Positions 1 through 64,000 of a DNA stretch of 64,000 nucleotides are shown here, piece by piece; the first letter of the stretch is position 1; the number at the start of each line of letters is the position of its first letter. Source of the stretch: Nafulsella turpanensis ZLM-10. GTDB taxonomy: Bacteria; Bacteroidota; Bacteroidia; Cytophagales; Cyclobacteriaceae. Location of the stretch: NCBI RefSeq assembly GCF_000346615.1, contig NZ_ANNU01000002.1:62001-126000 (forward strand). The letters run 5' to 3'. The translations under genes and the position numbers were made by a program. Under the pieces are notes generated by a model. That model made no database searches, had not been told where the DNA came from, and saw only the letters and a list, made by a program, of their open reading frames with translations.

Positions 1-394
1 CCTCATACAGGTTTGTTTGCTGCAATAGAGCCTCCACTGCTTCTTTTCGTTCTCTAGAATTGCTGATGCCTTTTAGTACTGCAAAATGGCCCAGCATTTC
101 TTCAGCAGAAATGTTCGGGTACACCCCAAATTCCTGTGGCAGATAGCCAAGAACGCGGCGCATACCCTCTTTCTGTTGCAGCACGTCCATATCGCCAAGC
201 ATTATGCTACCGCAATCAGGTTCCTGCAGCGTGGCAATAGTACGCATCAGCGATGATTTACCTGCTCCATTAGGACCCAGCAAGCCAAACATGCCTTTGG
301 GTATGGTAAGGTTTATGTTTTTTAATGCTTTGGTTCCATTGGAATAGGTCTTGGAAAGATTTTGGACCAGTAAAGTTTTGTGCGGATCTTTCAT
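1..394 (-). CDS. ABC transporter ATP-binding protein (partial, N-terminal 131 aa)
   Basis: The first 131 codons of an ABC ATPase, cut by the window edge; it starts at the ATG complementary to 392-394. The translation begins MKDPHKTLLVQNLSKTY and carries a perfect Walker A (GPNGAGKSS) near residues 40-48 and a Q-loop region (LGYLPQEFGVYPN) about 45 residues later. The spacing and the Q-loop wording resemble the ABC-2/DrrA/NatA-type exporter ATPases that pair with a separate membrane subunit. The signature motif and Walker B lie outside the window, so the substrate cannot be inferred. The S41 peptidase gene upstream on the same strand ends 58 bases away and may be co-transcribed. Confidence 0.9.
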   Translation of the reverse strand, partial: MKDPHKTLLVQNLSKTYSNGTKALKNINLTIPKGMFGLLGPNGAGKSSLMRTIATLQEPDCGSIMLGDMDVLQQKEGMRRVLGYLPQEFGVYPNISAEEMLGHFAVLKGISNSRERKEAVEALLQQTNLYE

Positions 395-452
395 GCTACA
401 AGAAGTTGTTGTGAAAGTTCTGTTTATAATGTCTTTTACCAGACATGGAGCG

Positions 453-1784
453 TTAATTTGTACGGGCAGATTCTTCCATGCTGCCATCTTTGTAAAGACA
501 TCGTAGTTTCGTTACACTTCCAGATGCATCTTTCACTATTTGTATCCTGAAAAAGTCCAAACCATGTACACGGAAGATATCTTCTGTAATTGGAGCCAAC
601 TTTCTTTTCGGGCTGTTATTTACCTGATAATACAACTCATTACCCTGTAGGTGGATGTTGCTTTCGCCATACCTGCCTGCATATTTAGCTTGAACTTCTT
701 TGCTCAGCTGTACCGGATGTAATTCACTTGCCACAGCCAGTAGCTCCCACTCTAGTTCAGCCTTTTCTCGGGGAGCTTTTTTTTGGTTCATCAATTTCTC
801 CAGCGCAAGGTATTGTGCCTTCAGCAGGGCATTGCCTGCCTCAGAAGGAACATCCGGCATGACGCCTCTGCCTTCCCAATTCGTTTTCGTTACTGCATTG
901 ATGGCTCTTGCCACAGGGACGTGCAGGACAAGATCATCATTGACAATATAGGCCTGGGTAGGGTGAGCGCCGCCACCTGTTACCTCCCCTACAATAGTGG
1001 CCCTTTTTTGGGTTTGCAGGTTATAGCTTAATTCTTCGGCTGCTGAAAAAGTAAAGCCACTGGTGAGCACATACAGGTCCACTTCCGGCATGCGGGGACC
1101 TTCTACCTTCTTAAGTGTATAATAGTCTTTAGTCGTATTGCTGGGCCGGTCGTACAGACTGTTGTAATGAAAGGGCTTTTCATTGAAGAAATAGCTCATC
1201 ACCAGCTGTACCATTTCAGGATGCCCTCCCCCGTTTTGCCTCAGATCAAGAATGACCGCATCAGCATTTCGGACAAAGCTCATGGCCGAGGCTACGGTCT
1301 GGCGGGCTTCCTGACTTAATGGAAAAAACTGATGAAATTCTATATACCCTATATTGCCGGGCAGGTGCTCTACTTTTACAAAGCCAAAGTTCATCCTTTT
1401 TCCCTTCCGGAGCTGTTCCCTGTAAAAAGCAGAGTCCGGTTTTTCTACAGACTCCCACTTTCGTACTGCTGCTATCTCCTGTGGGTTATATTGCAACCCC
1501 AAATGAAGATCGCGGTGGGTTCTTTGTAAGTCTCCGTTCAGTGCTTCTACAAAGTCCGGATAGGAATGGATGGCCTCGTAAGCCTTCTGCTTATTTTGCT
1601 TCCGGACGTAAGAAGCCATTTCCCTTGCCTTATCCGGAAAAACATAGTTTTCTCTTAGCAATGCTGCTATCTTTTTAATCGCTTCGTCCTTTTCCGAAGC
1701 AGAAACATTCTCTATTTGTTGCGACAAGGCTGGCAGACAGGACAAAAAGAGGAATACAAAACCAATAAAACTTTTCATAATCAA
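453..1784 (-). CDS. Secreted S41 family peptidase
   Basis: 443 aa with a clear signal peptide (about residues 1-22, ending PALSQ), so the protein is exported. It has an N-terminal helical region (about 30-120) like the IRBP/tricorn-type S41 peptidases, then the protease core: DLRQNGGG at 180-187 and TSGFTFSAAEE at 241-251, where Ser247 is the expected nucleophile, followed by VGEVTGGG. No PDZ domain is obvious. A C-terminal stretch (about 355-443) resembles the small beta domain often appended to these proteins. The start chosen gives MIMKSF; the Met two codons later is equally plausible. It is a serine endopeptidase or peptide hydrolase by family; substrate unknown. It lies immediately upstream of the ABC ATPase gene on the same strand. 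Confidence 0.88.
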   Translation of the reverse strand: MIMKSFIGFVFLFLSCLPALSQQIENVSASEKDEAIKKIAALLRENYVFPDKAREMASYVRKQNKQKAYEAIHSYPDFVEALNGDLQRTHRDLHLGLQYNPQEIAAVRKWESVEKPDSAFYREQLRKGKRMNFGFVKVEHLPGNIGYIEFHQFFPLSQEARQTVASAMSFVRNADAVILDLRQNGGGHPEMVQLVMSYFFNEKPFHYNSLYDRPSNTTKDYYTLKKVEGPRMPEVDLYVLTSGFTFSAAEELSYNLQTQKRATIVGEVTGGGAHPTQAYIVNDDLVLHVPVARAINAVTKTNWEGRGVMPDVPSEAGNALLKAQYLALEKLMNQKKAPREKAELEWELLAVASELHPVQLSKEVQAKYAGRYGESNIHLQGNELYYQVNNSPKRKLAPITEDIFRVHGLDFFRIQIVKDASGSVTKLRCLYKDGSMEESARTN

Positions 1785-2306
1785 ATAGGAAAAGGTGAAT
1801 CATCATTTTTGATTTTATCATTAGTCTAAGTCATGAACTGTTCCTTCTGATGAAGGGAAGAAAGGGTGTTGGTGTACATTGGCATTCCTGAAAAAGTAGT
1901 TCACTTTATTTCTTTCATGGGTACTGCCTCACATCTATAATGATGGCTCCTTTCCAAATTGAATTGGTGTATGCTGGATCCTTCTGCCTTAAGGAATAAA
2001 GGCCTAGCTCTCCACCCCTTTTTAGTTCTCCCCCTAAGGCCCCAATCAAAGCCCAAAGTTTTCCGTTACCTGTTACGTTAAATATTACATATTTATTTTT
2101 AATTTAAAAATACAAGATTAAATATTTTGTTTAATTACGCATAGGCATTTATTTATACTATGTAACTACTTTCATTTTAACACCCCAATTATAACCAAAA
2201 GACAATTTGGACTCTTCTTTTTGAATTGCTCCAGTAAAGGGTTACTATCCATAGAAGGGATAAAAATGAAAAGTGATGCATATGATGCACAGACTCTTAC
2301 ATCCAG

Positions 2307-2337
<31 letters not shown>

Positions 2338-2736
2338 GTAGTAGAGGGTTTCTCCGCTTTCGCAACCTTGTTCTGCCCTTTACTAATGATGAGTGATAGA
2401 CTTCAGTAAGATGTTTTTCCTGGAGATCCCTAACTGCAAAAAGTCTCTGCAAAAGCGCTCTTACTCCTGAACTTTTGTCCGGAGTGATGTTGGTCAGCTC
2501 CATGGAGGCACCCCCATTCAGGAGACCTCAGCTAAACATTCATTCTAAATCCTTACCCTGCCTGAAGCGAACTACCTGTACAAGGACCTTTCACGGTTCG
2601 CCGCCGCGACTAAGCATATTCCAGCTCCTATCTCCCTTGTCAACAGCACATAAAAATCCAGACATCCTCCATGATAATTAAACACTGGCCAACTATTTTA
2701 CAAATTCACCACCATCCGGCAGCCCGGCGCTTCTTT

Positions 2737-2762
2737 ACCCAAGACTTGGGTTTGCTTTTTTT
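2737..2762 (+). terminator. Terminator-like hairpin
   Basis: ACCCAAG, one base, then CTTGGGT, followed by TTTGC and a long T-run. It looks like an intrinsic terminator for the + strand, but no gene upstream on that strand can be recognised. The one-base loop is too tight for a fully formed stem, so the effective stem would be shorter. Confidence 0.4.
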
Positions 2763-3243
2763 TAAACTAACCGCACAATTTCATTCATGAGCTCAACACC
2801 CAGTTTTACTATCTTTTCATTGATGAAGGAAAATATCCAGCCGACTTTTCCTTCCGGGGAATGCTAGAGGCTATAGGAGCCTACGGCAGCTTCCACTTAT
2901 GAAGCGACCATACGGGACTACCCTGAACCAACTTTCTCAATCAGAGCATTAGACTTACCGGCTATGGTGCGGTCGTGAAAATTGTAAACTAATTGTAGCC
3001 AGGCTTACGCCTACTGTTTCTGCTATGTCTTCATTTCTCCTCTCTTCCTGCAGCGTGAGTAACACATGAGTTCCTTTGACTTTTCTCACTGAATACCTGC
3101 CCTTGTTCTAAATAATTTTCGACTCAGCAAATTCCACTGAACTCAGCTGCAGTTTTTCTTTCAACTTCCCCATCTTTCTTCTTCCATTTTAATTAAAAGG
3201 AAAAAGACCTGATTTCAGCACTATGATTTCATTTGATTGGACA

Positions 3244-4310
3244 CTAGTCTTCCTTCAGCCTCTCCCTGAGTTTACCCATATCCCCACTCAACTTCCTCTC
3301 CACCACTTTAGCATAAATCTGGGTAGTGCTGATCATGGAATGGCCCAGCATTTTACTTACTGATTCAATGGGCCCGCCATTGGAAAGGGTAACAGTGGTG
3401 GCAAAAGCGTGGCGGGCGAGGTGAAATACCAGGTGCTCCTGAATACTGCAGATATCAGCTATTTCCTTTAAATAACTGTTGAGCTTCTGATTGGAAATAG
3501 GTGGAAAATAGTATCCATTATCAGGGAACGCCTGTAGCCTTTATACTGATCAAGAATATAAGGTGCCTTTGTCAGTAGCGGCACCCGCACCAGGCTTCCT
3601 GCTTTCTGGGTCCAATGCCAGCCACTTCTCTCCGTTCATCCCTGTGACAATATTAGCTTCCGTCAGCTGCATTAAAAATATAGGCGAAACCGGTGTAGCA
3701 GCTAAAAATAAAAAGTCTCTGACCATCTGAATACGTGGAATGATCAGCCTCTTCTCTTCCACCAATGCCAGTTCTTCTTGGTTAAAAACTCCCGTTCCAC
3801 TTTTCAAACTTCTGCTTAAAGTTAGCAAAATGGTTCTTTTCCAGCCATTCCATTTTCATAGCCAGATTCACCACCTTTCGAAACGCTCCAGGTGCTTCAT
3901 CATCCTGCTACTCCAGAGAGGCTTTTGATGATCTTCCTGTTCATAAATTCTGAGAAAATATTAAAATTCACTAACTAAGCCGTAGTTCAGCTCCGTGAGA
4001 GGAACATCCTTTTTCCCGAAGCAGCGTTAAGGAAACGCCGCAGATACTTTTGCGTATTAAAGTAGTCTTTCAGGGGCCCTGGTCAGGCTGCTTTTCATCC
4101 GGGTGTTGTGATACTCGACGATCTCTAACAGAGAAGGCTATTCCTCCATTGAAATACCCAAATAAGCATTTTAAATGCTTCAGCTGTAAAGCTTTCTCGG
4201 GCGGCACGCAGGTCCTGGTAATACAGGAAGACCGCTCCCTCTACCTGTTTAAGATGGGCATTGAAGGTCCCGCCTTCTTCACCTGTAGTTTTCCCAGACA
4301 TTGAACATTA
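3244..4310 (-). pseudogene. Decayed tyrosine recombinase (site-specific integrase)
   Basis: A whole Bacteroidetes-type integrase can be read on the minus strand only by switching frames several times. From the 5' side: a core-binding region around 4060-4260 (HLKQVEGAVFLYYQDL, then LEIVEYHNTR), KDYFNTQKYLRRFLNAASG, LTELNYGLVSEF ending in a stop, FRKVVNLAMKMEWLEKNHF around 3840-3905, FNQEELALVEEKRLIIPR and NIVTGMNGEKW (3550-3828), then after another shift the catalytic C-terminus with HLARHAFATT and LGHSMISTTQIYAKV, ending at TAG 3244-3246. The active-site HxxR, H and Y are still visible, but the R-box region reads PVSPIFLMQ and is eroded. Frameshifts and stops make it non-functional. The family is the same as, but not a copy of, the intact integrase at 4550. 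Confidence 0.85.
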
Positions 4311-4549
4311 AAGATAATGTTAAAAATAAAGACGTGTACACATTTTATCTCAAACTCACGCTGCAAAAACCAGTAACGACTTAAGGTATAATACATAGGC
4401 TGTCTCTGGAGAGCTCCCCTTTCTCCTAGATTAAATGAGCAATAACAGTAAAGTGGAGAAGCCATTGTTATAGGAAGCAGTTACAAGAAACAAAGGCTAC
4501 GCCTGGGCCTGGCATTAGGCCTGGTGATTCTGCCGGACCCGGCACCTTC

Positions 4550-5776
4550 CTAGGAATTCCACTGCACTGCTTTTAGAGCTTTCTTTACGGCTTCCTTGCG
4601 AACTTTCCCATAGATCTGGGTGGTGCGGATGTTGGTATGGCCGAGAATCTGCTGCACGACTTCGTAGCTGAGTCCCATGTCCAGCAGCAGAGTGGCGCAG
4701 CTGTGGCGGCCCATATGGAAGGTCAGGTTCCGCTTCAGACCGGCCAGAAAGGCAAGCTGCTTCAGACAGCGGTTCACATACTGATTACTGAGGGACCCGA
4801 ATAATTCATATTCCCCTTTCTTCAGATACTTTTTTACAATTTCTTCAGGCTTACGGTTAAAGAGCAGGTAGATGGGAATCAGCACATCTGTTTTGGTTTT
4901 GTGCTGCATGCTGTAATAAAGCGAATAGCCCTCGCCCTTGCTGTACTGCAGGCAGCTTTCATCCAGGCGGACCACATCCGAATAGCGGAGACCGGCATAA
5001 CAGCTCAGCAGGAACATGTCCCGGATCTTTTCCAGGTACGCCAGGTGAGGGGGAATTTCTACCTGCTCCAGCTTTTGTACTTCTTCGGGGGTTAAATACT
5101 TGCGGGCCGTCTGGCTGGCCACCTTGCGGTATTTGGCGGTGCTGAAGCGCAGGAAGGGATCCTGCTGTGGTTCGAGGTAACCTTCCTGAATGGCCCGGCT
5201 GACATAGGCCCTGAGCGTTTTAAAGAGTCCGTGGATGCGGGTATAGGAAAGCGGTCGTTCTTCTCCCGAGTGATGAGGAAAGCGGTATTTCAGCAGAAAG
5301 CTTTCATACGCCCGGAGCAGTTCAGTCGTCAGCTCGAAAAAGTGCACCTCCTGTTTAAATTCCCGGAAGCGGTTCAGGTCGGAACGATGGGCCCGTTTGG
5401 TTTCATACTCCAGCTGGTTATCCGTTTCTACCCAGGTATGCCAGAAGTCCGTAAAGCTGATAGAAGGAGCCCGTACCTGCAGCTGGTCCAGTGAAAGGGC
5501 GGGCAGAATCAGAGGGCGACCTGCTTTGGCCTCATTCCGTTCATGGGTGCGGAGTTGCCCCAGGTATTCCTGCAGTTCCTCATTCAGTTCATCAGCACGA
5601 GGGTGGTGGTAACTGACCTCGCTGCGGCGTTCATCCCACTCTTTTGGTTTAAGGTAAATACCGGTGCTAATCCACTTTCTTTTCTGCTGATAATAAACCT
5701 GAATCTGGACAAGAGCTTCTCCATCTTTATTAAGTTTATTTTTCCGGTTGTAAACGAAGGTGTAGAGGGCTTTCAT
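4550..5776 (-). CDS. Site-specific tyrosine integrase (Bacteroidetes mobile-element type)
   Basis: 408 aa, intact. The N-terminal arm-type DNA-binding domain (about 1-55) has the usual KWISTGIYLKPKEWD motif; a SAM-like core-binding domain spans about 105-210; the catalytic domain spans about 225-400 with Arg264 (GLRYSD), His354-x-x-Arg357 (HMGRH), His380 (LGHTNIRTTQ) and nucleophile Tyr389. It therefore has the full set of catalytic residues for strand exchange. The family drives integration of conjugative transposons, mobilisable elements and genomic islands. It sits next to a decayed relative, three phased direct repeats lie just upstream, and a truncated host-gene remnant lies beyond them. 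No conjugation or cargo genes remain in the window, so this looks like the surviving end of an eroded island. Confidence 0.93.
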   Translation of the reverse strand: MKALYTFVYNRKNKLNKDGEALVQIQVYYQQKRKWISTGIYLKPKEWDERRSEVSYHHPRADELNEELQEYLGQLRTHERNEAKAGRPLILPALSLDQLQVRAPSISFTDFWHTWVETDNQLEYETKRAHRSDLNRFREFKQEVHFFELTTELLRAYESFLLKYRFPHHSGEERPLSYTRIHGLFKTLRAYVSRAIQEGYLEPQQDPFLRFSTAKYRKVASQTARKYLTPEEVQKLEQVEIPPHLAYLEKIRDMFLLSCYAGLRYSDVVRLDESCLQYSKGEGYSLYYSMQHKTKTDVLIPIYLLFNRKPEEIVKKYLKKGEYELFGSLSNQYVNRCLKQLAFLAGLKRNLTFHMGRHSCATLLLDMGLSYEVVQQILGHTNIRTTQIYGKVRKEAVKKALKAVQWNS

Positions 5777-5789
5777 AGTCGGTGTATTT

Positions 5790-5821
5790 GGGTATCAAAT
5801 GGGTATCAAACGGGTATCAAA
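5790..5821. repeat. Three phased 10-bp direct repeats (GGGTATCAAA) upstream of integrase
   Basis: Perfect copies of GGGTATCAAA start at 5790, 5801 and 5812, exactly 11 bp apart, so all face the same side of the helix. They lie 13 bp upstream of the integrase start codon. This is the arrangement expected for integrase arm-type binding sites or an autoregulatory operator; function is inferred from position only. Confidence 0.8.
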
Positions 5822-5868
5822 ACTTTAGTAAAAGTTGACTTTAGCTGAGGCCTTTTGATAAAACCAAT

Positions 5869-5912
5869 ACACAAAAAAAGGTCTGATACCTACCCGTATC
5901 GGCCTTTTTTAC
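5869..5912. terminator. Bidirectional terminator-like hairpin
   Basis: An A-run, GGTCTGATAC, a short loop, GTATCGGCC and a T-run form an imperfect hairpin with A/T tracts on both sides. It lies between the integrase promoter region and the oxidoreductase remnant and could stop transcription from either side. Confidence 0.5.
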
Positions 5913-5916
5913 TTTC

Positions 5917-5940
5917 AACTGACTTCATTCGAAGTCAGTT
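5917..5940. repeat. Perfect inverted repeat at an element/chromosome junction
   Basis: AACTGACTTC-attc-GAAGTCAGTT: 10-bp perfect arms with a 4-base loop, directly abutting the 3' remnant of an oxidoreductase reading frame. It could be a terminator stem (a short TTTTG follows) or part of an attachment or recombination core for the neighbouring integrase. Confidence 0.6.
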
Positions 5941-5943
5941 TTG

Positions 5944-6069
5944 TGCACCCTGCAGCTGCCACCACAGCATATTGGACACCTTTTCCCCTTTGAGGAAATG
6001 CAGCAGGCCATTCGCCTGTTCCAGCAGGGAAAAACATTGGGAAAAGTGGTCGTACAGGTTCAGGGATAA
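5944..6069 (+). pseudogene. 3' remnant of a zinc-type quinone oxidoreductase/alcohol dehydrogenase
   Basis: One frame reads LPPQHIGHLFPFEEMQQAIR, then LFQQGKTLGKVVVQV and the stop TAA at 6067-6069. This matches the usual C-terminal end of MDR-superfamily NADPH:quinone reductases (the FPFEEMQQAI helix followed by G-K-(V/I)-V-(V/L)). Only about 41 codons remain. The upstream part is missing and replaced by the inverted repeat, terminator and integrase region, which suggests truncation by insertion or excision of the element. No start codon is available. Confidence 0.6.
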
Positions 6070-6221
6070 GCAATGGCTGTACAGGATTTATTTTCTCAGT
6101 ACTGGGAGTTTTTTTATTAGTTCGCTCACAGTGCCCGCTGCCGGGTATCTCTTGCCAATGAGGAAAAGCCCATGACCGGAAGAAGGATAGCCCTGAGGGC
6201 TTTACTTACCTATGCCTCCCA

Positions 6222-7568
6222 TTACTGCACAAGCTCTGCAGGCCAGGTAAAACAAAATCTGGAACCTTCTCCAGGGGCCTTGGCTTCTTCTATCCAAATT
6301 TTACCGCCTTTTTCGGTGATAATTTTTTTGACAATGGCCAGCCCTATTCCTGTACTGTCAGCTTTTTTGGTATTTTCCAGCACTGTAAAAATTTTAAAAA
6401 CCTTTTCTCTCTTTTTTAAAGGAATACCCGGGCCATTATCTTCTACAAAGAAACAAAAATCACCTGTTTCATTTTGTTCATACCCTACTATTATTCTTCC
6501 TTCGACCTTATCATTATATTTAAGGGCATTCGACAAGAGATTACTAAATATCTGGTAAAGGAAAATCTTTTCAGTAAACAAAACAGGGAAGTTCCTTTCA
6601 ATTTCAAGCGTAAAGCCTTCCGGGAGCACAATGTTGTTTTCCATTTCTTTTAACAGCTCCCCCACATCCACAGTGGTTTTTTCAAGTTTCTCATGCCCGG
6701 CCCGGCTATAGGCTAACACGCTCTGAATTAGGTTCTCCATTTTTTGTAGCTGCCCTTTAAAAACCACTACTGTCTTTTCCTGATCTATCTGCCCCATCTC
6801 CATCAGTTTTAAAGTTCCCTTCAGGTTATTTAGCGGGGATTTTAAATCATGAGAAACAATATGAGCAAACTCATCCAGCTCTTCATTCCTTTTCAGGAGA
6901 AGTTCATTCTGCCGGGCATAATCGTCGGAGAGCTGCTTATTTTTATGATAGTTATTTTCGAGCTCTAAATGAAGAACCTGTATCTCCTCAAGTTGCTCCT
7001 GGGCCTGTGTTTTTTTTACCCGTAATTCCTCCAGTGTCTTTAGCAATAAAATATTCTGCCGCTTCAGTTCATCGTACGGAGAAATAGGCGCTAACTGACT
7101 AAAATGCTTTCTCCAGCCAGAAAGAATCATGTGGTTTATTGGCGGGTGCGAGCCTGGCAACCGCCTGCCTATTCTCACACAGGTGCCTTCTTCTTCCGAG
7201 CTGTCCATTTCAAACTTATCGGAAAGTCTTTTGCAGTTTACAAGACCCGTCCTCTGGCCGCCTGTCTGCAATTCCAGTTTTTTTAACAAGGACCCCAGGT
7301 CTTTTATTCCCGGGCCACTATCATGAACAATGGCCTCAATAAAGAAGCTTTGCCCATCTTTAGTGATATAGAACTTAATATCGCCTTTCCCAACATGGAC
7401 TAATGCATTGCGGCTAATTTCAGAAACTGCCGTCGCAAACTTAGTCTGTTCCGTAAAATTAAGACCGGAAATTTCGGCCAGCTGCATTGCCTTTTTATAA
7501 GCAATAACTAAATCAAGTTCCGTATCGAGCGATACTTCAATTATAGGTTTTTGCACCTCTTCCATCAT
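6222..7568 (-). CDS. Hybrid RsbT-like ATPase / histidine kinase
   Basis: 448 aa, cytoplasmic. Residues about 10-135 form an anti-sigma/RsbT-type ATPase domain (AVSEISRNALVHV N-box, DSGPGI, GLVNCKRLSD), about 165-230 a coiled coil, then a HisKA domain with His240 (SHDLKSP) and a C-terminal HATPase domain with N (LLSNALKYND), G1 (EDNGPGIP), F and G2 (STGIGLAIV) boxes. There is no receiver domain and no membrane segment. It is the last gene of the rsb operon and its start overlaps the phosphatase gene by 32 bp, so it is translationally coupled. It probably passes the stressosome state into a phosphorelay (inference); the partner regulator is not encoded nearby. Confidence 0.9.
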   Translation of the reverse strand: MMEEVQKPIIEVSLDTELDLVIAYKKAMQLAEISGLNFTEQTKFATAVSEISRNALVHVGKGDIKFYITKDGQSFFIEAIVHDSGPGIKDLGSLLKKLELQTGGQRTGLVNCKRLSDKFEMDSSEEEGTCVRIGRRLPGSHPPINHMILSGWRKHFSQLAPISPYDELKRQNILLLKTLEELRVKKTQAQEQLEEIQVLHLELENNYHKNKQLSDDYARQNELLLKRNEELDEFAHIVSHDLKSPLNNLKGTLKLMEMGQIDQEKTVVVFKGQLQKMENLIQSVLAYSRAGHEKLEKTTVDVGELLKEMENNIVLPEGFTLEIERNFPVLFTEKIFLYQIFSNLLSNALKYNDKVEGRIIVGYEQNETGDFCFFVEDNGPGIPLKKREKVFKIFTVLENTKKADSTGIGLAIVKKIITEKGGKIWIEEAKAPGEGSRFCFTWPAELVQ

Positions 7569-8622
7569 TGATTGGACATCTACTTACTACAATAGTTACA
7601 TCATCAGTTCCACGGCTATGGTCGCGGTACAAACAAGCTGCCAGAATCGACGGGTCATGCGCCTGAATATGCGGATATTTATTGATATCCCAGCGAGTAT
7701 TTATTCCGTCGGAATGGAGAATTAAAAGTCTTCCACGCCCCCACTCCAGTTCCTGGTCATGAATACGGGAGGACATTACATGCCCCACAATTCCATTAAA
7801 TGAAATAAGGCTTTTACCAAAGTCGAAACCTAAGAGTTTTCCGGTAATATTTCCTACCCCACAATAAGAGATAGACTGTTCTTTAAAGTTGTAATTCAGG
7901 GCCATCCCTACCGCACCACGGGTTTTCTTAATGGAATGATCAATTTGCTGAAGTACCTGTGCGGGAGAGTTCTTTGGAAGCCGTTTATATACTTCTAATG
8001 CTGCTTCTGAGGCTGCATGAGCCTCGGTGCCATGGCCAAGTCCATCTAAAATTAAAACCTGAAATTGATTTTTGTCAGTATCTATATCGAGCTCATAGCC
8101 ATCTCCACAAAACTCTTCTCCGGGCTTGGGAACTGAGAAGCCCGATGCTATGGGTGGGGTTTGAAGGGGAGCATTTTTATCTGAAGAAAAGAGGCGGGAA
8201 AGCAACACTGTTCCCTGCCCGGACTGGGAATATAAATCGAAGTAGTGGGAAAGACGTTTAATAGCTCCCAGTCCTTCTCCTGCCGTTCCGGAGGTTGAGA
8301 ATCCATCCTGCATGGCCTGGTTAATATTTCCAATGCCTCTTCCTTTATCAATGGAAATAATTTCTATTCCTCCTTTTCCATTCTGGTAAATGATTTTCCA
8401 GAGGAACTCCCTTTTTTTATCTCCGAACTTTAATAAATTGGATGAAAGCTCGGCTACAATAATATTCAGTTTTCCAATCTGTTCGACTGAAAACCCTAAA
8501 CCTTCAGCTGCTTTGGCTATATCTTTTTTAATAATGCTAAAATAGCTTCGGTCCTCAATCCAGTACCTTTTATGTGTCCCGGAATTACTTCTTCCACCGG
8601 ATGATGGTAACCGTTGTTCCAT
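7537..8622 (-). CDS. rsbX: ATPase-SpoIIE/RsbX-type phosphatase fusion
   Basis: 361 aa. The N-terminal part (about 20-145) is an RsbT-like HATPase_c_2 domain (VAELSSNLLKFG N-box; DKGRGIGN; EGLGAIKRLS). The C-terminal part (about 160-355) is a PP2C-like SpoIIE/RsbX phosphatase with metal-binding motifs GDGYELDI, LDGLGHG, LHSDGINTR and TDDVTIVV. In Gram-positive stressosomes RsbX dephosphorylates RsbS and RsbR to reset the complex; the same role is likely here. The start overlaps the upstream rsbT by 38 bp and the end overlaps the kinase. The fusion of a second RsbT-like domain to the phosphatase is known in Gram-negative rsb modules. Confidence 0.88.
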   Translation of the reverse strand: MEQRLPSSGGRSNSGTHKRYWIEDRSYFSIIKKDIAKAAEGLGFSVEQIGKLNIIVAELSSNLLKFGDKKREFLWKIIYQNGKGGIEIISIDKGRGIGNINQAMQDGFSTSGTAGEGLGAIKRLSHYFDLYSQSGQGTVLLSRLFSSDKNAPLQTPPIASGFSVPKPGEEFCGDGYELDIDTDKNQFQVLILDGLGHGTEAHAASEAALEVYKRLPKNSPAQVLQQIDHSIKKTRGAVGMALNYNFKEQSISYCGVGNITGKLLGFDFGKSLISFNGIVGHVMSSRIHDQELEWGRGRLLILHSDGINTRWDINKYPHIQAHDPSILAACLYRDHSRGTDDVTIVVSRCPINDGRGAKTYN

Positions 8623-8998
8623 GCCCCACTGTTGACTTTATTTCGAAAAAATTAACTAGGCGTTTTGCACCAGGCAATCCCAGTCCTAAACTTCTGCCAC
8701 TAGAGTAGCCATCCTGCATGGCTTTATTTACATCTGCAATGCCGGGGCCATTATCTTTAAAAATCACCTTTATTCCGGTCTGCAGGCGCTCCGAAACAAC
8801 TTCTATGGTTGTTTCTCCACTACCGGCATATACCAGGATATTCCGCACTAACTCGCTGGCAGCTGTAATAAGTTTGGTCTGGTTCAGGACACTCATACCT
8901 ATTTTTGTGGCATACTCCCTCAGCCGCTGCCGGAACAACACTACATCCTTTTCAGAAGAGATTTTTATTGTTTCCTTATTCAGACTGATCATTATCAT
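8585..8998 (-). CDS. rsbT: RsbT-like serine/threonine kinase (switch protein)
   Basis: 137 aa, a single HATPase domain of the GHKL family. The N-box is AASELVRNILVYAG, the G1 box is DNGPGIADVN, followed by SLGLGLPGAKRLV and GHGTTVTI. RsbT binds the stressosome core, phosphorylates STAS proteins RsbR and RsbS under stress, and is then released to activate a downstream partner. It starts inside the 3' end of rsbS (23-bp overlap), supporting coupled stoichiometric expression. Length and motif order are typical for RsbT. Confidence 0.92.
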   Translation of the reverse strand: MIMISLNKETIKISSEKDVVLFRQRLREYATKIGMSVLNQTKLITAASELVRNILVYAGSGETTIEVVSERLQTGIKVIFKDNGPGIADVNKAMQDGYSSGRSLGLGLPGAKRLVNFFEIKSTVGHGTTVTIIRWKK

Positions 8999-9392
8999 CC
9001 ATCTCAGCCTCCGACTCCGAATCTTCAGTTAAATCATCAGCCAGCTTTTTCTGTAAAAGGGCCATTCCCTTTTCCACATTAAGAGCAGTGTGTACGCCAG
9101 AAAGAGGAAGGCCTAATTCTACCAGGGTAATGGCAACGGCGGGTTGCATACCAACTACGATGGTTTCGGCATCCATTATTCTAGACATGGTGGCAATATT
9201 GCCAATAATACGGCCCATAAAAGAATCTACAATGGACACTGCCGATATATCGATCAGTACTCCTTTCGATCCGTTTTTCTGAACCATAATTATCAGGTCA
9301 TTTTCCAGGTTGAGGGCAAGCCTGTCGTACATATCTACCTGAATGGTTACAAGCAGGAAGGGCCCCATCTTTAATATTGGAATTCTGTCCAT
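8976..9392 (-). CDS. rsbS: RsbS-like STAS stressosome scaffold
   Basis: 138 aa; one STAS domain (about 1-115) followed by an acidic tail rich in Asp and Glu. The phosphorylation motif LIDISAVSIVDSFMGR places the target serine at residue 57, matching the conserved Ser of Bacillus RsbS. RsbS sequesters RsbT in the stressosome until phosphorylated. It lies 17 bp downstream of rsbR and overlaps rsbT. The acidic C-terminal extension is longer than in Bacillus RsbS. Confidence 0.92.
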   Translation of the reverse strand: MDRIPILKMGPFLLVTIQVDMYDRLALNLENDLIIMVQKNGSKGVLIDISAVSIVDSFMGRIIGNIATMSRIMDAETIVVGMQPAVAITLVELGLPLSGVHTALNVEKGMALLQKKLADDLTEDSESEAEMDDNDQSE

Positions 9393-9409
9393 TCGTCAGG
9401 GTTTTAAGA

Positions 9410-10264
9410 TTAGCTGTTCTTTTTCTTTGCTACCACCAGGTTACTTTTTCTGAAGGCATACTGTAAAGCCGAGGCTAAAGTAGCCTTGGTTTGCACTCCT
9501 GCTAAATCAATTCCTAAATGGACAATGGTTTGGGCAATTTCAGGCCTTATCCCGCTAATGATACACTCTGCTCCCATCAGGCGGGTGGCATTCACAGTTT
9601 TTATAAGGTGCTGAGCCACCAGGGTATCAACGGTAGGTACACCTGATATATCTAAAATGGCGGTGCTGCTTCCGCTATTAACAATTTCCTGTAACAGGTT
9701 TTCCATTACTACCTGAGTCCTTTCGCTATCGAGGGTACCGATGATAGGCAGGGCCAGAATTCCTTCCCAAACCCGGATTACCGGCGTTGAGATTTCATTT
9801 ATTTCGCTCGATTGCCGGATAATCACTTCTTCTCTTCCTTTAATAAAAGTTTCCATGGTTACCAGGCTCAGGCTATCAAGAAGGTCAGAAATGCGAAGAA
9901 TTTCCGAAATCAGTGTCGACTGATCTTCTTTTAATTCTTCCTGAAGAATCTGGATGATGGACCTCTTAAGACTTAAAACAAAAGTAGCCGTTTCGCGGGG
10001 GCTAAAACCAAGCTGCGCCCTGGTGAGGGAAATTCCTGAAATAATTTCTGTTACCTGGTAATATTCAGGTGCTTCAATATCCTCATAATTATTCGACTTT
10101 ATGGCTTCAATAAAAGAATTGAGCAGCTCGGCTGACTGGGCATGAAGCTCATCATTGGCCATTAGATCCTCCCTTACAGCAGGATCTTCTGCCTGGTTCT
10201 CTACCCAGACCTGTAGTACATCTTTTTTTCTTTTAGTGAGGATTTTTGAAGTGGTATTAGACAT
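9410..10264 (-). CDS. rsbR: RsbR-like stressosome co-antagonist
   Basis: 284 aa. The N-terminal half (about 1-150) is an all-helical RsbR N-terminal/RsbRD-like sensor domain rather than a haem-globin; the C-terminal half (about 160-275) is a STAS domain. Both phosphoacceptor threonines of Bacillus RsbRA have counterparts: Thr214 in GVPTVDT and Thr246 in GIRPEIAQT. It is the first gene of the overlapping rsbR-S-T-X-kinase operon. The signal sensed is unknown. A short basic N-terminus (LTKRKKD) precedes the sensor domain. Confidence 0.92.
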   Translation of the reverse strand: MSNTTSKILTKRKKDVLQVWVENQAEDPAVREDLMANDELHAQSAELLNSFIEAIKSNNYEDIEAPEYYQVTEIISGISLTRAQLGFSPRETATFVLSLKRSIIQILQEELKEDQSTLISEILRISDLLDSLSLVTMETFIKGREEVIIRQSSEINEISTPVIRVWEGILALPIIGTLDSERTQVVMENLLQEIVNSGSSTAILDISGVPTVDTLVAQHLIKTVNATRLMGAECIISGIRPEIAQTIVHLGIDLAGVQTKATLASALQYAFRKSNLVVAKKKNS

Positions 10265-10384
10265 TGAAAAATGATTAAAAGTAAGTAAAGGAAAATAAAA
10301 ACAATCCCTGCCAACAACTATAAAGGTTCCAGATAAATTCCTCCTTGAAAAGGAAAAACATACCTGATTCAGGATTCAGACAAA

Positions 10385-10392
10385 CAAATATA
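10385..10392 (-). promoter_or_regulatory. Bacteroidetes -7-like element before the rsb operon
   Basis: On the minus strand the sequence reads TATATTTG, matching the TAnnTTTG element of Bacteroidetes primary-sigma promoters, about 120 bp upstream of rsbR. A clear -33 TTTG partner was not found, so this is only a candidate. Confidence 0.35.
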
Positions 10393-10461
10393 ATGTTAAG
10401 TGGATTATAAATGCCATTTTTGTCTAAAAATCTATTTACCTGCTACCTATTCCGTTTAACA

Positions 10462-10500
10462 AAAATCCAGCCCGGGGATTGAAAAAATGGGCTGGATCAA
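10462..10500 (-). terminator. Terminator after the lysine-rich protein gene
   Basis: Perfect 9-bp arms ATCCAGCCC (10465-10473) and GGGCTGGAT (10489-10497) with a 15-base loop, followed on the minus strand by a T-run. It lies 41 bp beyond the stop of the gene ending at 10541 and separates it from the rsb operon promoter. Confidence 0.75.
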
Positions 10501-10540
10501 TAAATGAAAACCGTGAAACTGGGGCTGTTTAATCCATTCA

Positions 10541-11014
10541 TTAAGTTTCAGTATTAATCTTTTTAACCTCTTTCAACTTCCAGCGCTTCCAGATGGCTAA
10601 ACTTACGGTGTAAACATTACCTGTCGTAAGGTCGGAGAATATAACTACAGGTGTTTTCGTGCTAAAATCGGTAGCAAAGCCTAAGGGTAAAAGGGTTTGC
10701 TTTTTATTACTGTAAACCGCCCGAAGACTAGGGCGATTTTCTCCCGGCCTTTGATCGGCCAGGTCCCTTACCTCCTCTTTGTCAGGAACCTTTTCTTTTT
10801 CTTTTATCTTTCCTTTTTCAGGACCCGCAGCAGTGGGTTTTCTGTTCTTCGGCTTTTCTACCTCCTTTTTCTCCGGGTCCTTAGTCCCCGTCTTTTTCTT
10901 TGCAACCTTCACCTCCCCCTTGGTATCAGTCACTTTGGCGGCTTTCCCTACCACCTTTTTTTTCGATTCTTTTGTGGCCGGTGAAGTTGTTTTTTTACCT
11001 TTTCCTTTCAGCAT
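10541..11014 (-). CDS. Lysine-rich hypothetical protein
   Basis: 157 aa. Residues about 1-85 are low-complexity and highly basic, dominated by K, P, E, T and A with KKK and KEKEK runs; they look disordered and histone-tail-like. The C-terminal 65 residues look folded, with alternating hydrophobics (VVIFSDLTTGNVYTVSLAIW) and a basic end. The family is not recognised. A nucleic-acid-binding or ribosome-associated role is possible from charge alone but is a guess. It is flanked by its own terminator and lies between the rsb operon and the TIGR02588 gene, all on the minus strand. Confidence 0.65.
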   Translation of the reverse strand: MLKGKGKKTTSPATKESKKKVVGKAAKVTDTKGEVKVAKKKTGTKDPEKKEVEKPKNRKPTAAGPEKGKIKEKEKVPDKEEVRDLADQRPGENRPSLRAVYSNKKQTLLPLGFATDFSTKTPVVIFSDLTTGNVYTVSLAIWKRWKLKEVKKINTET

Positions 11015-11195
11015 TCTTTTTTCATAAAAGACAACAAAAAAGGCCTTTTAATTCCATAAATGGCCATTATTTAGAAGAAATAAAGGTAAAACTGCTGGTT
11101 TGTAAAAATGAGGAAAGAAAGGAGCTTACCGGGTCCGCCACCTGCTCTCCTTCCATCTTTTCTCAGCTAAAGATAGCCCCGGCATCAAAGCCCTA

Positions 11196-11594
11196 TCAGG
11201 GTTGCAGGTAAGTTATAGAAGAAAGGACTAAGGAATCTCCTTTTTGTCTTTCACGATCAAAAATGATCCATCCCACCTGTTCTGACTGAATGGGAACATA
11301 GCTAATACTTACTGTACCACTTTCTGTGGCTTTCCCCTTCTGGTAGAGCGTAAATTTTAAGTTAGCATTGGTGGCAGTTTCCTCTCCACGGTTGGTTACC
11401 GTTAAACGCCAGGTATAATCGGGTAAATCGGCCCTGTATCTACTTACTACTTCTAATTTAGGGGGAATGCCATCCAGCTTAAAAGACTGGTAAGCAAGAT
11501 AGCCTATCATACTTAAGGATAAGATTGCGCCAAGGCTAAAAACTGTTAACTGGAGCCAGTTAAAATGAACTTTGTTACCGAATTTGATACTCAT
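11196..11594 (-). CDS. TIGR02588-like single-pass membrane protein
   Basis: 132 aa. One N-terminal transmembrane helix (about residues 15-35), then an extracytoplasmic beta-rich domain with WRLTVTNRGEETA, typical of an Ig-like fold. Size, topology and the position immediately after a TIGR02587-like gene match the conserved pair TIGR02587/TIGR02588 of unknown function, seen in diverse bacteria. The start lies 24 bp after the neighbour's stop, so the two form an operon. The soluble domain may be a ligand- or partner-binding beta-sandwich; no catalytic motif is visible. Confidence 0.75.
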   Translation of the reverse strand: MSIKFGNKVHFNWLQLTVFSLGAILSLSMIGYLAYQSFKLDGIPPKLEVVSRYRADLPDYTWRLTVTNRGEETATNANLKFTLYQKGKATESGTVSISYVPIQSEQVGWIIFDRERQKGDSLVLSSITYLQP

Positions 11595-11618
11595 AAGTTT
11601 CTAAATTCTAGCAAATTT

Positions 11619-12503
11619 CTACTGCCCGTCAATCAGCAGCCGGCCGGCCGAGGAGCCAATGGAAGCAGGAATACCCAGTACCACCATTTCGGAAGCTGTT
11701 AAAAGAATACTGTTTTCTATTCTGCCAAAAAACCACAGCATCCCTAAGGAGGCTAATAGAGCAACGGAATAGCTTACTACAAGATCGTAAATCATTTTTG
11801 GTATCGGCGGCCTTTGATCTCTGGCTCCTTTAAAATTACTGAAGAACAAGATGACAGCGCTAAGGGCAAGGGAAATAAGGATCATCAGCAAAATATTTAA
11901 CTTGCCACTGCCCACGGCCAGCATCTTAATCTCCATTGTAGGCGCCACAGAAGAGGCAAAAAGAATAGCCCCGCAGGCAGACAGGGTTACATCATGAAGA
12001 ACATCAAAGGTTCCCCCTTTTTCTTCCGGCCCCTCTTTTCCCTGTTCTTTTTCCGATTGTCCCAGCTGTGCAGTACCCACAGAAATTCCGATTGCGACAA
12101 TCATCGATTCAACCACTAATTTTCCTATCATTTCATTATGGGGCATCTGGAAATTGATGCGGTTTAACAGCCATAGTACCAGAAAACTTACAATTATACC
12201 CAGTCCCAGTTCTTCAAATGAATCTTTGGCAACTTCCCACCAGCTGCTATCCTTTCGCATACCGCCGTAACGGTTATAGCCCAGGAGGAGAACATAAGTA
12301 ACAACGACAATTATCAGGAGATACTCAGGTGGGGCCGTAAAACCACGCCACCACATTTCCATGGTATACAGCAGAGGCAGACTAAACATAAGCCCTCCCA
12401 CAATTCCTCTTCCATATTCTTTAAGGGTTTCTGTAGCGGATTTCACATCTGCCGAATGGCTCTGCCCGTTATTATCTGAAGAACTGTGGCTTTTTTCTCC
12501 CAT
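11619..12503 (-). CDS. TIGR02587 family integral membrane protein
   Basis: 294 aa with a hydrophilic N-terminus (about 1-30, Ser/His/Asp-rich) and seven to eight predicted transmembrane segments from about residue 33 on. The pattern YGRGIVGGLMFSLPLLYTMEMWW at the first helix, a conserved Glu-Met-Trp and internal GxGxxVS segments are as in TIGR02587. A charged loop of about 15 residues (EKEQGKEGPEEKGG) lies midway. Function unknown; it always travels with TIGR02588, encoded immediately downstream here. Location near stress-response genes suggests but does not prove a stress role. Confidence 0.82.
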   Translation of the reverse strand: MGEKSHSSSDNNGQSHSADVKSATETLKEYGRGIVGGLMFSLPLLYTMEMWWRGFTAPPEYLLIIVVVTYVLLLGYNRYGGMRKDSSWWEVAKDSFEELGLGIIVSFLVLWLLNRINFQMPHNEMIGKLVVESMIVAIGISVGTAQLGQSEKEQGKEGPEEKGGTFDVLHDVTLSACGAILFASSVAPTMEIKMLAVGSGKLNILLMILISLALSAVILFFSNFKGARDQRPPIPKMIYDLVVSYSVALLASLGMLWFFGRIENSILLTASEMVVLGIPASIGSSAGRLLIDGQ

Positions 12504-13078
12504 TCAATTATGGATTACCTAAATAATTAAAAGTTAAAGGATTGTGCACCATCTTTAGAAAAGAAACAACAAATAGAAAAGAAACAACAAAAATTGGATT
12601 GTGTTTTTAATGAATAGAATTAAGGTCATTACTGTTGTTGCCTAACGGTAAGAGTAAAAAAAGAAGGCTCCTGTAGAATACTTGTATAGCGAAAAGTTGC
12701 CAGAGAAATCCTCTCTTTACACCTCTCCTTTGCTGAAGACCTCTTTCCAATAATGAAGAGTTAAAGGCTCTCAGGTGCAGGTAATTAAAGATAAGTATCC
12801 GGACATATTTAGTTTTAACTATTTTATGTTTTACCACCTGGCAACGGGCACCGTGACAAGGATGGATCTTGCCATTTTTTAAGTTCTTTTGTGACACTTA
12901 TTTGAAAAGATGCCTCCGCTGTCGGCATGACAGACAGTTTAATTTATTTCTTACTACTTAACTCCTTTAGTTCCTCTCAAACCATTCAGATGTTGAAAGG
13001 TTACAAAACCAGGCATTCCCGTTGTGCAGGAACTGAAAAAGCTAGCTGATTCAAAAGAAATAAATAATAAATTCTACT
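12504..13078. other. Intergenic region between divergent genes
   Basis: 575 bp between the starts of two divergently transcribed membrane-protein genes, so it should hold both promoters. It contains an 18-bp tandem duplication and a fragment resembling the interspersed repeats of this genome (around 12910-12945). A 96-codon frame at 12607-12897 has no family resemblance and no coding character. Confidence 0.5.
12556..12591. repeat. 18-bp perfect tandem duplication
   Basis: TAGAAAAGAAACAACAAA occurs twice head to tail (12556-12573 and 12574-12591) about 55 bp upstream of the TIGR02587 gene. Confidence 0.9.
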
Positions 13079-14020
13079 ATGCGAGTAATAAAGGTAAAGG
13101 CACCTGAAGGTTTTGGAAAACAAATCGCCGAACTGGCCTTTCAGGCAGGTGCTTCTGACGTAAGCTTCCAGACCAGTAAAAGAGTAAAATCAGACAACAG
13201 CAGCCTTACGGAAGAGGTTATTACAATTGAAACCTCTACTCCTAAAGCAAAGAATTTGGTTGAATCTCTGATGGAAGCACCCTTTTACGATCCAAAAACT
13301 TTTAACTTTTCCGTTCAGCACCCTGAAAGTTTATGGGGCAGTGAACTTCCCTCCAAAGAGACCAAACCTCTTATTCAGCCTTCTTCCGATGTGTATGAAG
13401 ACCTTTGGGAATATACCAACGTTACAGCAGGACTCCTCAGCCGCATCTTTCTTTCCTCTCTCCTGCTGAGCTATGGCATGGTAGAAGGTTATATGCCATT
13501 AATCATCGCAAGCCTTCTGTTTCTGCCTTACCACCATAATTTGCTGGCAGTTGGCTTTTCAGGCTGCATCCGGGAATGGCGTTTAATGGGCCAGGGCTTA
13601 CTGGCTTTCCTGCTTTCAACGCTTATGATTGTTGCCGCAGGGGTAGTGGTAGCCCTTTACCTGGAGCCGGGCATTAAGTTTACGGAGTTCAGCACTCCTC
13701 CCTTCCAGAGCTTTTTAATAGCAGCTGTAATTGGTCTGGCAGCGGGCATTGGTGCTGTAGATGACGCAGGGCGGCACGAACTGATTGGCCTTGCCGCCAC
13801 CGCCCACGTTTCGGTATACCCAGCCTGGTTCGGGCTAAAATTTGTCTACGGATTTTCGCATGGCGATCATCCATGGGAAAAGCTTTGGGTATTTGGAATG
13901 GATGTCGTCACCATAATGGTATTTTCCGGAATTGCCTTTGCCATTATGAAAATGAATGGAAAAGGAATCCGGCGCTTTATTGAGGAGAATAAAAATATGG
14001 AAATGGAGAAGAAAAGATAA
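13079..14020 (+). CDS. DUF389-like integral membrane protein
   Basis: 313 aa. The first 115 residues are soluble and start MRVIKVKAPEGFGKQIAELA, the same layout as the N-terminal regulatory domain of DUF389 proteins, with an ITIETSTPKAKNLVE-type beta-alpha motif. After it come about six transmembrane segments (from about 120 to 300) with glycine-rich helices (AAVIGLAAGIGAVDDAG) and a short basic tail. A broken DUF389 gene lies 0.65 kb downstream on the other strand, so this may be a divergent paralogue. Function unknown. It is monocistronic, and its start is preceded by an A/T-rich segment. Confidence 0.65.
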   Translation: MRVIKVKAPEGFGKQIAELAFQAGASDVSFQTSKRVKSDNSSLTEEVITIETSTPKAKNLVESLMEAPFYDPKTFNFSVQHPESLWGSELPSKETKPLIQPSSDVYEDLWEYTNVTAGLLSRIFLSSLLLSYGMVEGYMPLIIASLLFLPYHHNLLAVGFSGCIREWRLMGQGLLAFLLSTLMIVAAGVVVALYLEPGIKFTEFSTPPFQSFLIAAVIGLAAGIGAVDDAGRHELIGLAATAHVSVYPAWFGLKFVYGFSHGDHPWEKLWVFGMDVVTIMVFSGIAFAIMKMNGKGIRRFIEENKNMEMEKKR

Positions 14021-14189
14021 GAAACGCTTTTTTGATGCTAAATTGAATTGGAGCCATAAGATATTTGGAAACTTTTTAGCTGTTTATTTTCTTCCATATG
14101 GGCGAATCTTTCAAATCTGCTGTCTCCGCAAAAATGGAGGGACTGAGCCGAAAAAGCCATGGACCCTTTGTTCGTTAATATCTCAGCTC

Positions 14190-14622
14190 TTAATGTTTGG
14201 TACTTTCAAGGCTTATCTGATCATTTTGTTTTGCCTCGAACCGTAACTGTCCGCCTTTCGGGAAAGTAGCCATCGGGTTAATATGTCCAAAATCAAAATT
14301 ACCTATTACGGGCACCCCTTCCAGTTCTTTTTTGGACCTGACCATTTTCGTAGTCAATATACTTCAGGAGCTGGTTGCCACTGGAGCCTCCATTGGCCGG
14401 AATGGTGACCTGCACTTCCGGGCCTGCGAAGGCCTCATGAAGGTCTTCCAGCCGATGTTCTACTGTGGTGGTGCAAAATCCATTAAACTCCTCCACATAT
14501 TTCCCAAAACTGATTTTAGGCCAGGCTTTTCCAGTCTTTCCTTTCCCTGCTTTTTAATTGATTCACTTTTTTCAGGTGGAAAGCTGTGCGAAGGAGCAAT
14601 AACCCTTACATGGTCGCCCTTT
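14190..14622 (-). pseudogene. Broken LD-carboxypeptidase (peptidase S66)
   Basis: Fragments of an S66 LD-carboxypeptidase in order: KGDHVRVIAPSHSFPPEKSE, then after a frameshift ISFGKYVEEFNGF, HRLEDLHEAFAGPEVQ, NGGSSGNQLLKYIDYE, then a jump straight to the C-terminal ELEGVPVIGNFDFGHINPMA in another frame, ending at TAA (14190-14192). The middle of the protein, including the catalytic GYSD-type serine motif, is deleted. At least two frameshifts plus a large internal deletion make it non-functional. LdcA removes the terminal D-Ala from peptidoglycan tetrapeptides; the window shows no replacement. Confidence 0.75.
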
Positions 14623-14669
14623 TAAAGCTTGTTTGGTATCATCATAAATGAAGGAATTAAAATAACTTT

Positions 14670-15605
14670 TTATTCAGCAGTGGTTTCTCTTCTATGATAA
14701 TAAGATTTTACCCAGGCGAATACCGGAATAGAAAATACAAGCACCAGGAGTACATCCAGCAGGAAGCGAACAGCGGCAGCTCCTGCAAGGGCAAAATCTC
14801 CATCTACCATGCCGATACCAGTAAGGGCGGCCGATGGTACAAGCGCCAGCGCAATCATTACCCCCGAGGTATAGACCGACTTTTGGGTGGCCAACAATAC
14901 CGCTCCTGCAATACTGGCTACGGACGAAGCAAGCAGGGAGGAAAAAGTAATGCTGCTCCAGTATTTTATCAGTTCCTGAGCGGGCACATAATAAGAAGTG
15001 GCAGGTGAAGTAGGTTCCAGGCCGGAAATATCGAGGATAAGGGAAGTAATGGCCGCCCCAATTATCAGTGCCAGATACCCTTAAAAAAAGTCGATGAGCC
15101 CATAGGACCATCCCCTGTATTTCGCGAATACTCCAAGGGAAATTCTCACAATCGGCATAAAACCCGGTGCAATCAGCATACCCCCGATAACAATATGCAG
15201 GGAGTTATTGGCAATCCCGATGGTGGCCAGGGAGCCGGCTATCATCAACAGTATCATGGTATTGATGGAGGTATTGCTGTCGTTACTAATGGTCATTTCC
15301 ATCTCTTCCCAGCTTCCTTCATTATTATCCCTGGCAATGGGATGGTAGGCTTGGGTTGGGGAATAGCTGGAGGGTGCAGTGGTCGATACAGATATACCCT
15401 TTTCTTCTCCCAAACCATAACCATCAAGCAACATTACCTGGTGCAGAGAGCTGTTAGGGATCGCAAGGCTGATTTCGTCTCCCGGAGGGGATACAGAGAC
15501 ACCCAGTTAAACCTTTAATTCCAGCAGGTGGTCTACCTCCCTGAGATCTTTCAGTAAATGATCTGTTTTTTCAGAAGGGGTAGTAATATTAATCAGTCGA
15601 GCCAT
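14670..15605 (-). pseudogene. DUF389 membrane protein gene with two in-frame TAA codons
   Basis: One uninterrupted frame of 312 codons reads as a DUF389 protein: MARLINITTPSEKTDHLLKD (regulatory N-terminus), PPGDEISLAIPNSSLHQVM, SWEEMEMTISNDSNTSIN, HIVIGGMLIAPGFMPIVRIS, GYLALIIGAAITSLILDISG and LVPSAALTGIGMVDGD, with about six membrane segments. The frame is broken only by TAA at codon 33 (15507-15509) and codon 175 (15081-15083); there is no frameshift. The second stop stands where related proteins usually have Lys (FF-x-GY). Either a recently inactivated gene, read errors, or (unlikely) readthrough. Confidence 0.8.
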
Positions 15606-15841
15606 AGAAAAGTACCTGGTGAGTCAAAAACATTTGAGTTAAACAAATCTTTCCCCCCTCTCTTCGGGCTTTGTTTGTTTTTTTTCAGGTATCTCCTTTT
15701 TATGGAATGCCCCCTCTTTTTTGTGGAATTTTGAGAAGAAAGGAAAAGGAATAAAGGCACACGGGTTCTCATACAGTCCTTTTCCGGCCCGTCTGCTACC
15801 TGGCATATAAATCTTATTGCTTAGGAAGGAAGCAGGCCTGA
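15606..15841. other. Intergenic region, nothing recognised
   Basis: Upstream region of the DUF389 pseudogene and downstream region of the PKD protein gene. It holds T-rich tracts near 15667-15682 and no gene; the only other signal is the terminator described next. Confidence 0.4.
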
Positions 15842-15905
15842 AACAACAAAAAATCCCGCACCCCTTCAAAGCTCCTGATGGGAACCTTCCGGAATGCGGG
15901 ATTAA
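15841..15905 (-). terminator. Terminator of the PKD esterase gene
   Basis: Perfect 9-bp arms AATCCCGCA (15852-15860) and TGCGGGATT (15895-15903) with a 34-base loop that itself contains complementary pieces, followed on the minus strand by TTTTTGTTG. It lies 17 bp beyond the stop codon. Confidence 0.75.
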
Positions 15906-15921
15906 ATTTTATAACCCAGGC

Positions 15922-18900
15922 TTACTGATGGATTACCCTCAGCATCTTTTTAAATGTTCCCTTTTTATTCTGTACCTGAATAAAATAAGTACCTGGTTCC
16001 AGGCCTCCTGACGGAAGGTTAATCCTGTATATGAGCTCCTCTCCTGCTATTGCCTGCACAATTCCCCTGTACAGCTCCTTCAGCATGGGATCATATACCC
16101 GAACGCTTAGCTGGTCATTCTCCTTTGATACCAGTTGTAAATGAACATAATCAGTAAAAGGGTTAGGATAAGCTAATAAGTTAGTAACCGAAGCCTCCAC
16201 CGGATCTGTACCATTTACCAGTGGTTTAACAGTTAGCTGCACCTCTGCCGAATCAGTAGCTCCCTCATTATCCGTAGCCGTAAGGCGGAATACATACACC
16301 CCTTCAACCAATCCTACTATCTCTACCTGGGTGGTATCATTTCTGTTCATATTGATTCCTGCCGGTCCGCTCACCTGCTCCCACAAGTAAGATACTATAC
16401 TTCCATCATTATCATTAGCAGATCCTTTCAGCGTAAAATAATCAACAGGAAGTATAAGCGTGGTATCCTGCATAACATTTACCAGTGGTCCCTGATTTCC
16501 CTCAGCCGGTTCAAAAACATTTACAATTACGGTATCGGAAGCAGTAGCCCCTTTATTATCTGTAACGGTAACTTTAAAGGTGTAGGAATCATTTTCCAGT
16601 CCCGAAATCGATACTGTCGGCCGGTCTGCATTGCTGAGCGTGGCGGCGCTACCGGAAAGCTTTTCCCAGAGGTAAGAAGAGATTGTACCATCCTCATCGG
16701 AAGCCGCTGCTGATAAAGTAACGGAATTGTTGGGTAAGGTTAGGCTGACATCTGTGCCGGCATTGACAGTCGGTGCAATGTTCTCGGCAGGCTTTACTTT
16801 CAGCTGAACCTCATCATGGGCGGTAGCTCCTTTATTATCTGTGATGGTAACGCGGAAAATATAGTTTCCTTCCACAAGGTTCGTTACTACCAGCTCTGCT
16901 TCGCCTGTTTCGGCAAGGGTAGCCGACGGTCCCTGTACTTTTTCCCAAAGGTAGGTAGAGATAGTTCCATCCGGGTCCCGGGCATCCGCCATAAAAGTGG
17001 CGGTATTATTCGGGAGCATAATGGTTTGGTCAGTTCCGGCACTGACCGTTGGTTTTTGGTTAGGAGCTACTTTTACCTCCAGTTCTACCTGGTCAGCGGC
17101 CGTTGCCCCTTCGTTATCCTGCACGGTAACTTTAAAGATATAATTCCCCTGCACCAGGCTGGAAAGGGAAAGTCGTGCGGTAGTGGCTCCACTCATGCTG
17201 AAAGTGGAGGGGCCGCTTACCTTTTCCCATTTATAGCTTTTAATGCTTCCATCGGCATCTTTAGCCTCCGCCACCAGCACCGCTGTATCGGTAGGAAGGG
17301 TAATGGTTTTCTTGCTGCCTGCTTCCACCACCGGTTGCTGGTTAGGGGCGGGAAGAACGGTAAGCTTCACTTCATCCTGAGAAGTGGCCCCCGCTCCATC
17401 GGTAACCAGGGCTTTAAATACATACTCCCCTTTTACCGGATTTAGCACCGTAAGCGTGGCGGAGGTGGTATCTTTTAAGGTAACCGCCGGGCCACTTACC
17501 TTCTTCCAGAGGTAGCTAAGCGCAGAACCTTCCGGGTCGGAGGCCTTAACGGTGAAGCTTACACTGCTAAGGGGTAAAGTAACTGTTTTATCTTCACCTG
17601 CATTTACTACCGGTTCTTTATTCGCAGCAGGGTTTACCACCAGCAAAACTTCATCTGAGGCTTTCCCTCCTTTATCGTCGGTAGCCGTAACTTTAAAGGT
17701 GTAGCTTCCTTTTGTTAATCCTGAAAGCGACAGGGTTTTGGTTGTTTGACCCGACATTTCCGCTGCCGGACCTGTCAGCTTTTCCCACAGATAGCTTTTT
17801 ATTACCCCATCCGGGTCCTTCGCTTCAGCAGTAAGTGTCGCTGTATTGGTTGGCAGAGTGATGGTTTTATCTTCACCCGCACTCACAACCGGCAACTCAT
17901 TTGGCTTTGGCTTCACTACCACACTTACAGTATCCGAAGCGGTTCCTCCCACATTATCCGCTACACTCACCACAAAAGTATAAGTCCCTTCTTTTAGAGC
18001 AGACAGTGACAGCTTAGCAGTGGACTGTCCGTTTACAGTAGCTGTAGTAGGCCCTGAGAGTTGCTTCCAGCTGTATGAGTCAATATTTCCATCAGGGTCC
18101 CGGGCCTCTGCCATAAGAGTGGCAGTATCTTCAGGAAGGGTAATGGTTTGGTCGGCGCCGGCATTCACTACCGGCAGTTCATTGGGCTTTGGCTTCACCA
18201 GAAGCGCCACTTCCTGGAAAGCGGTAGCCCCTTCGTTATCCTTAACGGTCACTTTAAACTTATAACTTCCTTCTACCAGACCGCTAACGGTTAACTTCTT
18301 AGTGGCTGTATCCTTTAAATTGACCACCGGACCCTCCAGCTGTTGCCAGAGGTAAGAAGCGATGGTGCCATCAGAATCCGTTGCATTGGCAGTAAAGCTG
18401 GTGCTATTGGTGGGAAGGGTAACTACCTGATCCTGCAAATCGTCTATAACAGGGGCTTTATTCGCAGCTTTATTTACAACAAGAATCACCTCATCGGCAT
18501 CCATAGCGCCCTCTGCATCCTTTACACTAACCTGAAAAATATAACTTCCTTCTACCAGATTGTTAAGCGAAAGCGTGGCTTTGGTGGTATCTGTCAGGCT
18601 AAGCTTTGGCCCTTCGAGTTGTCGCCACAAATAGGTAAGGGCGGTCCCGTCAGGGTCGGAAGCGATGGCGGTAAAGCTTGTACTGTTCGTGGGGAGCGTA
18701 AGCGTTTTGTCTTTTCCGGCATCGACCACCGGGGCCTCATTACCATCTGTGACTCCCTCCTTCTGATGGGCCAGCATCCATTCATAAAAATCTTTTTCAT
18801 TATAGGCTCTGCTCCAGGTGTTATGGCCCACGCTATCATATTCGGTATAACGTACTTCACCACCAGCAGCTCTTACAGCCTCCACTGTTTCACGGGTTAC

Positions 18901-19647
18901 CCAGGCTCTTGGATTGGTATCGAGCTCTCCCTGAAACACCCACAGCGGCACCTTTGCCAGCTGGTCTGCCCAGGCTGGATTACTATGGCCAGACATCGGA
19001 ATGGCAGCCGCAAAGAGATCAGGTCGGCGGGCTGCAGCGAGCCATACCCCTTTCGCGCCTGCCGATAAGCCGTTGATATAAATTCTGGAAGGATCAATTT
19101 TAAGATGTTCCACCAGGTACTCTACCAGCTCAATGGTTTTTCTTAAATCATCATGGAAATAGGAAGCTCCACCATCTTCCTTTACCCAGGTACCATAAAA
19201 GTTTTGCGGGAACAGCACAAAACCGGGAAACCGGCCGCTTTCCATTGCTTTTAAATAATCCTTTCCTCCAAACAGAAGCTGATGGTCGTTATTGTCTCTG
19301 CGCACATCATCCTCAGGATAAGGAGTGTTACTTTTCGTGGTGTTATTCCACATCATCCTGGCCGACTCACCTCCCCCATGCAGCATTATAATCAGCGGAT
19401 ATTCCTTTGCATCCTGAGCCGTGGAATCGTAGCCGTTCGGGTACAGCAAACGAAAGTTAATCCAATCCCAGTAGCCGTTTTCGGAAGTATAACGGAAAGA
19501 TTCGTAGGGAGAGGTATCCCAGTTAAGCATCGGGTAGTAGCTAACGGGCTTTACACTTTCTGTTGTTTGTGCCGAAGCCTGGTAGCTAAACAATAATCCT
19601 AAAAAGATGAATAAATTAGTGTATAGAATTTTCATAAACTGTCTCAA
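15922..19647 (-). CDS. Secreted esterase with nine PKD repeats and T9SS sorting domain
   Basis: 1241 aa. Signal peptide about 1-27. Residues about 35-300 form an alpha/beta hydrolase of the PHB-depolymerase/phospholipase-carboxylesterase type: oxyanion segment MLHGGG, nucleophile elbow NGLSAGAKG, Asp in GELDTNP and a His in SVGHNTW. From about 303 to 1135 come nine PKD/Ig-like repeats of about 92 residues, each opening N-x-x-P-V-V-x-AG-x-D and containing LWEKLSGP-type and LVEGSYIFKVTVTDN-type motifs. The last 85 residues are a T9SS type A sorting domain (YPNPFTDYV; PGTYFIQVQ). It is predicted to be displayed on or released from the surface, acting on an ester substrate such as an acylated polysaccharide or polyester (inference). 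Monocistronic, with its own terminator. Confidence 0.9.
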   Translation of the reverse strand: MRQFMKILYTNLFIFLGLLFSYQASAQTTESVKPVSYYPMLNWDTSPYESFRYTSENGYWDWINFRLLYPNGYDSTAQDAKEYPLIIMLHGGGESARMMWNNTTKSNTPYPEDDVRRDNNDHQLLFGGKDYLKAMESGRFPGFVLFPQNFYGTWVKEDGGASYFHDDLRKTIELVEYLVEHLKIDPSRIYINGLSAGAKGVWLAAARRPDLFAAAIPMSGHSNPAWADQLAKVPLWVFQGELDTNPRAWVTRETVEAVRAAGGEVRYTEYDSVGHNTWSRAYNEKDFYEWMLAHQKEGVTDGNEAPVVDAGKDKTLTLPTNSTSFTAIASDPDGTALTYLWRQLEGPKLSLTDTTKATLSLNNLVEGSYIFQVSVKDAEGAMDADEVILVVNKAANKAPVIDDLQDQVVTLPTNSTSFTANATDSDGTIASYLWQQLEGPVVNLKDTATKKLTVSGLVEGSYKFKVTVKDNEGATAFQEVALLVKPKPNELPVVNAGADQTITLPEDTATLMAEARDPDGNIDSYSWKQLSGPTTATVNGQSTAKLSLSALKEGTYTFVVSVADNVGGTASDTVSVVVKPKPNELPVVSAGEDKTITLPTNTATLTAEAKDPDGVIKSYLWEKLTGPAAEMSGQTTKTLSLSGLTKGSYTFKVTATDDKGGKASDEVLLVVNPAANKEPVVNAGEDKTVTLPLSSVSFTVKASDPEGSALSYLWKKVSGPAVTLKDTTSATLTVLNPVKGEYVFKALVTDGAGATSQDEVKLTVLPAPNQQPVVEAGSKKTITLPTDTAVLVAEAKDADGSIKSYKWEKVSGPSTFSMSGATTARLSLSSLVQGNYIFKVTVQDNEGATAADQVELEVKVAPNQKPTVSAGTDQTIMLPNNTATFMADARDPDGTISTYLWEKVQGPSATLAETGEAELVVTNLVEGNYIFRVTITDNKGATAHDEVQLKVKPAENIAPTVNAGTDVSLTLPNNSVTLSAAASDEDGTISSYLWEKLSGSAATLSNADRPTVSISGLENDSYTFKVTVTDNKGATASDTVIVNVFEPAEGNQGPLVNVMQDTTLILPVDYFTLKGSANDNDGSIVSYLWEQVSGPAGINMNRNDTTQVEIVGLVEGVYVFRLTATDNEGATDSAEVQLTVKPLVNGTDPVEASVTNLLAYPNPFTDYVHLQLVSKENDQLSVRVYDPMLKELYRGIVQAIAGEELIYRINLPSGGLEPGTYFIQVQNKKGTFKKMLRVIHQ

Positions 19648-20318
19648 TATATAATTACCATTTCCCCTGTTATTACCTGGATTTAAAGCGTTTTGAGGGG
19701 GTATTCCTCATTACCCGGGCATTAGCAGCGCATCCTTCCTGAATATCAGAAAGCTCCACACAACAAAAATAATCTATAATTACCTGAATATCAGATTTGT
19801 ATGATTTTTATATTTTCAGCCACTTAAAAAATTACAAAGCTCCTCATGAACCACCGTATCGGCCTGACTCTTACCAGTACGCAAAAGGGATAAAAAAGAT
19901 GCAGCAAAGCGCCTAAAAGGCCTTTATGGCTGGTTGATACCTATTGAACTGGAGCGAAGAAATACCTGGAGAAAAATAAAGGGAAGGGCCATCTCCACAA
20001 AGCTTATCGACTCAGTGACAGGCCCTTAGATTTTAAATTAACAATTCACCTATACGATCCTCTGTGAATGGTATCCTTTCTTTCCCGGCCCTGAACTGTA
20101 GCTCATTAAATTTCCCCCTCAGCTATGGAGCAGGCATAGAATTCTTCCTTTATTCTGGCTCAGTAAAATTTTATGGCATTAACTGCCTGTAAATATGGAA
20201 GGAGTAAAAAAGAATGAGCCATTAAAATATCAGGAGAAAAACAGCCAATATTCAACAAAAGATTCTGTTTGGTGTTTCTCTTTATAGTTTAAACATCTTA
20301 CTGTTTCTGAACAAATTT
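19648..20318. other. Divergent intergenic region
   Basis: 671 bp between the starts of the PKD esterase and an AI-2E-type transporter, so both promoters should lie here. An A/T-rich element with TTTG near 20269 and TATAGTTT near 20284 could serve the transporter gene. No gene or strong repeat is visible. Confidence 0.4.
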
Positions 20319-21473
20319 ATGCAATCTATTCCTGCTTATATAAAATACTTTTTCATTCTGGCGAGTATCATTTTAACCTCCTATGTGCTGATTGTAGGCC
20401 AGGCGCTTATCAGCCCTCTTTTAGCAGCGCTCATTGTAGCCCTGCTGCTACATCCGCTCAGCAATAAGTTTGAGAGGCTTAAAATGAACAGAGGTTTCAG
20501 TTCCGTCTTCTCTATTCTGGTGGTACTATTGGCCCTATCAGGACTCTCCTATTTCTTTTCTTTTCAGGTCGGTCAAATTTCCAATGATCTTCACTCTATC
20601 GGAGGCCGCTTTCAGGAACTGATCGACAGGGGCTATGGCTGGATGGAAGCTACTTTTGGGGTTGAACAACAAGAGCAAACCCGGTACCTGAAAGACTCTC
20701 TCAATAGCTTTCTCAAAGATAGTACAGCAGCGGTGACCACCACTGTTTCGGCAACAGCCGATTTCTTTACGGGCTTCTTTCTTTTCCTGATCGCCCTGTT
20801 TTTCCTCCTTTACTACCGGAGGTTCTTTGTAGGCTTTTTATATAAATGTTTCAAGAGAGACGACCATCAGAAAGTGGGAACGACCCTTGCTAAAGTGGAA
20901 ATGGTAGTAAGGAACTACATTGTGGGTTTATTTACGGTTATCTTTATTGTTGCAATTCTCAATTCTGTGGGCCTGATGTTGCTGGGCATTCAGCACGCCA
21001 TCTTTTTTGGAGTACTGGCTGCTGTACTGACCATTATTCCCTATATCGGCATTCTGATAGGTTCTTTGCTCCCTATTTTATTTGCCCTTGTTACGAAAGA
21101 TTCTCTCTGGTATCCGCTGGGGGTGGCGCTTCTTTTCTGGAGTGTACAGTTCCTGGAGGGCAACTTTATCACGCCAAATATTGTAGGAGGCAAAGTGAGC
21201 ATCAATCCTTTTGCCGCCATTATTGCGCTGTTTATCGGAGGCATGTTCTGGGGTGCTCTCGGCATGATTCTTTCCATTCCGGTGCTGGCCATCATCAAGG
21301 TCATTTGCGATGCCTCTCCTTCCCTGCTACCGCTGGCCTTTCTGCTCGATAACCCACCGGAAGAGGATATACTGGAAAAGAAATGGGTTCCGCTGGAGAG
21401 TATTCTCAGTAAGAGAAGAAGAAAGAAAGCCGAGAAGAAGAAAGAGCAGAACCAGCTGGAAGACCTTCCATAG
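20319..21473 (+). CDS. AI-2E family transporter
   Basis: 384 aa. Typical AI-2 exporter-superfamily topology: two N-terminal helices (about 10-50), a third at about 60-80, a soluble amphipathic segment (about 85-150), then five more helices from about 150 to 340. Family-diagnostic stretches are present: FGVLAAVLTIIPYIGILIG, FLEGNFITPNIVGGKVSINP and GALGMILSIPVLAIIKV. The C-terminal 40 residues are a highly basic KKRRRKK-type tail. Family members export small molecules or exchange Na+/H+; the substrate cannot be told. A second member lies at 22738. A terminator follows the stop. Confidence 0.93.
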   Translation: MQSIPAYIKYFFILASIILTSYVLIVGQALISPLLAALIVALLLHPLSNKFERLKMNRGFSSVFSILVVLLALSGLSYFFSFQVGQISNDLHSIGGRFQELIDRGYGWMEATFGVEQQEQTRYLKDSLNSFLKDSTAAVTTTVSATADFFTGFFLFLIALFFLLYYRRFFVGFLYKCFKRDDHQKVGTTLAKVEMVVRNYIVGLFTVIFIVAILNSVGLMLLGIQHAIFFGVLAAVLTIIPYIGILIGSLLPILFALVTKDSLWYPLGVALLFWSVQFLEGNFITPNIVGGKVSINPFAAIIALFIGGMFWGALGMILSIPVLAIIKVICDASPSLLPLAFLLDNPPEEDILEKKWVPLESILSKRRRKKAEKKKEQNQLEDLP

Positions 21474-21548
21474 GCAAATATCTTTTCCGGGCAATTTGCC
21501 TCAAAAAGGGAAGAGGAAGAAAAAGCAGCAGGAGGAAAATAAAAAAAA

Positions 21549-21576
21549 GGAAAGGCTTCGGGAGAGGCCTTTCTTC
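21549..21576 (+). terminator. Terminator after AI-2E transporter
   Basis: AAAGGC (21551-21556) and GCCTTT (21567-21572) with a 10-base loop, followed by CTTCTTCT. Located 80 bp beyond the stop. Confidence 0.6.
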
Positions 21577-21632
21577 TTCTAAAAGAACATAACATCACGA
21601 TGAAGGCTGGAGCTTGCATGCTTAGCTCTTTC

Positions 21633-22622
21633 CTACTCCTGCAGGCTTATTTTTGTATACAGCGGGTAGTGGTCAGAACCAAACTCCTCCAGTCTTTTCA
21701 GCTCAATAAGGGCAAAATCATTGGTAACAAAAACATAATCGAGCGGCCAGGCTGCTATCCAGCTCTTTGCGCTAAAAGTAGGTATAATGCCCCGGCCAAT
21801 GCGGGTATCATACAGGAGGCCTTCTGTTTCGAAGAGCCGCTCTCTCTGGGCCCAGGCAACATCGTTCAGGTCTCCGGCCACCACGGCAGGCTGCCCGAGC
21901 GCTTCCACCATTTCCCCTACCTTTACCAGCGCTACTTCTTCATCACTGGTATCGTTGGGCTCACCGGGGAAGGGTGGCACCGGGTGCACTCCATGGAAGT
22001 TAAATAAGCTGCCGGAAGGTAACTGCACCTGTGCATGAAAAGAAGGGACGCTATCGTATTGCAGAAAAAGAATTTCCTGGTTAAGGAGCGGATATTTGGA
22101 ATACAAAATCATGCCATAGGTATTGTCCAGAGGATATTCCATCCCATAAGGATACGCTTCGTCCAGTGGCTGCAGGGCCTCCTCCCACCAGTTATTCGTT
22201 TCCATAGCAAGCAGTATATCAGGGTCATGCTCCTGCACGATATGGATAAAATCTTCCGCCTGCCGGTTGTGCATATACACATTGGCAACCATAAGGTCGA
22301 AAGTAGAGGCGGGCGCTGCCTCCTCCTCTGCAATACCCTCCACTGCCGGGTCTACCAGTTCGGTATAAGGGTAAAGATAAAAGCACTGGATAATAATGGT
22401 TGCCACAAGACCTATTAAAAAGAACACCTTCCAGAACCCCCAGTCATCGGCCAGCCAGATAAAGAGCGGAATAAGAAGGATGGCCAGGATCAGAAACTGT
22501 AACCGTGGAAAGTCCAGTATTTTTATCCACCAGAAATCTTCCGTAGCGATGGCAGAACCAAGGGTGGCAAGAATAACCAGCGTCCCGATTAAAAGAAGCA
22601 AATAAAAAAATAGTTTTTTCAT
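21633..22622 (-). CDS. Membrane-anchored endonuclease/exonuclease/phosphatase family protein
   Basis: 329 aa. Three N-terminal transmembrane helices (about 3-25, 33-55, 62-85), then an EEP-superfamily domain: VANVYMHN (first Asn), LAMETN (metal Glu), MILYSKYPL, FHGVHPVPP, VAGDLNDVAW (catalytic Asp/Asn) and the terminal GSDHYPL (catalytic His). The complete metal and base set is present, so it should be an active phosphodiesterase or phosphatase facing outside the membrane. Relatives act on nucleic acids, phospholipids or sphingomyelin; the substrate is unknown. Upstream on the same strand lies an AI-2E transporter. Confidence 0.9.
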   Translation of the reverse strand: MKKLFFYLLLLIGTLVILATLGSAIATEDFWWIKILDFPRLQFLILAILLIPLFIWLADDWGFWKVFFLIGLVATIIIQCFYLYPYTELVDPAVEGIAEEEAAPASTFDLMVANVYMHNRQAEDFIHIVQEHDPDILLAMETNNWWEEALQPLDEAYPYGMEYPLDNTYGMILYSKYPLLNQEILFLQYDSVPSFHAQVQLPSGSLFNFHGVHPVPPFPGEPNDTSDEEVALVKVGEMVEALGQPAVVAGDLNDVAWAQRERLFETEGLLYDTRIGRGIIPTFSAKSWIAAWPLDYVFVTNDFALIELKRLEEFGSDHYPLYTKISLQE

Positions 22623-22737
22623 GCTGTTCAGAATTTAAGATGAAAACGCTCTTTTTAATAAAGGCAGAGGCTTTTAAAACGGTTAAGCGCTGCTTTTTCA
22701 GCCCTTTCTTTTCCCCCGGCAATTTCAGGGATGCACC

Positions 22738-23886
22738 TTACCTTAAGGCATCAGATTTATCGGTTCTGTTTTCCGGATCACCTATCAGGTAGCCATATGG
22801 GTTCAGAGGCTCCACATGGTCAAAAATAACCTTGAGCATACCCAGGAAAGGAATAAAGAGAATCATGCCGGCAACTCCCCAAAGGTAGCCGCCCACCAGC
22901 ACCGCCATAATGGTAAAGAGCGGATTTAAGCGCACTTTAGTGCCCACTATTTTAGGCGTCAGGTAATAGTTTTCCAGCAGCTGCACAAACACAAACAAGC
23001 CCAGTACAGCGAAAAAAGGCCACAGTGCCTCGTTATTGATTAAAGAAGCGATTAACGGAAGACCTGCGCCGATAATAATTCCGATATAGGGAATCAGGTC
23101 CAGGAAGGCCGCAAGCACTCCAAAAAAGATCCCCTGTTTGATCCCTATCAGGGTTAAGCCTACGGAATTAATTACCGCGACTATCCCAATTACAATCAGG
23201 CGACCCGCCAGGTACTGCTGGCTTACTTTGGCCACTTCTCTACTTACTTCTTCCGCTTCCTCTTTTTTTGGAGAGATCTTCCTGATAAAGTTAATAAAGA
23301 CATGGCGGTACAGCAGCATCAGGAAAACATATACCAATACCACAATAATGCCTATTATTGCAGCTACTGTCCCCATGGCAATGGATTTTAAACCGGAGAG
23401 GAAGCCGGAGAGGTAAGAGGTTATATCAAAGCCCCCCATGTTTCCTCCCTGCTGATTACTGCTATTGGAATTATTCCCCAGCACCTGCCCGATATCAATG
23501 CCGAGCTTCGATTCCAGGAAATTCTTTACCTGGTCCAGCATAGCGGTAAACTGCTGCTGAATGCTGGACATCTGAGAGGTAAAGCCGGCTGCCTGGCTCA
23601 CCAAAAACAAGATAAGCCCCAGCATGAAAAGCAGCAGGATAAAAACGCATATCCCTGAAGACCATTTCCTGGAAGCCCCCTTCCTCTCACAGAATTTAGC
23701 TGCCGGCCAGAGAAGCATAGAGAACAATACCGCAAGCGCAACCGGAATCAAAAAGCTACGGGCATGATAGAGGCCGAAAAAAAACAAAACGATAAACAGC
23801 AGGATGTAGCTGTAATAGGTAATGGAGCTTTTCCTGAAATTAACTATTTCCATAGAGGAGTACTTTTCTTCAAATTGATTAAACAA
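22738..23886 (-). CDS. AI-2E family transporter (second copy)
   Basis: 382 aa. Same superfamily as the gene at 20319 but clearly diverged. Key segments: LLFIVLFFFGLYHARSFLIP, FGVLAAFLDLIPYIGIIIGA, LENYYLTPKIVGTKVRLNP and GVAGMILFIPFLGMLKVI. An N/S/G-rich patch (NNSNSSNQQGGNMGG) lies in the soluble loop. Two starts are possible (MFNQFEEKYSSMEIV); the internal Met 12 residues on also fits. Substrate unknown. It precedes the EEP gene on the same strand with a gap of about 115 bp. Confidence 0.92.
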   Translation of the reverse strand: MFNQFEEKYSSMEIVNFRKSSITYYSYILLFIVLFFFGLYHARSFLIPVALAVLFSMLLWPAAKFCERKGASRKWSSGICVFILLLFMLGLILFLVSQAAGFTSQMSSIQQQFTAMLDQVKNFLESKLGIDIGQVLGNNSNSSNQQGGNMGGFDITSYLSGFLSGLKSIAMGTVAAIIGIIVVLVYVFLMLLYRHVFINFIRKISPKKEEAEEVSREVAKVSQQYLAGRLIVIGIVAVINSVGLTLIGIKQGIFFGVLAAFLDLIPYIGIIIGAGLPLIASLINNEALWPFFAVLGLFVFVQLLENYYLTPKIVGTKVRLNPLFTIMAVLVGGYLWGVAGMILFIPFLGMLKVIFDHVEPLNPYGYLIGDPENRTDKSDALR

Positions 23887-23970
23887 ACCCTGTTTAATTA
23901 ATCGTTGAAAAGAAAAGTTGTTTCAGCAGTGGCTGTTTAATTTCTCTATCCCAAACTTCAGGGAGCTTTT

Positions 23971-24861
23971 TTATTCCACCGTTTCACTGACCCGCCGGGT
24001 TAGGGTTTGCAGGGCCTGATAATAATTTTCATAACTTCCCGGGGAGCCGGCTAAGTACAGGAAAGGTTCTATCAGCTCCAGTTCCATCAGGCAAAAAGTG
24101 CCATTTATCTGAACCCCATCTACCCTTGCATAGAGGCAGTCCCGGGCAAAAGCCGCGATATATCTTTTTGCCTGCTCCAGCAGGGCCTCGGGAGCTGTCT
24201 GGGGGTGTACACTTCCGCCATGTACATGCTGTACCCGGAAGTCGCCACTCTTCGCCCTCTTTAACAGGCAATGGCTAAACTGCCCATTAAAAAATACCAG
24301 TGACCATTCTCCTTCTTCCTGGATCTGAGAAATAAAAGGCTGCACCAGAAAAGCTTCCTGCTCCAGCAGCAGGTTGAGCCTGCCGGAAAGTTCTTCGGCT
24401 TCTTTACGGTTAAAAGAGAAAGTGTTTTTTGCGCCTCCACTTACGGCCGGTTTCACAATCAGCTGCTCTGTTGCAAAATGGTCGAAATATTTTTCCAGCG
24501 ATACCTTTTCTCCTTTTTCCAACAGCTCAAAAGGAATCAGCGGCAAGCCGGCCGCTTCAATATCTTTCAGGTAATGCTTATCGCTATTCCAGCGAACGAT
24601 GGCCGAAGGGTTTAGCAACGGCACTTCTAACTGATCCAGCCGGTTTAACCAGTGGAGGAAAGCCTCGTACTTATCGAAATAATCCCAGGGAGCTTTCAGC
24701 AGTACCCAATCGTAAGCTGCCCAGTCCACCTCCGGGTCATCCCATATTTCTTTTCTGACCTGCAGCCCCCTGGCCTGCAGATATTCGAGTAATAAAGTGT
24801 TTTCCTCTTCGATGAGCGAAAACTTCCCGGAGCCCTGGTAACAAACAAACGCAATGTCCAT
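23971..24861 (-). CDS. ATP-grasp family protein (RimK/glutathione-synthetase-like)
   Basis: About 296 aa from the internal Met (MDIAFVCYQG), which I prefer because the nine residues before it (MYHCGKKNR) are polar and the family starts with a beta-strand at MDIAFV; the open frame extends to 24888. An N-terminal Rossmann-like domain is followed by an ATP-grasp domain with QLIVKPAVSGGAKNTF, FLVQPFISQIQEEGEWSLVF, and the metal-binding end VDGVQING-x-x-x-LMELELIEP. Related proteins ligate amino acids or make peptide bonds (ATP-grasp ligases annotated as cycloserine or glutathione-synthetase-like). No precursor or partner gene is next to it, so the substrate is unknown. Confidence 0.82.
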   Translation of the reverse strand: MDIAFVCYQGSGKFSLIEEENTLLLEYLQARGLQVRKEIWDDPEVDWAAYDWVLLKAPWDYFDKYEAFLHWLNRLDQLEVPLLNPSAIVRWNSDKHYLKDIEAAGLPLIPFELLEKGEKVSLEKYFDHFATEQLIVKPAVSGGAKNTFSFNRKEAEELSGRLNLLLEQEAFLVQPFISQIQEEGEWSLVFFNGQFSHCLLKRAKSGDFRVQHVHGGSVHPQTAPEALLEQAKRYIAAFARDCLYARVDGVQINGTFCLMELELIEPFLYLAGSPGSYENYYQALQTLTRRVSETVE

Positions 24862-24920
24862 TCTATTTTTTTTGCCGCAATGATACATTAAAAACTTTTA
24901 AACAGAGGCACAAAGCTTCC

Positions 24921-26273
24921 TCAGGCCGCCTTTTTTAACACTTTCCCCTTTTGCTCAGCCAGACCGGTTGGTTCTTTTCGTCTTCCCTTTACAGGAAGGG
25001 AAATACTTAGCAGGCTCGTCAGTAATAGCAAGTAGAGGTACCAGGCATAAGGCAGCACATCGAAATAGGCCAGGCTCCCTTCGGTAAAGCTGAGCAGAAT
25101 GAGCATCTGGGCTCCATAGGGAAGCAGCCCCTGCACAAAACAGGCAAAAATATCGAGTAAGGCCGCCACTTTTCGTTTGTCCACTCCAAACTGGAGGCTT
25201 ATTTCCCTGGCCAGCGGACCTGCAATAACGATAGAAACCGTATTATTGGCTATGGCCATATTCGTCGTTCCTACCAGAGCTCCAATTCCCAGTTGGGCTG
25301 TTTTGGGGGTGTGAATGGCGCCCTTAACCTTTCTGAGCAGGAAGTCAATACCCCCGGCTTCCGCCACCATGGCGGCCAGACCACCCGTAAGCATCGACAG
25401 GAGAAAAATATCCGTCATGCCGGTAAAACCTTTGTATACTTCCTGGCTAATGCCAAGCCAGCCGAAATCGCCTGCCAGAATACCAGACAAACCGGAAAAC
25501 AGGGTACCAATGGTTAGCACATTAAAAACGTTTACGCCTGCAACCGCCAGCCCCACCACCAGCAGGTAGGGAAGAATTCTCCATAAGGCCAGCGGGGCAC
25601 TTTCTTCCCCGGCTCCTACTACCGCCTCCGCATAAAAGCCGCTTAGCAGGAGCAGGATAATGGTGAGCAAGGCAGCGGGTCCTGCTATGCGGAGATTGAT
25701 TCTGAATTTATCCTTCATTTCACATTCCTGCGTTTGGGTAGCAGCAATGGTCGTGTCGGAAATCATGGAAAGGTTATCGCCAAACATAGCCCCTCCCAAA
25801 AGCGCGCCCATCATCAGGGGCAGCGAAATACCACTTTCTGCTGCCAGCCCAGCAGCGATAGGCCCCAAAGCCACTATGGCCCCTACAGAGGTTCCGGTGG
25901 CGGTGGAGAGAAAAGCGGCCAGCACAAAGATGCCGAGGGCCAGGTACTGAAGCGGAATAAGATGAAGGCCCAGCTGAACCGTAGCCTCAACTCCTCCCAT
26001 GGCTGCTGTAACGGTGGCAAATGCCCCAGCCAGGAGGTAGATAAGGCACATGGTAATGATTTTACTATCGCCACAGCCCCGGATGAGGGCCGCCACCTTG
26101 GCATCGGCGGAACCCCTCAGGATCAAAAAAGCAGCAATAACCCCCAACACCACCGCTACCGGCGCACTAAAGGCATAAAAGTCATCGAGCAAAAGCCCGG
26201 TTCCAAGAAAAGAAAGAACAAATACCAGAAAAGGGAGGAGTGCCCACCCTCCTGCATTCGGAATGGTTTTCAT
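24921..26273 (-). CDS. Na+/H+ antiporter, NhaC family
   Basis: 450 aa with about 11-12 transmembrane helices. Motifs typical for NhaC-type antiporters: ATGTSVGAIVALGPIAAGLA, GALLGGAMFGDNLSMISDTT (the conserved GDN/D-S-D region) and GALVGTTNMAIANNTVSIVI, plus FVQGLLPYGAQML near the C-terminus. The protein would exchange cytoplasmic Na+ for H+ (or related substrates such as malate/lactate in the family). It is probably monocistronic or paired with the ATP-grasp gene 60 bp downstream; no shared pathway is evident. Confidence 0.9.
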   Translation of the reverse strand: MKTIPNAGGWALLPFLVFVLSFLGTGLLLDDFYAFSAPVAVVLGVIAAFLILRGSADAKVAALIRGCGDSKIITMCLIYLLAGAFATVTAAMGGVEATVQLGLHLIPLQYLALGIFVLAAFLSTATGTSVGAIVALGPIAAGLAAESGISLPLMMGALLGGAMFGDNLSMISDTTIAATQTQECEMKDKFRINLRIAGPAALLTIILLLLSGFYAEAVVGAGEESAPLALWRILPYLLVVGLAVAGVNVFNVLTIGTLFSGLSGILAGDFGWLGISQEVYKGFTGMTDIFLLSMLTGGLAAMVAEAGGIDFLLRKVKGAIHTPKTAQLGIGALVGTTNMAIANNTVSIVIAGPLAREISLQFGVDKRKVAALLDIFACFVQGLLPYGAQMLILLSFTEGSLAYFDVLPYAWYLYLLLLTSLLSISLPVKGRRKEPTGLAEQKGKVLKKAA

Positions 26274-26996
26274 TTTTGAAGAAGTTAATAAGGGAACAAT
26301 AGAAAGGTCGCCAGTGCCTCGTCCACAGCTTAAGTGGCCTAAAAGGAAGCCTGGCTAATCTGACTTTCCGGAATTAACGGAAAGTGCTAAAAGAATGATA
26401 AAAGGAATTAATTACAACAGCAACAACAACAGCCAGACGTCACCCATTGGAGGGATGATTTGGGGGAATAGGAATGCTGAAACTTCAGGCTGCTGCTAGG
26501 TGATTTTTTCATCTCGGTATTTATATTTTCCTTGTCAGGACAGGAATTAGCACCTTGGTAGAGCCTCAAAGGCCTGCGCCAGGTTGCCAGAGTTTCACAG
26601 AGCCTGTCTCTCCACTCTTCTGTATAAATAAAAACTCCTGAACAGGAGCACTGCAAAAGTATATGCCAGCTGCCATTTTGCCAAGACCTGCAGGAAAAAC
26701 CTTATTGTGAAAAAGAAGTAAAAGGAAAGAATATAAAAAGAGAAGCAGGCTGCGGAGACCCAGGAAGTTGTAAATTTGAAAAACCGGCAGGTGGAGAGTA
26801 CCTGAAATTGAAATGGCCACAGGAGAAGTTTTTCCTCTCAAAAAATGCTCTTTTTGCCTGGGGTGAAAAAAACCTTTAATAGCTACCAGAAACAGGACTG
26901 ACTGTTTCCATAAGACTTCCATCTTCACTTTTTAAGGTGCTTTTTGCTGGCTGGCTATAACAGAATGTTATTTTCCTTAGTTTCTGTACAAACCAC
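26274..26996. other. Divergent intergenic region, no gene recognised
   Basis: 723 bp between the antiporter start and the PAS kinase start. It includes CAACAGCAACAACAAC-type runs near 26415 and A-rich tracts. Open frames here are low-complexity (one ends in a poly-Cys run that simply reflects the GTT/GCT run) and resemble no family. It should carry the promoters of both flanking genes. Confidence 0.45.
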
Positions 26997-28268
26997 ATGA
27001 AACAACCATCATTTAAGTACTTATTAAGCCTGCTGATTTTTATCACCGGGGTGGCCACGATGCTATTCCTGGCCTTTCTTCTTCAGCAGAAAGACGGTCC
27101 TTTAACCAGTGGGCACAAACTTTCTTTAGGGGCAGGCTTCCTGCTTGTACTGATTAATACCGGCCTGGCTTTTTTCTTTTCCCGAAGGATGGAGAAGAAG
27201 TATCAGGAACAGGCCCTCCAGAACCGGCAATTGTTCCAGGAAAACCCCACTCCCATGTGGGTATTCGATAAGGATAGCCTGGCCTTTGTCGCTGTAAACG
27301 AAGCAGCTGTACAGCAGTATGGCTACTCAAAGGAGGAATTTCTGCAAATGAGCATCCTGGATATCCGGCCACCTGAAGACAAGCAAAAAGTCAGGGACAA
27401 TGTAAGCGATGCTCCCCAGGGCTATTACAGTACAGGAATCTGGCGTCATCTCCGGAAGGATGGAACCTTCATACATGTTAAAATTTCCAGCCATGGCATC
27501 ATTTTCAGAAACCGTCCTTCTGAAATCATTCTCGTATATGATGTGAGCCAGCAGGTGCGCTATGAAGAGGAAAGGGAGGAGCTGCTGAACAGCCTGCTGC
27601 ACCAGAATCATCAGCTGGAGGAGTTCGCCAATATTGTTTCGCACCAGCTCCGGGCGCCGGTTGCCAATCTGTTAGGTCTGGCCCAGTTATTTAAAATTTC
27701 CAGCCCTGAAGAGGTAAGCGAGATTATCCAGAAAATAAATCTTTCTGCCCAGCGCTTAGACAGGTCCATTAAAGAAGTGGCGCTTCTGATAGAGAAAAGG
27801 AAAGACCTGAGTGCCCCTAAAGAAGAGGTCGAGCTCGAAGAAGTTTTACAACAGTCAAGTTACTACCTTGAACACCAGATACAACGCTCCGGCGCTTCCA
27901 TTACCCATGACTTCCGGGCACTGCCAATTCTTTGCAGCGTACGTACCTATGTGCAGGATATTATCAACAACCTGCTCACCAATGCCATCAAATACCGCGA
28001 TCCGGAGAAAAAGGTTAAAATCCGTCTCCGCTCTTTCAGGAAAGACAAGCGGGCTTACATTAGCATCCAGGATAATGGCCTCGGGCTGGATCTGGAAAAG
28101 TATGGAGAGGCGATTGGGAAACCATTTACCCGCTTCCACTTCCATGTTCCGGGGAGCGGTATAGGCTTGTCGCTGGTAAAAACCCAGCTCGAATTACTGG
28201 AAGGAGACATCCGTTTCAGGAGTAGCCCCGGCGAAGGAATGGAGGTTGTGCTGTCCTTTCCTCTGTAA
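26997..28268 (+). CDS. Membrane PAS-domain sensor histidine kinase
   Basis: 423 aa. Two transmembrane helices (about 7-29 and 43-62), a PAS domain (about 75-185; NPTPMWVFDKDSLAFVAVN, then RKDGTFIHVKI), then HisKA with His216 (IVSHQLRAP) and HATPase with NLLTNAIKYRD, QDNGLGLDL and GSGIGLSLVK. It autophosphorylates and passes phosphate to an unidentified response regulator; no receiver gene is adjacent. The stop codon TAA (28266-28268) is followed directly by the first cluster of 9-bp repeats belonging to the par-like region. Confidence 0.93.
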   Translation: MKQPSFKYLLSLLIFITGVATMLFLAFLLQQKDGPLTSGHKLSLGAGFLLVLINTGLAFFFSRRMEKKYQEQALQNRQLFQENPTPMWVFDKDSLAFVAVNEAAVQQYGYSKEEFLQMSILDIRPPEDKQKVRDNVSDAPQGYYSTGIWRHLRKDGTFIHVKISSHGIIFRNRPSEIILVYDVSQQVRYEEEREELLNSLLHQNHQLEEFANIVSHQLRAPVANLLGLAQLFKISSPEEVSEIIQKINLSAQRLDRSIKEVALLIEKRKDLSAPKEEVELEEVLQQSSYYLEHQIQRSGASITHDFRALPILCSVRTYVQDIINNLLTNAIKYRDPEKKVKIRLRSFRKDKRAYISIQDNGLGLDLEKYGEAIGKPFTRFHFHVPGSGIGLSLVKTQLELLEGDIRFRSSPGEGMEVVLSFPL

Positions 28269-28271
28269 ACT

Positions 28272-28355
28272 GAAAATACCAGTAACAAAGGTAACATCGG
28301 AGAACCTAATATTACCCGGTAACACTCTGCGTAATGATAATATAATATGAATACT
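28272..28355. repeat. 9-bp repeat cluster A
   Basis: Units read AGTAACAAA (28281), GGTAACATC (28290), then a degenerate part and GGTAACACT (28318), at roughly 9-bp spacing (one 1-bp slip). Same consensus (RGTAACAYY) as clusters B-H around the ParA/RHH genes. It sits immediately after the kinase stop codon. Confidence 0.75.
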
Positions 28356-28865
28356 GTTCCCTATACGCCGCTCTTTCTATTCCGCTGTTGAAAATAAAAC
28401 AAAAAAGGCGGGGATCTTATCCTCTGTCACACGATCTTACAGGTCCGGTGCAGGAAACAGAGCAGCTAGTGCCTGTTAGCCTGGTTCGATGGTCGTGATG
28501 GATGCGTACTTCCCGAAGGAATGAGCGCCATTCAAGGAGCATAAACCTCTATACCTAAAAGCATTTACACCAATACCCGCCATATGTACTTCTAAACTCT
28601 TCCAGTCCCTTTAAATTGTACATTCGCCTGCTATCCTGTTCAGGTATTTCTTTTCTCTCACAAACTCTCACTGCCTTCTTATCCTTCCTGAGGAGGACGG
28701 AAGAAGATTTCTGTTGTTGCGCTCATCATCATGCCCACAGTTTACTTACTCCCACACCTTTTCTGCGAAGAGGAGCAGGAAGGATATTGGCGGTTATTCT
28801 CACCACTGAGCTGATAAAAGCCAACTCGCTTACTTTTTACTACCTTCCTAAGCTCCTCTTTTCCA

Positions 28866-28930
28866 ATAGTGTTAATTACCTGTAGTAACATTGATAACAC
28901 CATTAATACCAGTAATCATGAGTTACTGTA
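28866..28930. repeat. 9-bp repeat cluster B
   Basis: Strictly 9-bp phased units: AGTAACATT (28884), GATAACACC (28893), ATTAATACC (28902), AGTAATCAT (28911), GAGTTACTG (28920). The first four share the RNTAAYA core. Confidence 0.85.
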
Positions 28931-29124
28931 AGTCCTTTGCTATGCCTGGTCATGTCTTTAAGCAGACAGCCCGGCGACCTCATTTCTCCTTCTGAAACCT
29001 GCACCACCTTCTCCTTTGCCACGGTCCTAATGAGCTACCTCCTGTGGAGAACCATAAAAATGGAGATAAGGTACTATAATCACGGATTTTACCGTCTCCC
29101 ATCCTTTCCGCTTAAAATCAAAAA

Positions 29125-29242
29125 ATGAACATCAATCATATCAGTAACCTTCATAACTTTAGTAACAATAATAACTACCATAATAAAAGTATCATTCTCC
29201 ATATAGAAAAGCACGATAATAGTGATAATATAAAGAATACAC
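29125..29242. repeat. 9-bp repeat cluster C (longest)
   Basis: About thirteen consecutive nonamers in one phase: AGTAACCTT (29143), CATAACTTT, AGTAACAAT (29161), AATAACTAC, CATAATAAA, AGTATCATT, two degenerate units, GATAATAGT (29215), GATAATATA, AAGAATACA. The 9-bp phase holds without slips over about 115 bp. Confidence 0.85.
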
Positions 29243-29383
29243 CACCTGCTGCCCCTGAAAAGAAAAATGCCCTTAATCCACTCTTGCAAAAAAGAATTAA
29301 AACTCCACTTCTACTCCAATGCTTCTTTCCCGGAGGTTGTACATTTCGGGCTTTAGGTTGCCTTAATGAAACCATTACTGCGC

Positions 29384-29430
29384 CAAAAAATGTTTAATAC
29401 CGGTAACATTAGTAACAGGGTGACATCTCT
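29384..29430. repeat. 9-bp repeat cluster D
   Basis: TTTAATACC (29393), GGTAACATT (29402), AGTAACAGG (29411), GTGACATCT (29420); same phase and consensus as the other clusters. Confidence 0.8.
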
Positions 29431-29572
29431 TTCAGGTGAATGAAGAGCCTCATTAACATAATTTTGGTCGCTTGATATACAAACCATTAAGTGTAGCGTA
29501 TTGGACAAATCTCCGGTAAAAGAAACATGCTCCTCACCACCATTTTGAAAGAAAGAATAAAAGTTTGAAAAG

Positions 29573-29636
29573 GAAGCTACCAGTAATCTCATTAGCATCC
29601 GTAACATTCAGAACACCGGGTTACTGAGCGTGTTAT
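29573..29636. repeat. 9-bp repeat cluster E
   Basis: AGTAATCTC (29582), ATTAGCATC (29591), CGTAACATT (29600), CAGAACACC (29609), GGGTTACTG (29618), AGCGTGTTA (29627). Confidence 0.8.
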
Positions 29637-30026
29637 AGTGGCAGAGCAGCCTTTTATACTAAAAATGATGAATATAGAATGCAGAAAAGTAAACTCAGCT
29701 GATCCCGCTTTTAATAAAAGGGTTTAAAGAAAGTAAGTCATCCTAATTTAAACTGAACCCGGAATCAGGAGTGTGAAAAAGCCAGGCTGTTTCTGATGAA
29801 TCAACATTCCGTGTCCTGCTGACGTTAGCGGAGGCCGTGCGGGAAGCCTCTTTCCACCTAACATAATCTTTTTAAACTTCAGGTATTTGAAGGATTTCTC
29901 CTGCCGTCGAAATGACAAAATTAGAGTTAAAGGTATTTATCAGACACAGCTTAGAAAATGTCCTCCTTTAACGTGAGGTATGGAATGAAAACACCATTAA
30001 GCAACTTCTAAAACAGCTTAAACAGA

Positions 30027-30136
30027 CTCGTCATCCTGCATGGGTGGCCCCAGGGCTGCAGGGATCTCAGCCTGTTTAGTATAATCCATGCTCAGGATTC
30101 CGGATTTCCCTTGCTCTTCGTCCGGAATGACGGTAG
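30027..30136. repeat. Interspersed repeat fragment (GTCATCCTG type)
   Basis: Begins CGTCATCCTGCATGGGTGG, contains CAGGGATCTCAGCC and ends CGTCCGGAATGACGG, so the two ends are partly complementary (CGTCATCC / GGAATGACG). Similar ends occur at 45383, 62399 and 62680. This looks like a dispersed, REP-like non-coding repeat. Confidence 0.5.
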
Positions 30137-30340
30137 GTGACAGACCTTAGAAGAACCTACCATTCCCGGGTTCACGTTTATTAAAGCGATTTCTGCACTG
30201 CCCGGAATCTTTAAATATTTCACCCCTTAAAAAGCCAACAGCCTTTACAGGAAGAACCGGTTTTGTTTACTGAAATAAAAAAAAGGAAGGGAAACAGCAT
30301 TTTTACTGAAAGGGAAAATGCCTGGTGGAGAGAATATGAT

Positions 30341-30421
30341 TAGTTGAAAAAGTTACCTGGTAACACTGGTAATAAAAATAACCCGGCAAACACCTTGTTC
30401 ACCGGGTTAATATTGTTGCTG
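30341..30421. repeat. 9-bp repeat cluster F
   Basis: AAGTTACCT (30350), GGTAACACT (30359), GGTAATAAA (30368), AATAACCCG (30377), GCAAACACC (30386), TTGTTCACC (30395), GGGTTAATA (30404). It ends directly at the stop codon of the small RHH-like gene. Confidence 0.85.
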
Positions 30422-30422
30422 A

Positions 30423-30797
30423 TTAACCTGCTCTTCCTCTACGGATGCGCTGGGCTCTTTCCTGCTCCCTTTCCTTTAACTTATCCGGCCTGGGCTTTAT
30501 CTCCCCGGCCGATTCAAACAACATATCCAGCGCTTCGTGCATGGCATCCTTCTGGGTATAATAAGAGTCTTCCGTAACCCGAATCATGTGCACATAATCT
30601 TTCAGTTTCTCCAGGTAGTCTTCCCGAATCACGAAGGTTTGCCGCAGGTCTTTCGGCACTTCTTCCTCCTGCTTCACCACCTGGGGCGGCTGGGCATCCT
30701 TTTCAGAAGGTGGGGTCGAAACCAGACTTTTGATCCCCCTCTTCTCATTTAAATTGGTTTTATCTATTGCTGATTTAAAGCTTTTCCTCTGGGCCAT
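30423..30797 (-). CDS. Small ribbon-helix-helix-like protein, candidate ParA partner
   Basis: 124 aa. A basic, probably disordered N-terminus (about 1-45) is followed by RQTFVIREDYLEKLKDYVHM and a second helix ending HEALDMLFES. This is the beta-strand/helix/helix order of ribbon-helix-helix DNA-binding proteins such as ParG or the omega regulator, which act as centromere-binding partners of small ParA ATPases. The C-terminus is Arg-rich (RAQRIRRGRAG). It starts 71 bp after the parA stop, and repeat clusters lie on both sides of it (F after its stop, G before its start), so it is the obvious candidate to bind them. The assignment rests on pattern and context, not a database match. Confidence 0.75.
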   Translation of the reverse strand: MAQRKSFKSAIDKTNLNEKRGIKSLVSTPPSEKDAQPPQVVKQEEEVPKDLRQTFVIREDYLEKLKDYVHMIRVTEDSYYTQKDAMHEALDMLFESAGEIKPRPDKLKEREQERAQRIRRGRAG

Positions 30798-30804
30798 TCT
30801 TCAC

Positions 30805-30849
30805 CATGTTTATCGTGTTACTCATATTAATCATAACACCTGTATTATC
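30805..30849. repeat. 9-bp repeat cluster G (between parA and the RHH gene)
   Basis: Reads on the minus strand as GATAATACA, GGTGTTATG, ATTAATATG, AGTAACACG, ATAAACATG, in strict 9-bp phase (30805-30849). It fills most of the 71-bp gap upstream of the RHH-like gene, the position of an operator. Confidence 0.85.
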
Positions 30850-30868
30850 AAAAAATTATCTCTCTTTC

Positions 30869-31615
30869 TTACGGGCGGACTAAAATTTCATCTACCAGCG
30901 AGGCATAATCTACCGCCCCGTAGCTTTTTGGATTATAGGAAAAAATATCCTGCCAGTGGCTGGGCGCCTCGGCCAGGGTAACATTATCCCGAATCACCGT
31001 CCGGAACACCTTATCCTTAAAGTGCTCCTGTACCAGCTCGGCAATGTCACGATTCAGCACCTTACGGCCATCAAACTGGGTGGTAAACACCCCGCTGATG
31101 TGCAGATTCGGGTTGATATTTTCCTTTACCAGGTCCACTATCTCGAATAATTTATCCAGACCGTGCAGAGCCAGGAACTGTGCCTGCAGGGGAATATATA
31201 TTTCATCGGCAGCGGCAAAAGCGTTTATGGTAATCAGTCCCAGCGAAGGCGCACAGTCCAGCAGGATATAATCATACTGATCGCGCACCTTTTCCACCAG
31301 CTTTTTCAGAATTGTTTCGCGGGCTATTTTAGAGGCCAGCTCCACTTCTGCCCCGGCCAGGTCAAGAGTAGAGGCTACCACATGCAGGGTGTCACGCAGC
31401 TCATAAGGGCGCAGTTCATACTCTCCAATCAGGGAACCATACACAGTATACTCCGGGTCCTGTATTCCGAAGCACTGGGTAAGGTTCGCCTGCGGATCCA
31501 TGTCGATCAGCAATACTCGTTTGCCCTTATTCGCCAGGCCTGCACCAATGTTTACGGTAGAAGTGGTTTTACCTACGCCCCCTTTGTGGTTGCTTAATGC
31601 AATGACTTTAGTCAT
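30869..31615 (-). CDS. parA: ParA family partition ATPase
   Basis: 248 aa. Deviant Walker A KGGVGKTT at residues 11-18, A' motif LLIDMDPQANLT, Walker B-like ILLDCAPSLGL, and the usual EIYIPLQAQFLALHGLDKL segment. There is no N-terminal helix-turn-helix, so it is a short, type Ib/Soj-sized ParA (ParF-like). Such ATPases move DNA or cargo with a small DNA-binding partner; no ParB homologue is adjacent, but an RHH-like protein follows directly. Repeat clusters upstream of the start (H) and downstream (G) suggest autoregulation and centromere binding. It has no chromosomal gid/parB neighbours, so it is not the standard chromosomal Soj locus. Confidence 0.93.
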   Translation of the reverse strand: MTKVIALSNHKGGVGKTTSTVNIGAGLANKGKRVLLIDMDPQANLTQCFGIQDPEYTVYGSLIGEYELRPYELRDTLHVVASTLDLAGAEVELASKIARETILKKLVEKVRDQYDYILLDCAPSLGLITINAFAAADEIYIPLQAQFLALHGLDKLFEIVDLVKENINPNLHISGVFTTQFDGRKVLNRDIAELVQEHFKDKVFRTVIRDNVTLAEAPSHWQDIFSYNPKSYGAVDYASLVDEILVRP

Positions 31616-31617
31616 GT

Positions 31618-31735
31618 CCTTATTATAATTAGTATTGAAATTAAGATGAACCCAAAGAATACAGTAGACACTGTATTACTGATGTTACTCGTATTACTAC
31701 TATTCTTTGTATTGCTAATATTGTAATTATTCTTC
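31618..31735. repeat. 9-bp repeat cluster H (upstream of parA)
   Basis: In minus-strand sense: AGTAATACA, AGTAACATC, AGTAATACG, then more degenerate AT-rich units to 31735, at strict 9-bp spacing (plus-strand units start at 31673, 31682, 31691, 31700, 31709). It covers the parA promoter region. Confidence 0.85.
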
Positions 31736-31919
31736 CAACGAACAATAGCAAATCATAACTTCCAAAAAACTTTCTATCCCATAGCGGAAATATCAAAAGT
31801 GCTGCCAACCTTTTTTCCTTTTGTTTCGTCTTTTTGGCGGAAACCTTTTAAATATTGCACGCATTTTCTTACTTTCATTCCTTCTCTTTATATTTGCCTG
31901 TCACCCTAACCATTGCTGT

Positions 31920-32789
31920 ATGTCCTTTTCCAGAATTATAGCCGTTTGCATTACTTTCCTGCTCCTTAGCTCCGCTGTCGCAGAGGCCCAAACTTTCAGG
32001 AAGTTCAGAAACCGCTATAATCAGCGGATGTACAGACACGGGCAGGTAAGCTTTACAGCCGGGGCAGGCCTCAGCACTTACTTCGGCGACCTTAAAGCAA
32101 ATGAAACCGACCTTTGGGCAAAACCTAGCATACAGCTGGGATTAATGTACCGCTACAACAACCATCTCCACTTCCGATCAGAGCTCACCTGGTATCGCAT
32201 TTCGGGTGCAGATTCCTTAAATGATTTCGAAAATACCATCGTTGATCGAAATTTGTCTTTCCGCTCCGATAACTTTGAGTGGAATGTGGTAGCCCTCTGG
32301 CAGTTTTATAATAAATACTCCCGTTATAACAGGCCCACCCTAAACCCATATGCTTTTGCAGGGACAGGAATTACGACGAATAATCCTAAAACACGCTATG
32401 AGGGAGAGTGGGTAGCATTACAGCCGCTGGAGACGGAGGGGGTTAACTATGGGAGGATTACACTGGTGATCCCTGCCGGACTGGGTCTTACTTATCATGC
32501 CAGTCCCAAGTGGGATATCTCAGCAGAGTTTGGATACCGCATTACCTTTACAGATTATCTCGATGATGCCAGCACCAATTACCGGGATCCGGAAAGTTTT
32601 GGAGAGGATGAACTGGCCCGGGAGCTTGCTGACAGAAGAGATGAGCTTGGTTATACTCCCCGCTATACGGGTTCCAATTACAGAGGAAACCCTTCTAATA
32701 ATGACTGGTATCTTATCACTGGACTAAAAGTAAACTACTCTCCGGGTGCTATAAATAACAGGCGATACCGGCGCTCGAAATACAGGTAA
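31920..32789 (+). CDS. Outer-membrane beta-barrel protein (DUF6089/PorG-like)
   Basis: About 289 aa from the internal ATG at 31920, preferred because it places a proper signal peptide (MSFSRIIAVCITFLLLSSAV, cleavage after AEA) at the N-terminus; the open frame begins at 31821. The mature part has alternating beta-strands with FTAGAGLSTYFGDLK, LGLMYRYNNHLHFRSELTWY and LSFRSDNFEWNVVALW, a pattern of the DUF6089/PorG-like barrels of Bacteroidota, some of which belong to the type IX secretion machinery. The last strand region ends KYR. Monocistronic. Whether it is part of T9SS cannot be told here. Confidence 0.75.
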   Translation: MSFSRIIAVCITFLLLSSAVAEAQTFRKFRNRYNQRMYRHGQVSFTAGAGLSTYFGDLKANETDLWAKPSIQLGLMYRYNNHLHFRSELTWYRISGADSLNDFENTIVDRNLSFRSDNFEWNVVALWQFYNKYSRYNRPTLNPYAFAGTGITTNNPKTRYEGEWVALQPLETEGVNYGRITLVIPAGLGLTYHASPKWDISAEFGYRITFTDYLDDASTNYRDPESFGEDELARELADRRDELGYTPRYTGSNYRGNPSNNDWYLITGLKVNYSPGAINNRRYRRSKYR

Positions 32790-33337
32790 AAGCATTTACT
32801 TTCTCTTTCCTGTCATCACTCTTCCCATTTCCTGAAAAACAGCTCTAATAACTCCATAGTGTTCCCTTCGTTAAATGGACTTAAAGTTTCTTTTGAATAG
32901 ATGACTCTACCTGTTTTTGTCAAAAAACACATAAAGTTGAGGCAAGACATTAGTAACAGAAACCTAAACAGGGTCAATTTTTCCTGTCCCAGACTGTTCT
33001 GGTTCAACAAAGAATACCAGATAACCTTTCAACAGGTTTGGGCATTAAAAATGATAATGGTCTTGGCCTGTAGATTGTTCGGCACCAGATGGCTTAACAG
33101 CTTATTGGCAGTTTCTTCTTTTCGTTCACCAATAGAGAGTAATGGATGGGCGGGCATTTTGAAACAGGAAATCGATCTACCAGGCTTATAAATGATCAAC
33201 CAGTATACACCCAATTGCTCCTTACCGAATGGTTCCATAGGTGCTTCTATCTGGAACCCTCCACTATACTCCTACTCCGGGAGGAGTTTTCCCTTGAGTC
33301 CAATCGCTGGTGTTGAATATTATTCGATGATTTTGTA
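32790..33337. other. Intergenic region with a doubtful interrupted reading frame
   Basis: 548 bp between convergent genes. On the minus strand one frame (33238 to 32816) is open except for a single TGA at 33029-33031. Its translation starts MEPFGKEQLGVYWLI and contains HPLLSIGERKEETANKLLSH and FLTKTGRVIYSKE. I do not recognise the family. It may be a small gene inactivated by one nonsense mutation, or chance. Confidence 0.3.
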
Positions 33338-34105
33338 TTAGCTGTAGCTTCTACGACGGAATGAAAGGAACTGAGGAAGTTTACGCAGTGGCTTAAGGAA
33401 GCGGGTATAAAATTTCGGGTGAAGATTGTTTTTCTTCCAGGCCATAAAGTCTTCCTTGTTTGCCCGAAGACGGTTCTTGAGGCTACGATTGCTTTCGCCA
33501 CCTACCCTCATCTTCACTAATGTATCAGGAATGTAATGGGTACTGATACCATGCTTATAGAGCAGGCGGAGCATCAGTTCATAATCTGCCGCACTCTTGA
33601 ATTCAGTATCATAGAGGCCGAAACGTTCATAAAAGACCTTTTTCACATAAAAAGTCGGGTGGGGCGGCATCCATCCCCTTTGAAAGCGATTCCTTTTATA
33701 TTCCCCGCTCCGCCAGTCCCGGACAACCCGAAGGGTATCATGCTGGGCCACATAATGCAAATCAGCATACACACTATCGACAGCGTTTTGTTGAAAAGCT
33801 TTTGCAATTTTGGAAACGACCCCAGAGTGATAAAACAAATCATCGGAATGTAACAGGCCCACCACATCGCCACTGGCCAGTTTTATTCCTTTATTGATGG
33901 CATCATACAGCCCCTTGTCGGGCTCCGAAATAAACCTGCTAATTCTGCTGCCATAGCCTTTTACCAGTTCAAGCGTACCATCCGTCGAAGCGCCATCCAC
34001 GATAATGTACTCCAAATCAGGATAGTCCTGGCCAAGTACCGATTCGATGGTTTCGCGAATAGTATTGATATTATTATATACAACTGTTACAACAGATATT
34101 TTCAC
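33338..34105 (-). CDS. Glycosyltransferase family 2 (WcaA-like)
   Basis: 255 aa. GT-A fold: MKISVVTVVYNN, YIIVDGASTDGT, and the metal-binding HSDD motif (residues about 90-93, GLLHSDDLFY), then the acceptor-site part with HPTFYVKKVFYERFGLYD and FKSAADYELMLRLLY. The wording is characteristic of the WcaA/colanic-acid-type GT2 group. It transfers a sugar from a nucleotide donor during polysaccharide assembly. Single gene, transcribed in the same direction as the rest of the exopolysaccharide locus and 0.4 kb from a WcaF-like acetyltransferase. Confidence 0.9.
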   Translation of the reverse strand: MKISVVTVVYNNINTIRETIESVLGQDYPDLEYIIVDGASTDGTLELVKGYGSRISRFISEPDKGLYDAINKGIKLASGDVVGLLHSDDLFYHSGVVSKIAKAFQQNAVDSVYADLHYVAQHDTLRVVRDWRSGEYKRNRFQRGWMPPHPTFYVKKVFYERFGLYDTEFKSAADYELMLRLLYKHGISTHYIPDTLVKMRVGGESNRSLKNRLRANKEDFMAWKKNNLHPKFYTRFLKPLRKLPQFLSFRRRSYS

Positions 34106-34533
34106 AGCAGTTTTTTGTTATCAGATGCCAAATTGCTTAACACTTAACAACAAATGTATCCTTCTTTCCAGTTAACTAAAAATCAAAACCAGAAGGAGAG
34201 TTGACATGTCATGTAAGAATTGTGTATGGAATGTATGAAGTTTGGGATTTACATAGAAGACAAACTTCAGAAGGATAAGGAAGCTTCTTGTATGGCTGAG
34301 GCTCAATGTTTTCAGAAGCCAGCCTTTTCTATAGAAAATGATTTCCCTGCCATACAGTGACCTTTTTTGGGAGGAATGAGACCAGAGACATCTGGTTCAG
34401 ACAGCCTTGCAAGCCCTCTTTTATCTGTTATGTATTCCTTTTGAAGGTTTTAGCTGGAAATCGGGGAAGAATTTCCGGGTATGAGGTGCTTTAAAATTGC
34501 AGGGAAGATGCCGGCTGTGGTGTTCCATCCTTC
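34106..34533. other. Intergenic region, nothing recognised
   Basis: 428 bp between two same-strand genes; no gene, terminator or repeat stands out. It presumably carries the promoter of the GT2 gene. Confidence 0.4.
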
Positions 34534-35109
34534 TCACAAGCTCTCTCCATTCTCTATTTCCCGCTCCCTTACTGGCAGAGCCGGGTTTCCCTGGTAAATA
34601 GTATAAGCCTGGAGTGCTTTGGTTGCGACAGAATTAACCGCCAGCACCGAATGGCTCCCACATTTCACTCCCGGGCAGACGACGCTCTGTGCTCCTATCC
34701 ATACCCCGTTCTCCAACACAATTTTCCCTACCATCAGGTCGAAGCTGGTCCTGCGGTAGTCGTGGTTGCCGGTCAGCAGCATGGCCCCCTGCGAAATACA
34801 AACATTATTCCCTAATTGCACCAGGACAAGATTATCAATCCACACCCCCTCTCCAATCCAGCAGTGGTGACCCATTTCCACCAGCCAGGGATATTTAATG
34901 TTCACCCCGGGCTTTATCACTACTCCCTTCCCAACTTTAGCGCCAAAAAGGCGCAGCAGGAGCACCTTTAAACTGCTCAGTGGATTCAGTGGATTGATAA
35001 AGAACAAGATATTGCAAAAGTACCAGAGCAACTGCTTAAATTTGCTCCCACCCGGATTGTACCAACTGTTATCGAATTTATGAAGATTGACTGTAAGCTT
35101 TTCCGACAT
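34534..35109 (-). CDS. WcaF-like hexapeptide acetyltransferase
   Basis: About 191 aa from the Met at 35109 (MSEKLTVNLHKFDNSWYNPG), which I prefer over the open frame start at 35238 since WcaF-type proteins begin this way. Left-handed beta-helix hexapeptide repeats run from about 85 to 170, with GNHDYRR, the catalytic-His region typical of the family, and WIGAQSVVCPGVKCGSHSVL. Relatives add acetyl groups to sugars of colanic acid and similar exopolysaccharides using acetyl-CoA. It belongs to the polysaccharide locus and points the same way as the GT2 gene downstream. Confidence 0.88.
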   Translation of the reverse strand: MSEKLTVNLHKFDNSWYNPGGSKFKQLLWYFCNILFFINPLNPLSSLKVLLLRLFGAKVGKGVVIKPGVNIKYPWLVEMGHHCWIGEGVWIDNLVLVQLGNNVCISQGAMLLTGNHDYRRTSFDLMVGKIVLENGVWIGAQSVVCPGVKCGSHSVLAVNSVATKALQAYTIYQGNPALPVREREIENGESL

Positions 35110-35317
35110 TTTAAAAGAAGTTGCGGTGATACAGCAAAGATAAGAAGGTCTGAAAGAAATGAATGAAACAAGGAAATTTTTATAAAACTTATAGTTCCAA
35201 CATTCACCAAGCAATTTCCGTCTTTCTGCAAATACCACTTATTTAACCGTAAGACAATTAAAGCAAAATTCGGCCTACTTCGCCTTCTCCTTTTTAGTTT
35301 TTATTTGGATTTATTTG

Positions 35318-35325
35318 TAGATTTG
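35318..35325 (+). promoter_or_regulatory. Bacteroidetes -7-like element
   Basis: TAGATTTG matches TAnnTTTG and lies 66 bp upstream of the T9SS adhesin start codon at 35391. The flanking DNA is T-rich; a -33 TTTG at canonical spacing is not clear. Confidence 0.45.
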
Positions 35326-35390
35326 AATGTTTGGGCATCTAGATCCAGTCCATTTAGAGTCCAAAGATGTAAGAAAAACCCAAAGATTGT

Positions 35391-38300
35391 ATGAAAATAA
35401 AATTTTACTTATTAAGTAGTTTATTCTCTCTCCTTAGCATGGCAGCCTTTTCCCAAACTGCCGGTGATTTCCGTTCAGCGGCCTCGGGGAACTGGAATGA
35501 TCCCGCCACCTGGCAAACTTTCAACGGAACCAGCTGGGTTGCTGCCTCAAATTATCCTACGTCTACTGACGGATATATTATATTAGTAGGAGGGAATACT
35601 GTGACAATCCCTTCGGCTGTGTCTATCAAAGCAGACCAGGTTCTTGTTCAGGAAAAGGCCCAATTATTGATTGCTAAGGATGCAACTTTAGATTTGGTTA
35701 ATGGTTTGGGCACTGAACTTGATATTTCACAAGCGGTAAGCGGCACAACTCCTGGAATAGTAAAGGTAAGGGGTCTTCTAAAAGCAAATAATGAGGCTCT
35801 TATTTCATCAACTGTAAGCTCTTTGTTTGTAGAGGATGGAGGAACCTATCAGCACCATTATACAATGACCAATGGAAATATCCCATCCGCTAACTGGGGA
35901 ACAGGTTCTACTCTGTTAATCAGTGGATTAACTTCAAGTGAAGCAGCTCCAGGGAACCTTTCTCAGGATTTCCATCATGTAGTCTGGAATACACCAGACC
36001 TTAATAATACCAATGATGTAATTAACATTGTACCTGGGACGGATCTTAAAAATATTGGAGGAAATCTTTCTATCCTGCATTCAGGTTCTGCTTCTCTCAC
36101 TTTTTCCGGTGAAGCTACAGAAGGGCTTTCCATCAATAATAATTTTAGCATCAGCAACAATTCAAACGTTGAAATTAACGGAAGTGTTCTGGTGAATAAG
36201 ACATTAGAGTTATCCAACAGCACCCTTCTAAATTCAGGTGGATTAACATTGGCTGAGGGGGCTACTTTTCTTTTTGAAGGTACTTCCGTGCTGAATGGGG
36301 TTTCCCCTACTGCAAGAGGGGGCTATAGTGTCCATTATAAAAGTCAAAATACTCCTGTAACTACCGGTTTGGAATTTCCTTCTGGTGGAACCCCTTTGCT
36401 CAATTTAACTGTAGAAAACGGTACCCTCAGCTTATCAAACCCTGACACCGTTAATGGTACACTTCGCATTTTGACTTCAGGTACTTTACTCTTAAATGGA
36501 AAAGATATTTACCTGAAAGGAGATTTTTTTAATGCCGGCACCCTGGAAGCAGGAACAAATAAAGTGGCCTTTATTGGCGTAAGTCCTCAACTGATTGAAG
36601 GTACTTCTGTTACTACTTTTTATGATCTGGAAATTTTAAATTCAACCGCACCTGGACTAACAGCCTATTCGCCCGTAAATATCATTAATTCGGTTGTGCT
36701 TGGTGAAGGAGTTACCTTTGATCCGGATGGAGGGGACCTGGCTACAGATGGAGGGAACAATGTCACTCTCCTATCCACTTCCCTGAACCAGGCTGCCTTT
36801 ATTGCCCCTGTTCCAGCAACCTCACAAATAGCAGGTAACATAGTTTTACAACACTATATTCCTCCAGTACCTATGTACCGGTATTTAACCACCGCCACTA
36901 AAAACTTGATACTAGATCAGTGGACAGATGACTTTGAGGTTTATGGGAGCTATGCGGGAGGACCTGGGGGTAATGCTTCTATGTATGTATATGATGAACC
37001 TCAGGGAAAGTTCCTTGCCTACCCGGGAAGCTCTGGTTCTTTAAGCTCACCCATTGAGGTGGGAAAAGGATATACAGCATACTTGGATGAGGCAACTACT
37101 CCGACAATTATTGACACCAGAGGTCGGGTAATTTCAGGTGGTTTTTCTTTTCCATTAACATACACTATCAATTCACCTGTTCCAGGAGACAATCAGATCG
37201 GCAATCCTTATCCATCTTCTATTGAATGGGCTTCTCCTTACTGGCATAGGGAAAATGTAAGCCCAAGTATAAGAATATATAAAAGAGTTAGCGGCAAAAA
37301 TGTTTATTTAACCTTAAATGCAATTACAGGAATAGGATTAAATGCTGAAAATACTCGAATAGCAAGTGGTCAGGCATTTTTTGCAGAAGCAATCGGACCT
37401 AACCCTCTACTTTCTGCAACAGAAAGCGTAAAAATTGCTACTGCAAGCAAACCATCTATTGAGGATGTAATCGTTGTTACACTTTCCAATAGTACTTTCC
37501 AGGATCAACTGGCTTTAGCCTTCAGAGAAGGTGCAACAGAAAATTATGATGGGAGATTTGATAGCAAAAAAATAAAAAACTCTTCTATTAACCTATATTC
37601 ACAGGCTCCCGATGGAAAAGTAATTGCTCAGAATGTACAAAACTGGTTTTCCTGTACTCTGGATTTCCCAATGGTTATTGACCTTGCTCCAGCTGGTTCT
37701 TACCAGCTTAGCTTCAGCCATTTGGAAAGTTTGAGTAAAGAAGTCGATATTTTATTGCAAGACAATTTCCTGAATTCCAGTACATTGTTGACTCCTGAAA
37801 CAATTTATCAATTTGATATTACTTCAGATCCATTAACCTATGGTTCTGATCGGTTCAGTTTAATCTTAAGCTATTCCATACCTGAAGTTACTTCTATTAC
37901 CTATACAGGTTCCTGCAGTGAAGAGATTCCTGTTACAGTGAATGGAACAGTAGCGGGTAAAAACTACCAGCTATTCAAAGGCACTACAGCTGTCACTGTT
38001 CCTGTAGCGGCCACCTCTGATGTTACCTCTTTCATGATCAGTAAGGCAGATCTTACAGAAGGAATCAATACCATCAGTATCCAGGGCGCACATCCTGGCT
38101 GTACTCCTGTTAGCATGGCAACAGAACTGCAGCTGGATTATAGCGGAAGCTACACCATCAGCAGCACAACAGGAGCAACCTCCTGTACCACAGGAGCAGT
38201 AACTTTAACAGCGGCTGCCTCCTCGGAAAAAGCTTTCTACCGCTGGTATGAAAGCTCAACAGCGGCAACTCCCCTCCAGGAAGGGACCGCAGGTACATTT

Positions 38301-39392
38301 ACAACACCTGTACTGCAGCAATCAGCCACCTATTATGTTGCAGCTGTAAATGCTTATGGATGTGAAAGCCAAAGAGTAGCCGTGGAGGCTGTTATTTTAG
38401 CCGTACCTGAAGTTACTTCCATCACCTATACAGGTTCCTGCAGTGAAGAGATTCCTGTTACAGTGAATGGAACAGTAGCGGGTAAAAACTACCAGCTATT
38501 CAAAGGCACTACAGCTGTCACTGTTCCTGTAGCGGCCACCTCTGATGTTACCTCTTTCATGATCAGTAAGGCAGATCTTACAGAAGGAATCAATACCATC
38601 AGTATCCAGGGCGCACATCCTGGCTGTACTCCTGTTAGCATGGCAACAGAACTGCAGCTGGATTATAGCGGAAGCTACACCATCAGCAGCACAACAGGAG
38701 CAACCTCCTGTACCACAGGAGCAGTAACTTTAACAGCGGCTGCCTCCTCGGAAAAAGCTTTCTACCGCTGGTATGAAAGCTCAACAGCGGCAACTCCCCT
38801 CCAGGAAGGGACCGCAGGTACATTTACAACACCTGTACTGCAGCAATCAGCCACCTATTATGTTGCAGCTGTAAATGCTTATGGATGTGAAAGCCAAAGA
38901 GTAGCCGTGGAGGCTGTTATTCAAAATTTTGAAAAGCCTGTAATAATTATTGAAGATGGTAAGTTAGTTTCCAGCTATACAACAGGAAACCAATGGCTAC
39001 TAAATGGTTCTCCAATTGCGAATGCAAATGGGACCAGTTTTACACCTACAGAAGATGGGACCTACGACCTGGAGGTGAATAACGATGGATGTTTATTATT
39101 AGCAGATGAAATAGCATTTACCATCACGGGAATTGATGAAGAGGATGAAAGTGTCTTCATCTCCTTATACCCCAATCCTGCTCAGAGCTCCTTTAAGGTT
39201 GAAGGGACATTAATAGCTGGAAACACGAAAGGAACATATTATATTTACCAGCTGAACGGAACTATTGTACAACATGGTAGCATTACAAATGAAGAAAATG
39301 TTATCAACATTGAAAGTTTAGATTCTGGTCTCTTTTTAATTAGGATAAAAGCAGGTGAAAAGGTTTTCTTTGAAAAATTGATAAAAAGATAG
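35391..39392 (+). CDS. Large T9SS surface protein with duplicated Ig-like domains
   Basis: 1333 aa. Signal peptide about 1-22 (MKIKFYLLSSLFSLLSMAAF). The N-terminal half (about 25-470) is beta-rich with parallel-beta-helix-like repeats (GNWNDPATWQ and similar, common in Bacteroidetes adhesins), the middle part has a GNPYPSSIEW-type module, then two almost identical Ig-like/SprB-type modules of 175 aa (about 831-1180), and the C-terminus is a T9SS type A sorting domain (YPNPAQSSFKVEG). Cysteines in the repeats (GSCSEE; HPGCTP; TSCTTG; YGCES) suggest disulfide-linked Ig folds. It is probably exported by T9SS and attached to the surface. It is directly followed, without a gap, by the PID-CTERM gene. 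Confidence 0.9.
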   Translation: MKIKFYLLSSLFSLLSMAAFSQTAGDFRSAASGNWNDPATWQTFNGTSWVAASNYPTSTDGYIILVGGNTVTIPSAVSIKADQVLVQEKAQLLIAKDATLDLVNGLGTELDISQAVSGTTPGIVKVRGLLKANNEALISSTVSSLFVEDGGTYQHHYTMTNGNIPSANWGTGSTLLISGLTSSEAAPGNLSQDFHHVVWNTPDLNNTNDVINIVPGTDLKNIGGNLSILHSGSASLTFSGEATEGLSINNNFSISNNSNVEINGSVLVNKTLELSNSTLLNSGGLTLAEGATFLFEGTSVLNGVSPTARGGYSVHYKSQNTPVTTGLEFPSGGTPLLNLTVENGTLSLSNPDTVNGTLRILTSGTLLLNGKDIYLKGDFFNAGTLEAGTNKVAFIGVSPQLIEGTSVTTFYDLEILNSTAPGLTAYSPVNIINSVVLGEGVTFDPDGGDLATDGGNNVTLLSTSLNQAAFIAPVPATSQIAGNIVLQHYIPPVPMYRYLTTATKNLILDQWTDDFEVYGSYAGGPGGNASMYVYDEPQGKFLAYPGSSGSLSSPIEVGKGYTAYLDEATTPTIIDTRGRVISGGFSFPLTYTINSPVPGDNQIGNPYPSSIEWASPYWHRENVSPSIRIYKRVSGKNVYLTLNAITGIGLNAENTRIASGQAFFAEAIGPNPLLSATESVKIATASKPSIEDVIVVTLSNSTFQDQLALAFREGATENYDGRFDSKKIKNSSINLYSQAPDGKVIAQNVQNWFSCTLDFPMVIDLAPAGSYQLSFSHLESLSKEVDILLQDNFLNSSTLLTPETIYQFDITSDPLTYGSDRFSLILSYSIPEVTSITYTGSCSEEIPVTVNGTVAGKNYQLFKGTTAVTVPVAATSDVTSFMISKADLTEGINTISIQGAHPGCTPVSMATELQLDYSGSYTISSTTGATSCTTGAVTLTAAASSEKAFYRWYESSTAATPLQEGTAGTFTTPVLQQSATYYVAAVNAYGCESQRVAVEAVILAVPEVTSITYTGSCSEEIPVTVNGTVAGKNYQLFKGTTAVTVPVAATSDVTSFMISKADLTEGINTISIQGAHPGCTPVSMATELQLDYSGSYTISSTTGATSCTTGAVTLTAAASSEKAFYRWYESSTAATPLQEGTAGTFTTPVLQQSATYYVAAVNAYGCESQRVAVEAVIQNFEKPVIIIEDGKLVSSYTTGNQWLLNGSPIANANGTSFTPTEDGTYDLEVNNDGCLLLADEIAFTITGIDEEDESVFISLYPNPAQSSFKVEGTLIAGNTKGTYYIYQLNGTIVQHGSITNEENVINIESLDSGLFLIRIKAGEKVFFEKLIKR
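37881..38930 (+). repeat. Two near-identical 525-bp direct repeats inside the adhesin gene
   Basis: The unit starting at 37881 recurs at 38406, a period of 525 bp (175 codons, in frame). The first 25 bases differ at two positions (TCTATT versus TCCATC); after that the two copies look identical for about 490 bp until they diverge near 38397/38922. Such DNA-level identity indicates recent duplication or ongoing conversion. Confidence 0.9.
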
Positions 39393-39611
39393 ATGAAAAA
39401 AGCATTAAAAAGTGGAGGGAAGTTGGCTTTCCTCTTTTTCTTCTTAAATATTAGTTATCTCTATTCACAAGTACCTAATAATGGAAATAATCCAAATAAT
39501 ATTCCTATTGATGGAGGAGCCTCCCTACTTGCCGCTGCCGGAGTAGCATATGGGATAAAGAAGTACCGGGATTTTAGAAAAAACTCCTCCGAACAGGAAG
39601 ATAATATGTAA
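39393..39611 (+). CDS. PID-CTERM sorting-domain miniprotein
   Basis: 72 aa. N-terminal signal peptide (KLAFLFFFLNISYLYSQ), a mature segment of only about 15 residues (VPNNGNNPNN), then a PID-CTERM signal: the tripeptide PID, then GGASLLAAAGVAYGIKKY and a basic tail (RDFRKN). The PID motif, hydrophobic helix and basic cluster are the hallmarks of a sorting signal recognised by Bacteroidota exosortases. Its ATG follows the adhesin stop codon with no gap, so it is translated from the same mRNA. An exosortase-like gene lies 1.8 kb away. Role of such a short cargo unknown. Confidence 0.85.
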   Translation: MKKALKSGGKLAFLFFFLNISYLYSQVPNNGNNPNNIPIDGGASLLAAAGVAYGIKKYRDFRKNSSEQEDNM

Positions 39612-39614
39612 TTT

Positions 39615-39646
39615 AAAGCCCTGTTTAACGACAGGGCTTTTTTCAT
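39615..39646 (+). terminator. Intrinsic terminator
   Basis: AAAGCCCTG (39615-39623), 8-base loop, CAGGGCTTT (39632-39640), then a T-run. Perfect stem directly after the PID-CTERM stop codon. Confidence 0.9.
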
Positions 39647-39786
39647 GGAAGAAATTAAAATTATTTGCTGTAGGTGCTAACCAATAACATGAAATGATAC
39701 CTATATTGAAGAGGAAAGAACCTTCTGAAGCGAAGACAGTCTAAAAATCTACTTGCCATTTATGCTAATTAAGTATGCTTTTTACT

Positions 39787-39818
39787 GCTCCTGCTACAGG
39801 GTTGCAGGAGCTTTTTCT
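39787..39818 (+). terminator. Second hairpin terminator/attenuator
   Basis: GCTCCTGC (39787-39794), 9-base loop, GCAGGAGC (39804-39811), followed by TTTTT. Perfect 8-bp stem located only 32 bp before the next start codon; it could end residual transcription or attenuate the membrane gene. Confidence 0.75.
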
Positions 39819-39849
39819 TGTATAAATTCTAGAAATGTTCTAAACATCA

Positions 39850-40686
39850 ATGGGCGCAAACATCATCGATCTTCTCAATATATTTTTACTCGTATTTTCT
39901 TTACTTATCGCCATACTTTTACCATTTGAGACCTTCCTTTTTGCTTATGCCATTTTGGGCCCCTTACATTATTTAACTGAGATTAATTGGTTAAATAACC
40001 GAAGCTATTTTGCCAAAGGAAAAAACCAAGTCTGGATTCTCATTTTATTAACTTTCCTTATTTCTATCCCTACCCTTACGTATGGCCTGTTTGTTTTGGA
40101 AGATAATAGTCTGGTTCATCGAATGGTGAAGCCTCTGCAACAGATATCCAGTGAGCTGATTCTCATTTCCTTCATCACCTCCATCGGATTAGTCTATCTG
40201 CATAAACGGACACAGCTAATCCCCCTTTTATTATTTGCTCTGGGGCTTACCTATTTTATACGGTCCTTACCCTTCTATTCAGTTCTTATTGGCGTTTTTC
40301 TGCCCACCCTTGTTCATGTTTATCTTTTCACTTTAGCGTTCATGCTCCATGGTGTTCTAAAGAGAAAAAATATCATGGGAATTCTTTCTTTTACCCTTGC
40401 CTTATTTTGCCCGCTTATCATCTTCCTCTTACCAGCGGAATGGAGTGTAGGCATGACAGATGAGACGGTGGTATCGAAATACCTGGAAAGCAATTTAAAA
40501 CATCTAAGTATAACTATCGCCGGGCTTTTTACAAATAAGGAGACAAGTCCGGAAAAGCTGATGGTATCAAAAGTTGGCATTCAAATACAGACTTTTATCG
40601 CCTTTGCCTATTTATATCATTATTTAAACTGGTTTTCAAAGATATCCATTATCGGATGGCTTAAAAGTACCTCAGGAAAAAATTAA
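39850..40686 (+). CDS. Polytopic membrane protein, 0-frame part (frameshifted gene)
   Basis: 278 aa, about eight transmembrane helices. Conserved-looking motifs: LPFETFLFAYAILGPLHYLT, HRMVKPLQQ, FLPTLVHVYLFTLAFMLHGVL and IAFAYLYHYLNWFSK with a run of His/Tyr/Asn residues that could bind metal or lipid. I do not recognise the family. Stop TAA is at 40684-40686, but the -1 frame continues from A AAA AAT at 40677-40683 into a further membrane segment that looks like the natural C-terminus. It stands within the exosortase X neighbourhood and may belong to that system. Function unknown. Confidence 0.75.
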   Translation: MGANIIDLLNIFLLVFSLLIAILLPFETFLFAYAILGPLHYLTEINWLNNRSYFAKGKNQVWILILLTFLISIPTLTYGLFVLEDNSLVHRMVKPLQQISSELILISFITSIGLVYLHKRTQLIPLLLFALGLTYFIRSLPFYSVLIGVFLPTLVHVYLFTLAFMLHGVLKRKNIMGILSFTLALFCPLIIFLLPAEWSVGMTDETVVSKYLESNLKHLSITIAGLFTNKETSPEKLMVSKVGIQIQTFIAFAYLYHYLNWFSKISIIGWLKSTSGKN

Positions 40687-40928
40687 CTCTGATAGGAATC
40701 GCCTGGCTGTTTTCCATGTCTTTCTACTACTACGATTACAAGCTCGCTTTTACTGTTCTTTTCTTTATGAGCCTTTTACATGTAGTCTTAGAATTTCCAT
40801 TAAATGTAGTTTGTATCAGGGAGATTTTTTCATCCACTCAAAGGCTGTTGGTTAACAGGGGCAGGAAAAAGCAGGAAGTGAGTTATAATGAAGTGAGTTA
40901 TAATGTAAAAAGAAAAACAGGTGCATAA
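40677..40928 (+). other. C-terminal continuation of the membrane protein in the -1 frame
   Basis: Read in the -1 frame from AAA AAA TTA, the sequence continues KKLTLIGIAWLFSMSFYYYD and KLAFTVLFFMSLLHVVLEFP and ends at 40928 after a basic tail (NVKRKTG). It adds two hydrophobic helices, so the complete protein would be about 359 aa. An internal ATG at 40716 could start a separate 70-aa protein, but it would begin in the middle of a helix. Either a programmed -1 frameshift or an indel in an A6 run. Confidence 0.65.
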
Positions 40929-40944
40929 TAGGCCAGACTAAGCC

Positions 40945-41460
40945 TCATACTTCCTTGCTCCCTTTCTCAGAAAGAGTCAATATGGGAATAAAGAGAATCA
41001 GCAGAAAAGGTAGCTGGAGCAGGTTCTTTAGCTGCTGCGCAACTCCATACCCCAACTCATAGCTTTTTAGCAGCAGGCTCAGGCCTACCAACCCCCCACA
41101 GAGCATACTCAGGAATGCATAGGCTGCAATGACCAGCCAGAAATACGCTTTCTTTCCGAACCACAGCCCTACAATCAAAGCGGAGAAGAGCATCATGCTG
41201 CTGTTCAGCAAAAGAGTGGTGAACCAGCGTGGGTCACGGACAAACTGCTGTAGCAGTCCCTCCATATTCATCGGATAGCTTTGCAGGTTGGGCGCCGAAC
41301 GGCCAATGAGAAAGGGGGCCTCGGAAAGGAAGAAGTTAAGAATGTAGCGCTCCCGGAACCAGCCGATCAGCACGATGCACAGGGCACTCATCAGGATTAC
41401 CGACCAGCTAAAGGGGCCCCTCCCTTTCTTGATGGTGAGGCCGCTTTCAAACATGTGCAT
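40945..41460 (-). CDS. Exosortase X-associated membrane protein
   Basis: 171 aa with about four transmembrane helices and a short soluble loop after the first helix (RERYILNFFLSEAPFLIGRS). Its size, position immediately downstream of the exosortase, and the 14-bp overlap with it match the small membrane protein that accompanies exosortase X in Bacteroidota. No catalytic motif. The C-terminus (LTLSEKGSKEV) is cytoplasmic by charge. Assignment relies strongly on context. Confidence 0.72.
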   Translation of the reverse strand: MHMFESGLTIKKGRGPFSWSVILMSALCIVLIGWFRERYILNFFLSEAPFLIGRSAPNLQSYPMNMEGLLQQFVRDPRWFTTLLLNSSMMLFSALIVGLWFGKKAYFWLVIAAYAFLSMLCGGLVGLSLLLKSYELGYGVAQQLKNLLQLPFLLILFIPILTLSEKGSKEV

Positions 41461-41989
41461 TTTTTGTTCCGGGGCTCTTCTTCTGCGGTACCGGCTGCAT
41501 ATTGACCCACTTCATCCACATCAGAAAAATAGCTGCATAAATAAGGATGGTAAATATATATTTATGACTGATATCCAGCCAGTTAGGGTAATGAAGCTGA
41601 ATGAGGCATAAAAGCACTATCCGTGCAATATTCATGGCATAGATCAGGAGCAGGCCACCCCCGATAAAGGCAAGCTTCTTTCCCCATTGCTTTCCGAACA
41701 GCAGGATAAAGCCGGCAAACATGGCATACAGTACCAGGCCGTTACAGGAGTGGGCAATGTAGAGCAGCGGATTTCCCGCTACCACCATGGCTTCGCCATA
41801 AGAGGTGAGCTGGTTTACGATGGGAATGTCCATCCAGGAAAACACTACACTGCTGTGGGCTGCGGCCAGGGAAGTGAGCCAGTTATCTACCGTACCCTCC
41901 CCTTTCAGCCAGAGCTCATAGCCAAAAATCCACAAAAGTAGAAGTCCAAGGGCTTTGACTACGAAAAGGATAAGTTTCTTATTTTGCAT
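41447..41989 (-). CDS. xrtX: Exosortase X-type transpeptidase
   Basis: 180 aa, about six membrane helices. It carries the exosortase/archaeosortase catalytic triad: Cys82 (AHSCNGL), Arg123 (NIARIV) and His142 (SHKYIF). Exosortases cleave C-terminal sorting signals and attach the protein to a membrane or polysaccharide anchor; the short, EPS-linked Bacteroidota form is exosortase X. The nearby PID-CTERM protein is the likely substrate and the neighbouring polysaccharide genes fit the usual genomic setting. A start at 41989 is used; the ATG is followed by a basic N-terminus (QNKK). Confidence 0.88.
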   Translation of the reverse strand: MQNKKLILFVVKALGLLLLWIFGYELWLKGEGTVDNWLTSLAAAHSSVVFSWMDIPIVNQLTSYGEAMVVAGNPLLYIAHSCNGLVLYAMFAGFILLFGKQWGKKLAFIGGGLLLIYAMNIARIVLLCLIQLHYPNWLDISHKYIFTILIYAAIFLMWMKWVNMQPVPQKKSPGTKNAHV

Positions 41990-42096
41990 GCTTTCCTCTA
42001 CTGAAGACTTTACAGTTTAGTTCCTCCCGGACGATAATTCATAAAGAAGAATTCTTCCTGACCTTAAAATATCCGTTTGTTAAACATACGCAATCT

Positions 42097-43248
42097 TCAT
42101 AAGATTCCAAAAAGCTCCAGGTACTGCTGTTTTAAGTCCTTCTCCTCCAGGTAAGCAACCGCATAAGCATGCGCACCCTGGTGCCAGTGTTGAAATTCCG
42201 GGTCGGGCATATCGGTCAGCTCCTTCAGCTTTTCAATCCAGGGCTTCTGTTGGAGAGGCAGGTCCCAGCCAGCTCTTACCTGCTCCAGCTCCTTCCAGGG
42301 CGTCTGGTTACTTATGAGCACCGGCACCCCTGCTCCCAGGGCTTCAAATATGGCATGGCCGAAGTTTTCTCCCAGCGTAGGCAACACAAAGCAATCGTAC
42401 TGCTGTAGCAGATCCGTAACCTCCTCCGGCGGGATGGCCCCTTTATAATTAACCTGAATATGGGACGGCAGCTGGTTGATTGCCCCCTGCAGCAGCTGCC
42501 AGTAATCCTCCTCCTTTATCGGACCGTAGATGTCATAGGAAAGCTCTAAGCCGGCAGGCACTTCTTTCAGGCACTTCAGTAGGAAGAGCAGGTTTTTGGT
42601 GCGGGCAATGAGAGAGACCGAAACCAGCCGGAGGCTTCCTGCTGCTTTTGTATGCTGCCCTGGGGAGGAAGGAACAAGAGGCACATTCCCCAGCAGGCTA
42701 AGCGGGCCCTTTTTCCCAGAGAACAGCTGGATGTCGGCCTGCTCCTGCGGGTCTGTGGCCTGCCAGTGGAGGCCTTTATGTAAGCCCAAGGCTTTAAACA
42801 CTCTTAAATAGAGCTTCTTTTTAGGGGCTTTAAGAGAAAGGGCAGAAGGCTTAAGCATCCCCCGCGGCGCTAGCACAATCTTCGGCTGCCATGACGAGTC
42901 CTTCAGGCGAAGGAAACGCAAAGCCAGTAAAGGGTACAATACCGCATAGGGGGTAAACAAACCATTGATGTACACGACCTCCGGCCGAATCCTCCTCAGT
43001 TGCTGATACACACACTTTACACTCAGTCCTTTCAGGGAACCATAAAACACCTCTACATTTTTACTGAAGGGGACCCACTGGTCCTTTTCCACGGTTAAGG
43101 GAGCACCTCCTAAATCCACTGCCGAGGTGTAGACGTACATCCGGCAGGATTCAGATAATAGGGCGGTCAGGTTCTGCAGGGAGCGGATAGGCCCCCCTGC
43201 TTTATAAGCAGGGCTAAAGTAGTCGTAGAAAATAAGGATGCTTTTCAA
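42097..43248 (-). CDS. Glycosyltransferase family 4
   Basis: 383 aa, GT-B fold. The N-terminal domain starts MKSILIFYDYFSPAYKAGGP with the typical GGP/I-R-S loop; the C-terminal donor domain has SVSLIARTKNLLFLLK, NYKGAIPPEEVTDLLQ and the GT4 E-x7-E-like FVLPTLGENFGHAIFEALGA motif. It should add a sugar in the surface polysaccharide pathway; donor unknown. Gap of about 107 bp to the exosortase gene downstream, 109 bp from asnB upstream; all on the same strand. Confidence 0.9.
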   Translation of the reverse strand: MKSILIFYDYFSPAYKAGGPIRSLQNLTALLSESCRMYVYTSAVDLGGAPLTVEKDQWVPFSKNVEVFYGSLKGLSVKCVYQQLRRIRPEVVYINGLFTPYAVLYPLLALRFLRLKDSSWQPKIVLAPRGMLKPSALSLKAPKKKLYLRVFKALGLHKGLHWQATDPQEQADIQLFSGKKGPLSLLGNVPLVPSSPGQHTKAAGSLRLVSVSLIARTKNLLFLLKCLKEVPAGLELSYDIYGPIKEEDYWQLLQGAINQLPSHIQVNYKGAIPPEEVTDLLQQYDCFVLPTLGENFGHAIFEALGAGVPVLISNQTPWKELEQVRAGWDLPLQQKPWIEKLKELTDMPDPEFQHWHQGAHAYAVAYLEEKDLKQQYLELFGIL

Positions 43249-43357
43249 AGTTCTTTTTTCATAATAAGTTCAGCCATTAGATTCTTAACTCCACAACTCT
43301 TTTTAAATCAATTTTCCATGGCTTTAGACCCTTGGAAAGTTCTCCCACACCTTAGGG

Positions 43358-45226
43358 CTACAGCTCTACCTCATTCTGTTCAAGCCAATGACTGAGCACG
43401 ACCAGCGGCCAGATGCGGGAATAGGAAACATTCGGATCTCCTTGTTTGAACTGCTGCCACAGCCTGGCAATGCCTTCTTCCTTAAACACCCCTCCGGTAG
43501 CGAGCTGTTGGAGCTGATGGTCGGCTAAATCGTGCAGCTCCCCTTTCAGCCAGTGGGCCCAGGGAAACTCAAAGCCCATTTTCGGGCGGTTCACAATATT
43601 ATCCGGCAGCAGATGCGGGAGGCTGTCGATGAGCAGCTTCTTTTTCGTGTGCGGGTATTTTATTTTATCCGGCACCGCCAGTACATATTCTACCAGGCGG
43701 TAGTCCAGGAAAGGTACCCTCAGCTCGAGGGCATGGGCCATGCTCATCTGGTCGGAATCGCGCAGCAGCACGTTTTGCATGTAGGAGCCAATCTCAGCAC
43801 GGGAGGTGGCCGAAAGGATATCATTATTCACACCCTCCGCTTCCAGTGAGGCAGTAAGGGCATCGGCGGGTAGCTGTGCCCCTGCCAGCAGCTGTTGCAC
43901 CTGCTCTTCCAGGAATACCCGGCGGGTACAGGCAAAGTTACTGCCAAATGAAAAGGCAGGTGCTGCCAGGGCAGCACGTATTTTGCCCGCAGCAATGCCG
44001 GGTTTCATCTTATAGAGAGTTTCCCCTGCCAGCTTCCGTACACCGACAGGCAGCTTCCATAAGCCCTTCAGCCTTTCCAGGCGCTGCATCCGCCGGAAGA
44101 CTGCATAGCCGGCAAAGAGCTCATCGCCCCCCAGGCCGGTCAGGGCCATGCTGATGCCCACTTCTTTCGTGGCCTTCGATACCACATAGGTATTCGGGCC
44201 ATCACCGCTGGGGTGATCCATTGCCTGCAGGGCTGCAGGAAGCAACCCCAGGAAATCAGCCGGGCTCAACTTTATCTCTTTATGTTCTGTTTTAAACTTC
44301 TCTGCAATCTGCCGGGCATAGCGTGCCTCACTGAACTGCTCCTCGGCAAAAGAGATATTAAAGGTATGTACAGGGCGGGAGCTTACTTCCGCCATGATGC
44401 CCACCACAAGGCTGGAGTCAATCCCGCCGGAAAGGAAAGCACCGAAAGGCACATCGGCCACCAGGCGGCACTCAACCGCCTCATACATCCGCTTCCTTAT
44501 TTCCTGGTGAATCTCAGCAGCAGGTGTACCGTTCAGCTGGTACTGCTGTGCTTCTGCCTTCCACCAGCGGTGGATACTCCACTCCGGTTTTCCTGCCGTC
44601 AACCCAATGCGCAGGAAAGTGCCCGGCATCAGCATCTTTACCCCTTCTACGATGGTATCCGGGGCATGCACGGTCTGGTAGCGCAGGTAATCGACCAGGG
44701 CTCTCCGTTCGGCCTTTTTTGGCACCAGGCCAGATTGTAGAAGGGGCCGCAGCTCCGAACTAAAAGAAAGCAGGCCCTGCCCGGAGTAGAAATACAAGGG
44801 CTTAATGCCCAGACGGTCGCGGGCAATGAAAACAGTTTTGGTTTCCCGGTCGTAGAGGGCAAAGGCAAACATGCCGTTCATATGCTCCAGACAACCTTCC
44901 CCCCACTTTGCATAAGCGGCCAAGATCACCTCCGTATCCGTTCCGGTGCGGTAGGGGTAATCCAGCTGTTTTTTCAGCTCCCGGTAATTATAGATCTCCC
45001 CATTAAAAACCAGCACATAGCGTCCATCGTGACTGAGCATCGGCTGGTGGCCGGCACTGCTGAGGTCGATAATGGAAAGGCGCCGATGCCCCAAGGCGAT
45101 ACACTCCTCCACAAAAAAGCCGGCATCATCCGGCCCCCGGTGCTGAAGGGTATTGTTCATTTTATCGATCCGCTCCCGGGCCTGGCCAGCTTCCTGAAGG
45201 CCCAGGATCCCATTTATTCCGCACAT
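43358..45226 (-). CDS. asnB: Asparagine synthase (glutamine-hydrolysing)
   Basis: 622 aa. Begins MCGINGIL, so the N-terminal nucleophile Cys2 of the Ntn glutaminase is present, with HRGPDDAG, GHRRLSIIDLS and FNGEIYNYREL. The C-terminal synthetase domain has the PP-loop FLSGGIDSSLVVG and LTGLGGDELFAGY. In polysaccharide clusters AsnB homologues often amidate sugar carboxylates rather than making asparagine. A 14-bp tandem duplication lies immediately upstream. Length and motifs are normal for the family. Confidence 0.93.
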   Translation of the reverse strand: MCGINGILGLQEAGQARERIDKMNNTLQHRGPDDAGFFVEECIALGHRRLSIIDLSSAGHQPMLSHDGRYVLVFNGEIYNYRELKKQLDYPYRTGTDTEVILAAYAKWGEGCLEHMNGMFAFALYDRETKTVFIARDRLGIKPLYFYSGQGLLSFSSELRPLLQSGLVPKKAERRALVDYLRYQTVHAPDTIVEGVKMLMPGTFLRIGLTAGKPEWSIHRWWKAEAQQYQLNGTPAAEIHQEIRKRMYEAVECRLVADVPFGAFLSGGIDSSLVVGIMAEVSSRPVHTFNISFAEEQFSEARYARQIAEKFKTEHKEIKLSPADFLGLLPAALQAMDHPSGDGPNTYVVSKATKEVGISMALTGLGGDELFAGYAVFRRMQRLERLKGLWKLPVGVRKLAGETLYKMKPGIAAGKIRAALAAPAFSFGSNFACTRRVFLEEQVQQLLAGAQLPADALTASLEAEGVNNDILSATSRAEIGSYMQNVLLRDSDQMSMAHALELRVPFLDYRLVEYVLAVPDKIKYPHTKKKLLIDSLPHLLPDNIVNRPKMGFEFPWAHWLKGELHDLADHQLQQLATGGVFKEEGIARLWQQFKQGDPNVSYSRIWPLVVLSHWLEQNEVEL

Positions 45227-45232
45227 ATTTTT

Positions 45233-45260
45233 AGTCTTGAGTCGTGAGTCTTGAGTCGTG
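45233..45260. repeat. 14-bp tandem duplication upstream of asnB
   Basis: AGTCTTGAGTCGTG occurs twice head to tail (45233-45246, 45247-45260), starting 7 bp upstream of the asnB start codon, where the ribosome-binding region would be. Confidence 0.9.
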
Positions 45261-45434
45261 AGACATCTTAAAGTACCTCATTCAATTATAATTCATGAGG
45301 TCACATTCTTCTTGTAGCTTTTAGTAAGGTCGATAGTAAACTGGCTTAAACATCGCTACTTATTTTCCCAGAACAGCCTCTTTTGTCATCCCCGCAGGGG
45401 ATCTTTCTTTCTCTACTCCGAGGAATAAATAAAA

Positions 45435-46490
45435 TCACTTCCTTCCCCGCTCTACCACTTCCATCAAGGTTTGGCTCCATTGTGTGGGGCTGATGGTTTT
45501 GGACAGTTGGTGGGAATGCACTCCCATCCTTTCCAGCGCTTCACCTTCACCTTCCATCACCTTCCGCATGGCGGCTTTAAGGGAATCTTTATCAGCCGGT
45601 TCGAAAAAAAAGCCATTCTTCCCTTCTTCCAGGAATTGGCTTGCTGCACCTACTGCACGGCTGCAAAGCAGGGGAAAGCCTGCTGCGGCCATTTCGTGCA
45701 CCACCACCCCCCAGGGCTCAAAGTGGGAGGCTAAAACAAACACACTGCTCTCCAGCAGGTAGGGTGCAATCTCCTGCGGCTGCACAAAACCAATATGTTG
45801 AATGCCTGGATATTCTCTTCGGTTCTCCCATTCCGCCCCTGTTCCCAGGCAGCAAAGCTCCCAATCAGTTTCTAACTCCTTCTGCAGCTCTTCAAAAGCC
45901 GCCCACAGCTCGAATATCCCTTTATGCCTGATGTAACGCCCCACGTACAGGAAGCGCTTCAATTGTTTTCCCTTCTTTTTCTTCTGCTGGTAAATAGAAT
46001 CAAACCAGCGGGTATCTGCGGAGTAAAAACCTTTCAGGATGCTGGAGGAATCAAACCCAAGCTTCCTCGCATACAACTCCTGCGGTTTCCCGGGCACCCA
46101 CAGATAATCGAAGTAACGGCGGATAGTAAAAGGGCTGACCAGGCGTGCCAAATGCTGCTTCGCGCTTCCCAACCAGTGATTGTCCATGCTACCAATGACA
46201 GGAATTTTTCCTTTGAAATTTTTACAAACAGAAACATAACCTTTATCCATCCATCCACTGCTAATGATGGCAGCAGGTTGCAAAGCTTCTACCAGTTCAA
46301 ACATGCCTTCCTGATCCAATTTCTGCCGCTCGTACACCTTTACCCTTTCCGGAAACTGAAAGACAAAGGGAGCCTCGGCTTTCAGCGGCCAGCGCACAAT
46401 ATGCACTTCCACCTCATAATCCTTTACCAGCTGATGTACGCTGGCCATGAAATAATCTGCTAACTCTGTATAAAGGAAAAGAATCTTCAT
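45435..46490 (-). CDS. Glycosyltransferase family 4/1
   Basis: 351 aa, GT-B fold. N-terminus MKILFLYTELADYFMAS; C-terminal donor-site domain with FLYVGRYIRHKGIFELW, LESSVFVLASHFEPWGVVVH and AAAGFPLLCSRAVG, the pattern of glycosyl transferases group 1. The upstream gene (O-antigen ligase-like) ends at 46491, immediately adjacent to this start, so the two are coupled. It likely builds the repeat unit of the exopolysaccharide. Confidence 0.9.
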   Translation of the reverse strand: MKILFLYTELADYFMASVHQLVKDYEVEVHIVRWPLKAEAPFVFQFPERVKVYERQKLDQEGMFELVEALQPAAIISSGWMDKGYVSVCKNFKGKIPVIGSMDNHWLGSAKQHLARLVSPFTIRRYFDYLWVPGKPQELYARKLGFDSSSILKGFYSADTRWFDSIYQQKKKKGKQLKRFLYVGRYIRHKGIFELWAAFEELQKELETDWELCCLGTGAEWENRREYPGIQHIGFVQPQEIAPYLLESSVFVLASHFEPWGVVVHEMAAAGFPLLCSRAVGAASQFLEEGKNGFFFEPADKDSLKAAMRKVMEGEGEALERMGVHSHQLSKTISPTQWSQTLMEVVERGRK

Positions 46491-47831
46491 TTATTCCTCC
46501 GTTTTTTGGAGATGCAAAGATACTTCTTTTTGAGTAGGCGGAAAATATTTTCCCTGCAGAAGCAATGTCAGTGTGATATAGAAAATGATAGACCAGGAAT
46601 TTAAAGAGGCAGTAAGCCATGATTCAAAAAAAGCCAGAAAGCCCGCACTTACCAGTAAGGGGAAAGCAAAATGAGTTTTAAACATTGCTTTAAAAAAATA
46701 ACCAATAAGAGGGACAAAGAAAAGAAGCATCCCAATTAAACCGATATTCATCCAAAAAGTAAGGTAAGAATTATGAATATTCCCCTGATGCTGAACTAAA
46801 TCCGGTATTACTTCATAATATTTACCCATCCATCTTACCTCCTCTGCATAAGCAAATCCTTCACCTGCCCAAAACCCCTTTTGCTGAATCTCAAGCCAGG
46901 CAGCTTCCCATACATAAATTCTTCCTGAAGCCATATCCAGCGTATCTAAACGAAAGAATTCGGCATAGCCAAGATCTGCTACCAGAGCTTCGAGATTATT
47001 CAACAACCAAAAGCCAAATACCCCCAGTACAACCACAAAAAGGATACCTGTTATATTTGATATTCTGCACAGGGGAACCAACATAATGAAGAGCAACAGG
47101 GAAACCATTGAATTCCTTGAGCCAGAAAGAAGTAAAACCAGTGAAATCAGTACAATCCCTGTCCAGTGATCCTTCCTGGAAAATGAAGATGGTCTGAAGT
47201 TAAAAATAACAATTGCCAGCATTCCGAAAAGGGCTGCATAAATACCAATACCGTTTGGGTTTCGGAATATTCCGTTAAGCCGTCCCATCATGGCAGCACC
47301 AAACCTGGGCAACACGAAATATAATACAATACTAACCCCCAGAATAAAATATCCGGAATAAACCAGATAACGGAACAGCTTTTCCTCATCTTTTTCCCGT
47401 AAGTACTGTACAAATGAAGGCACAACGATAAGAAGCAGTAAATAGGATAAAGCCTTCTGAAAAGAGACAAATAGTATGGGATAATTTATAAAACTGCTTA
47501 GAATGGAATAAATAGCAAAAGGAATAAAGGCATAAAAAAAAGGATTAATTCTTACTGGTGTTTTACCCGAAAAAAGAACAAAAACAAGTAAAAACAATAT
47601 CACAGGCCTTAATGGAGAAGAAAACCCCAGATAAGGAACGGCGCTATCTGCAAAAATAAGGATTATCCAGAACCCGATAAAGAGTTCAAAATACTTTCGG
47701 TCCCTGAACCAGGAAAAAAAAGAAAGCATTACTACCAGCACTGCGACAGCAACAGAAGCAATTCCACTCAAAATCCAGATGACAGGATTCTTTATCAGCT
47801 GATGGTTTAAAAGAAATTTCAAATAAAACAA
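46491..47831 (-). CDS. O-antigen ligase/polymerase-like membrane protein
   Basis: 446 aa with about eleven transmembrane helices and a larger periplasmic loop near residues 270-340 containing WEAAWLEIQQKGFWAGEGFA and QGNIHNSYLTFWMNIGLIG, the Wzy/WaaL signature region (GxG-F and H-N-S-x-L). RNPNGIGIYAALFGM and LLLSGSRNSMVSLLLFIML are typical. It would polymerise repeat units (Wzy) or ligate polymer to a lipid or protein; which of the two cannot be decided from sequence. Followed directly by a GT4 gene. Confidence 0.88.
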   Translation of the reverse strand: MFYLKFLLNHQLIKNPVIWILSGIASVAVAVLVVMLSFFSWFRDRKYFELFIGFWIILIFADSAVPYLGFSSPLRPVILFLLVFVLFSGKTPVRINPFFYAFIPFAIYSILSSFINYPILFVSFQKALSYLLLLIVVPSFVQYLREKDEEKLFRYLVYSGYFILGVSIVLYFVLPRFGAAMMGRLNGIFRNPNGIGIYAALFGMLAIVIFNFRPSSFSRKDHWTGIVLISLVLLLSGSRNSMVSLLLFIMLVPLCRISNITGILFVVVLGVFGFWLLNNLEALVADLGYAEFFRLDTLDMASGRIYVWEAAWLEIQQKGFWAGEGFAYAEEVRWMGKYYEVIPDLVQHQGNIHNSYLTFWMNIGLIGMLLFFVPLIGYFFKAMFKTHFAFPLLVSAGFLAFFESWLTASLNSWSIIFYITLTLLLQGKYFPPTQKEVSLHLQKTEE

Positions 47832-48235
47832 TATTTTTGCAAATACATGAGTCCGTTAACAATAAAAAAGTGGGGTTATTGGATAATGGTCACCAAAAAA
47901 CCTCGAAACAAGATGCTTTTTAATACAAATATAAGCCTATAATTGTATTATTTTTAAAGATTATGCACCTAATTAAGAATTTCTGTCTCCCCTTTTTACA
48001 AGAAAATTATGGTGTTTTTGCTTGAATCCAGACAAAACAAAAATTCTTAGCACAAACAATCTGATTCATAAAAAAAGTTAGTAGTTTAGTGGGGGTTTTC
48101 CCGTGGTAGTTCCGTTTATTGCTGTTTAAAAACTTAATTTTGTGAATTGAAAGAAGTAATTTCGGTAAGATTTCTAAATTTTATAGTTGAATTATCATAG
48201 CCCTGATACTAAAAATATTCCCGCCTTTCTTAAGA
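47832..48235. other. Divergent intergenic region
   Basis: 404 bp, strongly A/T-rich, between the wzy-like start and an SGNH-like gene in the opposite direction. A TAATTTTG element (48135-48142) fits the -7 consensus TAnnTTTG for the plus-strand gene, with no well-spaced -33 partner. No gene visible. Confidence 0.4.
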
Positions 48236-49168
48236 GTGTTTTCTAGACAAAAAATAAAATATTCTGCTTTAATATTCCTAGCGATTCTTTTTTCGGGGGA
48301 GATAATCCTTCGCTATTGCTTTGGTTTTGGTGATGCAGTCCTGATGCAGTCCGACCCTGACTTTGAGTATATAGCTCAACCAAAACAAAAAAGACTCCGA
48401 TTAAGAAACAATGTTCTTTACAACGAATTTGGAATGCGTAATGAGGCGCTAAAAGATAGTTGTGTAAAGATTTTAGGTTTTGGAGACTCAGTAATTAACG
48501 GGGGGACCTTAACAAACCAAGACGACCTTGCAACCCGTAAGTTATCAGAAAGTTTAAGTGAATCATTAGATACATGTGTACAGGTGCTAAATATTTCTGC
48601 GGGAAGCTGGGGACCTGATAATGCAGCTGCTTATTTAAAGAAGTATGGCAATTTTAATGCAAGTCTTATATTTTTAGTGGCAAATTCCCATGATGCCCAC
48701 GACAATATGACTTTTGATCCAGTTGTAGGTGTTTATCCGGACTTCCCTGACAGGCAATATGCTTTTGCCTTGCATGAACTTTTGGACCGCTATATCTTTC
48801 CTTATTTTTTCAAAGCCCGATATAATCAGAACGTTTCTTCAGGAATCAACAAAAACGGAAAAGGTTTTAACCAGGGTTTTAAAATGCTGTCAGAGCATGC
48901 AAAAAGAGAGAATATCCCGTTCATTATTTACCTACATCCGGAAATTTCCGAACTAACGAAAGGAAAATATAATGATCAGGGTCAGGAAATCATTCGTTTT
49001 GCTGAAAAGAACAATATCAGGATTATTAAAGCACTTGATTACCAGCTCCAGGAGAATGAATACAGAGATCAGATTCACATAAATGAGGCTGGCCAGGAGC
49101 ATCTGTCCGAAACTATTGAGCCTGTTATTTTAGATTTAATTCAAAATAAGGTTACTTCAGCCAATTGA
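48236..49168 (+). CDS. SGNH/GDSL-like hydrolase, membrane-anchored
   Basis: 310 aa, GTG start. One N-terminal hydrophobic segment (KYSALIFLAILFSGEIIL), then an SGNH-hydrolase-like domain: GFGDSVINGG (block I Ser), LNISAGSWGPDNA (block II Gly), VANSHDAHDN (block III-like Asn) and DQIHINEAGQEHL (block V Asp/His). The catalytic set is therefore complete. Relatives in exopolysaccharide loci act as sugar O-acetylesterases or acetyltransferase-associated enzymes. It is the only plus-strand gene in an otherwise minus-strand cluster, so it may be a later insertion. Base composition is A/T-richer than its flanks. Confidence 0.75.
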   Translation: MFSRQKIKYSALIFLAILFSGEIILRYCFGFGDAVLMQSDPDFEYIAQPKQKRLRLRNNVLYNEFGMRNEALKDSCVKILGFGDSVINGGTLTNQDDLATRKLSESLSESLDTCVQVLNISAGSWGPDNAAAYLKKYGNFNASLIFLVANSHDAHDNMTFDPVVGVYPDFPDRQYAFALHELLDRYIFPYFFKARYNQNVSSGINKNGKGFNQGFKMLSEHAKRENIPFIIYLHPEISELTKGKYNDQGQEIIRFAEKNNIRIIKALDYQLQENEYRDQIHINEAGQEHLSETIEPVILDLIQNKVTSAN

Positions 49169-49259
49169 ACAAATTAAGAAGCAGATCCATTCTGAAGTAT
49201 CATATTATGATTATTAATAATTAACTGAACAGCTTGAATCTCCGGCAAAACAGGCGTTG

Positions 49260-50168
49260 TTATTTTAAACACCTGAAGTAGGCATCAATAATTGAAGGGA
49301 GCTTTTGATCAGAATGGCCCTTACTCTTCAGGTAGAAAAGCAATGTTTTGACACTAAATAAAGAGGCTAAAACAAAGGCCGAAAGCCAGCTACTGTGCTT
49401 CCTTAAAAACTTCACCTGATTTTTTCTAACATGTATATATCGCCAGTCAATGGAATATGCACTTGTTTTTTCAGCACCAAAATGCACTATACTCAGCCCC
49501 GGCCAATAAACTCTTCTGTAGCCCTGCAGATATATTTTGTAACACAAATCCTGTTCCTCTCCATACATAAAATACGAAGGATCAAAGCCTCCGGCAGAAC
49601 GAAAAACAGCTGCCCTTACAACAAAGCAAACTCCATTCACACATTCAACATCCTTTATTGCAGGCTTTTCCTCGATATATGAAAGATTTGAATATGCCTT
49701 TTTGAAATTTAAAGCTGTTTTAATTGAAACAAAGGGTAAAATAGTATTTTGAAGTTGCTTTTTATCTTCTTTAAGCACAGCCGGGCCTACAATGCCAATG
49801 GATTTATCCTGGTCCAGTAACATAACCAAATCCTGCAAATATCCTGAATTAATAACTTCAGCATCAGTGTTAATTACATGTAAATAGTCTGCCCTATACT
49901 TATCAACTGCATATTCGAAACCAAAATTTACACCTCCGCCAAAGCCCACATTGTTCTTATTTTTAATAATTTCACAGGTGAAACCACCGTCCTGAGAAAC
50001 AATAAAATCACTTAATCTTTTAAAGGCTCTTTCCTCTGAACAATTATCCACCACCACTACCCGATGATTTGTACAAGTAAGACTCCTTAAAGAAGTAAGC
50101 AAATTTATACAATCTTCAGGCGAATTGAAATGAACCACTATACTCACCACTTGTGGCTGATTTTTCAT
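49260..50168 (-). CDS. Glycosyltransferase family 2 (rhamnosyltransferase-like)
   Basis: 302 aa. GT-A motifs: VVSIVVHFNSPEDC, VVVDNCSEER, NKNNVGFGGGVNFG, NTDAEV (DxD-type) and FDPSYFMYGEEQDLCYKIYL, the usual layout of GT2 rhamnosyl/glycosyltransferases of O-antigen and EPS loci. C-terminal hydrophobic stretch (LSAFVLASLFSVKTLLFYL) suggests membrane association. Last gene of the run; overlaps the start of the upstream GT2 by 4 bp (stop/start overlap). Confidence 0.9.
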   Translation of the reverse strand: MKNQPQVVSIVVHFNSPEDCINLLTSLRSLTCTNHRVVVVDNCSEERAFKRLSDFIVSQDGGFTCEIIKNKNNVGFGGGVNFGFEYAVDKYRADYLHVINTDAEVINSGYLQDLVMLLDQDKSIGIVGPAVLKEDKKQLQNTILPFVSIKTALNFKKAYSNLSYIEEKPAIKDVECVNGVCFVVRAAVFRSAGGFDPSYFMYGEEQDLCYKIYLQGYRRVYWPGLSIVHFGAEKTSAYSIDWRYIHVRKNQVKFLRKHSSWLSAFVLASLFSVKTLLFYLKSKGHSDQKLPSIIDAYFRCLK

Positions 50169-51109
50169 TTTTTAAGATAGTTAAAGAAGCTTTCCCCTTT
50201 AAAAAATAAGCCTACCCTTTTTATTCTGTAATAAGCAGCCTCCCTGCCTTTTAACACTCCGGGAAGCACAGATACTAAAAGGCCTGCTGCAAAAACAGTT
50301 CTGTAAAGAAGATATTTCCGACTGCTTGAATACTTCCTGAAGTAAGAGGACATTCCGGAATAATTATCCAGATCAAGATACACTTTAAGCTTTGGATTTG
50401 CCAAATGTGTTCCTCCTTTAGACTGGTAGTGAATTACTTTCGCGTCTGTTACCTGTTTTATTCTGAAACCTGAATTAATAATTTGCTTACAAAGCTCAAC
50501 ATCAGAACCATATATACAATATGCTTCATTCAGTGTTCTGCGATCATTTCTGAACAATATGGCGGCTCCGGCCGGCTGTTCCACATACTGATCCTGTGAA
50601 AAATCCACATCAAGACACAGGTACTTCCTGAAACTTTTAAAATACTTCTGGAAGCGTACCGGAACAAAATGTTCTACAGCAAGACCTGACACAGTCGGAA
50701 AGGTTCTGGTATAATTCTGGAATGAACCATCAGGATAAACCAGCGTAGGAGCCACCGCCCCTAAACTTTCATCATTCAAAATGTGGGACAGCAACTTTCC
50801 AAGTGTATCAGGCAATAAACTGGCATCGGGATTCAGCAGCATAATAAACTTTCCCTTTGCTGCTTTTATTCCGATGTTACACCCTTTCGTAAAACCATGG
50901 TTTACCTTTTCTTCAAAGAAAGTAATCTTCCCTTCAAAAGCTTTAATTTCATCTGTTGTTCCGTCTTTTGATGCATTATCAATGACAATGGTTTCCGTAT
51001 CAGGGATATTAACACAGGATGCTATGCATTGCTTTATTACATCCCGGCAGTTGTAGCTTACTATTACAACAGAAACCAGCTGCCGATTCTTTTCTTTCCC
51101 TCTATTCAT
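50165..51109 (-). CDS. Glycosyltransferase family 2
   Basis: 314 aa. Same GT2 subgroup as the downstream gene: VSVVIVSYNCRDVIK, TIVIDNASKDGT, NHGFTKGCNIGIKAAKG, LNPDASLLPDTL and IYGSDVELCKQI. It likely transfers a deoxyhexose or hexose to the growing repeat unit. Overlaps both neighbours (8 bp with the upstream gene, 4 bp with the downstream), so expression is coupled. The C-terminus is basic and may contact the membrane. Confidence 0.9.
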   Translation of the reverse strand: MNRGKEKNRQLVSVVIVSYNCRDVIKQCIASCVNIPDTETIVIDNASKDGTTDEIKAFEGKITFFEEKVNHGFTKGCNIGIKAAKGKFIMLLNPDASLLPDTLGKLLSHILNDESLGAVAPTLVYPDGSFQNYTRTFPTVSGLAVEHFVPVRFQKYFKSFRKYLCLDVDFSQDQYVEQPAGAAILFRNDRRTLNEAYCIYGSDVELCKQIINSGFRIKQVTDAKVIHYQSKGGTHLANPKLKVYLDLDNYSGMSSYFRKYSSSRKYLLYRTVFAAGLLVSVLPGVLKGREAAYYRIKRVGLFFKGESFFNYLKK

Positions 51110-52031
51110 TCCAAACCTGTTCGAGTCTGCTGGTTGTTTTATTTTCGGAACTGTAAAAACCAGCTACACACCTTTTTACAAATAATTTTAATGCCACCGG
51201 CAGAAACTGCAGGCCATAACCGGAAACAGTTTCGTACAACTTCCTGGTAAAACCCTCTTTTTGATTAGCCAGTAACTTATACTGAAAGAAAGCTCTCTTA
51301 GCCGCCATATGAAGCTTTCGGTCCTCAGGATAGATTTTTTCAAGGGCAGGAATATTCTTTTCCAGAACCCTTACCATGGTCGCATTCATTTTGGTCTGAT
51401 TTGATGTCATGCTCCCTTTTCTTAACCGTACCTCTGATAGTATACTATCCTGATGATAAAACCTGCTGCCTGCCACACTCAGCCTTAACCATAAGTCCCA
51501 GTCTTCCAGTTCTCTTAATAATTCATCAAAGAGGCCTGCTCTGATAACTGCATCTTTACGAACCATTATACTGTTTACATGAATAAAATTGCCATAAAGC
51601 AGGTTCTGCAGTATGTGTCCGGCATAATTCGGGAAGGCGGTCTCTATTTTACAGCCTGGTTCTCCATCTTTGAAGAAGGCCGATGAAGAATAAACTGCAT
51701 CATATGACAGATTACAATCTAAAAACCTAGCCTGCATTGATAATTTAGCCGGTAGTACAATATCATCTGAATCTAAAAACACCAGGTAGTTGCCGGAAGC
51801 TGCTTTAATACCTGTATTACGAGCACCTGCCAGTCCTTTGTTCTGCTGATAAATACACCTGAAGTTTTCCAGATGAATATAATTCGCTACAACTTCAGGT
51901 GTATTATCTTTGGAGCCATCGTCAACTACTATAACTTCAAAGCTATCATAATCTGATTGTAAAATACTGTCTATCGCTTCTTGCAAAAAGATGGCAGTGT
52001 TATAATTTGGTATGATAACAGATACTTTCAA
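51102..52031 (-). CDS. Glycosyltransferase family 2
   Basis: 309 aa. GT-A motifs VSVIIPNYNTAIFLQEAI, VDDGSKDNT, NKGLAGARNTGIKAASG, FLDSDDIVLP (DxD) and LEDWDLWLRLS. A typical inverting GT2 with broad donor range. Lies in a tight run with two other GT2 genes downstream and a GT4 gene 11 bp upstream. Donor and acceptor cannot be deduced. Confidence 0.9.
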   Translation of the reverse strand: MKVSVIIPNYNTAIFLQEAIDSILQSDYDSFEVIVVDDGSKDNTPEVVANYIHLENFRCIYQQNKGLAGARNTGIKAASGNYLVFLDSDDIVLPAKLSMQARFLDCNLSYDAVYSSSAFFKDGEPGCKIETAFPNYAGHILQNLLYGNFIHVNSIMVRKDAVIRAGLFDELLRELEDWDLWLRLSVAGSRFYHQDSILSEVRLRKGSMTSNQTKMNATMVRVLEKNIPALEKIYPEDRKLHMAAKRAFFQYKLLANQKEGFTRKLYETVSGYGLQFLPVALKLFVKRCVAGFYSSENKTTSRLEQVWNE

Positions 52032-52042
52032 TTATTTAAACT

Positions 52043-53140
52043 CTAAAATAAATCTTCAATCAGCTGAATAGTCCTTCTGGCTGTTTCTTTCCAGTTATAT
52101 TTAGAAATGATAGCATTTCTGGCTGCTTTTCCAATTTGCTCTCTTTCCTCTGCATTATTCTTCAGAAACAAAATTTGTTCAATTATTTCATTAACAGAAT
52201 TGCTGGTTAAAAATCCATTCTTTCCATCTTCAATAACTTCAGCGATCTGTCCCATATTTGTTCCAATGATCGGTAGTTCCATAGCCATAAAATCATACAT
52301 TTTAAGGGGGGAATTGTAGAAACCAATAGGACTCCAGTTGAACCTGTTGTACAGGCACAAAGCTACATCAGCAAAATTTAAGAAATCCGGTAGTTTTAGG
52401 TAATTTATCTCACCTAAAGATATTAAATTAGGTAGTACTACCTGATTATAAATGGAAACATTTGAAATATACAGAAACACTACATCTCTATCTATACCCT
52501 TCATTTTAGCGGCTACTTCTCCAATTAAGGAAGTTCCCTGCCATTTAAAAGCAGCATTTCCCGCCCATACTACTACAAATTTTCCTGCTGTCATTCCAGC
52601 CAGCGGATTGTTTTCATCTTTCACTTTAGGCTTAAACAGTTCAGGATCTGAACCATTTGGTATGTAGTGAGAATTCTGAACCTTAAAACGCTCTTTCATA
52701 TCTTTTTGAAGAGCTTCGCTAACAGAAATACTTAAGTCACATAATTTTGCAAGTGATTTTCTTTTGTTATTTTGGGTTTTTACCCATTTTTTTACGGATA
52801 ATGGGATCCTAGACGGATCATAATTAGCCAAAGCTTCTTCGCTAGGAGAATTTACCTCCCAAACAATTTTTTTTTTACCTAATGATAATAATTTAATTAA
52901 AGTAAACCAGTCATTCTTTAACCAAGGGTTTAGGCGTATGTAGATAACATCCGAATTATTATAAAAATTAACAATACCGCTAGGGCTTTTTGGGAAATCC
53001 CTCGTCAGTTCATTTTTGCCAACTCCAATGGTATTTACCTGATATCCAAGCTTTTTAAAATTCGTTACTAACTGATAACCATGTACAGACGCACTGGAGG
53101 TAAGGGGATAAAATTTTGTATATATTAAACCTATGTTCAT
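52043..53140 (-). CDS. Glycosyltransferase family 4
   Basis: 365 aa, GT-B fold. N-terminal acceptor domain (MNIGLIYTKFYPLTSSASVH) and C-terminal donor domain with KFVVVWAGNAAFKWQGTSL, FADVALCLYNRF and NSPLKMYDFMAMELPIIGTN, the GT4 donor-loop pattern. Together with the three GT2 genes it defines at least a tetrasaccharide repeat unit (inference). 11 bp upstream of the next gene, 11 bp downstream of the acetyltransferase. Confidence 0.88.
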   Translation of the reverse strand: MNIGLIYTKFYPLTSSASVHGYQLVTNFKKLGYQVNTIGVGKNELTRDFPKSPSGIVNFYNNSDVIYIRLNPWLKNDWFTLIKLLSLGKKKIVWEVNSPSEEALANYDPSRIPLSVKKWVKTQNNKRKSLAKLCDLSISVSEALQKDMKERFKVQNSHYIPNGSDPELFKPKVKDENNPLAGMTAGKFVVVWAGNAAFKWQGTSLIGEVAAKMKGIDRDVVFLYISNVSIYNQVVLPNLISLGEINYLKLPDFLNFADVALCLYNRFNWSPIGFYNSPLKMYDFMAMELPIIGTNMGQIAEVIEDGKNGFLTSNSVNEIIEQILFLKNNAEEREQIGKAARNAIISKYNWKETARRTIQLIEDLF

Positions 53141-53151
53141 TGAATCTTTTT

Positions 53152-53715
53152 TTATGAATGGTTATCCTCTTCCCATTTTCCTTTTTCATAGTAAACCCAT
53201 TTTCCATTCCTTTTTGTAAAGAAACGATTATCTAATTTATCTTTAAGAATAATTCTGGTAGGTGCTGCAACCGCAACAGAATTATCCGGCATATCTTCAT
53301 AAACTATGCAGTTAGCACCAATTCTGCAATTGTTACCAATTTTAACACTTCCAATAATTTTAGCACCTGCACCTATATAACAACTATCTCCTATAACAGG
53401 TGCACCAAAAGTTTTTGAGCCCTGTATAGTATTGGAAACAATAGTAACATGTTGAAAGATTACACAATTTTTACCGACTACACTACCCCCTGAGATAAAT
53501 ATACCATACAAGTCGTGAGGAAAAAAAGGGATTTCTTCAAATGAAGCATCCACACTTATCCAGCTACCGTACGACTTTAGCTTTTTATCATATGCAGTTT
53601 GGAAACAATTTTTAAGAAACCTGTTATTTTTAAATTTAAACACAGCATTTCTTACTTGCCAGATATTATAGACAGATGAAATAATACCTGCAGTCAACTG
53701 GACGAAAAGCTTCAT
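53152..53715 (-). CDS. Serine acetyltransferase-like hexapeptide transferase
   Basis: 187 aa. N-terminal helical part, then a left-handed beta-helix: GIFISGGSVVGKNCVIFQHV, IGDSCYIGAGAKIIGSVKIG and NCRIGANCIVYEDMPDNSVA. These motifs are shared by CysE and by sugar O-acetyltransferases; the position inside an EPS operon makes a sugar substrate more likely than L-serine. It lacks the extended N-terminal domain of true CysE. Confidence 0.82.
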   Translation of the reverse strand: MKLFVQLTAGIISSVYNIWQVRNAVFKFKNNRFLKNCFQTAYDKKLKSYGSWISVDASFEEIPFFPHDLYGIFISGGSVVGKNCVIFQHVTIVSNTIQGSKTFGAPVIGDSCYIGAGAKIIGSVKIGNNCRIGANCIVYEDMPDNSVAVAAPTRIILKDKLDNRFFTKRNGKWVYYEKGKWEEDNHS

Positions 53716-53768
53716 ATTTTCTAAAATTTCTAACTTTCTGACCTACACTATAATATTCAGCAAACGGA

Positions 53769-55523
53769 TTAGTTATGTGTCCGGAAATTTATAACAGATT
53801 CTGAAATAAAGATTTGCCTGAACCACAACTCCATAGTAAGAGCAGCCAGTACTTTTTCAGAAAGATCCTGCTTTCCCCTTAAATGAGGTTCTACGTATTC
53901 TTTCAGCAAATCTCTGTCTGTAAAAGAAGGATAAACAGCCGTCTCAGGATTCAGCATTTTAAGCAGAAATGTTGAAAATTCCGGCTCACGGAGCCAAGCA
54001 GCATAATTATGATATTTCCACACCGGCTCAGTTTGTAGCTTTAATTTTATAGGTATATTTTTAATTTTGCGCTTTATTTTGAATATAAGATCATTTTTCT
54101 GACCAATAGGTACAATTCCGTGAGTTGTGTGAATGTCCCTGAATAATTCAGGTAAATGCTTGGTTATACAGGCAATATACAGCCTGCTGTTAGCTCTGTA
54201 TTCATCAGGCAGTCCGTAAATGAATTCCATTATGTTATTATCATAAAATGGTTTTCTTTGTTCCACTAATTTAGCGTGTTCTATGGAACCCGAGTTTGTA
54301 AACCGCCTGACTCTCGTATCCAGAAAGTAAGGGTCTTCATGCTCAATGTCATAAAATGAATCTGTAAAAGGGGCAAACTTCACTCCAACACCTAACTTTT
54401 TAAAGGCTACTTCCTGTGTTATCCTTGAATTATATTGTGTTATCCACCCTCCCCCAACATTCAAATCGCCGGAAAAACCATTTAAATTTATATCGCATAT
54501 CTTCTTTATAAAGCCATGAAAACCAGATGAATGCATATGCATCAGATTAAACATCCCATCTGTTTTCCAGACTCCAGTTTCTCTTTCGCTATACCAGCTA
54601 TTACTGTTTAATTCCAGAAAAGAATGTTTGCAGCCTTTCTTTTTTGCCACTTTTTTTGCCAGAAGTACATCAACGCTATCAGGTACTCCCCATGTTAATG
54701 TTTCTACACTACAGGGTGATTCTAATAATGATAAAATCACTCTGCTATCTGTACCACCACTCAAGGTTAATCCAATATTTTCCTCTCTGTTAGTTTTTTC
54801 ATTGACAGACTTGGTAAGCAGGAAATGAAGCTTATCTACAGCCTCATCAAAATGTATTTTTTGTGGAGTTATTTTTGACCAGGTCCAGTATCTCTGAACT
54901 GAGGAAGTGTTACTTTGTAAGTTATAGCGATACAGGGTGGCGGCATCAGCTAAATGTACATCCTGAAACCATGTCCGAGAACCTGTTAAATAACCAAGCT
55001 CCAGGAAAACATCTACCATTTCCTGGTCTATATCGGGCGCTTTTTTAAGGATGTATTTAAAACATTTTAATTCAGAAGCCCAGGCTAAAGCTCCTGCATT
55101 ATTATAAATATAAACAGGTTTTAAACCATATCTGTCACTGATAATAATTATCTCTGAGGTGGGAACATGATAAAGTACAGCTGAAAAATAGCCATTAACA
55201 TGACTACAAAAATCAGCCAGATTATTTGAAATAAAGGCCTCAGTTAAGGTATGAGCAAAGTCTGAATATGAAAAATTAAAACGAATGGAAAGTTCTTCTA
55301 AATTATATACCTCTCCTTCAACCCACACCAGACAATTATTAGAACGAAATGGTGACTCCTTCTCTCCTATTATATTGAGGTGAGCTCTTGACGCTATTAT
55401 GTACTCATCCTGATATACCTCATCTTTTTTATAACTTTCATCATAAATTAGATTATCCAGCGCAGTACTAAATGACTGTAAACTAAAAACATCATTTTTC
55501 GAATGTCCAACTAAGCCTGGCAT
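53769..55523 (-). CDS. Asparagine-synthase-like protein lacking the glutaminase cysteine
   Basis: 584 aa. It has the AsnB layout, but starts MPGLVGHSKN: the catalytic Cys2 is replaced by Pro, so ammonia release from glutamine is not expected. Remnants of the glutaminase fold persist (VEGEVYNLEEL at 68-78; DRYGLKPVYIY). The synthetase half keeps the ATP PP-loop SGGTDS (255-260). It therefore may use free ammonia or another nucleophile, or adenylate a carboxylate for a different acceptor, as in lactam or sugar-amide enzymes. It lies within the glycosyltransferase run, 53 bp from the acetyltransferase and 10 bp from the flippase gene. Confidence 0.85.
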   Translation of the reverse strand: MPGLVGHSKNDVFSLQSFSTALDNLIYDESYKKDEVYQDEYIIASRAHLNIIGEKESPFRSNNCLVWVEGEVYNLEELSIRFNFSYSDFAHTLTEAFISNNLADFCSHVNGYFSAVLYHVPTSEIIIISDRYGLKPVYIYNNAGALAWASELKCFKYILKKAPDIDQEMVDVFLELGYLTGSRTWFQDVHLADAATLYRYNLQSNTSSVQRYWTWSKITPQKIHFDEAVDKLHFLLTKSVNEKTNREENIGLTLSGGTDSRVILSLLESPCSVETLTWGVPDSVDVLLAKKVAKKKGCKHSFLELNSNSWYSERETGVWKTDGMFNLMHMHSSGFHGFIKKICDINLNGFSGDLNVGGGWITQYNSRITQEVAFKKLGVGVKFAPFTDSFYDIEHEDPYFLDTRVRRFTNSGSIEHAKLVEQRKPFYDNNIMEFIYGLPDEYRANSRLYIACITKHLPELFRDIHTTHGIVPIGQKNDLIFKIKRKIKNIPIKLKLQTEPVWKYHNYAAWLREPEFSTFLLKMLNPETAVYPSFTDRDLLKEYVEPHLRGKQDLSEKVLAALTMELWFRQIFISESVINFRTHN

Positions 55524-55533
55524 TATTATAATT

Positions 55534-56970
55534 TTATAATTTTAAACTTCTAAGATCGATATACCTGCCATTTAGAAAGTAGATTATGCTCAAAAAAACA
55601 ACCCCACCAACAGCAGATTTAATTATTAACCCGATGAGAGGACTGCTAATAAAATTAAATGAGCTAAAAGAGCCTACTACTATTACCATAATAGCTGCTA
55701 TTACCAGAAAAACCAACACTTTAAGCAAAATAGGCCTGTAGTTAATCCCTGCAACTCTATGAATAAAGAAGTGCCACAACCAGCCAAATAGCAGCATAAG
55801 CAGTAGCTGGGAAAAACCGGCAGCCTGTAGAGTAGGCACATTAAGTAAGATCAGATACGTAACGAAGCTTGTGCCTGCCAGTAAAATTAAATTCCACTTT
55901 AAAATAACTTCCGGTTTCCCTTTTGCCAATACTAATGCTCCTCCAATGTTACCAAAAGCCCTGAATAAACCTACTGCCGCCAGATAGGGCAATATACCCG
56001 CAGCTAAAATCCACTCTGTACCATAAACAACTGTAATAAATTCTGTGGAAACGATGCTTAATCCTGCTAAAATCGGAACATTTATGAGCATTACCAGAAT
56101 GACCGCTTTTGTATAGTAGGAATTTAATGATTCCTTATCATCCTGTATTTTAGAAAAAACAGGAAATGCAATGTTTGTAATAACCGGGTTAATTTTACTA
56201 ATTGGCAAAATACTTATATTATATGCAATAGTATAAATTCCCAGTAATTCCGCACCCAGAATTCTGCCAATAATTAATTTGTCAACATTAGCGGAAAGAT
56301 AATTGACTGTACCTCCGGAGAAATTGTAAAAGCCAAACTTCAGGTAAGGCTTTATTTCCGGAAAATTAAATTCAAATTTTGGATTATTATATTGCAGTCC
56401 GTAAATAAAGCTGCCCAAGGCGATTACAGCTGAATATACAATCGCACCATAAACCAGAGAATAAACTCCGAATCCATAGTACGCTAAGCCTACTGTAAAG
56501 ACAAAGGAGAAAAGAATCGCAAGCAACGAAATTTTTGAGCTCAGATTAAACCTTAAATTCTTTCTTAAAATAACTGCGAACTGTGATCCCACCGGGGTAA
56601 TAATTAAATTTATACCCACCAGCGGAATTAAATCATTTAATAGAGGCTCATCATAAAAAGCAGCAAATAACCCTCTTGTATAATAAAGAATAATAAACAG
56701 GAAAAGACCTACTGCAATATTCAGCCAGTACAAAGAAGAAAGCTGTCTGCTGCTTGTGTCCTGCTTCTGAATTACTGCACTACTGATGCCAAAATCTGAA
56801 ATCATGCCTGCAAAGCCAATAATAACATACAAAATAGCCATAAGCCCAAAGTCTGTGGGCGTAACAAGGCGGGCAAGTATAACAGTTTGCAGGAACTGGA
56901 GAAGAGTACTAATTACAGTGGTTAAAGTAGACCATTTCACTCCCCTGATTACCTCTTTTTTTAGGTCCAT
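55534..56970 (-). CDS. Polysaccharide flippase (Wzx/MOP family)
   Basis: 478 aa with twelve to fourteen predicted helices. Characteristic opening VIRGVKWSTLTTVISTLLQF and ILARLVTPTDFGLMAILYVI, then ISSAVIQKQD and the middle YLSANVDKLIIGRILGAELLG motif of the MOP polysaccharide transporters (WzxC-like). It moves lipid-linked repeat units across the cytoplasmic membrane, ahead of the Wzy-like polymerase. Gap of 10 bp to the glycosyltransferase upstream and 10 bp to the asparagine-synthase-like gene downstream, so co-transcribed. Confidence 0.92.
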   Translation of the reverse strand: MDLKKEVIRGVKWSTLTTVISTLLQFLQTVILARLVTPTDFGLMAILYVIIGFAGMISDFGISSAVIQKQDTSSRQLSSLYWLNIAVGLFLFIILYYTRGLFAAFYDEPLLNDLIPLVGINLIITPVGSQFAVILRKNLRFNLSSKISLLAILFSFVFTVGLAYYGFGVYSLVYGAIVYSAVIALGSFIYGLQYNNPKFEFNFPEIKPYLKFGFYNFSGGTVNYLSANVDKLIIGRILGAELLGIYTIAYNISILPISKINPVITNIAFPVFSKIQDDKESLNSYYTKAVILVMLINVPILAGLSIVSTEFITVVYGTEWILAAGILPYLAAVGLFRAFGNIGGALVLAKGKPEVILKWNLILLAGTSFVTYLILLNVPTLQAAGFSQLLLMLLFGWLWHFFIHRVAGINYRPILLKVLVFLVIAAIMVIVVGSFSSFNFISSPLIGLIIKSAVGGVVFLSIIYFLNGRYIDLRSLKL

Positions 56971-56980
56971 ACTCCTGCTA

Positions 56981-58117
56981 TCAAATCGTTAATAATGTAT
57001 GATATCTTTCATTCGACTTCTCCTCTCCAAAATGTTTCAGTAACAGAGACTGATTGAGACTTCTGTCAGCCGACGTCAAAAGACTATTAAAACTGATTTC
57101 ATCAATTTCATCCAATGCATAAATTTTAAAACCTAAGCAGTTTAGTAATTTATACAAATTGCTTTCTCCGCACATAAACACCTTAACTCCAATCCATAAT
57201 AAGGCAATTATGTTCCCCCATGCCTGAGATCTTTTGTGGGGCATAATGGCAAAGCCAACACTTTTTAAAATAGCATGGTATTCATCAGGCATTAAGAAAT
57301 CCAGTAAAGGAGTGAATTTATCCCCCAGAATGCGCTTCCCTCCGGAAATTACCTGGCTAATGTACTCTTCTGAACCAGAGTAGGATAAAGGAACATAAAC
57401 TTTAGAATGCTCCAGATGCACATCTGAAAGGAGTTGTATAGCATCGAGATGGTTATTTGCAGGATTAGCTGAGTTTCCTATTAAAACATTTGTTTCACCG
57501 ACGGCGGTATCAGGATTAAGCGGAAAAGTAAACTGCTCAACAGTACCATAAGTAAAATCTATATAGTTGAAATCTGCTTTGAAATAATTTTTAATGATCT
57601 GGTAATCTTCATAAATATAATGAGCGAAAAAGTCCACCCTGTTAATGGCCTTTTGGTATTGTCTCAGATCCAGAGATTCATAATGCTTTTTCTTAATTGT
57701 CTTCAACCTGAACAAACCCTTAGCCACCCATGATTGGGGGATTTCTTCTCTATTTAAAACAGAGGAGGTGTTCTCCAGATAATGTCCGTTCCTGAAATCC
57801 GGAAGATCAAAAACATCTGCTCCCCAGAAAATCCAGACGACTTTTATTCCTTTTGGAATTGAACTGATAAATTTCAACAGCTCTTTTGAAAGATAATGAA
57901 TATAGATGGTACGATAGGAAGACAGATCACCAACTATTTTATTAAAAGCTTCGGAGTATAGAGATGCGATCAGGACTTCCTGATTTTTAACAAACTTCAA
58001 CTTATGCCCATCGACCGGCACATAAATGACAAACCGTTGTACATCATTTAATTGTTGCTTAGCTCTGGCAATAAAAAAATCTATGAATTTATCGTCATGT
58101 GTAATATGTAAAACCAT
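56981..58117 (-). CDS. WecF-like 4-acetamido-4,6-dideoxyhexose transferase
   Basis: 378 aa. Starts MVLHITHDDKFIDFFIARA and contains IYIHYLSKELLKFISSIPKG, VWIFWGADVFDLP and ILIGNSANPANNHLDAI-like text (NVLIGNSANPANNHLDAIQL), all features of the WecF/Fuc4NAc transferase family (GT56), which adds Fuc4NAc to the lipid-linked saccharide in enterobacterial common antigen. Two genes upstream encode an aminotransferase and an acetyltransferase that could make the nucleotide-Fuc4NAc donor (inference). 14 bp from the neighbouring acetyltransferase. Confidence 0.88.
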   Translation of the reverse strand: MVLHITHDDKFIDFFIARAKQQLNDVQRFVIYVPVDGHKLKFVKNQEVLIASLYSEAFNKIVGDLSSYRTIYIHYLSKELLKFISSIPKGIKVVWIFWGADVFDLPDFRNGHYLENTSSVLNREEIPQSWVAKGLFRLKTIKKKHYESLDLRQYQKAINRVDFFAHYIYEDYQIIKNYFKADFNYIDFTYGTVEQFTFPLNPDTAVGETNVLIGNSANPANNHLDAIQLLSDVHLEHSKVYVPLSYSGSEEYISQVISGGKRILGDKFTPLLDFLMPDEYHAILKSVGFAIMPHKRSQAWGNIIALLWIGVKVFMCGESNLYKLLNCLGFKIYALDEIDEISFNSLLTSADRSLNQSLLLKHFGEEKSNERYHTLLTI

Positions 58118-58131
58118 TCTTTCAGCAATAT

Positions 58132-58752
58132 TTATTTTAGTCTGCCCGGTACTCCAATAACTACAGAATTTGAAGGCACATCTTTAATTACAACAGCACC
58201 CGCTCCTATTACAACATTCTGTCCCACTTTAACATTAGGTAAAATAGTTGCTGAAGCACCGATAAACGATAAATCCCCGATTTCAGCACCTCCCAATACT
58301 ACGGCACCAGGACTCACTTCCACATAATCTCCAATTTTACAATCGTGATGCACCAGTACACCTGCATTTAAAAGCACGCCATTCCCGATTTTCACAGAGT
58401 TGGAAATAAAGACATTATGCATAATATTGAGTCCCTGCCCCAGGTGAACTTCATATGTGCCAATTATAGCGGTACCGGAGATCACTGAAGTAAAAATAAA
58501 ACCTTCCGTACTAAATTTTTCTGATAGGGTCTTCCGAACTAACGGACCGCCCACACCCAATGTAAATACTTTACTCTTATCTTTAAAATATTCTTTTGCA
58601 GCTGCTAAATCTCTTATTAGAGGAAATTCACCTAAAAAAGAAGAACCGATATTCTCTGATATATCGTCATAAAAGGCAAGTTCCTTTACAAGACGCTTTT
58701 CAAGTACGGCAACAATGTCTCTGGCATGTCCTTTTGCCCCAATAACAAGCAT
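58132..58752 (-). CDS. NeuD/PglD-like sugar N-acetyltransferase
   Basis: 206 aa. An N-terminal Rossmann-like part (MLVIGAKGHARDIVAVLEK) followed by a left-handed beta-helix (GLNIMHNVFISNSVKIGNGV, NAGVLVHHDCKIGDYV, LPNVKVGQNVVIGAGAVVIK). This is the PglD/NeuD architecture; His in VLVHHD is the expected catalytic base. It probably acetylates the 4-amino sugar made by the adjacent DegT aminotransferase. The stop/start spacing to the aminotransferase gene is 1 bp, so they are coupled. Confidence 0.9.
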   Translation of the reverse strand: MLVIGAKGHARDIVAVLEKRLVKELAFYDDISENIGSSFLGEFPLIRDLAAAKEYFKDKSKVFTLGVGGPLVRKTLSEKFSTEGFIFTSVISGTAIIGTYEVHLGQGLNIMHNVFISNSVKIGNGVLLNAGVLVHHDCKIGDYVEVSPGAVVLGGAEIGDLSFIGASATILPNVKVGQNVVIGAGAVVIKDVPSNSVVIGVPGRLK

Positions 58753-58753
58753 T

Positions 58754-59836
58754 TCACTGGTATTTTTGAACTCTTAATAAGATCCTTGCTATCATATCTA
58801 TTTCTTCATAAGACAAATCATAATACAAAGGTAAACACAGCGCTCTTTTTGAAACCGCACCCGCAATCGGAACGTCATATTCTTTCACATACGGAAGAGT
58901 TTCCAGGGAAGGGTAAAAATATCTTCTGGAAAAAATCTGATACTTCTCCAGCTCTGCTTTTGATTTTAATAATTGTTCTTCGGAAGGAAATATGATGGGG
59001 TAATAAGCATAATTATACTGGGTATAACTCTGAATTATAGGTCTTTCAATATTCAGTTTTTCTAACTTTAAATGATAATAATTTGAAAGCTCCTCTCTTT
59101 TCTGTATAATATTTTTTATAAATGGAAGATTACTGAGTCCCATTGCGGCATGAAATTCAGAGTTTTTACCATTGATACCGAGATCAGCAAAACTTTCTGT
59201 TCCTTCATGCCCGAAATTTCTTAAATAAGACATTTTCTTTAACAGGCCCGGGTCCTTTGTTATAACTGCTCCGCCTTCGATTGTATGAAAAAGCTTGGTA
59301 GCATGAAAACTTGTGGTACTGATATCACCAAAACCGAATACACTTTCACCTTTATACTGCGTGCCAAAACAGTGGGCAGCATCATATATTACTTTTAAAT
59401 TGTGCTTGGAGGCTATTTTCTCAATCTTCTCCACATCACACGGATTTCCATACACATGTGTGGCCAGAATAGCAGAGGTATTTTCTGTAACAGCAGCTTC
59501 AATTTTTTCAGGATCAATATTCAATGTTTTACTGTCAATATCCACAAAAACAGGAACACATCCTTCCCAGACAATACTACTGGTTGTTGCCACATACGAA
59601 AACGGAGTGGTAATAACTTCCCCTTTTAAATTTAAAGCCTTAATAGCAATTTGAAGTGCAATAGTACCATTGTTTAAATAAAGTAAATGATCTAATTCCA
59701 GATAATCTTTTAGCTTTAACTCAAGCTCATTCACCAACGGCCCATGGTTGGTTAACCAGTTTCTCTTCCAAATTCCATTTATATAATTCTCAAAAACCTC
59801 CTTTGGAGGTAAAAAGGGCTTGGTTACGGGTATCAT
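58754..59836 (-). CDS. DegT/DnrJ/EryC1/StrS aminotransferase
   Basis: 360 aa. PLP-dependent sugar aminotransferase: NNGTIALQIAIKAL (cofactor-phosphate site), TTPFSYVATTSSIVW, YDAAHCFGTQYKGESVFGFG (Asp, ring stacking) and SFHATKLFHTIEGG with the PLP lysine. The subgroup resembles enzymes producing dTDP-Fuc4N or UDP-4-amino sugars. Together with the acetyltransferase and WecF-like transferase it suggests a 4-acetamido-4,6-dideoxyhexose in the polymer. Confidence 0.92.
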   Translation of the reverse strand: MIPVTKPFLPPKEVFENYINGIWKRNWLTNHGPLVNELELKLKDYLELDHLLYLNNGTIALQIAIKALNLKGEVITTPFSYVATTSSIVWEGCVPVFVDIDSKTLNIDPEKIEAAVTENTSAILATHVYGNPCDVEKIEKIASKHNLKVIYDAAHCFGTQYKGESVFGFGDISTTSFHATKLFHTIEGGAVITKDPGLLKKMSYLRNFGHEGTESFADLGINGKNSEFHAAMGLSNLPFIKNIIQKREELSNYYHLKLEKLNIERPIIQSYTQYNYAYYPIIFPSEEQLLKSKAELEKYQIFSRRYFYPSLETLPYVKEYDVPIAGAVSKRALCLPLYYDLSYEEIDMIARILLRVQKYQ

Positions 59837-59925
59837 TTTAAATGTTACTCAACTTTTATTTCCATAGAACAAATAAATACTTTTCATCCAGCTTCATTTA
59901 GTATTCCACCACTTAGCTGCCTAAT

Positions 59926-62262
<2,337 letters not shown>

Positions 62263-62309
62263 TGATCCCTAATCGTTTATTTATTGTGGAACTTATTTTT
62301 CCTGACTTG

Positions 62310-62317
62310 CAAATGTA
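62310..62317 (-). promoter_or_regulatory. Bacteroidetes -7-like element before wzc
   Basis: Minus-strand TACATTTG (TAnnTTTG) 47 bp upstream of the wzc start. A/T-rich context; no clear -33 TTTG at the expected distance. Likely promoter for the exopolysaccharide operon. Confidence 0.45.
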
Positions 62318-62398
62318 TAGAATTTCGGCTTCTTTTTAAGTGTTATTCCTATCACTTTCCTACTTCACAAATGTCCTTACCTCCCTCCCCCACTTATG

Positions 62399-62562
62399 TC
62401 ATCCTGACGCCATAGCGGAAGGATCTTTCTTCGTTTCGGCTTCACTGGTGCTTCCATCTTGGAAAGGTCCGGCAACGGTCCCGGTCTGGCGTGAACCATT
62501 GGGGAACCGCGTCCGACTCCCCTGTGGGGGCCGCTTTCATCGGGAGGTCAAACCATTTAAGT
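62399..62562. repeat. Interspersed GTCATCCTG repeat, copy 1
   Basis: Begins GTCATCCTGACG, contains GGAAGGATCTTTCTTCG, TTCGGCTTCACTGGTGCTTC and GGGAGGTCAAACCATT. Copy 2 at 62680 shares these blocks in the same order. Confidence 0.8.
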
Positions 62563-62599
62563 TGAGGATTCAGCAGTCAAAAAGCCTTCTCCCATTCAG

Positions 62600-62630
62600 G
62601 AGATTGCCGCGCTGCGCTCGCAATGACAAC
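62600..62630. repeat. Short REP-like palindrome
   Basis: ATTGCCGCGCTGCGCTCGCAATGACAAC: arms ATTGC/GCAAT with CGCGCTGCGCTC between. This wording is a widespread genome-interspersed repeat in Bacteroidota and is part of the same repeat block. Confidence 0.6.
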
Positions 62631-62679
62631 ACCATTGGGGATTATACTTTTTTGTTTCTTTACTAACCTCTCCTTTATT

Positions 62680-62798
62680 GTCATCCTGAAGCCGACCTGA
62701 AGGATCTTTCTTCGCTTCGGCTTCATGGGTACTTCCATTTTAGAATGATCGCTTCGCGCGGCGCCCGCCTCCGTCGGGATGTCAAACCATTGAAGAAA
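62680..62798. repeat. Interspersed GTCATCCTG repeat, copy 2
   Basis: Begins GTCATCCTGAAGCCGACCTG, contains GAAGGATCTTTCTTCGCTTC, GGCTTCATGGGTACTTCCAT and GGGATGTCAAACCATTG; direct orientation to copy 1, 281 bp apart. Confidence 0.8.
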
Positions 62799-62842
62799 GA
62801 GACACTACAGCTCTCATCTCCGCTCCCTTTGCGAAGAACTTT

Positions 62843-63955
62843 TTATTCGTAGTAATTAAACGTTTTATACCCCGAATCCATCAAATGTTTTTCGCGCTGC
62901 ATTAGTTCCAGATCTGAACGGGTCATATCTTTTACAAGGGCAGGGAGGTCGTACTTTGGTTTCCAGCCCAGCTCTTCCCTGGCTTTGGTGGCATCGCCAA
63001 TCAGCAGTTCCACCTCTGTCGGGCGGAAATAACGCGGATCGACGGCTACAATTTCCTGTCCTGCAGGTAAGGGATACAGGCCGCTGCTGCTGCTTTTTAC
63101 ATAGCCTTTTTCCTCTACGCCTTCTCCTTTAAATTCCACTTCAATGCCAAGCTCTCCGAAAGTCATGCGCACAAATTCCCGCACCCTGGTGGTAATGCCG
63201 GTCGCAATTACATAATCATCGGCTTTATCGCCCTGCAGCACCCTGTACATGGCTTCCACATAGTCTTTGGCATGGCCCCAGTCGCGCTGCGCATCGAGGT
63301 TGCCCAGGAACATTTTTTCCTGCATACCTAAAGCGATACGGGCAGCGGCACGGGTGATTTTACGCGTCACAAAGGTCTCCCCTCTGATGGGCGATTCGTG
63401 GTTGAAGAGGATACCGTTGCAGGCATACATGCCATAGGCTTCACGATAGTTGACCGTAATCCAGTAGCCGTACAACTTGGCCACTGCATAAGGCGAGCGG
63501 GGATAGAAGGGTGTCTTTTCGCTTTGAGGTACCGCCTGTACCAAACCATAAAGTTCGGAGGTAGAAGCCTGGTAAATACGGGTTTTGTTGGTCAATCCTA
63601 ATATTCGCACCGCTTCCAGCACCCGTAGCGTACCCAGACCATCGGCATTGGCCGTGTATTCCGGCGTATCAAAGCTAACCTTAACATGGCTCATGGCGGC
63701 CAGGTTATAAATTTCATCCGGCTGCACTTCCTGGATGATACGGATGAGGTTGGTGGAATCCGTCAGGTCGCCATAATGCAGCTTCAGCCTGAGGTTTTGC
63801 TCATGCGGGTCCTGGTACAGGTGGTCGATACGGTCAGTATTAAAAAGGGAGGAGCGGCGTTTGAGGCCATGCACCATGTAGCCCTTTTTGATTAACAATT
63901 CCGCCAGGTAAGCACCATCCTGTCCGGTGATACCGGTGATTAAAGCAGTCTTCAT
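62843..63955 (-). CDS. gmd: GDP-mannose 4,6-dehydratase
   Basis: 370 aa, full length. NAD(P)-binding [15 protein letters not shown] with [16 protein letters not shown], the YxxxK catalytic pair in [25 protein letters not shown] and [20 protein letters not shown], all diagnostic for GMD. It converts GDP-mannose to GDP-4-keto-6-deoxymannose, the precursor of GDP-fucose, GDP-rhamnose or GDP-perosamine. No fucose synthase is in the window; it may lie beyond the edge. It sits upstream of wzc on the same strand but is separated from it by a repeat-containing gap. Confidence 0.96.
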
Positions 63956-64000
63956 ATAATGTTGTGGTTCACGCAGAGGGCGAATGTAGGGGTTTACGCA
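63956..64000. other. Window end, nothing recognised
   Basis: 45 bases upstream of gmd; presumably part of its leader or promoter. Confidence 0.3.

Follow-up and report, generated by a model that had tools for sequence, protein, structure and literature searches.

Type Ib partition systems are marked by a small ParA with a deviant Walker A motif and without an N-terminal HTH domain. MatP, which has an RHH fold, has to our knowledge no ParA partner. Its target in E. coli, matS, is described as a 13-bp site repeated 23 times over 800 kb (PMC3330122). In the account of the delta-omega-parS system of plasmid pSM19035, arrays of a non-palindromic 7-bp unit, WATCACW, lie at several places of the replicon and overlap promoters, each unit is bound by one dimer, and full stimulation of ParA needs at least four contiguous units (PMC9499535). 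The ParF-ParG-parH system of TP228 is presented as having an RHH protein with a flexible N-terminal tail and a centromere upstream of the operon, with direct and inverted repeats and AT-rich regions between them; an array within a gene does not figure in that description (PMC5016525). For the archaeal SegA-SegB system of the Sulfolobales, a chromosomal ParA-RHH pair with imperfect palindromic sites upstream, and a 13-bp SegB motif at the 39 ChIP peaks spread across the chromosome of S. solfataricus are reported (PMC12284271). On bacterial chromosomes, HTH-ParB systems were described in a 2026 paper as the sole partition type (PMC13245405); exceptions to this rule exist, since a 2025 paper reports chromosome-encoded ParMs (PMC12270681).

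The window analysed here, a 64,000-nucleotide stretch of the genome of the soil bacterium Nafulsella turpanensis ZLM-10, contains a parA gene and, 71 bp away, a gene for an RHH-like protein, a pair that apparently lies on the main chromosome. Around this pair, between positions 28272 and 31734, chaining of unit matches gave nine phased clusters that together hold 44 copies of the pseudo-palindromic 9-mer RRTRWYAYY (Table 1; cluster letters A to E were assigned in this analysis). The gene-free 2.1 kb past the RHH gene hold 32 of the 44 units. The original prediction of phased 9-bp repeats around a parA-RHH pair was thus borne out, as were its gene coordinates, the length of the gap and the gene-free stretch to the kinase stop codon. 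Its eight clusters are recovered if the third and fourth of our nine are joined, and its 9-bp spacing stands, although in the register of the pseudo-palindrome the unit starts in cluster H are 31672, 31681 and 31690, each a single base lower than had been claimed. The repeat itself, given as RGTAACAYY or its complement, is present but is better described by the pseudo-palindrome.

Table 1. Genes, gene-free DNA and repeat clusters of the locus, in window positions.
Feature	Position	Strand	Description
parA	30869..31615	-	248 aa; KGGVGKTT, a deviant Walker A, close to the N-terminus; lacks an N-terminal HTH extension
RHH-like gene	30423..30797	-	124 aa; candidate centromere-binding protein
Gene-free DNA	28269..30422		2154 bp without a plausible gene, ends at kinase stop; carries clusters A-F
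Cluster H	31672..31734		7 phased 9-bp units, 57-119 bp upstream of parA start; chain score 34.7
Cluster G	30805..30849		5 units within the gap between parA and the RHH gene (71 bp), 8-52 bp ahead of RHH start; score 28.0
Cluster F	30359..30394		4 units directly past RHH stop; score 19.3
Cluster E	29573..29617		5 units; score 20.1
Cluster D	29393..29419		3 units; score 17.5
Cluster C	29125..29241		8 units (29125-29196) and 3 units (29215-29241); scores 34.5, 16.5
Cluster B	28884..28919		4 units; score 27.7
Cluster A	28272..28316		5 units, start 4 bp past the kinase stop codon; score 21.8

The 9-bp period was also apparent from simpler counts. Pairs of TAAC 9 bp apart on the plus strand occur six times in the 64 kb, all within the repeat region, where no pair was found at any other spacing below 18. 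Self-match at lag 9 reached 0.30 in the gene-free DNA (0.245-0.289 at other lags from 5 to 21), 0.47 in the gap (lag 18, 0.49; remaining lags, 0.19-0.36) and, upstream of parA, 0.40 (0.39 at lag 12 and 0.36 at lag 18). Tandem Repeats Finder reported only two short stretches of the 9-bp repeat. Since the scoring matrix was trained on the window, the following enrichment figures are partly circular: over 204 kb of contig, 9 of the 11 chains scoring above 16 fall at the locus, but only 9 of the 46 above 10, and of 16 triplet matches above 14 in the contig, 14 are in the locus, one is about 4 kb off and one elsewhere. The fair controls came from the held-out relatives, from 400 kb of genome G030 and from 10 genomes that supplied 11 canonical ParB loci. 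G030 gave 11 triplets above 14, or 0.1 per 3.5 kb, and the canonical ParB loci gave none, two of them having one triplet above 10. A loose three-unit pattern (at most three mismatches) matched 39 places outside the locus genome-wide, against 13 for the reversed control. With the unit set at spacing 7, there were no triplets in 11 of 12 scored segments and one in the remaining segment.

The window-trained matrix was then applied to held-out loci, with dinucleotide-preserving shuffles as the expectation. Spacing-9 triplets upstream of parA, in the gap and downstream numbered 3, 5 and 12 in L047 (0.1, 0.0 and 0.3 expected), 3, 2 and 8 in L048 (0.1, 0.1 and 0.5) and 2, 1 and 9 in L049 (0.0, 0.1 and 0.6), with 9, 5 and 7 triplets above 14, respectively; arrays thus lie upstream of parA in all three close relatives. 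Other spacings were not uniformly empty: spacing 12 gave 8 downstream triplets in L047, against 0.3 expected, spacing 8 gave 4 triplets in L047, and spacing 11 gave 4 to 5 in L048 and L049. Blastn aligned the gene-free DNA with that of the relatives only in pieces of at most 51 columns, yet the arrays are kept there, and the next gene differs, being in L047 an undecaprenyl-diphosphatase-like ORF recognised by eye. Four genomes, from two genera, retain the pair together with its arrays. Among remote homologues of the family, two of six had an array upstream of parA, and the other four had no clear array at that position. Homologues are sparse, with 10 in 196 genomes of a family draw, 2 in 395 of a phylum draw and 1 in 395 of a class draw, each count including the genome of the window. 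Enrichment over shuffled sequence and conservation around parA homologues, both of which the original prediction requires, were thus present, and the conservation extended from the relatives to Hymenobacter plasmids.

Five such plasmids (NZ_CP115397, NZ_CP141190, NZ_CP095064, NZ_CP094672 and NZ_CP007143) carry this RHH gene, encoding proteins only 37-44% identical to the chromosomal ones. The pair is annotated merely as "ParA family protein" and "hypothetical protein", and an annotated rep gene lies near it in three of the five. Gene order, parA-RHH, and the 9-bp unit upstream of parA are as in the window. In contrast to the window, the upstream array is compact, with up to 11 consecutive units, and a second array lies within the RHH gene; both arrays were found in all five plasmids. 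The inner array is in codon register, because 9 bp equal three codons, and it exceeded synonymous-codon shuffles strongly in some plasmids and weakly in one. Counting only units with AAC or GTT cores (symmetric and other cores left out), AAC:GTT upstream of parA was 28:1 on the plasmids; six further loci had 10:3 there and 13:35 downstream. Five other plasmid ParA loci had no clear array upstream of parA, and three of these had two weak downstream matches each. That this plasmid family shares the 9-bp unit is new here.

With its length, Walker A motif and match to Pfam AAA_31 (3.2e-58, residues 2-173), and with repeats upstream of the operon as predicted centromere (cluster H), ParA and its locus agree with type Ib, in a Ia/Ib scheme for which many exceptions are described (PMC13245405). 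Its top match among solved structures was 8ray, "ParA family protein" (9e-59), followed by 1wcv, "segregation protein". Between the window gene and those of three relatives, dN was 0.065-0.098 and dS was 1.2, 3.3 and undefined: purifying selection acts on parA. Each of the 12 gene pairs that were compared had a dS that was undefined or above 1.2. The 124-aa protein has a variable N-terminal tail with a conserved MA..KSF, a conserved domain RQTFVIREDYLEKLKDYVHMIRVTEDSYYTQKDAMHEALDMLFE and a basic C-terminus. It matched Pfam Antitox_RHH below the cut-off (E=0.0055), and in the 20-member family alignment four members matched Antitox_RHH, two ParG (best E=0.0012) and one 56B_RHH at E<=1. The best profile match of the family to solved structures was the carboxysome-positioning McsB (E=0.016; best single stretch, i-Evalue 0.33), and the AF2 model was poor (pLDDT 57.9). 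Position, N-terminal tail and alignment fit a small RHH partner, with an RHH fold predicted from the sub-threshold Pfam matches and the alignment. No ParB domain was found in this protein with Pfam or NCBIfam, and the DNA upstream of either gene in the window yielded no promoter of the Bacteroidota type.

A canonical ParB was present in all 10 genomes searched. In the genome of the window it is a separate gene (G000:C37; parS-like sites on G000:C15). A single-contig relative, which also has a canonical ParB, carries the module on its 6.67-Mb chromosome, roughly 0.17 Mb away from the point of GC-skew change that we take for the terminus; this placement beside a canonical ParB is likewise new here. 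On one side of the locus, gene order matches that of relatives densely (C2 92-204 kb corresponds to G030 about 377-490 kb, and C2 92-175 kb to G027:C9 about 3-87 kb). Colinearity is sparse on the other side, where a same-genus relative keeps some order (C2 76.7-83.6 kb).

The locus shares a ParA, a small (here candidate) RHH centromere-binding protein and arrays of a short unit with pSM19035, but apparently lies on a chromosome and does not belong to the omega-parS family: its unit is 9 bp and pseudo-palindromic, in line with the contrast to omega drawn in the original prediction. Most units are in gene-free DNA, and those of the plasmid cousins lie also inside the RHH gene, again unlike pSM19035. 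The distinct architecture that had been proposed stands in part: the 9-bp unit is common to a family rather than peculiar to this locus, and what distinguishes the chromosomal copies from those of the plasmids is their scatter across more than 3 kb. The tailed RHH-like protein and upstream array resemble TP228. SegAB shares the chromosomal ParA-RHH pair and upstream palindromic sites; as described, it differs from the phased 9-bp arrays concentrated here in one 3.5-kb locus, and the window bacterium has a canonical ParAB as well. With canonical ParAB-parS the locus has in common a chromosomal ParA family ATPase, whereas the canonical partner is an HTH-ParB with its own parS. As for MatP, an RHH protein would be tied to the terminus region.

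That the repeats are chance or low-complexity AT-rich DNA is next to impossible: the degeneracy of the units and the higher AT content of the 28-30 kb bin (GC 0.416, against 0.463 and 0.449 in its neighbours) could speak for it, but the shuffles, most other spacings, G030 and the held-out loci all speak against it. Positioning of a non-DNA cargo, as by McdA/McdB for carboxysomes, with arrays as regulator sites only, could be read from the McsB match; given the weakness of that match, a Pfam scan of 14 window proteins that showed no such cargo gene, and the occurrence of the pair on plasmids, we regard it as very improbable. We also think it improbable that the locus is a decaying relic of an integrated plasmid or fused secondary replicon, as its plasmid-type module and one-sided colinearity might suggest. 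Five plasmid Rep queries (one partial) and two relaxases had no match in C2, C9 and 320 kb of G030 in a search that included a positive control; genes and arrays are retained across two genera at high or undefined dS; and the same-genus relative keeps some order beyond the locus.

The arrays might instead act as decoys that titrate or mis-partition incoming plasmids sharing the centromere, so that the locus protects against plasmids. Plasmids with the same unit do occur in the same order, Cytophagales, and SGI1 is reported to carry parS mimics to which plasmid ParB binds, making the helper plasmid less stable (PMC10954446). Sites alone would suffice for this, however, and the chromosomal copy keeps both genes, parA under purifying selection; with the low identity of the plasmid RHH proteins added, a decoy is rather unlikely. 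Finally, the 124-aa protein could be an autorepressor and the arrays operators that control the gene pair and perhaps a neighbouring gene, with no DNA segregated. Cluster H immediately precedes parA and cluster G the RHH gene, RHH partition proteins are described as usually being repressors too (PMC5016525), and a DNA cargo is not obligatory for a ParA-RHH pair. We nevertheless consider this unlikely: most units lie past the RHH gene, relatives keep arrays in hardly alignable DNA even where the next gene differs, and the unit marks plasmid parA-RHH pairs, some near rep genes. An operator and centromere of an RHH partition system is the best reading, because the 9-bp unit recurs at plasmid parA-RHH loci, and the locus is probably a type-I RHH-ParB partition module fixed on the chromosome with its own 9-bp centromere unit.

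In such a partition module, one dimer of the 124-aa protein would bind each pseudo-palindromic unit, and dimers would align cooperatively along the phased clusters. Those upstream of parA and the RHH gene may also repress both genes, and the cluster field in the gene-free DNA would be the main centromere. Once bound, the protein may use its N-terminal tail to stimulate the ATPase of nucleoid-bound ParA, and a ParA gradient would then move or position the surrounding chromosomal region, which in the single-contig relative is near the putative terminus, with a separate canonical ParAB in the same genome.

The gene pair and its recurring nine-base sites suggest a second chromosome-moving machine. 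More tentatively, two segregation machines may share the chromosome, a canonical ParABS on the origin side and a domesticated plasmid RHH-type ParA system whose multi-kilobase 9-bp centromere serves to position the terminus side actively; this picture, which we hold to be possible but doubtful, includes plasmid cousins with part of their centromere in the RHH coding frame, as is possible because the period equals three codons. An RHH-type module whose array field is conserved, close to the putative terminus of a single-contig 6.67-Mb chromosome and in a genome with a canonical ParB as well, would add to the exceptions to the rule that bacterial chromosomes use only HTH-ParB, and would allow a direct test of whether a ParA actively handles the terminus side. 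In the in-frame array, one stretch of DNA is both coding sequence and predicted protein-binding array, for the simple reason of its three-codon period. For this unannotated family of Hymenobacter plasmids, the 9-bp unit is a predicted centromere, which may be of use for stable vectors and for predicting incompatibility.

The parA-RHH gene pair was found at the same coordinates as in the original prediction (parA, 31615-30869, and the RHH-like gene encoding the 124-aa candidate centromere-binding protein, 30797-30423, both on the minus strand), and the period-9 repeats described around it were confirmed: TAAC pairs at lag 9 occurred six times in the 64 kb of the window, all within the region. 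Iterative matrix building with both strands pooled indicated that the array unit is best written as the pseudo-palindromic 9-mer RRTRWYAYY. When units were chained, 44 of them fell into nine clusters between 28272 and 31734, seven of which contained four to eight in-phase units, some of these degenerate. Tandem Repeats Finder was rejected as sole detector, as it reported only 28895-28916 and 31673-31698 of the array.

The window lies on a 206-kb contig (C2) of a 4.80-Mb draft of 109 contigs. Nine of the 11 chains scoring above 16 in 204 kb of C2 were at the locus, a share that became 9 of 13, 9 of 25 and 9 of 46 when the threshold was relaxed to 14, 12 and 10. Triplets (three units at spacing 9) scoring above 14 gave a similar picture, with 14 of 16 on C2 at the locus; in relatives, the 10-kb bin of the locus held 9 of 9 on a 142-kb contig of the same genus (G027) and 7 of 12 in 320 kb of the single-contig chromosome of G030.

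Because the window itself supplied the training units for the score matrix, fair tests had to come from other loci. The enrichment over shuffled sequence anticipated by the original prediction was observed in the held-out loci of three close relatives, where spacing-9 triplets above 10 (upstream of parA, in the gap and downstream) numbered 3, 5 and 12 in L047 versus 0.1, 0.0 and 0.3 in dinucleotide shuffles, 3, 2 and 8 in L048 versus 0.1, 0.1 and 0.5, and 2, 1 and 9 in L049 versus 0.0, 0.1 and 0.6. The best triplet exceeded the best of 100 shuffles in seven of these nine segments, the exceptions being the gap and the downstream DNA of L048; the L048 gap segment took in 19 bases of the parA end, and that of L049 extended into the RHH gene by two bases. 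At spacings 7, 10 and 13 the held-out segments contained zero to two triplets, spacing 8 gave four in L047 downstream DNA, spacing 11 gave four to five in L048 and L049, and spacing 12 gave eight in L047 downstream DNA versus 0.3 in shuffles. The window had 14 triplets above 14 and the three held-out loci had 9, 5 and 7, versus 11 in 400 kb of G030 sampled as 20 evenly spaced chunks (0.1 per 3.5 kb). Eleven loci of canonical ParB, two of which (L002 and L068) overlap, were scanned and yielded none.

Chance occurrence was also weighed genome-wide. A plain TAAC-N5-TAAC scan was discarded as unspecific, giving 131 matches versus 325 for the reversed control. A 27-base degenerate three-unit pattern allowing three mismatches matched 45 places in the window's own genome, each read on both strands, versus 13 for the reversed control; six were at the locus and 39 outside, which counts against uniqueness. 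Of nine other regions picked from the pattern lists, seven contained triplets above 14, eight in all; seven of these eight (six regions) lay within stop-to-stop ORFs of at least 100 codons, that is, most were in coding sequence. The eighth, a strong 9-bp triplet at 36570 on contig C25, lay outside any such ORF. In G030, four of the six pattern places inspected, among the matches listed, were inside ORFs. The phased 9-bp triplets at the other two, L099:2565-2600 (~3.7756 Mb, best 19.3) and L102:1933-1986 (~3.7890 Mb, best 15.8), were wholly or almost wholly intergenic and close to a putative origin and a parS-like site at 3.758 Mb; given the G030 background of 11 triplets above 14 per 400 kb, these two places may be due to chance.

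With the RHH protein as query, the family was found in 10 of 196 genomes drawn from the taxonomic family and 2 of 395 drawn from the phylum, and a profile search of the class draw found it in 1 of 395, own genome included throughout. ParA adjoined the RHH gene in all nine family matches outside the own genome, and by tblastn the three close relatives were 85 to 90% identical in ParA and 66 to 81% in the RHH protein. All ten genomes that have the pair additionally encode a canonical ParB, which in the own genome adjoins a second ParA on contig C37. G030 consists of one contig of 6,665,617 bases that also carries dnaA (4.62 Mb) and ParB (6.15 Mb), and its par locus is thus chromosomal. Dense colinearity links C2 at 92-204 kb to G030 at ~377-490 kb, and C2 at 92-175 kb to contig C9 of G027 at ~3-87 kb; judged from this synteny, the window's own par locus is predicted to be chromosomal. 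Past the par locus, synteny is thin, G027 retaining some order. Relics of plasmid Rep or relaxase genes were not found in C2, C9 or 320 kb of G030, nor were RHH relatives found in phages and viral contigs. On the side with sparse synteny, ~23 kb from the par locus, lies a tyrosine integrase gene (4550-5776, minus strand; Phage_integrase, Arm-DNA-bind_5). A long, mainly minus-strand gene run at 42097-63955 with asparagine-synthase-like and GDP-mannose dehydratase matches probably represents a polysaccharide cluster, and at 46-60 kb the GC content is 0.34-0.39.

In 20 chunks of 20 kb from G030, GC skew was negative between 0.67 and 3.66 Mb and, except in one chunk at -0.002, positive elsewhere. 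Of the 10-kb bins, 28 of the 32 between 0.333 and 0.653 Mb had positive third-position skew and all six sampled between 0.666 and 1.02 Mb had negative, isolated bins elsewhere disagreeing. By the usual skew convention, the putative origin would be at ~3.7-4.0 Mb and the putative terminus at ~0.65 Mb, the latter ~0.17 Mb (2.5% of the chromosome) from the par locus at 0.490 Mb. The parS-like site (3.758 Mb) agrees with this origin, but the reversed-pattern control likewise yields one in G030; in the own genome, three parS-like sites were found on contig C15, with zero control matches. A dif-like sequence near the skew switch (L128:175-198, G030 ~686,175), differing from a dif consensus at one of 18 fixed positions, was the sole match within three mismatches among G030 stretches totalling 800 kb; it was rejected and dif is not claimed, because it lies inside the start of a 320-codon ORF and has no counterpart within two mismatches in the other loci examined or in C2 and C9. 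Along C2, third-position skew stays close to zero over 0-40 kb and is negative beyond that point, which is compatible with a terminus at least 50 kb from the locus. The link of the par locus to the terminus, seen in one genome, is suggestive.

Comparison of the window's parA with the three relatives gave dN values of 0.065 to 0.098, with dS at 1.2, 3.3 and undefined. The gene-free DNA (28269-30422) could be aligned with the relatives in short pieces only, the best ones spanning 38 to 44 columns, and retention of the arrays in DNA that aligns so little is the pattern that would be expected of binding sites turning over in place. Short similar pieces were seen between 29809-29937 and L047 at ~7390-7530 and 9040-9290 (best 38 columns, E 7e-5); they sit in GC-rich stretches resembling scattered extragenic repeats, and one L047 stretch is present twice beside an N. 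A Bacteroidota promoter motif was not found at the locus.

Conservation around parA homologues, also anticipated, was seen in all three close relatives, two of six remote family homologues and all five Hymenobacter plasmids with the RHH gene. Among the remote homologues, 9-bp arrays precede parA in L051 and L054 (five matches each, maxima 22.2 and 17.2), and L052, L053 and L055 gave zero matches to the unit matrix. In L050, the 350 bp preceding parA (on the minus strand of the locus) show periodicity at lags 10 and 20 (z 5.1 and 4.2), perhaps reflecting a related system whose unit is 10 bp long; TAGCTA-like motifs were noted there by eye.

The five plasmids, all from Hymenobacter (L058 to L062), were the only tblastn matches of the RHH protein in 72,556 plasmid records, and a Hymenobacter RHH query returned the same five. 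Three of them have an annotated replication initiation gene in the examined stretch. The window-trained matrix detected an array upstream of parA in all five (maximum triplet 14.4 to 23.9), including 11 consecutive units at L060:2828-2926, and no array downstream of the RHH gene in any of them; outside their par stretches, L059 and L062 have two and one triplets above 14. ParA matched 916 plasmid records, of which the best 20 were listed; none of the five loci examined besides the RHH ones (two Flavobacterium, one Adhaeribacter, two Bacteroides) had a clear upstream array. Three of these five, L063, L064 and L066, gave two downstream matches each (best 16.1), and DNA similarity to the window's gene-free stretch was not found in plasmids. 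Repeats seen by eye directly before annotated replication initiation genes at L061:5340-5640 and L064:5990-6090 (CTACAAAAAAGACGTT-like, AACAGATTTCATAAG-like) are candidate iterons for replication and differ from the 9-bp units.

The RHH gene of the five plasmids harbors a second array, located in a variable linker. Each of the 23 unit pairs listed begins at a codon start, and the encoded linker peptides are SNT- and VT-type tripeptide repeats, e.g., SNTSNT and DVTDVTSVT.

Codon-registered arrays inside the RHH genes of five Hymenobacter plasmids
Locus	Coordinates	Feature
L058	3923-3949	intragenic array, codon-registered
L059	2692-2727	intragenic array, codon-registered
L060	3872-3979	intragenic array, codon-registered
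L061	3743-3805 and 3932-3985	intragenic arrays, codon-registered
L062	3866-3991	intragenic array, codon-registered

In a synonymous test, codons were shuffled 500 times within each RHH gene of the window, L047, L064 and the five plasmids, with three parA genes as controls. For L058 to L062, respectively, 19, 20, 2, 0 and 0 of the 500 shuffles reached the observed in-phase pair count, 1, 40, 9, 3 and 27 the triplet count, and 2, 17, 70, 30 and 3 the best triplet, L059 being weakest by counts and L060 by best triplet. No in-phase pairs occurred in the three parA controls or in the RHH genes from the window, L047 and L064. An intragenic centromere would not as such be new, since parS sites within ORFs are reported for repABC replicons (PMC9040568); a codon-registered array within the partner's own gene was not found described in the excerpts of literature searched.

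Base counts over 53 plasmid units, read on a single strand and chosen by the same window-trained matrix, gave A/G in 49 (position 2), T in 45 (position 3), A in 46 (position 4), C/T in 49 (position 6), A in 45 (position 7) and C/T in 43 (position 8). The plasmid units have palindromic outer arms and a core that tends to AAC. Core orientation in the arrays is polar: counting only AAC or GTT cores (symmetric cores being equally or more frequent in the six non-plasmid loci), the AAC:GTT ratio was 28:1 upstream of parA on plasmids and 10:3 in the six other loci, and downstream it was 13:35 in these six, the window alone giving 0:15.

An AF2 model of the RHH protein, built from a two-sequence alignment, showed one long helix (pLDDT 57.9). 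The family alignment has a tail with a conserved MA..KSF, then an RQTF segment, then a conserved domain. By analogy with known RHH proteins, we take RQTF to be the strand and the remainder to be two helices, from which the poor AF2 model differs. The partner in type Ib systems is described as a small protein that activates the ATPase through its unstructured N-terminal tail, carries an RHH domain at the C-terminus, binds repeats located upstream of the operon, and represses that operon (PMC5016525). The locus resembles a type-I RHH-ParB system by sequence, showing two defining features (a small ParA that lacks an N-terminal HTH extension, and repeats preceding the operon), and we file it there provisionally, as a system with a putative RHH partner and a predicted function. 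The proposal that the pair is a partition system is supported, with a predicted centromere role for the arrays.

The contrast originally drawn with omega of pSM19035 holds, the locus being unlike omega-parS in unit length and symmetry. Each 7-bp unit is reported to be bound by one omega dimer, and full ParA activation to require four or more contiguous units (PMC9499535); since seven of the nine window clusters have four to eight in-phase units, some degenerate, they could by analogy act as centromeres. A step of nine bases rather than seven would imply a different dimer packing. Unlike canonical ParABS, which has an HTH-ParB partner, the system described here is without one, and archaeal SegAB differs by its dispersed 13-bp sites, as these are described (PMC12284271). 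Decoy centromeres have a reported precedent in SGI1 (PMC10954446). Titles and abstract openings among the literature matches listed mention neither a 9-bp ParA-RHH centromere nor a bacterial chromosomal RHH-ParB system. HTH-ParB is, in the text seen of PMC13245405, the only partition type on bacterial chromosomes, and a chromosomal RHH-type system would conflict with that statement.
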